Source: Candidatus Jacksonbacteria bacterium RIFOXYB2_FULL_44_15 | GTDB lineage: Bacteria > Patescibacteriota > Patescibacteriia > UBA9629 | DNA length: 37,701 bases | Direction: 5' to 3' | NCBI GenBank assembly: GCA_001818235.1 | Contig: MHJY01000030.1 | Coordinates: 1-37,701 of the forward strand | Part shown: positions 1 to 37,701 of the stretch, in pieces | Numbering within the stretch: the stretch's first letter is position 1 | How the letters are laid out: the number at the start of each line of letters is the position of its first letter | Made by a program: the position numbers and the translations under genes | Notes under the pieces: model-generated | What the model was told of the DNA's origin: nothing | Databases searched by the model: none | Seen by the model: only the letters and a program-made list of their open reading frames with translations

Positions 1-2171
1 GCCTGATACGCGGTTTCCGGATCACCTAAATAATAGCGCTTACGGTCAACGGGATTGATATACCAGGCCGCACCTTTAGCCTGCACCTGCAATAATATCC
101 GGCCGTTTAACCGCTCAATCAATTTACTGTCATAAGCATACTTGCCAACGCCTGTCGGACGGTAACCGGAAGTTACTTCGGTTCGGTCATCATAACCGTC
201 GAGGTCAGTGTCTTTTTTATTGCTGTCAGTGCCAAGGATCTTTTCCAAACTATCAGCCAAACCATCACTATCGCTATCTTTCAGATTATAAATCCGCTCC
301 TGCCAGCCGATTGGAATCTTCTCCAAATCACTGGTAGTAATCCCCAAACCAAAAGCGCGCATAATATCATAAGCGGCCTGTCCATTTCGCAAATAAAATT
401 TATTCACCGATACTGGATCAACATACCAGGCTTCACCGTTTGCCTCCACCTGCAATAAAATTTTACCTTTGACTTGTATAGCAAGCACTGTATCAATCCG
501 GGTGAGAAAATTATACTCCATTGTCATCAGATCGCTTTCAAACTGGCTAACCGGCCGGCTAATTGTAACTATCTTTCGCGCGACCGCTAAAGGCGAAAGA
601 TACCGATTGCCGTCTATTGGCAGTGCATTATTGATCACCAAAAGACTCTGATTTAAAATATTATTTTGTTCATTGCTTTCACTAATTTGATGCCCGCTGT
701 CAACTTCGAAATTAACGGTCATCGTGCCGCTCCCGGTACGCAACCATTCCAAATTATGCGTCTTCTCCAGCGTCGCGCCAGCCGCGATTTGACCGGCCGA
801 AAATTGACTGGCTAACCCGGAAGTAAAACCGATGAGGCTATAATCAAAATTTGTCAGTGGTACTTTGCTGTTATTTTTCCAAGCCACGGTTATTGTTAAT
901 GGATCGCCAGACCAAACAACATTGCCCGCGCGTTTATTATTTTTGACTTCAAATTTGATTGCTGATAAATCAGGCAGATCCGCGGTAACCGTCACTTCAG
1001 CAGTCTTGGTGGTGGAGAGCGACTGGCTGTCGGTAATGGCAAGCGTTAATTGATACTTGCCTGTTTTGGTATAAATATGGGTAAACGTTTTCTCCAAACT
1101 TGCACCGATCGGCGTGACGTCGCTTTTGTCTTTAATCGTTAAGCCATCGCCCCAGTTTAAAACGTAATCTAAGTGAACGCCATCAGGATCGCTCACTATC
1201 AAACCCCAAGTCGCCAAATCGTTGACTTTAGCAATTTGCGGCGGCCAACTTTCGGTAATCACTGGCGGACTGGTTGTCGTCTTAACATTAACAAATATTA
1301 CTGCGCTATCAGAATAATTTGTAACACTATCAACGCAGTCAATTTTGAATTCCAAAGTTTTGACGTAACCAAGGTTACTGTCCCGCGCGTATGCGGTCGC
1401 GCTCCCGCTTGGTAACGTAATTTTCGTGCCCAGCTCGCTCCAAAGACCACCGGCCTCAAGCGGTACCGGACTGCCGGATACTGTGCAATTATTATCAAAA
1501 GTACTGACCCAAGATACTACCATCCGCTCATTGTAATTAACTTCTACAATTTGATTTGCGCCGTTTACTTTAAGATCTACTTTTAGTTCAGGTACCGAAA
1601 TTATCAAAACCGTCGGTTTGGTGACTTCTACTGATTGCCGCGCGCTACCTGATCCTTCAGCCATTGTCGCTTTACTAGTAGTAACTTCAAGTTTTTTAAT
1701 TTGTGGATCTAATAAAATATATTTAATTTTACCAATCGCACCATCGGCTAAAAATGAACCTTTTTTTACGGCATGAATCAAAATTTTACTGCCTGCTGGC
1801 GCAATTATTTGCTCCTCCTCACCTTCAATTAAGGCAGTAGTTTTAGTAATATCAATTTCCCAATCAGTTGTGCTCGGCAAATATTCTAATTGAACTTGCG
1901 ATTCCTTTAATTGCATATCCTGACCGAATTCATCTTTCCCGGAAAACAGCCACCAAATTTGATACAAATTGATATCACGACTCCCGATGTTATTCACTGC
2001 TACATTAATCTCACCGCTAGTTTGCGTTTGATTAGATATGCTTTGCGTTAAGCTAATCGGGCTATCAGCCGCGCGACTGGATTTAATTTGCAGGAACACA
2101 AAAAGACCTAAACCTATAATCAAAAAAAGGCTTAAAATAATAACTTTAAACTTATGGGCAGTTTTGGGCAT
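1..2171 (-). CDS. Secreted multidomain surface protein (PKD, CARDB, CPR repeat domain), incomplete at window edge
   Basis: This open frame is absent from the ORF track because it runs off the left edge. It starts at ATG 2171 and stays open for 723 codons. I read an N-terminal membrane/signal segment (FKVIILSLFLIIGLGLFVF), then a domain resembling cohesin or an Ig fold. A PKD-like domain follows (NWGDG, then FTHIYTKTGKYQLTLAITD), then a CARDB-like domain (ending ISESNEQNNI). Two copies of a short domain come next (ILLQVEANGEAWYVDPV and ILLQVQAKGAAWYINPVDR) separated by Asp-rich calcium-binding-type repeats (DSDSDGLADSLEK, DTDLDGYDD). The short domain is very common in Patescibacteria surface proteins; its function is unknown to me. 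The protein is probably an exported cell-surface or S-layer-associated adhesin. The C-terminus and any anchor lie outside the window. Confidence 0.8.
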   Translation of the reverse strand, partial: MPKTAHKFKVIILSLFLIIGLGLFVFLQIKSSRAADSPISLTQSISNQTQTSGEINVAVNNIGSRDINLYQIWWLFSGKDEFGQDMQLKESQVQLEYLPSTTDWEIDITKTTALIEGEEEQIIAPAGSKILIHAVKKGSFLADGAIGKIKYILLDPQIKKLEVTTSKATMAEGSGSARQSVEVTKPTVLIISVPELKVDLKVNGANQIVEVNYNERMVVSWVSTFDNNCTVSGSPVPLEAGGLWSELGTKITLPSGSATAYARDSNLGYVKTLEFKIDCVDSVTNYSDSAVIFVNVKTTTSPPVITESWPPQIAKVNDLATWGLIVSDPDGVHLDYVLNWGDGLTIKDKSDVTPIGASLEKTFTHIYTKTGKYQLTLAITDSQSLSTTKTAEVTVTADLPDLSAIKFEVKNNKRAGNVVWSGDPLTITVAWKNNSKVPLTNFDYSLIGFTSGLASQFSAGQIAAGATLEKTHNLEWLRTGSGTMTVNFEVDSGHQISESNEQNNILNQSLLVINNALPIDGNRYLSPLAVARKIVTISRPVSQFESDLMTMEYNFLTRIDTVLAIQVKGKILLQVEANGEAWYVDPVSVNKFYLRNGQAAYDIMRAFGLGITTSDLEKIPIGWQERIYNLKDSDSDGLADSLEKILGTDSNKKDTDLDGYDDRTEVTSGYRPTGVGKYAYDSKLIERLNGRILLQVQAKGAAWYINPVDRKRYYLGDPETAYQ

Positions 2172-2213
2172 ACCCCGTAAATTGATGCCTAAAATTAAAG
2201 AAAAACTAAAATT

Positions 2214-2222
2214 ATTATATCA
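2214..2222 (-). promoter_or_regulatory. Extended -10 promoter for the surface protein gene
   Basis: On the minus strand TGATATAAT is an ideal extended -10 (TGn plus TATAAT), placing a transcription start near 2207 and a leader of about 36 nt before ATG 2171. No good -35 is visible, which fits an extended -10 promoter. Confidence 0.6.
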
Positions 2223-2257
2223 CAGCGCCAGCAAAAAACAAAACTGATTAACGCCTG

Positions 2258-2316
2258 AATTGCCATTCCGAGCGTAGCGAGGCCAGCCAGAGGCTGATCA
2301 CCCTTTGGGCGGAATC
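2258..2316. repeat. Palindromic intergenic repeat (CCGAGC family), variant with GCCAGCCAGAGGCTGATC core
   Basis: This segment reads ATTCCGAGCGTAGCGAGG, then GCCAGCCAGAGGCTGATC, a CCCTTTGGG mini-hairpin and GGAATCCC. The same core recurs at 2412-2441 and, inverted, at 10962-10989. It is one member of a dispersed hairpin family seen five or more times in this window, always outside genes. Confidence 0.75.
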
Positions 2317-2322
2317 CCTGTA

Positions 2323-2574
2323 GTTAATTTTCAATTCTCAATTTACAAATCAATATCAAATTATTTAATGACTTAATTTTCAAACTGTTTGAAAATTTGT
2401 TCATTGTTATTGCCAGCCAGAGGCTGATCGCCCTTTGGGCGAAAAATTCAATGAACCTCCGCGCAGCAAGCTGACGAGGTATAAAATGAATTACTATCAG
2501 AATGATACGGTAACCGCGCAGCAAGCTGTCGCGGAATCAGCAAGTTGAAAATTAGTAAATTGAAAATTCTTAAC
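2323..2574. repeat. Long AT-rich imperfect palindrome with nested hairpins
   Basis: The left arm (GTTAATTTTCAATTCTCAAT) is matched in inverted orientation by the right arm (GTAAATTGAAAATTCTTAAC). Between the arms lie a TTTTCAAACTGTTTGAAAA hairpin, a second copy of the GCCAGCCAGAGGCTGATC core, and two related small hairpins at 2456-2479 and 2514-2534 that share GCGCAGCAAGCTG. I see no convincing gene in 2172-2748; the 66-aa minus ORF here runs through the repeats. Confidence 0.65.
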
Positions 2575-2725
2575 GAGGGATCCCTCCACTCCTCCTCGCC
2601 GCTGCTCGGCGTCGGTCGGGATGACAACGCTTACTAACTACTTGTGTCAGTCAAAATTATGCTTTTGCTTGTCATTCCGACCGAAGGTCCGATAGCAATC
2701 GGACCGTAGTGGAGGAATCCCTCTC
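2573..2725. repeat. Inverted pair of CCGAGC-family repeats
   Basis: The left arm reads GAGGGATCCCTCCACTCC ... GTCGGGATGACAAC and the right arm reads TTGTCATTCCGACC ... AGTGGAGGAATCCCTCTC. The arms are complementary and would fold into one large hairpin with about 40 nt of unique sequence at its tip. The right arm contains its own GGTCCGATAGCAATCGGACC palindrome. The element sits just beyond the rsmA stop, so it could protect the 3' end of that transcript. Confidence 0.7.
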
Positions 2726-2748
2726 TTTATGATCCAAAGCGATCCCTT

Positions 2749-3606
2749 TTAGTTTTTGTTTTTAATGTTCATCTCTTTCCACTCCCCGGCCAGCCTCAGC
2801 CAATCCTCCATCGACAATTGCTCGGCCCGCGCCAAAACAGGCAATTTTGCCGCCAAAAAAATTTCCTCCCACTGCGCCCGATTCTTTAGCAAATAATTAG
2901 TGAGGTTGCTGATCAACAGTTTCCGTTTGCTAGCAAAACCGGCTTTAAGCAAAGCGAAAAAACATTCCTCCACCGCTTGCCGCCCGGCGTCCGGCTTAAC
3001 GACAATTTTAAGCAAGGCAGAATCAACATTTGGCATCGGCCAAAAAAAACTTCGCGAAATAGTGGTGATTATTTTCGGCTCGCCGTAAAACTGCACCGCT
3101 AAAGATAATTTGGAAGTCTGCGGCGGCTGGGCGCAAATCCGCTGGGCAACTTCTTGCTGAATGATTACCACCAAACTTTCCGGCGGGTTACTTTCTGACA
3201 AAAACAGCCGCAAAATCCGCGGGGCAATGTAATAAGGCAAATTTCCAACTACCTTGTAAGTTTTAAAATTTAAAATTTGAAATTTAAAATTGAGCACGTC
3301 CTCTCCCCTAACCTCAACATTATTTGATTGTTCCGTTACTTCCTCCAAAATCGGCAGCAAGCGCGCGTCAATTTCATAAGCCACGACTGTTTTTGCCTTA
3401 GACGCCAAGGGCACTGTCAGCACACCCAAACCAGCCCCGACTTCTATCACCAAATCATTTTTTGATAAGTCAGCGGCAGAAACAACTTTGTTTACAATAT
3501 TTCGATCAATCAAAAAATTCTGCCCCAGTGATTTCTTGGGATTGATGTTCGCGGAAAGTAAAATGTTTTTTAATTTTGCTGGAGAGAGAAGGTCGGAGTG
3601 AATCAT
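2749..3606 (-). CDS. rsmA: 16S rRNA (adenine1518-N6/adenine1519-N6)-dimethyltransferase
   Basis: RsmA/KsgA dimethylates two adjacent adenines in helix 45 of 16S rRNA during small-subunit maturation, using SAM. Visible motifs are KKSLGQNFL (residues 25-32), the SAM-binding EVGAGLG (55-61) and the catalytic NLPYY (122-126). The track starts at TTG 3627; I prefer ATG 3606, which gives 285 aa and a normal N-terminus, with GGA six bases upstream. A TATAAT lies at 3643-3648. Residues about 105-115 (LNFKFQILNFK) look like an in-frame remnant of the AT-rich intergenic repeat, lengthening the loop before NLPYY. The C-terminal helical domain is present. The gene follows pcrA in the same orientation. 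Confidence 0.95.
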   Translation of the reverse strand: MIHSDLLSPAKLKNILLSANINPKKSLGQNFLIDRNIVNKVVSAADLSKNDLVIEVGAGLGVLTVPLASKAKTVVAYEIDARLLPILEEVTEQSNNVEVRGEDVLNFKFQILNFKTYKVVGNLPYYIAPRILRLFLSESNPPESLVVIIQQEVAQRICAQPPQTSKLSLAVQFYGEPKIITTISRSFFWPMPNVDSALLKIVVKPDAGRQAVEECFFALLKAGFASKRKLLISNLTNYLLKNRAQWEEIFLAAKLPVLARAEQLSMEDWLRLAGEWKEMNIKNKN

Positions 3607-3642
3607 AAAATTCCAATTTAATATCAAATTAATATCAAAAAA

Positions 3643-3763
3643 ATTATACTAATTATTCTAATTAACCTAATTGTTCTAAATAAATCCCAATGTCCAATGA
3701 CTAAATTTATGAATTGGGTTTTGGTGCTTATTTAGAATAATTAGAACAATTAGAATAATTTAA
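3643..3763. repeat. Long AT-rich palindrome between pcrA and rsmA
   Basis: The left arm AATTATTCTAATTAACCTAA and the right arm TTAGAACAATTAGAATAATT are near-complementary over about 33 bp. The loop contains a second inner pairing (AATCCCAAT with AATTGGGTT). The whole intergenic gap is therefore one hairpin. It also carries the TATAAT that probably serves rsmA, so the structure may separate the pcrA and rsmA transcripts. Confidence 0.65.
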
Positions 3764-3772
3764 CAACTTTTT

Positions 3773-5947
3773 TTACTCCCTCACCCATTCAACTATCTTC
3801 CTATCCACCCCCGCAACAAATTCCGACACCTGCGGATAAATAAGCGCGCCGTACAATTGGCGCTGGCGCGTATGCGTTAAATATAACCGTTCGCGGGCGC
3901 GCGTAATGCCCACATAACACAACCGCCGCTCTTCCTCCAGTTCTGCCGGGTTAAGCGTGGCCGACGCGTGCGGCAGAAGCCCCTGTTCCAGGCCGACCAT
4001 AAAAACCGTCTCAAATTCCAAACCTTTGGCGCTGTGGATCGTCATTAAAGTTAGTGCTTGGCTTTGATCGTTTAAGCTATCAATATCAGAAACGAGCGCG
4101 ATCTCTTCCAAAAAACCGCGCAAGGCCTCTAGCCCACGTCCGGTGCTGTAACGTACAGCCGCGCTTGCCAGTTCGCGGATATTTTCTTCCCGTTCCGTAA
4201 AATTTAACTGAGTGGCTTTAAGGTGCTCAAAATAACCACTGGACTCGGCGATTTGAATAATCATTTCGGCAACCGATAATTTGTCGAGTTCCCCGGATAG
4301 CGCCGACCAAAGCGTAAAAAAAGGCAATACTTTTTTAGCCGGACCAGCCATCCCCCGGGCGACTTCACTGCCAAAAAATTGTTTTGCCCCAGCGAAATCA
4401 AAATTATTGTTCCGCAACCAAGTGGCTAAATATTGCCAAGTTTTCGGTCCGATCCCGCGCGGCGGAATGTTGATAACGCGTTCCAGACTCACTAAGTCGC
4501 GATGATTCGCCAATAGTCGCAAATACGCCAAGAGGTCTTTAATCTCCTGCCGCTCGTAAAATCGCACCCCGCCGATAATTTTGTACGGCACGTTCCAGTC
4601 CAGCAAAACCTCTTCCAAAGCCCTTGATTGAGCGTTAGTGCGATAAAGAACAACAAAAGTATTCAGGTTGATTCCGTCCAACCGCACTGGCCGAGAACGG
4701 CTGATGTTTAATCGGGCGCTTGGCCGCTCGCCGCGACGCGACGCCATCACGCGATCTAGAATTCCACCCCTGCCCGGCTTTTGACATTGCTCTTGATCCT
4801 CATACTCATATTCTAATTCCTGGGTCTGACGTTTTTCTGATTCTTCTGATTCCGTCGATTTGGACTTGCCGGTCAACTTGGCAATTTGGCTAATCACAAA
4901 TTCAGCCTCAGCCCGCTCATCTTCCACTTCCACGATTTGCGGCAGAACTCCGCGCGGATTTTCCGTCCATAATACTTTTTTGTTTTGATGCCTGTTTTTG
5001 GCGATCACGGCGTTGGCCAAATTTAAAATGCTTTGCGTGGATCGATAATTTTGTTCAAGCAAAAACGTCTTGGTCTTGGGATAATCACGAGTAAAATTTA
5101 AAATATTATCCAAATTCGCTCCTCGGAAACCGTAAATGCTTTGATAATCATCACCCACGACAAACAAGTTCTGGTGCCCGGCCGCCAAAAGCCGGCAGAA
5201 TTCGTATTGGGCATAATTCGTGTCCTGATATTCATCAACCAAAATATATTGCCAGCGATTTTGATACTTTTGCCGGATCAATGGGTAATCACGCAAAAGC
5301 AAAACCGTTTTGAATAATAAATCGCTAAAATCCAGGGCATTGACTTCGGCTAAATAATTTTGATAATGGCCGTAAATTTGCTGGACTATTTTTAAAACCG
5401 GCGGCGGCAAATCATCTTTAAACTCATCTAAAAATTGTTCCGGCTCGACTAATCGCATTTTCGCTTGATCCAATAATTTGGCGATAATACGCGGATTAAA
5501 ATCCGTCAGACTGATTTGAGCCTCGCTTAAAACTTGCTTTATGGCTTTACGAACATCGGCGCCATCAAAAATCGTATAATTACCATTCCAAAGAGCACCC
5601 AGCGCGCCAATGTCCTCCCGCAGAATCCGCGCGCAAACCGAATGAAAAGTACCGATTGCCGGTGTAGCTAGGGCAAACCCGGTAAATCGTTTAGCAACGG
5701 CCGGCAAATTTAATAGTTCCCGCGCCCGCAGAGCCATCTCACCGGCCGCTTTATTGGTAAAAGTAACCGCTAAAATTTGCTCTGGCCGCACGCCCTCTTG
5801 GGCAATTAAATAGGCCAGACGATGAGTGAGCACGCGCGTTTTTCCACTGCCAGCGCCGGCCAATACTAAAACCGGCCCTTTGACTTGGGCGACGGCTGAC
5901 TGCTGTGCTGTATTCAATTGCTTAAGAATATCTTTCACGATTGACAA
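3773..5947 (-). CDS. pcrA: UvrD/PcrA-family ATP-dependent DNA helicase with an in-frame insertion
   Basis: Superfamily 1A 3'-5' DNA helicase acting in repair and replication-fork maintenance. All motifs are visible: Walker A GAGSGKT (31-37), AVTFTNKAAGEM, DEYQDTN (about 233-239), VVGDDYQSIYGFRGA (about 263), LEQNYRSTQSIL, LMTIHSAKGLEFE and YVGITRARERLYLT. Between the region after motif IV and NLNTFVVLYRTNAQSR there are about 70 residues where homologues usually have 10-15. The insert has an acidic half (EYEYEDQEQ) and a basic half (RGERPSARLNISRSRPVRL). The protein ends about 35 residues after motif VI, so the C-terminal Tudor-like RNA-polymerase-binding domain of typical PcrA is missing. The start is uncertain: TTG 5947 (track) or GTG 5938. 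It is divergent from the S1-domain gene. Confidence 0.93.
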   Translation of the reverse strand: MSIVKDILKQLNTAQQSAVAQVKGPVLVLAGAGSGKTRVLTHRLAYLIAQEGVRPEQILAVTFTNKAAGEMALRARELLNLPAVAKRFTGFALATPAIGTFHSVCARILREDIGALGALWNGNYTIFDGADVRKAIKQVLSEAQISLTDFNPRIIAKLLDQAKMRLVEPEQFLDEFKDDLPPPVLKIVQQIYGHYQNYLAEVNALDFSDLLFKTVLLLRDYPLIRQKYQNRWQYILVDEYQDTNYAQYEFCRLLAAGHQNLFVVGDDYQSIYGFRGANLDNILNFTRDYPKTKTFLLEQNYRSTQSILNLANAVIAKNRHQNKKVLWTENPRGVLPQIVEVEDERAEAEFVISQIAKLTGKSKSTESEESEKRQTQELEYEYEDQEQCQKPGRGGILDRVMASRRGERPSARLNISRSRPVRLDGINLNTFVVLYRTNAQSRALEEVLLDWNVPYKIIGGVRFYERQEIKDLLAYLRLLANHRDLVSLERVINIPPRGIGPKTWQYLATWLRNNNFDFAGAKQFFGSEVARGMAGPAKKVLPFFTLWSALSGELDKLSVAEMIIQIAESSGYFEHLKATQLNFTEREENIRELASAAVRYSTGRGLEALRGFLEEIALVSDIDSLNDQSQALTLMTIHSAKGLEFETVFMVGLEQGLLPHASATLNPAELEEERRLCYVGITRARERLYLTHTRQRQLYGALIYPQVSEFVAGVDRKIVEWVRE

Positions 5948-5969
5948 AAGACTGGCAAAAAGTTATGAT
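5941..5969 (+). promoter_or_regulatory. Consensus sigma70 promoter for the S1/ftsH run
   Basis: TTGACA (5941-5946), a 17-bp spacer and TATGAT (5964-5969) give an almost perfect promoter. The predicted start is about 5976-5977, only 3-4 nt before ATG 5980, so the mRNA would be leaderless or nearly so. The -35 overlaps the pcrA start region on the other strand, so the two genes may compete for this site. Confidence 0.8.
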
Positions 5970-5979
5970 GGAAATTACT

Positions 5980-6897
5980 ATGACTACTATGCTTAAAGAT
6001 AATCCTACTGTGGCAATTAGCGCCGCAACCACCAAACTCAACAAGCTAATAAACGATCACCTTTCCAATCTACCAAAAAACGGTGATATTGTAAAAGCCC
6101 AAATTCTTAAATCTGGGAGAAAAGAAATTTTGGTCGACATTCCAGGCTTTACCACCGGCGTAATTCGCGGCCGGGAAGTAAAAAATTTACCGCTGGAATA
6201 CCAACATCTGGAACCTGGCACAACCATTGAGGCCATGGTCACGGACACCGAAAACGAAAACGGCCAAATGGAATTATCCTTGCAAGCGGCACTGGTCGAA
6301 ACAGCCTGGCGCTTTGTGAAAGAAAAAGAAGAACGGCAAGAAGTTATCGACATCAAAATTAACGGCGCCAACAAAGGCGGGCTTCTGGCTTCCATCAAAG
6401 GAATGACGGCTTTTTTGCCGGTTTCGCAATTAATCCCGGAGCACTACCCGCATGTCGAAGGCGGCGACAAAAAAAGAATTCTTAAAAAACTCAAAGATTT
6501 TGTCGGCAAAGTTTTAACCGTCAAAATAATCAGCTCGAATCCGGAAGAAGAAAAAATCATTATTTCCGAAAAGAAAGCCTGGGAAGAAACCCAGAAATTA
6601 AAAATTCTAAACTTTAAAGTTGGCCAAATCATCACGGTCAACATAAAATCAATCACCCATTTCGGCGCTTTCGTTAAATTTGACGATAACCTGGAAGGAT
6701 TAGTTCACGTTTCACAAATCCCGCGGGCTGGGGATCCGGACAAATTAGCCGAGCCTTTGGAAATCCGACAAGAACTTCCGGCCAGAATAATTGATATAAA
6801 AGGCAGCCGAGTTTTTTTCTCGCTCAAAAATTTAACTGAACCAATCGACCAAATAACGCCCACAGAAGAAACGGCGCCCGAAATCGCCGAAGAATAG
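5980..6897 (+). CDS. rpsA: S1 RNA-binding domain protein (ribosomal protein S1-like, three S1 domains)
   Basis: Three consecutive S1/OB-fold repeats at about residues 33-103, 120-203 and 215-285. The last is the most canonical (HFGAFVKFDDNLEGLVHVSQI). This is the size of the short S1 proteins of compact genomes; the expected role is mRNA capture by the 30S subunit. The track start (TTG 5941) is inside the promoter -35, so it is not credible. ATG 5980, or ATG 5989 with a 12-nt leader, fits the promoter. The linker before domain 3 contains KLKILNFKVG, similar to the repeat-like insertion in RsmA. The tail is acidic (EETAPEIAEE). ftsH follows after 18 nt. Whether it is the organism's only S1 cannot be told from this window. 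Confidence 0.8.
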   Translation: MTTMLKDNPTVAISAATTKLNKLINDHLSNLPKNGDIVKAQILKSGRKEILVDIPGFTTGVIRGREVKNLPLEYQHLEPGTTIEAMVTDTENENGQMELSLQAALVETAWRFVKEKEERQEVIDIKINGANKGGLLASIKGMTAFLPVSQLIPEHYPHVEGGDKKRILKKLKDFVGKVLTVKIISSNPEEEKIIISEKKAWEETQKLKILNFKVGQIITVNIKSITHFGAFVKFDDNLEGLVHVSQIPRAGDPDKLAEPLEIRQELPARIIDIKGSRVFFSLKNLTEPIDQITPTEETAPEIAEE

Positions 6898-6915
6898 ATT
6901 GCCCACAAAAAAATA

Positions 6916-8787
6916 ATGAACAAACTGACTAAACAATTTATTGTTTTGTTTTTGACTTTTATTGTGCTGGCCGCGCTTTTGTCGCAGATCAGTTTGCCTT
7001 GGCAGGCAGAAAAACCGCAAGTCATTCCGCTCAACCAACTGGTCGCATTGATTGACGAAGGAAAAATCGCCAGCCTAAATGTTACTTTGGACGGCAAGGT
7101 TAAAGGCAAAGGCGTTGACGGCAAAATGATTGAAACCCAAACTTTAGGCACCGATTCTCTAATCACCACGCTCATTAATTACGGCGTCACTGCGGAACAG
7201 CTCAAAAAAATCAACATCGAAGCCAAAATCACCAGCGGCTGGAGCAGTGCGCTTGGCCTGATTATTCCGATCCTCCTGCCGTTTTTGCTTTTGGGCGGTC
7301 TGCTTTATCTTTTCTATAGGCAAGCGCAGGGTTTAAACAGCAAAACATGGCAATTTGGCGGCAACGCCGGCAAGCAAGTTAACCTGCAAAAAAAAGGCAG
7401 TACCGAAGAACTGCCGGTCAAAACAACTTTCAAAGACGTCGCCGGAGTCAAAGAAGCTAAAGAAGAACTGATGGAAGTTATCGAATTTTTAAAAAATCCA
7501 AAAAAATTTACCGATCTCGGCGCCCGCATCCCGCGTGGTGTTTTATTAATCGGTCCGCCCGGCTGTGGCAAAACATTGCTCGCTAAAGCGGTGGCCGGCG
7601 AAGCCGAAGTGCCGTTCTTCCATATTTCCGGCTCAGAATTTATGGAAATGTTTGTGGGCGTTGGCGCCTCAAGGGTGCGCTCGCTTTTCCAAAAAGCTAA
7701 ACGCAGCGCGCCATGCATTATTTTTATCGACGAACTGGATTCTATCGGCCGGCGTCGCGGCTCCGGCTTTGGCGGCGCGCATGACGAACGCGACCAAACG
7801 TTAAATCAAATTTTGGTGGAAATGGACGGTTTCGAAACTGACATCAATGTTATAGTTATGGCCGCCACCAACCGGCCCGATGTTTTGGACCCGGCGCTCT
7901 TGCGGCCTGGCCGGTTTGACCGGCGCGTCAGCTTAGAATTGCCTGACATTGAGGAGCGCACCGAAATTCTGCAAGTTCACGCCAAAGGCAAACCTTTGAC
8001 TAAAACGGTTAATTTACGCCGCGTCGCCGAACGGACACCTGGATTTTCCGGAGCTGATTTGGCGAATTTGATGAACGAAGCCGCTATCTTTACCGCCAAA
8101 AAAAATAAAAAACAAGTGGGCATGGAAGAAATTTTGCCGAGCATCGAAAAAGTTCTCCTGGGACCGGAACGCCGTAGCCGGGTGATTACTGATAAAGAAA
8201 AAGAAATCACCGCTTATCACGAAGCCGGGCACGCGGTCGTGTCTTACTTCTTGCCAAACGCCGATCCGGTTCATAAAATTTCCATTGTCGCCCGCGGCCA
8301 AGCCGGCGGCTACACCTTAAAAGTCCCGGAAAACGACAAGCATTTGCACAGCCGCGCCGAATTTTTTGACGAGTTAGCGGTTTCTATGGGCGGACTAGCG
8401 GCGGAACGCTTTAAATTTAACGAAATCACGACTGGCGCCAGCGCTGATCTGCAACACGCCACCCAACTGGCCCGCAAACTGGTAACTAAATTTGGCATGA
8501 GCGATAAAATCGGCCCCATTGCCTTGGAAGAAGACACCAATGGTTTCGGCGGCGGTTTGCCATGGGAAGAATCACGCCCCACCTTAAGCAACGAAACCTT
8601 AAAACAAATTGACGACGAAATTGCCGAAGTTCTAAAAAAAGCATATAATAAAGCACAGGTGATTATTACCGCCAATCAGAAAAAATTGGACACTGTCGCG
8701 CAAAAACTGCTGGAGCAGGAAAAAATCGAGAAAGAAGAATTCGAAAGCCTGATGGCCGCTGACTTGAACACCCCGGAAATCAAATAG
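6916..8787 (+). CDS. ftsH: ATP-dependent zinc metalloprotease FtsH
   Basis: Membrane-anchored AAA+ protease that degrades misfolded membrane proteins and short-lived regulators. TM1 is at about residues 8-25 and TM2 at about 112-135, with a small extracytoplasmic domain between. Motifs are Walker A GPPGCGKT (about 213-220), Walker [12 protein letters not shown], the second region of homology [19 protein letters not shown], and the zinc site HEAGH (about 435-439), with the third ligand expected near [16 protein letters not shown]. The length of 623 aa is normal. It is 18 nt downstream of the S1 gene and probably co-transcribed from the promoter at 5941. The downstream gap of 49 nt is very AT-rich with no clear terminator hairpin. 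Confidence 0.97.
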
Positions 8788-8836
8788 ACCTTCATTATTT
8801 TTTCATTTTTATTTTTAATTTTTAGTTTTTATTACT

Positions 8837-9835
8837 ATGCCCACATATCGCAAAATTTTGCATCATGCCTGGAAAATTACGTCTCGGCATAAAATTTTAT
8901 GGTTCCTCGGTTTTTGGGTAGCGCTTCTGGGAAACGGAGGTGAATACGACCTGTTAATTAACAACTTACGCGGAGTAACGCCGGCTAATTTAAGTTGGAA
9001 CAGTTTACCGGGTTTTTTTACGACTGATTTTATCACCCAACATTTTTTAATCCAGTTTAAAAATCTCATTCTGGCGCAAAATCCACTGCAAACTCTTGGA
9101 CTCCTGCTAGTATTCGGCGGCTTAATTTACTTAACCATCACCGCCCAAGGCGCGCTGATCGAAAGCATTTACTTGCGGCTCAAGAAAAAAACGAAAATCG
9201 ACGTCCGGCGTTCATGGATTGCCACCCGAGAAAAATTCTGGCTGTTGTTATTTACCAATATTATCTTTAAAGGCGTCGGGGCGATTTTGGCCTTCCTCTT
9301 GTCTTGGCCGTTCATCATTTTGTTCCAAGCCATCAGCGGCCTCAGCTTTACCGTCTCGGCCATCGTTGTTGGAGTTTTAATCTTAACCCCGCTTTTAATA
9401 ATTGCTTCTTTCTTGGTAAAACTCACCATTTTATACATCATCACGAAAAATAAAGACCCGCTCTCAGCTTTAGGCGCCGGAGTCGAACTTTTTTACCGCA
9501 ATTGGCTGTTGATCATGGAAAACGCGCTCTTGCTTTTTGTTTTGAGTTTACTTACCGGTCTGGTGACTCTCGGAGCGGTTTTGCTTATCAGTTTCCCCAT
9601 TATTTCCGCTATCTCGATGGCTGTGTACCCCATGGCTTTGCCTGATGGATACTATATTACGATAATCGCCTGGCTTCTAATTATCGTCGGACCGATTTTA
9701 GGAAGCATTTTGGCAGTTTTCCAATACGCCACCTGGACCACGCTGTTTAATAAACTGAACGGCAAGCGCGTGGTCCACGCTAAAATCGCCCGCTTGGCGG
9801 CGGCTGGTTTAGCACGGCTTATGCCTGTAAAATGA
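8837..9835 (+). CDS. Multi-pass membrane protein of unknown function
   Basis: 332 aa, with about six hydrophobic stretches: [14 protein letters not shown] near residue 20, [19 protein letters not shown] near 85-110, two between 137 and 195, and two more between 215 and 300. The N-terminal pattern [27 protein letters not shown] resembles a hypothetical membrane family I associate with Patescibacteria. No catalytic motif is visible. Its stop overlaps the yidD start by 4 nt (ATGA), so it is translationally coupled to the YidD/YidC insertion machinery. That suggests a role in membrane biogenesis, which is an inference from position only. Confidence 0.75.
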
Positions 9836-10062
9836 CCTGGCTGATCTTAAAATTAATTCGCCTGTACCAAAAAACGATTTCTTTAGATCATGGCCCGTTA
9901 AAATTTCTGCGACCCAACGGGCAGTGCAAATTCTATCCGTCCTGTTCAAACTATTCCTGTTTGGCGATAAAAAAATATGGCATTGCCCGCGGATGTTACT
10001 TGGCGCTTAAACGGCTCGGCCGTTGCCACCCCTGGAGCATAGGGGGGGTTGACGAGGTTTAA
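9832..10062 (+). CDS. yidD: Membrane protein insertion efficiency factor YidD
   Basis: 76 aa with the complete family signature: [11 protein letters not shown] near the N-terminus, [19 protein letters not shown] in the middle and [13 protein letters not shown] at the end. It is a small amphipathic protein at the inner membrane that helps YidC-dependent insertion. The family's usual neighbours rpmH and rnpA are not present here. It overlaps the preceding membrane gene by ATGA and lies 20 nt before yidC. Confidence 0.95.
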
Positions 10063-10082
10063 AACTCTAAATTTTAATCTAT

Positions 10083-10868
10083 ATGTCCAATCTATTCAAC
10101 ACTATTCTTTACGAGCCGCTATTAAACGCTCTAATATTTATCTACAACATTTTCCCCATTAAAGACATGGGGATTGCCATTATAATACTCACCATTTTAC
10201 TGCGCGTTATCCTCTGGCCGCTGTCCAAACAAACAATTGAAGTCCAAAAGAAAATGAAAGCCATTCAGCCGCTTTTGGAAGAAATCAACAAAAAATACAA
10301 GGATGACCCCCAAAAACGGGCGCAAGAATTGATGCGCATTTATCGTGAGAATAAAGCCAACCCAGCCACTTCCTGTCTGCCGCTGTTAATCCAACTGCCG
10401 ATTTTATGGGCGGTGTTTAAAGTTTTCCGCAACGGCTTAAAACCCGAGGCACTGGCCGGCCTTTACAGTTTTGTAGCCAAACCTTTGGCCATCAGTCCTT
10501 TTTTCCTAGGCATTGATTATTTTGACCTTTCTAAGCCAAATATCTTCTTGGCGATTGCCACCGCCGCCGCCCAATTTTGGCAAGGTAAAATGATGTCAAC
10601 CGCCTCGCCCATGGTTCAGGGCACCGCTTCCAAAGACGAGGGTTTCCAAGCGATCATCAACAAGCAAATGCTGTATTTAATGCCGATTTTAACTTTAATA
10701 TTCGGGTTACAATTGCCAAGCGGGCTAATGCTCTATTGGCTGGTCAGCACTCTTTTGATGATCTTGCAACAATGGTGGCAGTTTAGAAACAAAAATACCG
10801 TTGCTCCTGTTTTGGCCGACACTGCGCCTATATCCCTGCCAAGCGGCGAAAACAATAAAAAAGGATAG
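10083..10868 (+). CDS. yidC: Membrane protein insertase YidC/Oxa1
   Basis: 261 aa, the short Gram-positive-like form without the large periplasmic domain. The conserved hydrophilic-groove arginine is R41 in TILLRVILWPLSK. The cytoplasmic coiled hairpin QKKMKAIQPLLEEINKKYKDDPQKRAQELM follows, then NPATSCLPLLIQLPI and later TM segments (MPILTLIFGLQLPSGLMLYW). It inserts membrane proteins with or without SecYEG. Its pairing with yidD and the upstream ftsH gives a membrane-proteostasis block. The short tail is polar and ends NNKKG. Confidence 0.96.
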   Translation: MSNLFNTILYEPLLNALIFIYNIFPIKDMGIAIIILTILLRVILWPLSKQTIEVQKKMKAIQPLLEEINKKYKDDPQKRAQELMRIYRENKANPATSCLPLLIQLPILWAVFKVFRNGLKPEALAGLYSFVAKPLAISPFFLGIDYFDLSKPNIFLAIATAAAQFWQGKMMSTASPMVQGTASKDEGFQAIINKQMLYLMPILTLIFGLQLPSGLMLYWLVSTLLMILQQWWQFRNKNTVAPVLADTAPISLPSGENNKKG

Positions 10869-10869
10869 G

Positions 10870-11025
10870 GGTCATCTCAAAAATAGCAAAAACGTCATTT
10901 TGTCATCCCGAGCTTGTCGAGGGATCTCTTATTTGAGCCATTGTTTATGAAAGGGATCCCACCCAAAGGGTGATCAGCCTCTGGCTGGCCTCGCTAACGC
11001 TCGGAATGACGGTTTTGAGATAACC
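10870..11025. repeat. Large nested palindrome of the CCGAGC family
   Basis: The outer stem pairs GGTCATCTCAAAA with TTTTGAGATAACC (12 of 13). Inside it GTCATCCCGAGC pairs with GCTCGGAATGAC, and the centre holds GAGGGATCTC, AAGGGATCCC and an inverted copy of the GCCAGCCAGAGGCTGATC core. It fills the yidC to DUF721 gap. It could act as a bidirectional transcript-end structure, although there is no T tract. Confidence 0.75.
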
Positions 11026-11045
11026 TCTAGTAATTTCTGCATCCC

Positions 11046-11339
11046 ATGTTTCAATCTCTCAAGCACCTTCTGCCCGCAACTTTATCCAAATACAAAATCG
11101 CCTCGGCTACCGAGGCGACTTTAATATGTAACGCGGTTAATCAGAAAATAGAAGAGATTTTAAAAAATCAAGCCACTAATACTAAAGCCGTCTATTTAAA
11201 AGACGGCCAGATCGCGATTCAATCAGATTCGGCCATGTTGATTGCCGAACTGCAGACTTATCGCGACGCTATTTTAGAGGATCTGCGCCGGGACTTCCCT
11301 AAAACCCAAATCAAATCAATTCGTTTTCTAATCGCTTGA
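11046..11339 (+). CDS. DUF721/DciA-like protein
   Basis: 97 aa. The pattern AVYLKDGQIAIQSDSAMLIAELQ, followed by a helix with ILEDLRRDFPKTQIKSIRFLI, matches the beta-hairpin-helix core of DUF721, the family that includes the replicative-helicase loading factor DciA. It lacks the long N-terminal extension of proteobacterial DciA. A role in loading DnaB would be by family only. It converges with the DsbA-like gene, with 17 nt between their stops. Confidence 0.6.
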   Translation: MFQSLKHLLPATLSKYKIASATEATLICNAVNQKIEEILKNQATNTKAVYLKDGQIAIQSDSAMLIAELQTYRDAILEDLRRDFPKTQIKSIRFLIA

Positions 11340-11356
11340 TCGGAAACTCTCGCAGT

Positions 11357-12013
11357 TTATTCGTACTCCTTAATTATTTTTTCCCAAGCTTCAAGCGGTA
11401 TTACGCCCTGCACTTTGTGCCCATTAATAAAAAACGTCGGCGTCGCCAACACTTGGAGCTTGATGGCCGAATCAAAATCTTCCTGCACCTGATCACGGAA
11501 GCGGCGGCTCTTAACGCAATCGGCAAACACCGCTTCGTCCAAACCAGCTTCTTTGGCCAAGGGCTTAATCATTTCTGATTGATTAATTTGATTGGCAAAC
11601 AGGAGATCATGATATGCCCAAAACTTGCCTTGCTCGTTGGCGCACATACTCGCCTCGCTAATTTCGCGGCTACCGTTTTTGATGGGGAAATGCCGAAATT
11701 GCAGATAAATACGCGTGCCGTACTTGGCTTTGACTTGCTCTAAAATGGCCGCTTCCTCGGCCGAAAAAGGACACTGGAAATCAAAAAAACCAATGATTTT
11801 AACCCGGCTGTCCAGGTTGCCAAGCGCCGGCGCCAAAGCCGAAAAACCCAGCAAACTTTCCGCCCCGCCCGGCTCCCGGTTTGACTTATCGCGGCCCCCA
11901 GACAATAACTGCAACCGCGTCGTAATATCCGTCAAAAAAACAACGGCAAAAACAAGCCCGGTACTTAAAATAACCATCATAAAAATAAACCAAGTTTTAT
12001 GATAAAATTTCAT
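11357..12013 (-). CDS. DsbA-family thioredoxin-fold protein with a CPFS active site
   Basis: 218 aa, with an N-terminal membrane anchor (FIFMMVILSTGLVFAVVFL) and an extracytoplasmic thioredoxin fold of the DsbA/BdbD type. The active site reads FQCPFS at residues 79-84, so the usual second cysteine of CPxC is replaced by Ser. The cis-proline loop is present (LATPTFFINGHKVQG). Two further cysteines (SMCANEQGKFW and FADCVKS) may form a structural disulfide. With one active-site cysteine it cannot run the normal dithiol oxidation cycle; a monothiol isomerase, holdase or reductive role is possible. The many Cys-rich exported proteins in this window are potential clients (inference). It is the last gene of the yebC-ruvC-galT run. 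Confidence 0.85.
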   Translation of the reverse strand: MKFYHKTWFIFMMVILSTGLVFAVVFLTDITTRLQLLSGGRDKSNREPGGAESLLGFSALAPALGNLDSRVKIIGFFDFQCPFSAEEAAILEQVKAKYGTRIYLQFRHFPIKNGSREISEASMCANEQGKFWAYHDLLFANQINQSEMIKPLAKEAGLDEAVFADCVKSRRFRDQVQEDFDSAIKLQVLATPTFFINGHKVQGVIPLEAWEKIIKEYE

Positions 12014-12033
12014 ATTTTTTTTTATTTTGACCC

Positions 12034-12987
12034 TTACGCCCGATAATATTCGGCGGCATCCTCCGGCGCCACCGGGTTAATCACCACGCCGGAACCAATC
12101 TCCACCCCGGCCCAAATCGAGCCGCGGGGCGTGATCTTCATGTATAAATGTTGGTCAGGATCGTTGACAATTTCGTGAAAATAAAAATTATAACTTAAGC
12201 CTAATTTAACGATCTTTGGCAAAATTTTCTTTAACGCCTGAGCCCATGCCAAGCGCTCTTCGGCGGACAGCATCGTTACATTATCAACGTGCCGCTTGGC
12301 CATTATCCAAACCTCGTAATTATACATTGAAGCATAAGGGCAAAAAACTATCAGGTAATCGTCTTCAAAAATAAGCCGCGAGCTCGCTTGTTCTTTAACT
12401 ACCACGTCGCAAAAAACGCAACTGCCGTTTAACAACTTGTACCTCTGCGTTCGCTGTGATTTGTCTATCAAGTGGGGCGGAATAAAATCCGTCGCGAAAA
12501 TTTGCGAGTGCGAATGTTCCAGGGAAGCACCGGCTCGACCACCTTGATTTTTAAAAATTATTACGTATTCAATCCGATTGTTCTTGGTGATCTGAATTGT
12601 CCGGGCGGCGTAAACTTCCAAAAGTTTGGCAATATGCTCGGCCGGCAAATCCTCCAGCTCCGGCTCGTGATCAGGAGTTTCGATGATTACTTCTTGAATC
12701 CCATAGGCTTTTGGATTGTCCAGAGTAACCGCCGGAAACTTATTCGTAACGACTTTAATTTGCCAGGGCCTGGTATTGTCCGGAAAACAATCACCTAGGT
12801 AATCTGCGCCAACGCAATAAATGCCGGCCGGGTGATCCGGATGAACCGGACAAAAAGCGCAACTGGCCGCTTTTTTGGCGACCGCTTTCGTTTCGGTAGG
12901 AACGTCATGCGGCCGGGTACCGCGTCGAGGTGCGATTACTACGTAGCGTTCCTGGATATAATCTTTACGAATCTCGGCGGTACTCAT
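12034..12987 (-). CDS. galT: Galactose-1-phosphate uridylyltransferase-like HIT protein
   Basis: About 317 aa. GalT transfers UMP between UDP-glucose and galactose-1-phosphate through a uridylylated histidine. Visible are two zinc-type Cys pairs (CAFC and CVFC) and the HIT motif LEHSHSQIF in place of the classical HPHGQ, plus a C-terminal half containing FYFHEI. The track starts at TTG 13008; the ATG at 12987 overlaps the ruvC stop as ATGA and is preferred. GalU is encoded elsewhere in the window (24882-25751), so UDP-sugar metabolism is plausible. Other HIT nucleotidyltransferases such as ADP-glucose phosphorylases share this layout, so the substrate is not certain. Confidence 0.82.
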   Translation of the reverse strand: MSTAEIRKDYIQERYVVIAPRRGTRPHDVPTETKAVAKKAASCAFCPVHPDHPAGIYCVGADYLGDCFPDNTRPWQIKVVTNKFPAVTLDNPKAYGIQEVIIETPDHEPELEDLPAEHIAKLLEVYAARTIQITKNNRIEYVIIFKNQGGRAGASLEHSHSQIFATDFIPPHLIDKSQRTQRYKLLNGSCVFCDVVVKEQASSRLIFEDDYLIVFCPYASMYNYEVWIMAKRHVDNVTMLSAEERLAWAQALKKILPKIVKLGLSYNFYFHEIVNDPDQHLYMKITPRGSIWAGVEIGSGVVINPVAPEDAAEYYRA

Positions 12988-13454
12988 AATTTTGTTTGCG
13001 CGCAACAAATGGCGGCCGCCAATCCATCAGCCGCGTCATCCGGCACCGGCAAAGCCTTGAGCCCTAAAATCGCTTGAACCATTTTTTGCATTTGATTTTT
13101 ATCGGCGCGGCCATAAGCCGTAATGGCCTGCTTAATTTGTAAAGGCGTAAACGAAACAACCGGCACCTTAGCTTTCGCCAGAGTCAGAAGAATTACCCCG
13201 CGCGCTTCGCCGACTTGGATGGCGGTCTTAACGTTTTTGCTCATAAAAAGCATCTCCACCGCGGCGCGCGACGGCCGGTAGGTTTTGATCAATTGGCTTA
13301 ATTTTTTATTCAGTAAATAAAGACGCTCACCGGGAAGCGTACCGGCCGCCGTGCGAATAACGCCGTGCGCCAAATGCACATAACCATGCCCTTCTACTTT
13401 GATTAGTCCGTAGCCAGTTATAGCTAGCCCAGGATCAATTCCCAAGATAATCAT
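12984..13454 (-). CDS. ruvC: Crossover junction endodeoxyribonuclease RuvC
   Basis: 156 aa Holliday-junction resolvase of the RNase H fold. Catalytic acidic residues are visible: D7 in GIDPG, the Glu in AAVEMLFMSKN, and the C-terminal pair in PVPDDAADGLAAAIC. It cuts four-way junctions as a dimer together with RuvAB, which are not in this window. The stop overlaps the galT start by 4 nt, and yebC lies 38 nt upstream. The yebC-ruvC association is common across bacteria. Confidence 0.95.
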   Translation of the reverse strand: MIILGIDPGLAITGYGLIKVEGHGYVHLAHGVIRTAAGTLPGERLYLLNKKLSQLIKTYRPSRAAVEMLFMSKNVKTAIQVGEARGVILLTLAKAKVPVVSFTPLQIKQAITAYGRADKNQMQKMVQAILGLKALPVPDDAADGLAAAICCAQTKL

Positions 13455-13492
13455 TGTGACTAGATGCGCTTAATTCCTAATGATTCTGATGC

Positions 13493-14035
13493 CTATGCGG
13501 ATTTAAGATTGGTATAAACCTCCTCCACGTCATCATCCGCGTCCAGATTCTCGAGCAAACCGGTTAAACTCTCCCCTTCTGAAGGACTAATTTCTTGGGT
13601 GTTTTTAGCAGTAAAACCCTCCCCGGCGCGTTCAAAATTCCACATTACCGAACCATGCCCGGATAGCGAACCGCCGGCTTGCGTTAAAAGATGGCGCAGG
13701 GTGGCAGTGGTTCGATTGTGATTATCGGTCGATGCGACAATTAAAATCTGGAGCCCGCCTGGGCCGTAAGCTTCAAAAATCATCTCTTCAATCTGGCCCT
13801 GCCCAGGCAATAACCCGGCGCCTCTTTTGATGGCGCGCTCAATAGTATCGCCCGGCATATTTGCCGTTTTCGCCTTATCAATCGCCAATTTAAGCGGCGG
13901 ATTTGCCGTTAGGTCACTGCCCTTGCGGGCGGCGATGGAGATCCGCTTGGATAAAATACTAAAAAGTTTGCCTCGTTTCTTGTCGGCCGCGCCTTTCTGA
14001 TGTTTTATTTGTGTCCATTTAGAATGACCTGACAT
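13493..14035 (-). CDS. yebC: YebC/PmpR-family protein, shortened form
   Basis: The start is ATG 14035 at MSGHSKWTQIKHQKGAADKK, the universal N-terminus of the family; the track's extra 15 residues come from an upstream GTG or TTG. YebC-type proteins are linked to transcription control or to translation of proline stretches. Domain 1 (basic, GKLFSILSKRISIAARKG) and the GPGGLQILI / NHNRTTATLRHLL section are intact. After VMWNFERAGEGF the protein goes almost directly to LENLDADDDVEEVYTNLKS. Homologues have about 240 aa and this one about 180, so roughly 60 residues of domain III appear to be missing. The frame is intact. Confidence 0.9.
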   Translation of the reverse strand: MSGHSKWTQIKHQKGAADKKRGKLFSILSKRISIAARKGSDLTANPPLKLAIDKAKTANMPGDTIERAIKRGAGLLPGQGQIEEMIFEAYGPGGLQILIVASTDNHNRTTATLRHLLTQAGGSLSGHGSVMWNFERAGEGFTAKNTQEISPSEGESLTGLLENLDADDDVEEVYTNLKSA

Positions 14036-14041
14036 ATAGTA

Positions 14042-14225
14042 ACGAAATAACCAAGATACAATAACCAAGTGTCCAAACAAAATTCAAATGTCAAAATCCA
14101 AATATCAAATCAAATCCAAAATCTAAATATCAAAAGAATATCTTTGAATTTTGGGTTTTGAGCTTGATTTGACATTTAAGCTTTGGATTTAGGATTTATT
14201 TACCTTGGTTATTGGTTATTTAACG
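14042..14225. repeat. Long imperfect palindrome upstream of yebC
   Basis: The left side (AAATAACCAAG, CAAATGTCAAAATCCAAATA) is mirrored on the right (TTTGACATTTAAGC, CCTTGGTTATTGGTTATTT). The arms span about 180 bp. It occupies the yebC promoter region. I see no gene in 14036-14448; the 87-aa plus-strand ORF here is made of repeat sequence. Confidence 0.65.
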
Positions 14226-14344
14226 TAATGATGACGACTGTATATCCATTTTTATGGAAATGACACCAATCAACTATGATTTGATTTTAGCACAACAAAT
14301 CCCAAAAAACAAATCACAGACTTGTCTGATCAGAACGTCAATTT

Positions 14345-14415
14345 GTCATCCCGAGCTTGTCGAGGGATCCCTTTGCCCGCAACAAAAGGGATTCCTCGAC
14401 TCCGCTCGGAATGAC
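14345..14415. repeat. CCGAGC-family hairpin, minimal copy
   Basis: GTCATCCCGAGCTTGTCGAG, then GGATCCCTTT, a short loop, AAAGGGATTCC, then TCGACTCCGCTCGGAATGAC. The arms pair almost completely. This is the cleanest copy in the window and can serve as the family reference. Confidence 0.8.
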
Positions 14416-14448
14416 AGTACACTGAGCAATATCAAACCTAAACTAACT

Positions 14449-15045
14449 TTAAAAAAACAAAAGCCACAAAAAAATACTGACGCAAAAAATAGAAACCCCG
14501 AAAGCAATATACCTTAAACCCCGCCTCTGCATCGGCACGTAGCCGATAGCCACCCGGTAAACCATAAAACCTTTGACGGTTAAAGTCACGCCGACAAGTA
14601 ATGCAATCGCTAAAATCAAGGTTGCGGCTTTTTTCGCGAAATCAATCGCCTGATCTTCGGTCGTGGAAAAAAAATCGCCCAGCGTAAAGCTACTCCCGCC
14701 AGTTGCCACCACTACGCCACTTTCGTCGGTGGCAATATTAAAGCCAACCCCGCCTTCGTCTAAGCCAAAATTTGAGCGGCAAGTATTATCCTTGCATGTC
14801 ATCTTATCCCCGCACATATCTTCGCCCAAATTCACGGCACAACCGCGGGCATTGGGGACGGTAAATTTGCAGACGTTATAATCCCCTAGTTCCGACGGCC
14901 GGCAACCTTGCAATTCGGCGCATTCGTGGCTGTACAGGCACTTATCGCCTAAATCTAAAAGACCAATCGCTTGACTGGTTGATAGCGAAAAAATAAAGAA
15001 ATTGAAAAAAATGATTGTAGCTACGGCGTACTTTAAATGACGCAT
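14449..15045 (-). CDS. Exported Cys-rich protein with two C-terminal membrane segments, pilin-cluster member
   Basis: About 198 aa from ATG 15045 (MRHLKYAVATIIFF). The earlier starts overlap the promoter at 15086-15114. It has a signal peptide ending near SQAIG. A Cys-rich ectodomain follows (GDKCLYSHECAELQGC, then CGDKMTCKDNTC), then a linker and two hydrophobic helices (AATLILAIALLVGVTLTVKG and YIAFGVSIFCVSIFLWLLFF). The plan matches the neighbouring pilin-like genes, but the C-terminal sequence is clearly more diverged and lacks the IYGG and AIGAIVISIAWT signatures. It is separated from the rest of the array by the toxin-antitoxin module. Function unknown; probably a surface component of the same system. 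Confidence 0.7.
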   Translation of the reverse strand: MRHLKYAVATIIFFNFFIFSLSTSQAIGLLDLGDKCLYSHECAELQGCRPSELGDYNVCKFTVPNARGCAVNLGEDMCGDKMTCKDNTCRSNFGLDEGGVGFNIATDESGVVVATGGSSFTLGDFFSTTEDQAIDFAKKAATLILAIALLVGVTLTVKGFMVYRVAIGYVPMQRRGLRYIAFGVSIFCVSIFLWLLFF

Positions 15046-15085
15046 TCTAGATTCAGGGCGATTAAGATTGATATTTGAACTTCTT

Positions 15086-15114
15086 AACATAACATAAGAG
15101 ATATAATTTGACAA
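15086..15114 (-). promoter_or_regulatory. Sigma70-like promoter of the last pilin-cluster gene
   Basis: TTGTCA (15114-15109), a 17-bp spacer and TATGTT (15091-15086) on the minus strand. The predicted start is near 15079, with a leader of about 34 nt to ATG 15045. It gives this gene independent expression downstream of the toxin-antitoxin insertion. Confidence 0.6.
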
Positions 15115-15167
15115 GACAAATAAAAAAACCCCCCTTGTCGTGAAATTTAATACGATGAGTCTCTCGT

Positions 15168-15656
15168 CTAATGTGTATTTCGATGATCTGTATCTACAGC
15201 CACAAAATAAAAATTTTCTACTATAAACCCATAAAATCTCCCACTCCCAGCAATGTCAATTTCATAAAGGTTTTCCACATCCTCATCTAAATGTTTAAAA
15301 AGTTTTCCATACTCTCCTGTGTTGTATACTAATCTAGGCTTTAAATCACATGTGGAAAATTGGTTAGATTCAAAATGACAGATGCGTGCTAACTTTTCCA
15401 ATAGACTTTTCATTTTAGAAGAGTCTGCCGTGTTAAATATACAAACGCTTGAATTAAAATAGGCAAAATTTAAAATGAGCTTTTTAGGCTCATCATTTAT
15501 GCCAAGATTTTCTGCTACCTGATCAGAAAGAAGATGTTTAGCAAAAAAATCTTGAGTCGGTACTTTTGTTAATTTTTCTAATTCAGGTGTAGTCTTATCA
15601 GCTAGATAGCCGAAAATTTTATTTTGGAGTTTCTTGAGCGGTTGCGATTTTGGCAT
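15168..15656 (-). CDS. Candidate toxin paired with a Panacea antitoxin
   Basis: 162 aa, unrecognised as a named family. It starts 38 nt inside the upstream panA-like gene, a coupling typical of toxin-antitoxin pairs. The N-terminal half is Lys/Leu-rich and helical (PLKKLQNKIFGYLADKTTPE). The C-terminal half has a beta-rich pattern (NLYEIDIAGSGRFYGFIVEN, then FYFVAVDTDHRN) reminiscent of RelE/HigB-type mRNA interferases, where a final strand precedes a conserved His. That resemblance is weak and only by eye. No Fic, ToxSAS or nuclease motif is seen. The toxin assignment is inferred from context. Confidence 0.5.
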   Translation of the reverse strand: MPKSQPLKKLQNKIFGYLADKTTPELEKLTKVPTQDFFAKHLLSDQVAENLGINDEPKKLILNFAYFNSSVCIFNTADSSKMKSLLEKLARICHFESNQFSTCDLKPRLVYNTGEYGKLFKHLDEDVENLYEIDIAGSGRFYGFIVENFYFVAVDTDHRNTH

Positions 15657-16122
15657 AATATTGTCTCATATCATCCGTTGAGATTATATTTTGTGACGGC
15701 TTTGTTTCATCCATATTCCCCCTAGCTTTTTGCCACGGTAATTCATTATGAGTGAGGGTTACTAAATATGATCCGTCAAACTTTCCATATACTCTCCATA
15801 CTTCATCCATTAACTGTCGCTCTTTATCAGAAAAAATATCAAATTGTTCTTCGTTAAATTCTATATCAGGATTTTCAAAATTAAAATTCTTAAAGGCACG
15901 GTATACTTTTGGAACGGCCGGTCCCTGCACCCATGCCTCTATTTCGTCTTCAAAAAGTTTCTCTTTGTTTAAAACTAAATTCCATGCTTGTGCGTAGTAA
16001 AGCAATTTTTGTAACTTAAGTTTTCCTAATCCTGTCTCTTTCGGATCGATTTTACTTTTCCAAATAAAATATTGCGCGACTAGTATAGCTCTATCTTTAA
16101 TTGGCTTGTCTGTGAGGTTCAT
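15619..16122 (-). CDS. Panacea-domain (DUF4065, SocA/GepA-like) antitoxin
   Basis: 167 aa. The core LGKLKLQKLLYYAQAWNLVL (about residues 32-51), then FEDEIEAWVQGPAVPKVYRAFK, and a C-terminal SYLVTLTHNELPWQKAR with an MRQYYA ending, are the hallmarks of the Panacea domain. Known members neutralise many unrelated toxins encoded next door (PanAT systems) or act as proteolytic adaptors, as in SocA. The gene is first in a two-gene operon with a strong promoter 15 nt upstream of its ATG. Its position between pilin genes suggests a later insertion. Confidence 0.85.
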   Translation of the reverse strand: MNLTDKPIKDRAILVAQYFIWKSKIDPKETGLGKLKLQKLLYYAQAWNLVLNKEKLFEDEIEAWVQGPAVPKVYRAFKNFNFENPDIEFNEEQFDIFSDKERQLMDEVWRVYGKFDGSYLVTLTHNELPWQKARGNMDETKPSQNIISTDDMRQYYAKIATAQETPK

Positions 16123-16136
16123 ATTTTTGGAACGGT

Positions 16137-16165
16137 ATTATAGGTAGTTTTAAATAATCAGTCAA
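16137..16165 (-). promoter_or_regulatory. Strong sigma70 promoter for the toxin-antitoxin pair
   Basis: TTGACT (16165-16160), a 17-bp spacer and a perfect TATAAT (16142-16137) on the minus strand. The predicted start is near 16130, leaving a leader of only about 8 nt before ATG 16122. Confidence 0.8.
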
Positions 16166-16231
16166 GCGCCCCAAATAAATGCATCCACTGGCACTCCGAA
16201 TACATAATACATATTTTGATGATTGTAGCTT

Positions 16232-16852
16232 CTATCCCAGAACGCGGCCGACTTTAAGCACGTAAGACGAAATCGTCCAGGCAATGGAAATCACAATCGC
16301 GCCGATCGCGGCCCAGACCAAAATGTGCTTGCCCTTGGTAACTTTATCTTCACTGCCGCTGGAAGTTAGCCACATCGCCCCGCCGTAAATAATCATTAAA
16401 ACCACCAACACCCCCAAAAATCCCAAACCGATATTGATAAACCGCCGGACAGTGTCGCGAATGTCTGAAGCCGTACCTAAAGTACCACCTAAACTAGTAT
16501 CCCCGGTATCTATCTCGCAAGTGCTGTCAACGCAAATCGCCCCGCCCTCGCACTGCCAATCATCCATACACGGTCCGTCACCAATTCTAAGCAAGCAAAC
16601 ATTAGTTGGACAAAAATTATATTCATTGGTCGTGCAAATCATATCTACTTTGCCGGTACCACCATTCGTACTACAATAAAGCGGAACTTTACTCGCATTT
16701 GTAACACCGCAGGGTTGACCAACGTTTTTTACGTCTGGTCCGGCTGGTATATTACAATCAAACGATGCCGCCATTACTTGTCTGTTACCTGCAATTAAAG
16801 AACCGACGATAGCCGAAATAAAAATTAAAAAAAATTTTATTGTTCTATTCAT
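16232..16852 (-). CDS. T4SS pilin-like protein with Cys-rich ectodomain
   Basis: 206 aa. A signal peptide (FFLIFISAIVGSLIAG...VMAA) is followed by about 80 residues rich in Cys (CNIPAGP, CSTNGGTGKVDMIC, CPTNVCLL, CMDDWQCEGGAICVDSTC). The linker TSLGGTLGTASDIRDTVRRF leads to a two-helix VirB2/TrbC-like module: GFLGVLVVLMIIYGGAMWLT, a charged turn (GSEDKVTKGK) and LVWAAIGAIVISIAWTISSYV. This module corresponds to the type IV secretion pilin family common in Patescibacteria. The second helix is nearly identical to that of 16884-17537 and 21375-21821. Confidence 0.82.
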   Translation of the reverse strand: MNRTIKFFLIFISAIVGSLIAGNRQVMAASFDCNIPAGPDVKNVGQPCGVTNASKVPLYCSTNGGTGKVDMICTTNEYNFCPTNVCLLRIGDGPCMDDWQCEGGAICVDSTCEIDTGDTSLGGTLGTASDIRDTVRRFINIGLGFLGVLVVLMIIYGGAMWLTSSGSEDKVTKGKHILVWAAIGAIVISIAWTISSYVLKVGRVLG

Positions 16853-16883
16853 AATGCTTATGTTATTTAGTTGTTATAAATAT

Positions 16884-17537
16884 TTAACCAATAGAGTGAC
16901 CAATCTCAAGGATGTAAGAAGAAATCGTCCAGGCAATGGAAATCACGATCGCGCCAATCGCGGCCCAGGTAATAATGCGTTTGCCTTTCTCGATTTTTTC
17001 ATCACTGCCAGCCGCGGTCAGCCACATCACACCGCCGTAAATTACCATCACCACCGTAATTATCCCCAAAAATCCCAAAGCCACGTTAATAAACCGACGA
17101 ATTGTGTTGCGAATATCGTTCGTACTGCTACCCAGCGCCCCACCTAAACTTGTTTCGCCAGTGTCGACAACGCATTGTTTCTTGTTGCGATCATACATCG
17201 CACCGCCTTCGCAAGAAACTTCTGGCGTAATTCCACTATCTGGTGTCTGCCCAATTTTATAAAGACAAATCGTAAAAGGATTGGGATTGTAATTATTAGT
17301 ACTGCAAATAAACTTAGTCGAGTCACATTTAATTTTGGTTGGCCCAGTAGTACTGGCCGTAGATGAAGTTTGCCCACAGTGGCAACCTACTTCTGTAACA
17401 ACATTAGCCACCGTCGAGCTACCACTTGTAGTTGCCGTACATTCGGGGCCTTTCCAATTATAATCTAATGCCTCAACCCCCAGCGGCAAAAGTAAGAGAA
17501 AAAAAGATGCAATTATTATAAATTTTATGTGCTTCAT
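16884..17537 (-). CDS. T4SS pilin-like protein with Cys-rich ectodomain
   Basis: 217 aa, a paralogue of the next gene downstream. It has a signal peptide (FIIIASFFLLLLPLGVEA), then a Ser/Thr-rich Cys domain (CTATTSGSSTVANVVTEVGC, CGQTSSTAS, CSTNNYNPNPFTICLY) and the shared linker CVVDTGETSLGGALGSS. The two-helix pilin module follows (GFLGIITVVMVIYGGVMWLT and IITWAAIGAIVISIAWTISS). The similarity between the two genes is highest from the linker to the end, while the ectodomains differ. Confidence 0.82.
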   Translation of the reverse strand: MKHIKFIIIASFFLLLLPLGVEALDYNWKGPECTATTSGSSTVANVVTEVGCHCGQTSSTASTTGPTKIKCDSTKFICSTNNYNPNPFTICLYKIGQTPDSGITPEVSCEGGAMYDRNKKQCVVDTGETSLGGALGSSTNDIRNTIRRFINVALGFLGIITVVMVIYGGVMWLTAAGSDEKIEKGKRIITWAAIGAIVISIAWTISSYILEIGHSIG

Positions 17538-17715
17538 AGTTGAATCGTTAAATTATTCTGCATTTTCTGCCTGCGTTAAGTAATGTTGATTACTTTTTCG
17601 CGCGCTTAACGCTCGACAGGAGATCATCACGGCCTGCTTTTTATCCCTCCAAGATAAAAGCCGCTTAACCTACTCTCGATCGTCAAACTTGAAACTTTGC
17701 CGGCCTCGCCACGCT

Positions 17716-17832
17716 GTCATCCCGAGCTTGCCCCGTCACTCGCGAGCGACGGGGCTTGTCGAGGGAACCCTTATTCACATAAGGGATTCCTCGACTCCCC
17801 CTCGACGCTGCTCGGGGTCGCTCGGAATGACA
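17716..17832. repeat. CCGAGC-family hairpin interrupted by smaller palindromes
   Basis: Compared with the minimal copy at 14345, the left arm GAGCTTG|TCGAGG is split by about 28 bp. The insert is a palindrome (CCCCGTCACTCG pairing with CGAGCGACGGGG), and GCTTG is repeated on both sides like a target-site duplication. The right arm also carries an extra CCCCTCGACGCTGCTCGGGG hairpin, similar to the version at 2590-2620. The surrounding gap (17538-17865) contains no gene I can support. Confidence 0.75.
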
Positions 17833-17865
17833 AATCATGGCCAATCTGACTAAATTTCTCAATTC

Positions 17866-18927
17866 TTAATTACCGACTCCTTGGCTGACGCTCAAAACGT
17901 AACTTACAATCGTCCAAGCGATACCAATGATGACTAATCCGATCAAACCAGAAACAATTGTCTTCTTGGCTTTTTCGACTTTCTCGTCATCACCGGCCGC
18001 GCTCATCCACAAAGCGCCGCCGTAAATCACGATAATCACGCCAGCGACGCCCAGGAAGCCCAAGGCAATGTTGATTAAACGGCGAATTTGATCGCGAATA
18101 TCTTCGGTCGTGCCGCCAACGCCCAATTCCACGGCCTGCTCAGCACCGATATCGCGCACGCACTGCCCGATATTGTTGTCGTCAAGTTCACAAACTAAAC
18201 CACGGTCACAGCGCTGTGCCCGCGCCACATCTTCAACTAATTTACCTAGATCAGGATCTTTGTTGATCGAGCTATCACTGCAGTCAATGCCACGCCCGGC
18301 ACCGACGCAAATATTCTCGTCCTTGTTACAGGTATATTGGAAATTGACTTTGCGCACATCGCAGTGGTCTACTTCCGAACACCAGGTACCAATCGCGATC
18401 CGATCACGAACGGCCACACACTTCTTTACTGCTCCGGTTTCGGAACAACGTAAAGTATCTAGAAAACAGCTACCTTGAGGCCCTGGATTAAAGCTGTCGA
18501 TAATACAGACGTCCCCAGCTAAATTGCGCACTAAGGTAATGTTGGCATCCACTGTTTTGCCAGAAATAGCATCTTTTACAGTCAGAATTACGACCGTGCC
18601 CGGAGCTACCGCACCAACGACCGGCGCGGTGTAGCTAACGGTAAAATTCGAGACATTACCGGCAAAAGGTACTATGGTCGGCAAGGGCGCTATTGCCGGT
18701 ACCGCGGTCACAGACACGTTAGCCTGAATTACTGTATCTCCGCTAACACTTACGCTAAAAATATAAGGCGTTGGGTTGCCTAAAATTACCTGGCTACTTT
18801 GTGGCGAAATATTAATACTGGCAATCGCGGCCTGGGCGCCACTGGCGTTCACCACCAAGGCCACTGCCACCGCCACTACGCCCACGAAAGTGAACATAAT
18901 GGCTTTTTGAATTAGACTTTTGGGCAT
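17866..18927 (-). CDS. Large pilin-like surface protein: Ig-like domain, Cys-rich domain, VirB2-like C-terminus
   Basis: 353 aa. After a signal peptide (FVGVVAVAVALVVNASGAQA) comes an Ig-like beta domain (INISPQSSQVILGNPTPYIF to TVDANITLVRN). A domain with 12 or more Cys follows (VCIIDSFNPGPQGSCFLDTL, CVAVRDRIAIGTWCSEVDHC, CDRGLVCELDDNNIGQC). The pilin module closes the protein (GFLGVAGVIIVIYGGALWMS, charged turn DDEKVEKAKK, IGLVIIGIAWTIVSYVLSV). It has one of the few clear Shine-Dalgarno sites in the window, AAGAGG five bases before ATG 18927. It is a paralogue of the next two genes, more diverged in the Ig domain. The ectodomain would be displayed outside the membrane; ligand unknown. Confidence 0.82.
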   Translation of the reverse strand: MPKSLIQKAIMFTFVGVVAVAVALVVNASGAQAAIASINISPQSSQVILGNPTPYIFSVSVSGDTVIQANVSVTAVPAIAPLPTIVPFAGNVSNFTVSYTAPVVGAVAPGTVVILTVKDAISGKTVDANITLVRNLAGDVCIIDSFNPGPQGSCFLDTLRCSETGAVKKCVAVRDRIAIGTWCSEVDHCDVRKVNFQYTCNKDENICVGAGRGIDCSDSSINKDPDLGKLVEDVARAQRCDRGLVCELDDNNIGQCVRDIGAEQAVELGVGGTTEDIRDQIRRLINIALGFLGVAGVIIVIYGGALWMSAAGDDEKVEKAKKTIVSGLIGLVIIGIAWTIVSYVLSVSQGVGN

Positions 18928-19008
18928 AAAAACCTCTTACGAAGCGAGCTAAACCTTTTTCGGAGCGAGTCTGCCCCGCCCCCCGCAAATAATTTAACTT
19001 GCTTCAAT

Positions 19009-20076
19009 TTATTTTAAACCTTGACTAACAGAAATAATGTAACTGACGATTGTCCAGGCGATCCCGATAATAACCAATCCGATCGCTCCGGCAATAATCG
19101 TCTTCTTGCCTTTCTCCACTTTATCTTCTTCTCCCATGGCTGACATCCAGAGGAAACCGCCGTAAATCACGATAATCACGCCGATTATTCCTAAGAAACC
19201 CAGCGCGATATTGATAATCCGGCGAATCTGGTCGCGGATATCCTCGGTCGAACCGCCTAACCCCAGCTCAGTGGCTTGCTCGGCGCCAATGTCGCGAACG
19301 CATTGGCCAACATTGTTGTCGTCGAGTTGGCAGACTAAACCGCGATCACAACGCTCTGGCCGCGCGATATCTTCCACTAACTTGCCTAAATTAGGATCAG
19401 TGTTGATTGCGCTGTCGCTACAATCCACTCCCCGGCCAGCGCCAACACAATAATTGTTCTTCTCATTGCAAGTGTATTGGAATTCTACTTTTTTAACATC
19501 GCAGTGATCAAATTCCGAACACCATGTGCCAATCGCCACCCGGTCGCGCGTAGGCACGCATTTCTTGGCGGCGCCAGCTTCGGCACAACGTAAAGTGTCC
19601 AGGAAACAGCTACCTTTCGGACCTGGGTTGATAGTATCAATCACGCAAACATTACCGCCTAAATTGCGAGTTAAAGTGATGTTGGCATCAACCGTTCTAC
19701 CGCTTTTTACTTCGGTCACTTTAAAAACTACTACTGTTCCCGGGGCCGCGGCCGAAACTGCTGGCGGTCTATAATAAACCTTAAAGGATGACAATCCAAC
19801 ACCGACCCAAACTTGCTTGCTAACTGTACCAAGCGCCGGTGGCACCGTACTAACATTAATATTGGCTGAACCGGTAACAGTATCACCGGAAACTGAAACG
19901 TTAAAGGTCATTGTTGTTCCCCCCAAAATACCCTGGGTACTCCTTGGCGAGATGTTGATGCTGGCAATCAGCGCCTTAGTTTCGGTAGGTTTAACCACCA
20001 GAATTACCGCCAAAACCGCTACCCCGACAAAGAGCATGGTAAGTACTCGTTGGAATTGATTCTTGATAAAGCGCTT
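19009..20076 (-). CDS. Large pilin-like surface protein, tandem duplicate
   Basis: About 355 aa from ATG 20076 (MKRFIKNQFQRVLTMLFVG). The track's longer start runs through the GC-rich intergenic repeat. Same architecture as 17866-18927: signal peptide, Ig-like domain (INISPRSTQGILGGTTMTFN), Cys-rich domain and VirB2-like two-helix C-terminus (INIALGFLGIIGVIIVIYGG). It is almost identical to 20155-21213 over the whole mature protein, with differences concentrated at the signal peptide and a few ectodomain positions, so the two arose by recent tandem duplication or are kept alike by gene conversion. Confidence 0.82.
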   Translation of the reverse strand, partial: KRFIKNQFQRVLTMLFVGVAVLAVILVVKPTETKALIASINISPRSTQGILGGTTMTFNVSVSGDTVTGSANINVSTVPPALGTVSKQVWVGVGLSSFKVYYRPPAVSAAAPGTVVVFKVTEVKSGRTVDANITLTRNLGGNVCVIDTINPGPKGSCFLDTLRCAEAGAAKKCVPTRDRVAIGTWCSEFDHCDVKKVEFQYTCNEKNNYCVGAGRGVDCSDSAINTDPNLGKLVEDIARPERCDRGLVCQLDDNNVGQCVRDIGAEQATELGLGGSTEDIRDQIRRIINIALGFLGIIGVIIVIYGGFLWMSAMGEEDKVEKGKKTIIAGAIGLVIIGIAWTIVSYIISVSQGLK

Positions 20077-20154
20077 CATTAATTTAGATTGAACCGCCCG
20101 GGGGCCGGGAAAAATCCGACCCCCGCAAAGGCAATTCAAGTTGTTTCTAATTAT

Positions 20155-21213
20155 TTATTTCAAGCCTTGGCTGACGGAAATGATGTAGCTGACGATCGTC
20201 CAGGCGATACCAATAATAACCAAACCGATGGCACCGGCAATAATCGTCTTCTTGCCTTTCTCTACTTTCTCGTCATCGCCCATGGCCGACATCCAGAGGA
20301 AACCGCCGTAAATCACGATAATCACGCCAATCACTCCCAAGAAACCAAGCGCAATATTGATAATCCGGCGAATCTGATCACGAATATCCTCGGTCGTGCT
20401 ACCTAAACCTAACTCAGTAGCTTGTTCGGCGCCAATGTCGCGAACGCACTGGCCGACATTGTTGTCGTCGAGTTCGCAGACTAAACCGCGGTCACAACGC
20501 TCTGCCCGCGAAACATCTTCCACTAACTTACCTAAATCAGGATCCGTATTAATCGAGCTGTCGCTACAATCCACTCCCCGGCCAGCGCCAACACAATAAT
20601 TGTTATCAACATTGCAAGTGTATTGAAACTCTACTTTTTTAACATCACAGTGATCAAACTCCGAACACCAGGTGCCAATCGCCACCCGGTCGCGCGTAGC
20701 CACGCATTTCTTGGCGGCGCCAGCTTCAGAACAACGCAGAGTGTCCAGGAAACAGCTACCTTTCGGGCCTGGGTTAATTGTATCAATCACGCAAACATCA
20801 CCGCCCAAATTGCGCGTTAAGGTAATGTTGGCATCAACAGTTCGACCGCTTTTTATTTCGGTCACTTTAAAAATTACTACTGTCCCTGGAGCAGCGGCGG
20901 CAACTGCTGGCGGTCTGTAATAAACCTGAAAGGATGACAAACCAGCACCGGCCCAAACTTGCTTGCTAACTGTACCAAGCGCCGGCACTGTACTAACAGT
21001 AATATTGGCTGAAGTGGTAACAGTATCACCGGAAACGGAGACATTAAAGGTCATTGTTGTACCTCCTAATATCCCCTGGGTGCTATTCGGCGAAATATTG
21101 ATGTCGGCGATCAGCGCTTGCGTCACGCTCGGCTTAGCCACCAATATTACTGCCAAGGCCGCCACACCCAAAAAGGTGAGCAATAAAGCCTTTTTTAGTA
21201 AATTTCTGGGCAT
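20155..21213 (-). CDS. Large pilin-like surface protein, tandem duplicate
   Basis: 352 aa. It has a signal peptide (LLLTFLGVAALAVILVAKPS), an Ig-like domain (INISPNSTQGILGGTTMTFN), a Cys-rich domain (GTWCSEFDHCDVKKVEFQYT, CDRGLVCELDDNNVGQC), linker TEDIRDQIRRIINIALGFLG, and the pilin module. It is the first of the three large copies in transcription order. The gap upstream (21214-21374) contains only an AGATGACA...TGTCATCT hairpin that I cannot assign. Confidence 0.82.
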   Translation of the reverse strand: MPRNLLKKALLLTFLGVAALAVILVAKPSVTQALIADINISPNSTQGILGGTTMTFNVSVSGDTVTTSANITVSTVPALGTVSKQVWAGAGLSSFQVYYRPPAVAAAAPGTVVIFKVTEIKSGRTVDANITLTRNLGGDVCVIDTINPGPKGSCFLDTLRCSEAGAAKKCVATRDRVAIGTWCSEFDHCDVKKVEFQYTCNVDNNYCVGAGRGVDCSDSSINTDPDLGKLVEDVSRAERCDRGLVCELDDNNVGQCVRDIGAEQATELGLGSTTEDIRDQIRRIINIALGFLGVIGVIIVIYGGFLWMSAMGDDEKVEKGKKTIIAGAIGLVIIGIAWTIVSYIISVSQGLK

Positions 21214-21374
21214 ACTATATTGTGGGCAGGGCTAAATTCTCTGGAAAGGCAGATGACACTGCGCAGGTTGTCATCTAACGTATTCCCTAGAAAATCTAAC
21301 CTGACGTACAATTTTATTTATTTAAAACTTATTTTGATATTTTTTGATGCTTTTGATTTCTCTGAACAAATATT

Positions 21375-21821
21375 TTATCCAATCGCCCGACCAACCTGCA
21401 AAACATACGAAGTAATGGTCCAGGCAATGGAAACGATTACCGCGCCAATCGCCGCCCACACAAGCGTATGCTTGCCTTTGGTAACTTGATCTTCCCGGCC
21501 AGCCGAGGTAATCCATAACAAGCCGCCGTAAATTATCATGATAACTACAATCGTCCCTAAAAGCCCCATTGCGACGTTAATCATTACCCGAATATTAGCC
21601 CTAGGGTCGCTGACGCTGGAACCAAAGCCGCGATTGGCCGTCACCTCAGAACCGTATAAACAACGCACAGCTGGTTTTGTAGTACCATCTGTCGTGTGCC
21701 CACTGGCATCTAACATAACGTCGCCCGGGGCGCAAGTAATTGCTCGGGTCGTTTGCACTCCATAAATTGCCCCGCCTAAAATAAAGCTGGCAACTATTAA
21801 AATATAAAAACTTATTTTCAT
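21375..21821 (-). CDS. Small T4SS pilin-like protein
   Basis: 148 aa from ATG 21821 (MKISFYILIVASFILGG), preferred over GTG 21824 because GGATAAG lies just upstream. A signal peptide is followed by a short ectodomain with only two Cys (AITCAPGDVMLDASGHTTDG, VRCLYGSEV). The pilin module follows (INVAMGLLGTIVVIMIIYGG, turn GREDQVTKGK, LVWAAIGAVIVSIAWTITSY). It has its own near-consensus promoter (21844-21873). It is closest to 16232-16852 in the C-terminal half. Confidence 0.8.
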   Translation of the reverse strand: MKISFYILIVASFILGGAIYGVQTTRAITCAPGDVMLDASGHTTDGTTKPAVRCLYGSEVTANRGFGSSVSDPRANIRVMINVAMGLLGTIVVIMIIYGGLLWITSAGREDQVTKGKHTLVWAAIGAVIVSIAWTITSYVLQVGRAIG

Positions 21822-21843
21822 CACTTATCCACAATTTAACTGT

Positions 21844-21873
21844 ATTATACCACTGGCGACTGTTTGGGGTCAA
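21844..21873 (-). promoter_or_regulatory. Sigma70 promoter within the pilin array
   Basis: TTGACC (21873-21868), an 18-bp spacer and TATAAT (21849-21844) on the minus strand. The predicted start is near 21837, about 15 nt before the ATG of the small pilin gene. It may drive 21821 and the large copies downstream. Confidence 0.75.
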
Positions 21874-21890
21874 ATAAAAATTATAATCTC

Positions 21891-22247
21891 TCAGCCAGTG
21901 GTTGAGACAGCTGACAAAATGCCGAGTAAGTAACTAATCAAGGCGTAGGCAATAAAAATGATGACTAAGCCTAACGTTGTCCAGTACAAATTATCTTTAT
22001 ACTTTTGCAGGCTGGTGGGATTCCCCCGCGAATAAATCATTCCAAAACCGGCAATGATAAAATTTAAAAGCGCTAGGGTTCCGACGATTCCTAAAATCGC
22101 CTGAATAACCCGGGCGACCAGTTCGTACGGATCAGAAACATTTAATGGATCCTGTAATTTAACCGCAAGAGCAATTTGGGGTATGAGTAAAATCAAGCCC
22201 AGGCCTGAGAGATAAATAAATTTTTTGAGACGTTGAGCAAAAAACAT
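21891..22247 (-). CDS. Minimal VirB2/TrbC-like pilin
   Basis: 118 aa, the shortest member: signal peptide (FIYLSGLGLILLIPQIALA), about 25 residues without Cys, then two hydrophobic helices (AILGIVGTLALLNFIIAGFG and TTLGLVIIFIAYALISYLLG) separated by a polar loop (YSRGNPTSLQKYKDN). This is the size and layout of a true VirB2-type pilin subunit, with no added ectodomain. It could be the main structural subunit, with the other genes encoding decorated minor subunits (inference). Confidence 0.8.
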   Translation of the reverse strand: MFFAQRLKKFIYLSGLGLILLIPQIALAVKLQDPLNVSDPYELVARVIQAILGIVGTLALLNFIIAGFGMIYSRGNPTSLQKYKDNLYWTTLGLVIIFIAYALISYLLGILSAVSTTG

Positions 22248-22264
22248 AATATCAATTTGTCATA

Positions 22265-22389
22265 GATTGTCTGGGAATTCTACTCCGTCTTGACGGAGGT
22301 GAAAAAGGACAATGCTTTATGGCTTATTTAAGCCTTTGTTAAATGACACCCTGTCAAGACAGGGGAGAAATGACAATTCGCGGACAGTC
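22265..22389. repeat. 125-bp MITE-like element, copy A
   Basis: The ends GATTGTCTGGGAATT and (inverted) GACTGTCCGCGAATT form 15-bp imperfect terminal inverted repeats. Inside are hairpins CTCCGTCTTGACGGAG, GGCTTATTTAAGCC and CCCTGTCAAGACAGGG. The reverse complement of this element occurs at 25820-25944 with a nearly identical core of about 90 bp (one mismatch) and the same total length. It has no coding capacity. Confidence 0.85.
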
Positions 22390-22438
22390 CTGTCTAAAAT
22401 AATATCCAATGTTGAAAATAAAACCGTTTTGATTCTCC

Positions 22439-23272
22439 CTACTTAGTAGTAGCCGGCGGTACGCACGGCGGCTTGGGGCATTTAGGCAATTTAGCCGGGC
22501 CGCAACAATATTGGCCTTCCCTACATAAAGTCTCATCTTCTAAACAATCATACTCTAACTTCGGGTTATTCGGATCAGGGCCAGCCGCTTCTTCCCGCTT
22601 GCGTTTAACGTCTGTTATCTGCACACAACTATATGCGTCTAAACCTTGGCGCTGACCTGTATTACCAAAATAATCTTGATAATCGTCATTATTAGCTAAA
22701 AAAGTACAAGCATCCTCATTAAAACACGTTCCATTTTCGTCACAATGGCCCCACAATGTGTTCGTGCCACTCGCCAACTTACACGGCGTGCCAACACCGC
22801 GGCTAAAACAAGCTAGATCAGGATCTGTTGAACCAAGAGGCGGTTCGCAAACGTAATCCCACGGATTACCAAAAATTTTAAAAGTTACTTTTTGGCCGTT
22901 GGCATTAGCCAACTCTGATGGCGATCCAGCCGCCGTACCAAGTCCGAAAAGAACAAAGTTTACCAACTGCCAAGCCGCCAGCACCACAATACCGCCGTAA
23001 ACCGCATTCCACATTAAATCTTTGCCGCGTTGGATCGATTCCGAATTGCCCCGTTTCCACATCAAGTACCAAGCGACCCCGACGATAAAAAGGCCAAAAA
23101 TCGACACCCCTAAAAAGTACAATAAAAATTCAGAAATCCGGCCGATCACATCTACTATATCACACAAGCCGCAATTACCGCCATAGACGCACGGCGGCAA
23201 AAGCGACACCTGGGCGAGGGCCGGGAGAGGGAGGAGGAGAAGAGTGAGCGTTAAAATGATAAGTACTGTCAT
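22439..23272 (-). CDS. Pilin-like membrane protein with C-terminal Cys-rich domain (inverted architecture)
   Basis: 277 aa. A signal peptide (MTVLIILTLTLLLLPLPALA) is followed at once by a short Cys motif (CVYGGNCGLC) and the two-helix module (FLLYFLGVSIFGLFIVGVAW and YGGIVVLAAWQLVNFVLFGL). The remaining 160 residues are a Cys-rich domain (CEPPLGSTDPDLACFSRGVG, CKLASGTNTLWGHCDENGTC, CREGQYCCGPAKLPKCPKPP). In the other array members the Cys-rich part precedes the helices. It is first in transcription order and may head the operon. Confidence 0.75.
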   Translation of the reverse strand: MTVLIILTLTLLLLPLPALAQVSLLPPCVYGGNCGLCDIVDVIGRISEFLLYFLGVSIFGLFIVGVAWYLMWKRGNSESIQRGKDLMWNAVYGGIVVLAAWQLVNFVLFGLGTAAGSPSELANANGQKVTFKIFGNPWDYVCEPPLGSTDPDLACFSRGVGTPCKLASGTNTLWGHCDENGTCFNEDACTFLANNDDYQDYFGNTGQRQGLDAYSCVQITDVKRKREEAAGPDPNNPKLEYDCLEDETLCREGQYCCGPAKLPKCPKPPCVPPATTK

Positions 23273-23298
23273 GTCACTGTGTTATTTTAACAATGCCG

Positions 23299-23443
23299 GT
23301 TAATTTTCAATTTTCAAATACCAATTTTCAATAAATTTTCAATGACTAAATTTTCAAACAGTTAGCTTTAGTGCCGCTTTGAAAATTAAATCATTAATTC
23401 ATTGGTTATTGATTGAAAATTGTAAATTGTAAATTGAAAATTA
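23299..23443. repeat. AT-rich palindrome overlapping the solute-binding protein stop
   Basis: The left arm TTAATTTTCAATTTTCAAAT pairs with the right arm TTGTAAATTGAAAATTAC. The inner part includes AATGACTAAATTTTCAAAC and CATTAATTCATTGG. The right arm includes the TAA stop of the lipoprotein gene at 23441. It is the same sequence family as the palindrome at 2323-2574. Confidence 0.65.
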
Positions 23444-24859
23444 CTTGAGTGTCTGCGTCACCTGCTGAGCCGCTGTGTTTAAAACCGCCTCCAGCTCCCC
23501 CTTGCCCGCGGCCGCGTCGCCCATCATCGTCATTAAAGCCTCTTCGGCCTTCGGCGCGTTTGCGCCATGATACCAGCTCAAAGCTTGCGGCGCTTGGCTG
23601 GCAAAAACTTTTAGATAAGGATCAACCGCCAACGCTTGATGTTCTTTTAAAGGCGACAATCGGTTGCCGGAATTTTGCAGTTTCAACAAATTTTCCGGCC
23701 GCGACAGCCAGTTTAGGAAATGCCAGGCTTGATCTTGATATTTTGATTTTTTTGCCACTGTTTCCACCCAATAATTAGCCACCGTTAAATTGCCGACCGC
23801 TTCTTGGGGCGACGGCATAGCCGCCACGCCAAAATTTACTTTGGAATTGCGAATCTCTGCCAAGTTGTAAGCGTACCCAAAAAGATAAGCGAGCTTCCCC
23901 TGCTTAAACATTTCCAAGGCCGGACTTTGGCCAACATTCCAGGTGTAAACTTTTTTATTCGGATCAGCAAAATCAACGTAAAAACGCAGGGCTTCCAAGC
24001 CGGCGTTATATTCGTCCTCTGGCCGGATACTGCGGTTAAAAGTAGCGTAGGTATTTGCCTTATCAAACATCTGCACCCCGGTTTGCATCATCAAGGTTAT
24101 CAAAATATCCGTTGGCCTGATGACGTTTTCGGTTGTGCCCAAGGCCGCCCCAGCCACGATTACATTATTAGTCTTATCAATCTTCGTAATTTTCATCACG
24201 TCTTCCTGAAACCTCTGCCAATTAGTCGGTACATCAAAAATTTCGTTCTCTTCCAATAAACCTATATTATAGTAAAGGGCCATGTTATCCACGTAAAGCG
24301 GCAGGGCCAGCACTCCCTGCGTTTCCTGCCCCAAAGCGTGAACCGCCTCAAGATCAACCGTCGACAACACATCATCGCGCACAAAAGCGTAATAATTCCG
24401 TTTGATGTCAGCTGAGGTCAAAAGAGTAACTTCCTCGGTATAAACATTCTGCACCGAGGCCGCGAGTTCCCCAATCCCGGGCTCTCTCATAATCACCCGC
24501 TGAATTTTCGCGCTTGCCGGAGACGGCACGATAACATTGGCGTAAAGCGGCAACCAGTCGTGCGGTAGAGAAAATAGATCAGGCCCGCGATCCTCGGCCC
24601 AGGCTTTTAACAACTCCTGCTCGTACTCCTCAAACCGCAAAGACCGAAAACTAATCTGCACATTTGGGTACAATTTTGTATATTCGTCGATCAAAGGCTG
24701 CATCTCCACGGAATTATTCCAAACCTGCCAATAAGTTAAATTGATATTTTGGACATCAGCCAATTCCTGCGGCGTCGGTTTGCAACCAAAACCAGTCAAA
24801 AGCAAAAGCGCCGCCAAGACAGACATTTTTTTAATCGTTGATTTACCGGGCAGTAACAT
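23441..24859 (-). CDS. Extracellular solute-binding lipoprotein, family 1 (sugar-type)
   Basis: 472 aa. The N-terminus carries a lipoprotein-like signal ending LLLTGFGC (Cys at residue 26; the lipobox is not canonical). The body has the ABC sugar-binding layout: NLTYWQVWNNSVEMQPLIDE, YPNVQISFRSLRFEEYEQEL, GPDLFSLPHDW, a central domain with LALPLYVDNMALYYN, and a C-terminal WHFLNWLSRPENLLKLQ. No ABC sugar permease or ATPase genes lie nearby. It is 22 nt downstream of galU, so one transcript is likely. It may serve as an attached sugar- or polymer-binding protein for pilin-linked uptake, or be used with a distant transporter (inference). Confidence 0.85.
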   Translation of the reverse strand: MLLPGKSTIKKMSVLAALLLLTGFGCKPTPQELADVQNINLTYWQVWNNSVEMQPLIDEYTKLYPNVQISFRSLRFEEYEQELLKAWAEDRGPDLFSLPHDWLPLYANVIVPSPASAKIQRVIMREPGIGELAASVQNVYTEEVTLLTSADIKRNYYAFVRDDVLSTVDLEAVHALGQETQGVLALPLYVDNMALYYNIGLLEENEIFDVPTNWQRFQEDVMKITKIDKTNNVIVAGAALGTTENVIRPTDILITLMMQTGVQMFDKANTYATFNRSIRPEDEYNAGLEALRFYVDFADPNKKVYTWNVGQSPALEMFKQGKLAYLFGYAYNLAEIRNSKVNFGVAAMPSPQEAVGNLTVANYWVETVAKKSKYQDQAWHFLNWLSRPENLLKLQNSGNRLSPLKEHQALAVDPYLKVFASQAPQALSWYHGANAPKAEEALMTMMGDAAAGKGELEAVLNTAAQQVTQTLK

Positions 24860-24881
24860 AATTTTTTTGATTGAAATTGAA

Positions 24882-25751
24882 TCAGTCTGGTTTAAATTCC
24901 GCCAAATACTTTTTTAAATCTCGGCCAATTTCCTTATCCTTTAAACCCATGGCGATGTTGGCCTGTATCCAGCCGAGTTTGCTTCCGCAGTCAAACCGTT
25001 GGCCGGAAAAACGATAGGCGTAAACCGGAGTTTTAACTAAAGCGTCGCGCAGGGCGTGGGAGAATCTGATCTCGCCGTCCGGCGCCGGCTCCTGTTCGAT
25101 TAAGGCGTCGACGACTTCTGAGGTCATAATGTAATGCCCCACGATTCCCAGTTTGGAAGGTGCTTCCTCCAGTTTAGGTTTTTCGATGATATGCGAAATG
25201 TGATACAAATTTGGCGCCACTTTCTTTCCGGCGATCACCCCGTATTTTTCGATGGCCGGCCCGGTGATTTCTTCCACCGCCACAATCGGCGCTTGATATT
25301 TTTCCCAAAGCTTAATCATTTGCTTGATTACCGGGGCCCCGATAATCACGTCGTCACCCCACATCACGACGCAGGCCTCGTCCGGCGCGAGCAATCGCCG
25401 CGCGCGCAAAATAGCGTCGCCGTCACCTCGCGGCTCGCCCTGGCGGACAAAATAATAATTAGCCCAAGTTGTCATTTCGCGCACCAGCTCCAGTTGTGAC
25501 TTCTTGCCTTTTTTCACCAGTGCAGATTCCAGTTCGCAATTTACGTCAAAATAATCTTCCAATGACCGCTTGGTCGAAGAGGTAACAAAAATAATGTCGC
25601 GAATGCCGCTTTCGACCGCCTCCTTTACTATATAATGGATAACCGGCCGATCAACAATCGGAAACATTTCTTTGGGAATAGTTTTAGAGGCTGGCAAAAT
25701 TCGGGTGCCGAGTCCGGCCACCGGAATGATGGCTTTGGTGATTTTCTTCAT
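24882..25751 (-). CDS. galU: UTP-glucose-1-phosphate uridylyltransferase
   Basis: 289 aa. It makes UDP-glucose from UTP and glucose-1-phosphate. The nucleotide-binding motif PVAGLGTRILPASKTIPKEM (residues 10-29) is intact. Others are VMWGDDVI (metal and nucleotide site), IEKPKLEEAPSKLGIVGHYI, and DGEIRFSHALRDAL before FDCGSKLGWIQANI. The length is normal. A consensus-type promoter lies at 25774-25802, so this gene heads its operon with the solute-binding lipoprotein. With the GalT-like gene it could supply UDP-sugars for surface glycans. Confidence 0.95.
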   Translation of the reverse strand: MKKITKAIIPVAGLGTRILPASKTIPKEMFPIVDRPVIHYIVKEAVESGIRDIIFVTSSTKRSLEDYFDVNCELESALVKKGKKSQLELVREMTTWANYYFVRQGEPRGDGDAILRARRLLAPDEACVVMWGDDVIIGAPVIKQMIKLWEKYQAPIVAVEEITGPAIEKYGVIAGKKVAPNLYHISHIIEKPKLEEAPSKLGIVGHYIMTSEVVDALIEQEPAPDGEIRFSHALRDALVKTPVYAYRFSGQRFDCGSKLGWIQANIAMGLKDKEIGRDLKKYLAEFKPD

Positions 25752-25773
25752 AGAATCAATTCTTATTATCTAT

Positions 25774-25802
25774 AGTGTAGAAACAATTGCGGCTACTGTC
25801 AA
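25774..25802 (-). promoter_or_regulatory. Sigma70 promoter of galU
   Basis: A perfect TTGACA (25802-25797), a 17-bp spacer and TACACT (25779-25774) on the minus strand. The predicted start is about 15-20 nt before ATG 25751. MITE copy B ends 17 bp upstream of the -35. Confidence 0.75.
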
Positions 25803-25819
25803 CGCGAGCACGAAGCAGA

Positions 25820-25944
25820 GACTGTCCGAAAATCGGCATTTCTACCCTGTCTTGACAGGGTGTCATTTAACAAAGGCTTAAATAAGCCATAAAGCATCGT
25901 CCTTTTTCACCTCCGTCAAGACGGAGTAGAATTCTCAAACAGCC
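25820..25944. repeat. 125-bp MITE-like element, copy B (inverted relative to copy A)
   Basis: The reverse complement matches 22265-22389: same length, same internal hairpins, nearly identical core and weaker identity at the ends (GACTGTCCGAAAATC and the inverse of GGCTGTTTGAGAATT). It begins just upstream of the galU promoter and ends 3 nt from the stop codon of the 73-aa membrane gene. Confidence 0.85.
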
Positions 25945-25947
25945 TGA

Positions 25948-26169
25948 TCAAAGATACACAATAAAAGCCAGCACCGCATGAGTGACTGCGACGACAAGTG
26001 TGGCAAACGCCAATTTTTTGTGCCAACGAAAAGGAATCAACCTTATCCCCTTTTGATTCAGAAGCGGCACCGAAATCGTCAAGAGCATGAGCAACAAAGT
26101 AACTATACCCAAATCAAAAAACAATGGCCTGCCTAAAATTGGATAACTGGCGATGTTTTGGATAGTCAT
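25948..26169 (-). CDS. Small two-helix membrane protein, possible b-type heme binder
   Basis: 73 aa. Two hydrophobic helices: FFDLGIVTLLLMLLTISVPL and LAFATLVVAVTHAVLAFIVY. The second is preceded by FRWHKK and contains VTHAV, placing two His about 13 residues apart. This resembles the heme-ligand spacing in ferric-reductase or cytochrome b561-like helices, and similar mini-proteins occur in other bacteria. It follows znuB by 35 nt in the same direction. Redox or metal-reduction support for the transporter is an inference. Confidence 0.6.
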   Translation of the reverse strand: MTIQNIASYPILGRPLFFDLGIVTLLLMLLTISVPLLNQKGIRLIPFRWHKKLAFATLVVAVTHAVLAFIVYL

Positions 26170-26204
26170 AAAAGATTATATAATTCTGATGGTGGTTGTA
26201 ACCG

Positions 26205-27014
26205 CTATCGGCCAGTCCGGTTAACCGCCAAAGCAATTAAAAATAAAATGAAATTGAGAATGACAATCGCGGCGCCGGCCGGTAAATCCAGATAGTAAGA
26301 AATCGTGATGCCCAAAATTACCGAAAACACCGCGCCACCAGCCGCCATCAACAAGGCAAATTTTAAACTCTTGGCCAACTGTAATGATGTAACCGCCGGC
26401 AAAATTAACAGCGCCGAAACCAACATAATGCCAACCACCCGCACCGCCAGGACAACCGTCACCGCAGTCAACAAAACCAGCATCGTGTTCAGCCGGCCGG
26501 TGGCGATGCCGCTCACTTTAGCCTGTTCTTCATCAAAGGTGGCAGAGAATAAATCATGATAAAACATAATCACCACAATAATGACAATAATGGATAAAGT
26601 GATGGCCGCTATAGTCTCCGGCCCGCTGATGGCCAAAATATTGCCGAAAAGATAACCGAGCAAATCAACGTTAAAGCCATGCGCCATCGTGGCCAAAATT
26701 ACGCCGCCGGCGATGCCGACTGCCGAAACAATGCCAATAGCCGCGTCCCCGTAAACCTTGGCCCGCTCGGTCAGCTTTAAAATAAAATACGAACCCAGTG
26801 CCACCACCGGCAAAGCCACAAACAAAGGATAAATTCCGGTAAACAAACCAAGCGCCACCGCGCCAAAAGCAACGTGCGACAGCCCATCGCCGATCATCGA
26901 CATCCGCCGCAAAACCAAAAACAATCCCAGCAACGCGCAAAGAAGCGCGATAAACGAGCCGGCCAGAAACGCCCGCTGGATAAAAATAAAATGTAAAAAA
27001 TCAAAATTAATCAT
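26205..27014 (-). CDS. znuB: Metal ABC transporter permease (ZnuB/ABC-3 family)
   Basis: 269 aa with about eight hydrophobic helices. Family signatures are FLVLRRMSMIGDGLSHVAFG near the N-terminus and VRVVGIMLVSALLILPAVTS near the C-terminus. It would import Zn or Mn (possibly Fe) with the adjacent ATPase. The start overlaps the znuC stop by 8 nt. No ZnuA-type binding protein is in the window, so the metal cannot be decided. Confidence 0.9.
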   Translation of the reverse strand: MINFDFLHFIFIQRAFLAGSFIALLCALLGLFLVLRRMSMIGDGLSHVAFGAVALGLFTGIYPLFVALPVVALGSYFILKLTERAKVYGDAAIGIVSAVGIAGGVILATMAHGFNVDLLGYLFGNILAISGPETIAAITLSIIVIIVVIMFYHDLFSATFDEEQAKVSGIATGRLNTMLVLLTAVTVVLAVRVVGIMLVSALLILPAVTSLQLAKSLKFALLMAAGGAVFSVILGITISYYLDLPAGAAIVILNFILFLIALAVNRTGR

Positions 27015-27765
27015 GCTGATGGCAAATTAAATGTTGCGAGTAATCGCCAAAATATTTGCTCATATCCCCAGATTCGCAAAAATCGCTAAATTTCCCGTAG
27101 AAAATGACTGTCTTATCCAGATACAACAAACGGCTGGCGTAACGGCCAACCTGGCCGACATCGTGCGTGATTAAAATAATAGTCACCTTGGACTCGCTGT
27201 TTAATTTTTTAAGCAAATCAAAAAAATTATTCCGAGTCTGCGGATCCAGGGCAGTTGAAGGCTCATCTAAAATCAAAAGTTCCGGGCCAGCGACTATCGA
27301 CCGAGCCAGAAAAACGCGCTGTTGCTGACCGCCCGAAAGTTTTCCGACCGGCCGGCCGGCTAAATCAGAAATTTCCAAAAGCTCAAGAGTTTGTTTTATC
27401 TTTTCACGATCAGCCGAAGTGAGCCGTTTGGGAAATTTTTTCTCCGCTATCAGTCCCAGCCCTACGACCTCACTCACCGTCGCCGGAAAAAGCGGATTAA
27501 AAGCCGCGGCCCGCTGTGGCAAATAACCGATCTTGCCCCAAGCGTTAAACCCTTGCCGATCTTCCCCTAAAATACTGATCGTTCCGGTTTGATAAGGCAA
27601 GAGCCCGAGTAGCGCTTTAACCAGCGTGGTTTTGCCCGCGCCATTGGGGCCCACTAAAGCCAAGTAATCACCGACCGCCACTTCGAAATTTACGGCCTCA
27701 AGCACTAAATATGCTCCATAATTGACGCTTAGATTTTGAACAGAAATTATTTTGGGCATTGGCAT
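27007..27765 (-). CDS. znuC: Metal ABC transporter ATP-binding protein (ZnuC type)
   Basis: 252 aa from ATG 27765; the track uses TTG 27780. Walker A GPNGAGKTT, Q-loop YLPQRAAAF, ABC signature LSGGQQQRVFLARSI, Walker B LLILDEPSTALD and the switch His in ITHDVGQV are all visible. The C-terminus ends SQHLICHQHD, a short His/Cys-rich tail that could touch metal. It is coupled by overlap to the permease gene and follows the truncated sensor-like gene closely. Confidence 0.93.
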   Translation of the reverse strand: MPMPKIISVQNLSVNYGAYLVLEAVNFEVAVGDYLALVGPNGAGKTTLVKALLGLLPYQTGTISILGEDRQGFNAWGKIGYLPQRAAAFNPLFPATVSEVVGLGLIAEKKFPKRLTSADREKIKQTLELLEISDLAGRPVGKLSGGQQQRVFLARSIVAGPELLILDEPSTALDPQTRNNFFDLLKKLNSESKVTIILITHDVGQVGRYASRLLYLDKTVIFYGKFSDFCESGDMSKYFGDYSQHLICHQHD

Positions 27766-27776
27766 TGAATCGAAAT

Positions 27777-28289
27777 TCAAACAATCGGCGACTGTTGATT
27801 AGGCGCAGTTTCGGTGAATTTTTGAAGTTGCTTTTTAAGTTCAATCATTTTTAACTCCCGGCCAACCGTCAAGTTATAAAAACGCTCGAGTTCAGCGTTG
27901 CGCTTTTTAAGCTCCCGACTCGTTTTTATAGCGCTATTTTTGGCTTTTTCCAATTGGGCGGAGCGGCTTTCCGCCAAATTTTTGGCTTGCTCCAATTCGT
28001 GCGTCCGGTCAGTTACTTCCTGCTCTAAAATCCCTTTGCGCTCTGCGTCATGCAAAATACTTTTAATCAGCAAGTAGCCAAAAAAACAATACAGCGCGAA
28101 AACCATGCTCGTCAACGCAACTAACTTCCAGCCCTGAACAAGAAAAGGCAGTATTAAAAGCACTACTCCAATCGCCGCGACTAAAATCTCGGTTAAAATT
28201 ACCCTCAGCCCAAACAAATGATGGCGACTTTGGCTGATTTTCACCGGTGTTTTTGAAATTGATTTTTTTATTTGTGTTTTAATGGCCAT
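27777..28289 (-). CDS. Membrane-anchored coiled-coil protein resembling a sensor kinase without its kinase domain
   Basis: 170 aa. Two hydrophobic helices (ILVAAIGVVLLILPFLVQGW and ALTSMVFALYCFFGYLLIKS) are followed by a long coiled coil (EQEVTDRTHELEQAKNLAES, then ELKKRNAELERFYNLTVGRE). RELKMIELKKQL is the linker usually found between PAS and HisKA modules in histidine kinases. There is no H-box, ATPase or receiver domain, and the frame ends cleanly. It may be a dimeric signal transducer or scaffold. It is first in the operon with the metal transporter, under the promoter at 28314. Confidence 0.75.
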   Translation of the reverse strand: MAIKTQIKKSISKTPVKISQSRHHLFGLRVILTEILVAAIGVVLLILPFLVQGWKLVALTSMVFALYCFFGYLLIKSILHDAERKGILEQEVTDRTHELEQAKNLAESRSAQLEKAKNSAIKTSRELKKRNAELERFYNLTVGRELKMIELKKQLQKFTETAPNQQSPIV

Positions 28290-28313
28290 TCAAAATAATC
28301 AAGCGTCAATTGA

Positions 28314-28342
28314 ATTATAATAAAAAACAGCCGTGCTGTCGA
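28314..28342 (-). promoter_or_regulatory. Promoter of the metal-transport operon
   Basis: TCGACA (28342-28337), a 17-bp spacer and a perfect TATAAT (28319-28314) on the minus strand, with the start near 28307 and about 18 nt of leader. The spacer contains the terminator hairpin of the upstream operon. Confidence 0.65.
28322..28339 (-). terminator. Rho-independent terminator of the deacetylase-to-PEP operon
   Basis: On the minus strand ACAGC-ACG-GCTGT is followed by TTTTTT. It starts about 20 nt after the stop at 28360. The stem is short (5 bp) but GC-rich with a proper U tract. Confidence 0.7.
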
Positions 28343-28359
28343 ATTGATGGATTCCGCCT

Positions 28360-29829
28360 TCATATTTTTGCTAAGGCAAAATTTTGATCGACTTTTTTTG
28401 CAACACCGGCATCGCCATCAATCATCACATAATCGCCGTCTTTAAAAATGACTGTGGCTGACTCGGTGCCCACTACCGCCGGAATTCCCAATTCCCGGCT
28501 GACGATGGCGGCATGGCACAGCGCTCCTCCTTTATCGGTAACCACCCCGCTCGCCAAAGCCAAAAGTGGAGCAAATGAAGGATTTGTTGACTCAACAACT
28601 AAAATCTCACCGGACTGGAATTTGTAAAAATCAGCTTGCGAAATGATGATCCGTGCTCTGCCAACGCGTTTCCCTTTACTCGCGCCGATGCCGGAGATTT
28701 CGGTTTTTTCATTAACGGAAAAATTTTTTGATGGAAATTCACCCAAAAACGGCTCTTTGATGTTTGCCGGCGGGATTTGATCTTTTTGACTTTGACGTAA
28801 ACTTTTACGCTCGAAGACAATACTTTTGGAAAAAAGCTCTTTTTGATCTGCTAAATCTGATATTTCCTCGCGCGTTAAAAAAAAGATATCTGCGGCACTG
28901 TCTAATTTTTCATCTCGCACCAGGCGCGTTCCGAATTCCAGTAAAATTTTACGCGCCACGGCCTGGCCTTGATAATAAAATGGCCGGTCCTCGCGGATAC
29001 TCACGTAAGATTGCAAAACCCGCAATAATTTAAAAAATATCTTTCTGCCGAACGGAATCCATTTTCTGATATTTGCTAAAACTTGTTCTTCTGTTTCCTG
29101 CCGGCGTTGCGCTGTTGCGGCAAACTTTTCCTCAGGATTTTCTGAATTTTGCTGGAGTTGATGCTTTAAGCTGACTGCTGCCTCCGGGGCGTCTTGCAAT
29201 GTCGGCAAATAAACATCAAGATCTTGCACTTGGTGGCCATAAGTTGCCAACCACGCGTTAATATCAATTGATTTCCACAATTCGACATTAGCTTCGATTG
29301 ATTTATTATAAAACCCGGTCAGTAAATCTTTGTAATCAACACCCCGACACTTTTTGACAAATATCGGTAAAAGCCAGCGCAACGCGTATTCAAATCCGAA
29401 ACAATAAATCCCGACGTATAAATTCAAAGCGACATACTCAGCTTCTTTTTGAAACACCGTATTGCATAATTCAAACAGCTCGTGGAGTGATAAATTTTTG
29501 AGATCCGCTTTTTTTGACTCAGCGACATCTTTGGCATGTTCAAGCGCCTTTTGCGACCACTCGGATTTCGCAGTTTTGATTCCTTTACAAATCCCGAAAA
29601 TGGTTTTAATCAATCCCAAAGGGAAAAATATCGACCAATAATTCGCCGTAATATAAACGTACCCATTAAAAATTTTGGTTATTTTAGCCGCCCTGATGCC
29701 GAGTTTAATCTGGAACAAATCTTTGACTGCAGATTCTGTAAACGGCACCTGCCAAGTTTCAGCGACCGGCGACATTGGCCCTCGCCACCATTCGGAAAAA
29801 ATTTTCAGCCGGTTCCATTTTTGGCTCAT
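28360..29829 (-). CDS. PEP-utilising mobile (phosphohistidine) domain protein lacking an ATP-grasp domain
   Basis: 489 aa. The C-terminus is the swivelling phosphohistidine domain of PEP synthase, PPDK and rifampin phosphotransferase: SGEILVVESTNPSFAPLLA, then GGALCHAAIVSRELGIPAVV with the catalytic His near residue 436. The middle (RKILLEFGTRL, then SAADIFFLTREEI) matches the helical linker of PEP synthase and rifampin phosphotransferase. The N-terminal 230 residues are unrecognised. No ATP-grasp (PPDK_N) domain or PEP/pyruvate TIM barrel is present, so it cannot do the full reaction alone. It is last in its operon, 18 nt after the V4R-like gene, and followed by a terminator. Confidence 0.8.
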   Translation of the reverse strand: MSQKWNRLKIFSEWWRGPMSPVAETWQVPFTESAVKDLFQIKLGIRAAKITKIFNGYVYITANYWSIFFPLGLIKTIFGICKGIKTAKSEWSQKALEHAKDVAESKKADLKNLSLHELFELCNTVFQKEAEYVALNLYVGIYCFGFEYALRWLLPIFVKKCRGVDYKDLLTGFYNKSIEANVELWKSIDINAWLATYGHQVQDLDVYLPTLQDAPEAAVSLKHQLQQNSENPEEKFAATAQRRQETEEQVLANIRKWIPFGRKIFFKLLRVLQSYVSIREDRPFYYQGQAVARKILLEFGTRLVRDEKLDSAADIFFLTREEISDLADQKELFSKSIVFERKSLRQSQKDQIPPANIKEPFLGEFPSKNFSVNEKTEISGIGASKGKRVGRARIIISQADFYKFQSGEILVVESTNPSFAPLLALASGVVTDKGGALCHAAIVSRELGIPAVVGTESATVIFKDGDYVMIDGDAGVAKKVDQNFALAKI

Positions 29830-29847
29830 GATTAAATAATAATCTTT

Positions 29848-30456
29848 TTACGTCCACGTTACCCGATACAACTCGTAGTCCACTTTAGCCTTAAAAGAGC
29901 ACTGGATTTCGCGAACCTTTGCCAATGAGCCGGCCGGACGAGTAAATTGGATAACTGTTTCGGTATAGCCTTCGACATAACGGCAAAGCGCTGGATGAAA
30001 GTGGCAGTCAAGATATTTTATAAGCATCTCTTTTTTTTCATGATCTATGGAAACCACCTCGACACTGCCCACCGTATAATGCTTGCGCCAAAAACCAGGT
30101 ATTTGCTGGGCGAGTTTATCAATGTCATGAAAAAGTTTAAAAACTATCTTAACGATCAAAGAAACCTTCGGCGCATTCTGCCCCATCTCTCTGATTTCCC
30201 TCATCTCCCAGCCAAAAACCTCCATCGAAGCCAGGGTAAACAAAGCGCCCCAACCTATTGGATACCAAGCCATGTGTTTGATTTCCTGATAGCGAAAATT
30301 GGCGACGCCCCAAGCTCTCATTTTTGCCTCGATCTGCTCTAAACCATCAGCGCCTTTTTTCTTCAAAATATAATCAGCCACACCCTGAAAAGCCACGCCT
30401 CGCACGTCGCCTTCAAGCTCAAGCAAATTTTCAACTTCTTGCTCCGTAAAAATCAT
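29848..30456 (-). CDS. Unknown protein with V4R / heme-NO-binding-like features
   Basis: 202 aa, not confidently recognised. The opening EGDVRGVAFQGVADYILKKK, the amphipathic middle (HDIDKLAQQIPGFWRKHYTV) and a closing beta section (SVEVVSIDHEKKEMLIKYLD, then CSFKAKVDYELYRVTWT) follow the layout of 4-vinyl-reductase-like or DUF2378 small-ligand sensor domains. His residues in HFHP could bind metal or heme, but this is only suggestive. No signal peptide. Spacing of 18 nt on both sides ties it to the hydrolase and the PEP-domain gene. Confidence 0.5.
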   Translation of the reverse strand: MIFTEQEVENLLELEGDVRGVAFQGVADYILKKKGADGLEQIEAKMRAWGVANFRYQEIKHMAWYPIGWGALFTLASMEVFGWEMREIREMGQNAPKVSLIVKIVFKLFHDIDKLAQQIPGFWRKHYTVGSVEVVSIDHEKKEMLIKYLDCHFHPALCRYVEGYTETVIQFTRPAGSLAKVREIQCSFKAKVDYELYRVTWT

Positions 30457-30474
30457 AAAAAATTAAACAAAATT

Positions 30475-31257
30475 TTACGATAAATATTTATTAAACCAAG
30501 CAACGGCCAAGTCAATCATTTCTTGCCGCTCGGCTGGTTCATAAAAACCATGGTCAGCGTTTTTGATAATTTTGAGTTCTTTCGGCTCATTGGCGTTGTC
30601 AAAAAAAAGTCGCGCGCTCTCCACGCCGACTTTGGAGTCTTTCTCGCCGTGAATAAAAAGAATTGGCGTTTGAATATTTTTGATGTTGTTCGGCAAATTA
30701 TAACTATCAAAATCTTTCCAAAAATCGCCGTGCATTTCTATTCTTTTGCCTTCTGAGGTGATTCGAACTGATACCCCGTCCGGATGATAGCCTGTTCCAA
30801 AAAGTCTTTTGAGTGTCTTGCGCGGTTCAGCCACTGAACCCAAATACACAATCGCCTGCACGTTTTTTGGCTGCCATGCACTTATGGCCGCAGTCCCCAG
30901 CGACATCCCAACCAGACCGAAATGAGATTGATCAGTCGTTGATTGTGTTTTGACGTAATTTAAAATGGCATCTAAATCTTCTGCTTGCTTAGTCAAAGTC
31001 GTATCTGCATAATCTCCCCCGCTTTCGCCCAGGCCGGCAAAATCAAATCTGAATATTTGATAACCGCTTGCTGTTAAGCGCCCTGCCAAATCGTCAAACA
31101 TCCCGGATTCTGTTTTATCCGCCCCAAAACCATGAACTAAAATAACTGTCGGATATTTATCTTTTTTGATGTTTGATAAATCCCGCAATCCCGCCAGCCG
31201 TTCGCCGCGTTTATTTTTGATGGAGACTTTTTCGATTTGGTGGTTGTTAGCAGACAT
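30475..31257 (-). CDS. Alpha/beta hydrolase
   Basis: 260 aa cytoplasmic serine hydrolase. It has an oxyanion region VILVHGFGADKT, strand and turn FRFDFAGLGESGG, nucleophile elbow GMSLG, acid in ILFIHGEKDSKVG and catalytic His in NADHGF. This is the acyl-peptidase / carboxylesterase-like type (LIPASE/DLH shape); the substrate is unknown. Its ATG overlaps the stop of the secreted deacetylase gene (TAATG), so the two are translationally coupled. Confidence 0.88.
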   Translation of the reverse strand: MSANNHQIEKVSIKNKRGERLAGLRDLSNIKKDKYPTVILVHGFGADKTESGMFDDLAGRLTASGYQIFRFDFAGLGESGGDYADTTLTKQAEDLDAILNYVKTQSTTDQSHFGLVGMSLGTAAISAWQPKNVQAIVYLGSVAEPRKTLKRLFGTGYHPDGVSVRITSEGKRIEMHGDFWKDFDSYNLPNNIKNIQTPILFIHGEKDSKVGVESARLFFDNANEPKELKIIKNADHGFYEPAERQEMIDLAVAWFNKYLS

Positions 31258-33563
31258 TATTGCATTCTAACTTTGTAGCTCACGCTCCCCGATCCGCCAA
31301 CCGGCACAAAAGGGATTATCCAAGTTAAAGTATTATCGATGAATGTTGGATCGCCAACGGCAGAACCATCAACATAAATAGTCCCCGCAGGAATAGTTTC
31401 AGTGATGACCAGATGGTCAACTTGGGCTTCACCGGTATTTTCGTAAGTTAAAGTGTGGGTAACGACAACCGCGGATGATGCTGAAACTTCAAAAGTTTTT
31501 GTTGCTGTATCACTGGCAGGATAAGCAAAGCTTATTTTGCCTGAGCTGTCAGCCATTAAATTATAGGCAGTCGCGCCGTCAATTTTTACCTGGTAATTTT
31601 TTCCGGACATTAAATCACCGACTATATGACTAGTTGTGATGTTGGGCATTGTGGCCGATTCTGTCCATTTTTTCGAATAAGTACCAGTGGTATTCCAATC
31701 ACTGACGGAAACAACAACAGCACCGGCTGAAGGGGTAATTATAAGATTACTTAATTCAGTGTTTGTTGTTTGCGGCCAAACATTATGGGTATAAACCCCA
31801 TTGGAATTAATTGTATTGATCAGCTCTTTATAAATTTTAGCCGGCTCGCGGATAATAACCTCGGAAAGGCTCGGGCTGGCAGAACCGGCAGTGGAAAACA
31901 TAATGGCCCGGTATCTGATGAATCTTTTGTTGGCTGAAGTAATTTGCGAGCCAGCGCTTGTACCATAACTGATCTTTTGCATTCCTTCGGCAACAGTAAC
32001 AACCTCAGCGCCGGAAGAAGCAACATACGGAACGAAAGCGCTTAAAAATGAATCGTTTGGATTAACAAAATGATCGGTAAAAATAACCCATTGTTTATTT
32101 GCCACTGCATTATCCACCATGCTTTTGTCCAGTGTCAAATCGCCATCATACGTCCATAATAAATTCATCGGGCCGTAATTTGGATATCCGGAATTGGCGC
32201 TGCCGACGGTTTTGTACCCTCCTCCGCCTCTAACGTATGAATAATAATCGTCAAGAATAGGTTCGCTAAAAGAGTTAGGATGAATCCCGTAAGGCGTTGC
32301 CATGCCGCTAATCTTAAAACCTTGGTTTCTTAAATAAATGGCACATCCATCACCAAATTTAGTTCTAATTTGCGACTCAGTCAAAGTATTTAAAGCAGAA
32401 TGATCGGTGCTATGCCCGCCTATTTCCCAGCCGGCATTTTCTAAAGTGTGTAAATCGTTCAAAGAAAGATAGTTCGAGCTCATGCCGATATAATCCGTAA
32501 TAACGTAAACAGTCGCTTTAAAACCATACTGATCAAAAATCGGCTTCGCATATAAATACGGCGCTTTTAAACCATCGTCATACGTAAAAGAAACCATGCC
32601 TTTTCGCAACCACCCGTCCCACGTGGAATTATTATCAGAAACATCGGTCTGGATATACACCGGCGTGCCATTGCCTACGCCGCTCGCCTGCCAAACGATA
32701 TTTCCCCACACTGGATTTGTCACTCCAGTATCAAAAGCAACGCTTTGCAAAACTCCGGTCAGATTATAACCGTTTGGGTATTTAAAACTTGGCGAATACG
32801 GCTTATTGGTGATTCGCAACTCATCAAAAGCAACATTAATCTGCGTATTACCTTTCCCGGCAAAATATCCCAAGAAAAAATTACCGCTCAGGGTTGACAT
32901 TGCCGGAGCTCCGGCGGTAAAAAAAACGGTTGACGTGTTGCCGTCTACGGAGGACGACATCACCCCAGCCTGGGCATCCCAAGAAAAAATAAATTGGTGC
33001 CAAGCGGAAGTTGATGACGGAACGATGTTGTGCACCACCAGGATTTTTCCGCCAATTGTAATAAAAAATCTAGTGGTGATGCCGTTAGAGTTGGCGGTTA
33101 GATCATAAAAACTATTCCCGACAGAAAATAGATAGACATCTCCGCTCCAATTTGAGGATTTAGCCCAAAAAGAAACGCTGCCTTTTTGAGCATCAATGTT
33201 GCCATTTTTAGGAAAATAAAGCGTGGGCGAAGGAGTGGCTGTCAATTGAGCGCCATTTCCGCTTTGGCCAGCAACATAAGTAATGCCTATCCCAGTGCCG
33301 CCAACGCCGATTGCCGGATTGGCAATGTCGCTGTTTGAATCCATGTGAGACATCAACAATGTATCACTGTCGGACAATGTCGTTTCGAAAATTGGTAAAC
33401 TAGACATCTGAGAGGCAGTCGAAACATTTATCCCGGTAAGTGAGCCGATATTTTTAGTTGAGGCAAAATCCTCGGAAAATTCTGCCTCTGCAGTGTAGGC
33501 AAAAGAAAACGACAAAATGCCGAACAAAAAACTAAACAAGAGGATTTTAAAACTGGTTTTCAT
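31257..33563 (-). CDS. Secreted polysaccharide deacetylase (NodB) with LamG-like and DUF11-like domains
   Basis: About 768 aa from ATG 33563; the track uses TTG 33569. A signal peptide (FKILLFSFLFGILSFSFA) is followed by a LamG-like region (about 75-250: GSVSFWAKSSNWSGDVYLFS, then FDELRITNKPYSP). A NodB deacetylase domain follows (about 320-530) with metal site FTYDDG, GGHSTDHS and a later HxxH-like strand. The C-terminus (about 698-768) is a DUF11-type repeat (HTLTYENTGEAQVDHLVITE). Sequence flanking NodB looks like two halves of one carbohydrate-binding or discoidin-like domain (VYIQTDVSDNNSTWDGW before, then NKRFIRYRAIMFSTAGSASP after). It would deacetylate an extracellular amino-sugar polymer, perhaps peptidoglycan or host glycan. 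Confidence 0.85.
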   Translation of the reverse strand: MKTSFKILLFSFLFGILSFSFAYTAEAEFSEDFASTKNIGSLTGINVSTASQMSSLPIFETTLSDSDTLLMSHMDSNSDIANPAIGVGGTGIGITYVAGQSGNGAQLTATPSPTLYFPKNGNIDAQKGSVSFWAKSSNWSGDVYLFSVGNSFYDLTANSNGITTRFFITIGGKILVVHNIVPSSTSAWHQFIFSWDAQAGVMSSSVDGNTSTVFFTAGAPAMSTLSGNFFLGYFAGKGNTQINVAFDELRITNKPYSPSFKYPNGYNLTGVLQSVAFDTGVTNPVWGNIVWQASGVGNGTPVYIQTDVSDNNSTWDGWLRKGMVSFTYDDGLKAPYLYAKPIFDQYGFKATVYVITDYIGMSSNYLSLNDLHTLENAGWEIGGHSTDHSALNTLTESQIRTKFGDGCAIYLRNQGFKISGMATPYGIHPNSFSEPILDDYYSYVRGGGGYKTVGSANSGYPNYGPMNLLWTYDGDLTLDKSMVDNAVANKQWVIFTDHFVNPNDSFLSAFVPYVASSGAEVVTVAEGMQKISYGTSAGSQITSANKRFIRYRAIMFSTAGSASPSLSEVIIREPAKIYKELINTINSNGVYTHNVWPQTTNTELSNLIITPSAGAVVVSVSDWNTTGTYSKKWTESATMPNITTSHIVGDLMSGKNYQVKIDGATAYNLMADSSGKISFAYPASDTATKTFEVSASSAVVVTHTLTYENTGEAQVDHLVITETIPAGTIYVDGSAVGDPTFIDNTLTWIIPFVPVGGSGSVSYKVRMQ

Positions 33564-33621
33564 GGGCAATTTTTGAATGTCTAACGCAGGATAATCGGCG
33601 CCAAGCGACGAAAATTCTACG

Positions 33622-33658
33622 TTAGAAATTCATAAGAAAACGTTTCACTGTCCTCCTT
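33622..33658 (-). promoter_or_regulatory. Strong Shine-Dalgarno with an 8-codon mini-ORF upstream of the deacetylase
   Basis: On the minus strand AAGGAGGACAGTG is followed by AAACGTTTTCTTATGAATTT and a stop, encoding VKRFLMNF. Such a perfect Shine-Dalgarno is rare in this window. Just after it the sequence can form TCTAACG/CGTTAGA and TTCTA-ACG-TAGAA hairpins before the real start. It may be a leader peptide or a decayed gene start. Confidence 0.4.
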
Positions 33659-33667
33659 ATTTATTTA

Positions 33668-33907
33668 TCACGATTCTGGCAAATCTTTTTTCTTGGAAAT
33701 GCAATAACCCTGATCCTGCACCAGGGAAACAACAACGTCAATCCCTTCTTTGGAAAGTAGGTCGATAATCCCTGAGCTCAAATCTTTCGAAGTTGCTGTC
33801 TTTAAAAACACGCTCTCCCCCTGATTTTGAAGCAAAGTGATGACTTCAGCAATTGTATATACCGCCTTTTGCGAACTCTCTTGTTCTGAAGTAAATTTTT
33901 CTAACAT
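33668..33907 (-). CDS. Small hypothetical protein
   Basis: 79 aa, unrecognised. It is soluble, with no signal peptide or membrane segment. An alternation of helices (AVYTIAEVITLLQNQGESVF) and a beta strand (EGIDVVVSLVQDQGYCISKK) suggests a small alpha/beta fold. It is preceded by the SLOG-family gene (71 nt gap) and followed by the deacetylase operon. Coding is supported by clean codon use and operon-like position only. Confidence 0.5.
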   Translation of the reverse strand: MLEKFTSEQESSQKAVYTIAEVITLLQNQGESVFLKTATSKDLSSGIIDLLSKEGIDVVVSLVQDQGYCISKKKDLPES

Positions 33908-33978
33908 ATTTTGTATTTTTAACTAAATTTTAGTTTTAAAACTATCGCCGAAATATCGACCTCGCTGTTAGCTGATGT

Positions 33979-34527
33979 TTATTTCTGACAAATTAGGGCA
34001 ACCAACCTCCTTGGATCCGGATCAAAAATGACTTTGGCGCCGGTTTTTTTGTCCGCGTCTTCCAACAAAATTTTGATCGCCCGCTCAGTAATGCCGCCAG
34101 TGCCCGCTAGAACACCAATAGTTTTTCCGAGATCGTAAGCGATGGTAAATTCGTTCATCGTGCCAATGCGGCCGCTGATTATAATAGCCGCGTCAACACA
34201 GGCGACGGATGATACATTGCGATATTTTTTACAAACTGCCTCATTAGCCGCGTACTCGTAATCTTGGGGGACGAAAATAAAATCGGAAAAACCGAGTGTC
34301 GGGTAATTCGCTTGTTTGTGCCCGGCCAAATCAATTGCCGACGAAAAAGCAACGCATCGACCATTTTTTTCGCTGGCTCCTAATACCGCTTCATACGGTA
34401 AACCTGGGCAACCTCCAGTCACTAAAATCGCCTTGTTTTCCGCAATAGTTCGGCCAATTAATCGCGCCTTTTCTTTGATCTCATCGTCCATCACCTCGAT
34501 GGCCGAACCATAAACTCCGATTTTCAT
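33979..34527 (-). CDS. SLOG/LOG-family (TIGR00725-like) nucleotide-binding protein
   Basis: About 182 aa from ATG 34527 (MKIGVYGSA), which gives the normal Rossmann start; the track's first ten residues are probably untranslated. Visible are KIGVYGSAIEV, ILVTGGCPGLPYEAVLGA, and SGRIGTMNEFTIAYDLGKTI, which corresponds to the PGGxGTxxE loop of lysine-decarboxylase-like/LOG proteins with Ser-Gly-Arg in place of Pro-Gly-Gly. Relatives bind or cleave nucleotides (cytokinin riboside monophosphate, or NAD-derived signals in defence systems). No effector domain is fused. Substrate unknown. Confidence 0.75.
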   Translation of the reverse strand: MKIGVYGSAIEVMDDEIKEKARLIGRTIAENKAILVTGGCPGLPYEAVLGASEKNGRCVAFSSAIDLAGHKQANYPTLGFSDFIFVPQDYEYAANEAVCKKYRNVSSVACVDAAIIISGRIGTMNEFTIAYDLGKTIGVLAGTGGITERAIKILLEDADKKTGAKVIFDPDPRRLVALICQK

Positions 34528-34600
34528 ATTTATGTCGTCGCTCTTTATTATCTGCATAGGCTAATATCTAATTTTGCCGTCTCTAGCTACTAATTTCAAC

Positions 34601-34619
34601 TGTCCGATTTTTTCGGACA
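34601..34619. repeat. Small hairpin
   Basis: TGTCCGA-TTTTT-TCGGACA lies in the 118-bp gap between the Cys-rich protein and the SLOG gene. The sequence is close to the terminal repeat of the MITE-like element (CTGTCCGAAAATCGG). It has no T tract in the direction of transcription, so I do not call it a terminator. Confidence 0.45.
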
Positions 34620-34676
34620 CTTCAAAATATCCCTCCTCCCCAAGTAATTATGGTAATTTATAGTGCTACTTTCTTT

Positions 34677-35036
34677 TTAATTACACTTGCTCGCGCAATC
34701 AAATAATTTGATATTATCAGCTTTGTTGGCGTCGACGCATATTTGGATGCATAATTTACACTGGGTGAATTGTGAATTCTCTATTTGTCGGCATTGGCCA
34801 TTTTGAACCCCGCATTTTGCGTATTGCAAGCACCTGTCGCCAACCATGTAGCTTTCTGTACAAACCTGCGGCGGATTGGGACCGCATTTAATATCCAATC
34901 CGTGACAATTTTCCAGTGAACAGACGCCTGGGGAATCTAGTGTGGAATTTTTAGCCCCTTTAAAATACCAATAACCAACACCTAAGCCAAATAGGGCAAT
35001 CAGCGTTATTATTATAATTAGTGGTTTGTTTTGCAT
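34677..35036 (-). CDS. Membrane-anchored Cys-rich small protein
   Basis: 119 aa. An N-terminal signal anchor (PLIIIITLIALFGLGVGYWY) is followed by a short linker and about 80 residues with 12 Cys (CSLENCHGLDIKCGPNPPQVC, CLQYAKCGVQNGQC, CKLCIQICVD, CASKC). It would be displayed outside the membrane as a disulfide-stabilised knot. The Cys spacing differs from that of the pilin ectodomains, so it is probably an independent family. Function unknown; gene borders are clean. Confidence 0.7.
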   Translation of the reverse strand: MQNKPLIIIITLIALFGLGVGYWYFKGAKNSTLDSPGVCSLENCHGLDIKCGPNPPQVCTESYMVGDRCLQYAKCGVQNGQCRQIENSQFTQCKLCIQICVDANKADNIKLFDCASKCN

Positions 35037-35073
35037 GAAAGGTTTGTGCGGTGCGGCGGAAATAATTTTTAAT

Positions 35074-35229
35074 CTATTTTTGTTTCAATAAATTACCTAT
35101 TCTCTCAAAACAATCAAGTAAATCTTTATATGTATTTTTGCCGCCAAGAAAATCCCAAAACTCGTCTGCTACTTTAAGCTCATTGTCTAAGTCAAGCATC
35201 CCACGCATAGTCCAACGATCATAAAACAT
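35074..35229 (-). CDS. 51-aa unknown protein at the end of the restriction-modification operon
   Basis: Too short for the ORF track. ATG 35229 overlaps the TAA of the 70-aa gene (TAATG), and the frame runs to TAG at 35074. The protein starts MFYDRWTMRGMLDLDNELK and continues as an acidic helical sequence (VADEFWDFLGGKNTYKDLLD). Translational coupling, balanced residue composition and absence of repeats support a real gene. It has no recognised domain. Confidence 0.6.
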   Translation of the reverse strand: MFYDRWTMRGMLDLDNELKVADEFWDFLGGKNTYKDLLDCFERIGNLLKQK

Positions 35230-35441
35230 TAGTTATGATGCTTGGCTGTTTTTTCAACAGCCGCCTCAATCGCAGATCTTAAAGTAATATCCATTACACA
35301 TGACAACCCCGACTCAACACATTTTTCTGCAATATATAATTCATCATCAGTCAATTTTCTACCAATTCGTTTGATAGCGTCATTTTGTAAATCACCAATG
35401 GTTATTGGATAGATTACTTTCGTGTTTTGTTTGATTTCCAT
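35229..35441 (-). CDS. 70-aa unknown protein in the restriction-modification operon
   Basis: 70 aa, starting 4 nt after the endonuclease stop. It contains a short beta start (NTKVIYPITIGDLQNDAIKR) and helices (RKLTDDELYIAEKCVESGLS and LRSAIEAAVEKTAKHH). Soluble and acidic. It is coupled to the 51-aa gene downstream. The pair might be an accessory element of the system or a separate two-gene module; I do not recognise either family. Confidence 0.6.
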   Translation of the reverse strand: MEIKQNTKVIYPITIGDLQNDAIKRIGRKLTDDELYIAEKCVESGLSCVMDITLRSAIEAAVEKTAKHHN

Positions 35442-35445
35442 ATTT

Positions 35446-36192
35446 TTATTTTTTGATTATTTTTTCAAAACCAGAATTATACACAACTAATTTTTCCCAA
35501 TTGATTTTTCCATCATCACAAAACTTTTGCGAAAACTCCAACGTGAGTTTATTTATTATTTGGGCGTAATTTTCAACAAATTCTTCGTTTTTCTCCTTTG
35601 CTTTGTAACCAATCGGCTCGACGATGTCTATATATAATTTTTCATTTCCAGAAATAAATTCCCAAAATCGTTGTCCGCACAATTTCAAATAACCGCCCTT
35701 ATCCGGCTTATTGTCTTTGCCGAAACAACAGCCGTTGACTGCTAAAACTTTTTTGCCGGTTCGCGAGCTTAGTATTTTTTTTGCTTTCTCAAAATTAGTT
35801 CGCAGTTGTTTGATTTGGCTTGAATTACCCCAATTCCAACCGGCTTTAATTTCCACAACATAAATTGTGTTGTCTTTTTCAAATTCTAAATCAATGCCGG
35901 TTAATTCAGATTTTTTTGCGCCATAACTTTTATCACATATGAAAATTGCCAAGCCCTCAATAAAATCTCCAAAAAAAGTTTCTTCTTGCGATTGCAAAAA
36001 AGCGTCAAGAAATCCCTTAATTAAATCTTGTGCGGTAAGCACGTTTTTAGCCTTAAAAAGATAGGGATTTTTCTGTTTCAGAATTTTCATCAGCTTAATC
36101 TTGTTACGCATGCAATCTAATCTTTTTTGATGAAAAACAGAAATGTATTTTTCTACATATTCAAAAACTTGTTTTAAATTGATTTTTTTCAT
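35446..36192 (-). CDS. Type II restriction endonuclease (Eco47II/PmeII-like)
   Basis: 248 aa. The pattern KNPYLFKAKNVLTAQDLIKG, then SQEETFFGDFIEGLAIFI and GIDLEFEKDNTIYVVEIKAG with WNWGNSSQIKQL, matches the type II endonucleases related to Eco47II/PmeII as I remember them. The PD-(D/E)xK core is D101, E114 and K116. It cleaves unmethylated foreign DNA; I cannot derive the recognition site with certainty. The start overlaps the methyltransferase stop (ATGA), so the two are made together. Confidence 0.82.
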   Translation of the reverse strand: MKKINLKQVFEYVEKYISVFHQKRLDCMRNKIKLMKILKQKNPYLFKAKNVLTAQDLIKGFLDAFLQSQEETFFGDFIEGLAIFICDKSYGAKKSELTGIDLEFEKDNTIYVVEIKAGWNWGNSSQIKQLRTNFEKAKKILSSRTGKKVLAVNGCCFGKDNKPDKGGYLKLCGQRFWEFISGNEKLYIDIVEPIGYKAKEKNEEFVENYAQIINKLTLEFSQKFCDDGKINWEKLVVYNSGFEKIIKK

Positions 36193-37085
36193 ACCATTAT
36201 CTTTATCTTATTAATTTTATTAGTAAATAAGGATGGCGTATATTCATTTTTTTTTATTTTTTCTTTTGCTAAATTCACATATTCAGGTATTATCTCGATA
36301 CCTACAGAATTGCGTCCCATTTTTTGCGCTACCTCCGATGTCGTGCCGGAGCCTAAAAAGGGATCTAAAACCCAGTCATATTTATTCGTAAATAATTTAA
36401 TAAACCACTCTGGCAATTCTTTTGGAAAAGGCGCACTGTGATTTTTATTATTACAAACAGTAGCAAATTGCACGACATTAGTTGGATATACCTTGCTCCT
36501 ACCAAGCCAATTAGATACATTTTTCCCAAACCCGCTACCACTTTTTGAATTATCACGAATTTTGTCAGTTTGGCTCAAATTCTTCAATCTACCATTCGCC
36601 CAGTCGCCAATTTGCACCATTACATTTTCCTGGTACATCTTAAAATCACGTGTTTTATTGAATTGTAAAAGCCTTTCCCACGCATCGCGAAAACGATTAG
36701 GCCATTTACCCGGATAACAATTTTTTTTATGCCAAATAAATTCTTCAGTCCAAATCCAGCCCTGTTTCCGTAAAGCTAAAATAAGCTCTAGTACATAAGC
36801 ATTGCGTTCACCTTTATCAGCCTTTTCTTTGATATTTAAAATAAATGTCCCCGTTGGTTTAAGAACCCGTAATAATTCGGCGCTTATTGGCAAAAACCAC
36901 TCGACATATTTTTCTGGAGATATCCCGCCATAAGTATTCTTTCTTCTATCTGCATATGGAGGCGAAGTCACAACTAGATCAATAAAATCGTCTTCTATTT
37001 CTTTAAGTATATCTTTTGAATCGCCAAGTAGTATTTTTGTTATTATATCGTACATAATTATATTTTTACCAAAGCTTATGTTCAT
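36189..37085 (-). CDS. Type II DNA methyltransferase (N4-cytosine/N6-adenine, beta class)
   Basis: 298 aa. The catalytic motif TSPPYADRR (40-48) comes first and the SAM-binding motif DPFLGSGTT (about 240) last, giving the beta-class order; TSPPY suggests N4-cytosine or N6-adenine methylation. It protects host DNA from the adjacent endonuclease. I keep ATG 37085 because it overlaps the stop of an upstream mini-ORF (TAATG); ATG 37055 is the alternative. The central region (KDFKMYQENVMVQIGDWANG-like) should hold target recognition. Confidence 0.88.
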   Translation of the reverse strand: MNISFGKNIIMYDIITKILLGDSKDILKEIEDDFIDLVVTSPPYADRRKNTYGGISPEKYVEWFLPISAELLRVLKPTGTFILNIKEKADKGERNAYVLELILALRKQGWIWTEEFIWHKKNCYPGKWPNRFRDAWERLLQFNKTRDFKMYQENVMVQIGDWANGRLKNLSQTDKIRDNSKSGSGFGKNVSNWLGRSKVYPTNVVQFATVCNNKNHSAPFPKELPEWFIKLFTNKYDWVLDPFLGSGTTSEVAQKMGRNSVGIEIIPEYVNLAKEKIKKNEYTPSLFTNKINKIKIMV

Positions 37086-37219
37086 TAATAAAATACTGTT
37101 CGAACTTTACCATATTGGACAAGGTAAGAAATATTGGACTCATTAATTTCGCGCTTCAGAAAATCACTTGCCCAAACGCTCGCTTCTTTTATTGTTAGCT
37201 GTTGTTTTGTTTGTTGCAT
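37085..37219 (-). CDS. 44-aa HTH-like mini-ORF coupled to the methyltransferase
   Basis: Not in the ORF track. ATG 37219 to TAA 37085. The peptide contains LTIKEASVWASDFLKREIN then SNISYLVQYGKVR, the excisionase/MerR-like helix-turn-helix that some type II methyltransferases carry at their N-terminus. Here it ends right after this motif and the methyltransferase ATG overlaps the stop. It could be a free DNA-binding regulator (C-protein-like role) or the relic of a split fusion. Confidence 0.65.
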   Translation of the reverse strand: MQQTKQQLTIKEASVWASDFLKREINESNISYLVQYGKVRTVFY

Positions 37220-37357
37220 AGCTTAAAAAATAGCCGGCTTTATGTGGATAATCTGTAATTAGGGAGCAAAATTTGCTGGCTTGCCTAGCCGTAGCTTTCT
37301 TGATCCTCCAAAATTTTAATGGTTGCGATTTCTGTCTCTGGCTATTTATTAAAAAAA
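37220..37357. other. Gap before the restriction-modification operon
   Basis: About 138 bp without a supported gene. On the minus strand it has GCCGGCTATTTTTT shortly before the HTH mini-ORF and otherwise only AT-rich sequence. The 65-aa minus ORF at 37164-37361 crosses it in a different frame and is not credible. Confidence 0.5.
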
Positions 37358-37650
37358 TCAAAAAATTACAGTGACTTTCTCGTAAAGCATCGGCAAATAA
37401 TCCTGCCTCATTCTGAATTTCGTGCCATGATTATGACCTGTTCGCGCGTCAAAGTCAACAAGGATCTTTCCCTCTTCAAGTGCTTTCAAAAATCTCTCAA
37501 AACTGAATTTCTGTAACATCATTACTTTTATGTAGTGGTAAAATTCTTTTTTCCGTCTAATCTCTACTTCCGCTTGCACATAAAAAGTATTAAGCAGTTT
37601 TGTTCCGGCCTTATAGACATCACATTTCAAAAAGCTATTAAGATTTAGCG
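37358..37650 (-). pseudogene. C-terminal remnant of a MvaI/BcnI-like restriction endonuclease
   Basis: The frame is open from about 37650 (after a TAG) to 37358 and has no credible start; the track uses TTG 37630. The protein part KEFYHYIKVMMLQKFSFERF, then GKILVDFDARTGHNHGTKFR and MRQDYLPMLY, resembles the C-terminal section of MvaI/BcnI-type endonucleases (KAYML..., then PHDHG...R). The N-terminal catalytic part is missing, so it is probably an inactive fragment. It lies directly upstream of the intact restriction-modification operon. Confidence 0.5.
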
Positions 37651-37701
37651 CGAAAGCCTAATAGCTCGTAAGGGAACGTAGTATGGTTAAGATAATTTAC
37701 A

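What the first reader, a model, noticed from the sequence alone, without database searches (positions are those of the whole stretch)
35074..35441. Two tiny coupled genes following the restriction endonuclease
A 70-aa and a 51-aa gene follow the endonuclease with 4-nt and TAATG spacing. The second is below the usual ORF cutoff and easily missed. Tight coupling suggests a functional pair, for example an accessory regulator or a small toxin-antitoxin type module.
Basis: seen in the sequence. Interest (0 to 1): 0.5.

Follow-up and report, generated by a model that had tools for sequence, protein, structure and literature searches.

The report
RM cassette inside dead restriction operon
The 70-residue gene is a real, conserved but unnamed small gene that travels with several unrelated restriction-modification systems, while the 51-residue 'gene' is the tail end of an older, displaced restriction enzyme (TdeIII family), so the two are the edge of a takeover scar rather than a toxin-antitoxin pair.

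Summary
The ORFs and spacing are as described, but they are not a functional pair. The 51-aa ORF is the C-terminal ~43 residues of a TdeIII-family restriction endonuclease (Pfam PF09520 positions 200-242, E 6e-18). It lacks all catalytic residues and has a damaged 3' end. A matching 40-aa scar lies upstream of the methyltransferase: the N-terminus of the ~525-aa HTH-methyltransferase that precedes intact TdeIII in every operon whose upstream gene I mapped. So a complete [methyltransferase - EcoO109I-type endonuclease - 70-aa gene] cassette sits inside the remains of a TdeIII RM operon. The 70-aa gene is real: 12 rare homologues, dN/dS 0.04-0.2, no match to any library. At least 9 homologues follow type II endonuclease genes of at least four families, and 8 lie directly against TdeIII remnants. 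Those remnants are polyphyletic among intact TdeIII genes (one clade rejected, p-AU 4e-5), so TdeIII operons were invaded at least four times. The tight 'coupling' is the joint of that takeover. What the 70-aa protein does is unknown. My best guess is an RM accessory that restrains a restriction enzyme during establishment or takeover (about 30%).

The parts
37358..37630 (-). C-terminal relic of an MvaI/BcnI-family restriction endonuclease (older layer of the same locus)
   Evidence: PF15515 positions 144-227, E 2e-20; stops in all frames upstream
37085..37219 (-). Left scar: N-terminal 40 aa of the ~525-aa HTH-methyltransferase of a TdeIII RM operon, with its start codon
   Evidence: 82-85% identical to the N-terminus of intact HTH-methyltransferases L048/L086; DNA alignment; only copy in the genome
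36189..37085 (-). Cassette gene 1: N4/N6 DNA methyltransferase (likely true start at 37055)
   Evidence: PF01555 E 6e-45; relatives align from residue 8 on and start near residue 11
35446..36192 (-). Cassette gene 2: EcoO109I/PmeII-type restriction endonuclease, 248 aa
   Evidence: PF14511 E 6e-78; 79-85% identity to L036, L037, G120
35229..35441 (-). Cassette gene 3: 70-aa conserved RM-linked small protein, no known family; AF2 model of three helices, low to moderate confidence
   Evidence: 12-member alignment A3; dN/dS; model pLDDT 70; no family hits
35241..35252 (-). Weak probable fossil joint: codons KTAK at the 3' end of the 70-aa gene, at the place where relatives carry the TdeIII motif K-T-A/V-K-P-N (usually out of frame)
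35074..35229 (-). Right scar: 51-aa ORF, C-terminal relic of a TdeIII-family endonuclease (homologous part about 35095-35223)
   Evidence: PF09520 200-242, E 6e-18; 93% identical to intact TdeIII of G274 over 43 aa; 20-nt deletion at its 3' end

Best explanation
The region is a nested scar. An older RM operon (HTH-methyltransferase followed by TdeIII endonuclease) was taken over by a compact three-gene cassette (methyltransferase, EcoO109I-type endonuclease, 70-aa gene). The cassette replaced the middle of the operon and left only the first ~40 codons of the old methyltransferase and the last ~43 codons of TdeIII (shown by homology). The cassette genes overlap or nearly abut and start within a few bases of the scar, so the cassette probably uses the old operon's promoter (inferred). 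The 51-aa ORF is therefore inactive debris, and its TAATG 'coupling' is the joint. The 70-aa gene is a real RM accessory under purifying selection (shown), used with several unrelated endonucleases (shown). It most likely restrains an endonuclease, its own or the one being displaced, while the RM system establishes itself (inferred, about 30%; the confidence below is for the relic-and-takeover reading, not for this last step).
For: 51-aa ORF = PF09520 200-242, E 6e-18. TdeIII residues D137 and K153 (invariant) with D/E at 151 form a PD-(D/E)XK-like centre. The AF2 model (pLDDT 87) puts them in core strands, and its best PDB match is EcoO109I 1WTD (E 6e-6); the relic begins at about residue 201. 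In all eight intact TdeIII operons mapped, TdeIII directly follows a ~525-aa HTH-methyltransferase; the window's 44-aa ORF is that protein's N-terminus (82%). No other copy of either in the genome. Same nesting in L036; L037, G029 and G013 have a left scar plus TdeIII sequence; G298 and L040 show the right side. Fossil motif KT[AV]KPN: 4 hits in 162,644 six-frame codons, all at the TdeIII position, including G120 where nothing else of TdeIII is left. Relics polyphyletic, one clade rejected p-AU 3.8e-5, 4 state changes. 70-aa gene: 7 nonsynonymous against 23 synonymous changes between window and L036, dN/dS 0.04.
Against: The longer relics (L036, G298, G013, L040; 105-129 codons of the C-terminal part) are still open frames with few nonsynonymous changes, which could mean the TdeIII C-terminal part is kept by selection rather than freshly broken. 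The left scar is not visible in L040, and cannot be seen in G298 (contig start). The window relic alone is short (43 codons). The function proposed for the 70-aa protein has no direct evidence: no fold match, no expression data.
Confidence: 0.85

Rival explanations
1. The 70-aa protein and a TdeIII C-terminal-domain protein are a functional pair, for example a nuclease-dead TdeIII fragment that poisons TdeIII dimers (anti-addiction) together with an accessory protein; the window carries a shortened version.
For: C-terminal-only TdeIII ORFs of at least 105 codons beside the 70-aa gene are intact in L036, G298 and G013 (L040 has a fused internal deletion), with dN far below dS even between relics. 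In two searches of about 380 genomes each, every C-terminal-only TdeIII fragment not near a contig end had the 70-aa gene beside it.
Against: Boundaries differ between loci (residues about 20, 50, 136, 151-155, 201), the piece is gone in L037 and G120 while the 70-aa gene persists, and the window copy is cut at both ends. Relics group with different intact genes, so low dN is explained by recent breakage.
Confidence: 0.1
2. The two ORFs are a small toxin-antitoxin module.
For: Tight spacing and small sizes.
Against: 51-aa ORF is a restriction enzyme fragment; no toxin or antitoxin family hit for either; partner not retained in L037, G120, L039, G729.
Confidence: 0.02
3. The 70-aa protein is a DNA-binding controller (C-protein-like) of the RM operon.
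For: Small, predicted all-helical, RM-linked; C proteins are classic RM regulators.
Against: No HTH family match; it lies after the endonuclease gene, not before it; the G013 locus has its own separate Xre-type HTH gene upstream; one conserved protein would have to serve unrelated operons.
Confidence: 0.15
4. The 70-aa gene is a passenger whose conservation reflects a role unrelated to restriction (for example in mobile elements), carried by homologous exchange of the TdeIII flank.
For: Homologue beside a SymE-like gene in L041 and a weaker one in a prophage-like region of G558; fossil joint shared by several cassettes; related EcoO109I systems without it exist (L084, L085, plasmid L089).
Against: At least 9 of 12 homologues directly follow endonuclease genes, or sit last in RM operons, of at least four families.
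Confidence: 0.3

Closest known systems
TdeIII-family type II restriction endonucleases (PF09520)
   Same: 51-aa ORF is 93% identical over 43 residues to the C-terminus of an intact member
   Different: Only positions 200-242 of 242 remain; no catalytic residues, no cognate methyltransferase
EcoO109I/PmeII-type RM systems
   Same: Endonuclease and methyltransferase of the cassette match this kind of system
   Different: More distant relatives (L084, L085, Acinetobacter plasmid L089) are two-gene systems without the 70-aa gene
Known RM mobility: insertion into operons and substitution (Kobayashi and co-workers; PMC4615327, PMC3031569)
   Same: An RM unit inserted collinearly into an existing operon, replacing a segment
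   Different: Here the target is itself an RM operon, hit repeatedly and independently, and the joint always lies at the end of the same 70-aa gene
C proteins of RM systems (e.g. C.PvuII; PMC3850674)
   Same: Small RM-linked accessory protein
   Different: Not recognised as HTH, downstream position, shared by unrelated RM systems

Membership tests
TdeIII restriction endonuclease (51-aa ORF) | Sequence match to PF09520 above cut-off | tested here: met
   65.7 bits against cut-off 27.2, C-terminal 43 positions only
TdeIII restriction endonuclease (51-aa ORF) | Catalytic core with D137, D/E151, K153 | tested here: not met
   Relic starts at about residue 201 of intact relatives
TdeIII restriction endonuclease (51-aa ORF) | Directly downstream of the ~525-aa HTH-methyltransferase | tested here: not met
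   Only 40 N-terminal residues of it remain
EcoO109I RM system | PF14511 endonuclease next to a DNA methyltransferase | tested here: met
EcoO109I RM system | Recognition of RGGNCCY | not testable with these tools
   Specificity of this enzyme is not determined; site recalled from memory
Type II toxin-antitoxin module | Two conserved adjacent genes, both retained across genomes | tested here: not met
   Second ORF variable, truncated or absent
Type II toxin-antitoxin module | Toxin or antitoxin family match | tested here: not met
C protein (RM controller) | HTH (Xre-type) domain | tested here: not met
   No match for any of 10 members; model three helices but pLDDT only 70
C protein (RM controller) | Gene upstream of the endonuclease gene | tested here: not met
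   Always downstream where an endonuclease is present

The most novel reading that the evidence does not exclude
The 70-aa protein is a takeover factor: a small protein that neutralises or delays restriction endonucleases, including TdeIII, and so lets an incoming RM cassette displace a resident RM system without post-segregational killing. Different RM systems carrying it have repeatedly colonised TdeIII operons, with TdeIII C-terminal fragments possibly helping as dominant negatives.
Probability: 0.12. Interest if true: 0.75.

Novelty: new variant of a known kind. Interest (0 to 1): 0.4.

Why it matters
Resident RM systems are thought to resist allelic replacement because losing the methyltransferase kills the cell (reviewed in PMC3874152). 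Here at least four independent replacements of one kind of RM operon are caught in sequence, each with the same small unnamed gene at the joint. That gives a concrete candidate to test for how one RM system ousts another in streamlined Patescibacteria, and it warns that tiny ORFs beside restriction enzymes can be enzyme tails rather than new genes.

Tried and rejected
Toxin-antitoxin pair: rejected, the 51-aa ORF is an enzyme remnant. Search of the 70-aa family in phages, plasmids and viral contigs: no match, so no phage or plasmid carrier identified. Fold search of the 70-aa model: no credible match (the model itself is weak). Single shared origin of all TdeIII relics: rejected by AU test. 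Single joint position in TdeIII: not supported; L036, G029 and L040 differ. DNA-only alignment could not by itself prove the fossil joint in G120 or G298; the peptide motif count did for G120. Furuta et al. 2010 (the main earlier survey of RM mobility) was not held, so earlier reports of RM-in-RM insertion could not be checked.

Full report
What was seen. The two ORFs lie on the minus strand as described: 70 aa (35441-35229) four bases after the stop of a 248-aa endonuclease, and 51 aa (35229-35074) in a TAATG overlap. The endonuclease is EcoO109I-like (PF14511, E 6e-78), preceded by an N4/N6 methyltransferase (PF01555) with an ATGA overlap.

The 51-aa ORF is a remnant. It matches positions 200-242 of the 242-position RE_TdeIII family (E 6e-18) and is 93% identical over 43 aa to the C-terminus of an intact 260-aa TdeIII enzyme (G274). 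Its DNA aligns with intact genes and then breaks off with a 20-nt deletion. Residues that are invariant, or vary only D/E, in 14 intact relatives and look like the PD-(D/E)XK centre (D137, D/E151, K153) lie in the core of a confident AF2 model (pLDDT 87). The nearest solved structure to that model is EcoO109I itself (1WTD, E 6e-6). The relic begins at about residue 201 and contains only the C-terminal helical lobe.

The other half of the scar. In all eight intact operons whose upstream gene was mapped, TdeIII directly follows a ~525-aa HTH-methyltransferase. In the window a 44-aa ORF just upstream of the cassette methyltransferase (37219-37085) is the first 40 residues of exactly that protein (82-85% identity). 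Neither protein occurs elsewhere in the genome, which is 92% complete. So the cassette [methyltransferase - EcoO109I - 70 aa] sits between the head of one gene and the tail of the next gene of a vanished RM operon. Further upstream is the tail of a third system, an MvaI/BcnI-type endonuclease (PF15515).

The same event elsewhere. Homologues of the 70-aa protein were found in 12 genomes including this one. L036 has the same three-gene cassette between HTH-methyltransferase residues 1-116 and TdeIII from about residue 136. L037 has it after residues 1-119, followed by a short decayed TdeIII stretch. G029 and G013 have other endonuclease-like genes between the two scars. G298 has a different restriction enzyme family before the 70-aa gene and TdeIII from about residue 155; L040 (Atribacteria) has a TdeIII with an internal deletion. 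G120 has the cassette in a ribosomal-protein operon after secY, with only the motif KTAKPNID left of TdeIII. TdeIII homology always starts within about 30 bases of the 70-aa stop codon, and in several loci the last codons of the 70-aa gene are TdeIII DNA read out of frame. The motif KT[AV]KPN occurs four times in 162,644 six-frame codons of these loci, each time at the TdeIII position.

Repeated takeovers. TdeIII remnants do not form one group. L036 groups with G274, G298 with G464, L040 with G104/G400, and the window with the G161/G274 clade. Forcing the four longer ones into one clade is rejected (p-AU 3.8e-5), with four changes from intact to relic. The left scars likewise fall with different intact operons. 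This, rather than a preserved function, is the simpler account of the few nonsynonymous changes in relics: each was part of a working enzyme until recently. Exchange through the shared flanks would explain why the joint recurs; that step is inferred.

The 70-aa gene. Its core has dN/dS 0.04-0.2 across genomes with near-saturated synonymous sites. It matches no Pfam, NCBIfam, PADLOC, PHROG or PDB family and was not found in phages, plasmids or viral contigs. It accompanies endonucleases of at least four families: EcoO109I, and PADLOC REase models PDLC03572 (G298), PDLC03491 (L039) and PDLC03518 with a methyltransferase that reads as a C5 type (G729). Two homologues lie in mobile-element-like settings (L041 beside a SymE-like gene, G558 in a prophage-like region). 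EcoO109I systems without it exist (L084, L085, plasmid L089), so it is not a required part of the enzyme. The AF2 model shows three helices with low to moderate confidence (pLDDT 70) and no credible structural match.

Mechanism. Shown: takeover scar, relic, conserved 70-aa gene. Inferred: the cassette is driven by the old operon's promoter, since no promoter-sized gap precedes it; and the 70-aa protein restrains an endonuclease during establishment (about 30%). Alternatives are a DNA-binding regulator (15%) or a passenger (30%). A 51-aa partner role or a toxin-antitoxin pair is unlikely (2-10%).

Comparison with the known. RM systems are known to insert into operons and replace segments (PMC4615327, PMC3031569), and chromosomal RM systems are known to resist replacement (PMC3874152). 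What differs here is the repeated displacement of one kind of RM operon by several others, with the same small gene at the joint. I could not read the main earlier survey of RM mobility, so priority for RM-in-RM insertion is not claimed.

Noticed in passing
window 37358-37630 (-): C-terminal relic of an MvaI/BcnI-family endonuclease upstream of the TdeIII scar: a third RM layer at the same locus.
   Followed up: partly
L036 3034-3404 and L037 454-854: Left scars (HTH-methyltransferase N-terminal ~116-119 aa) are split by a frameshift in both loci, as expected of dead sequence.
   Followed up: partly
L032 (G120) 1628-5083: The three-gene RM cassette sits in a ribosomal-protein operon between secY and a YbaB-like gene followed by adk.
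   Followed up: no
L041 4727-5519: A 70-aa family member lies between a small HECVH-containing (possible metalloprotease) ORF and a SymE-like gene near DnaN- and RadC-like genes, without an RM system.
   Followed up: no
L043 3443-3655: Xre-type HTH gene (possible C protein) upstream of the G013 RM remnant.
   Followed up: no
window 34677-35036 (-): 119-aa ORF with an N-terminal hydrophobic segment and many cysteines directly downstream of the relic; no family match.
   Followed up: no
window 33979-34557 (-): SLOG cluster4 (LDcluster4) family protein close to the RM locus.
   Followed up: no
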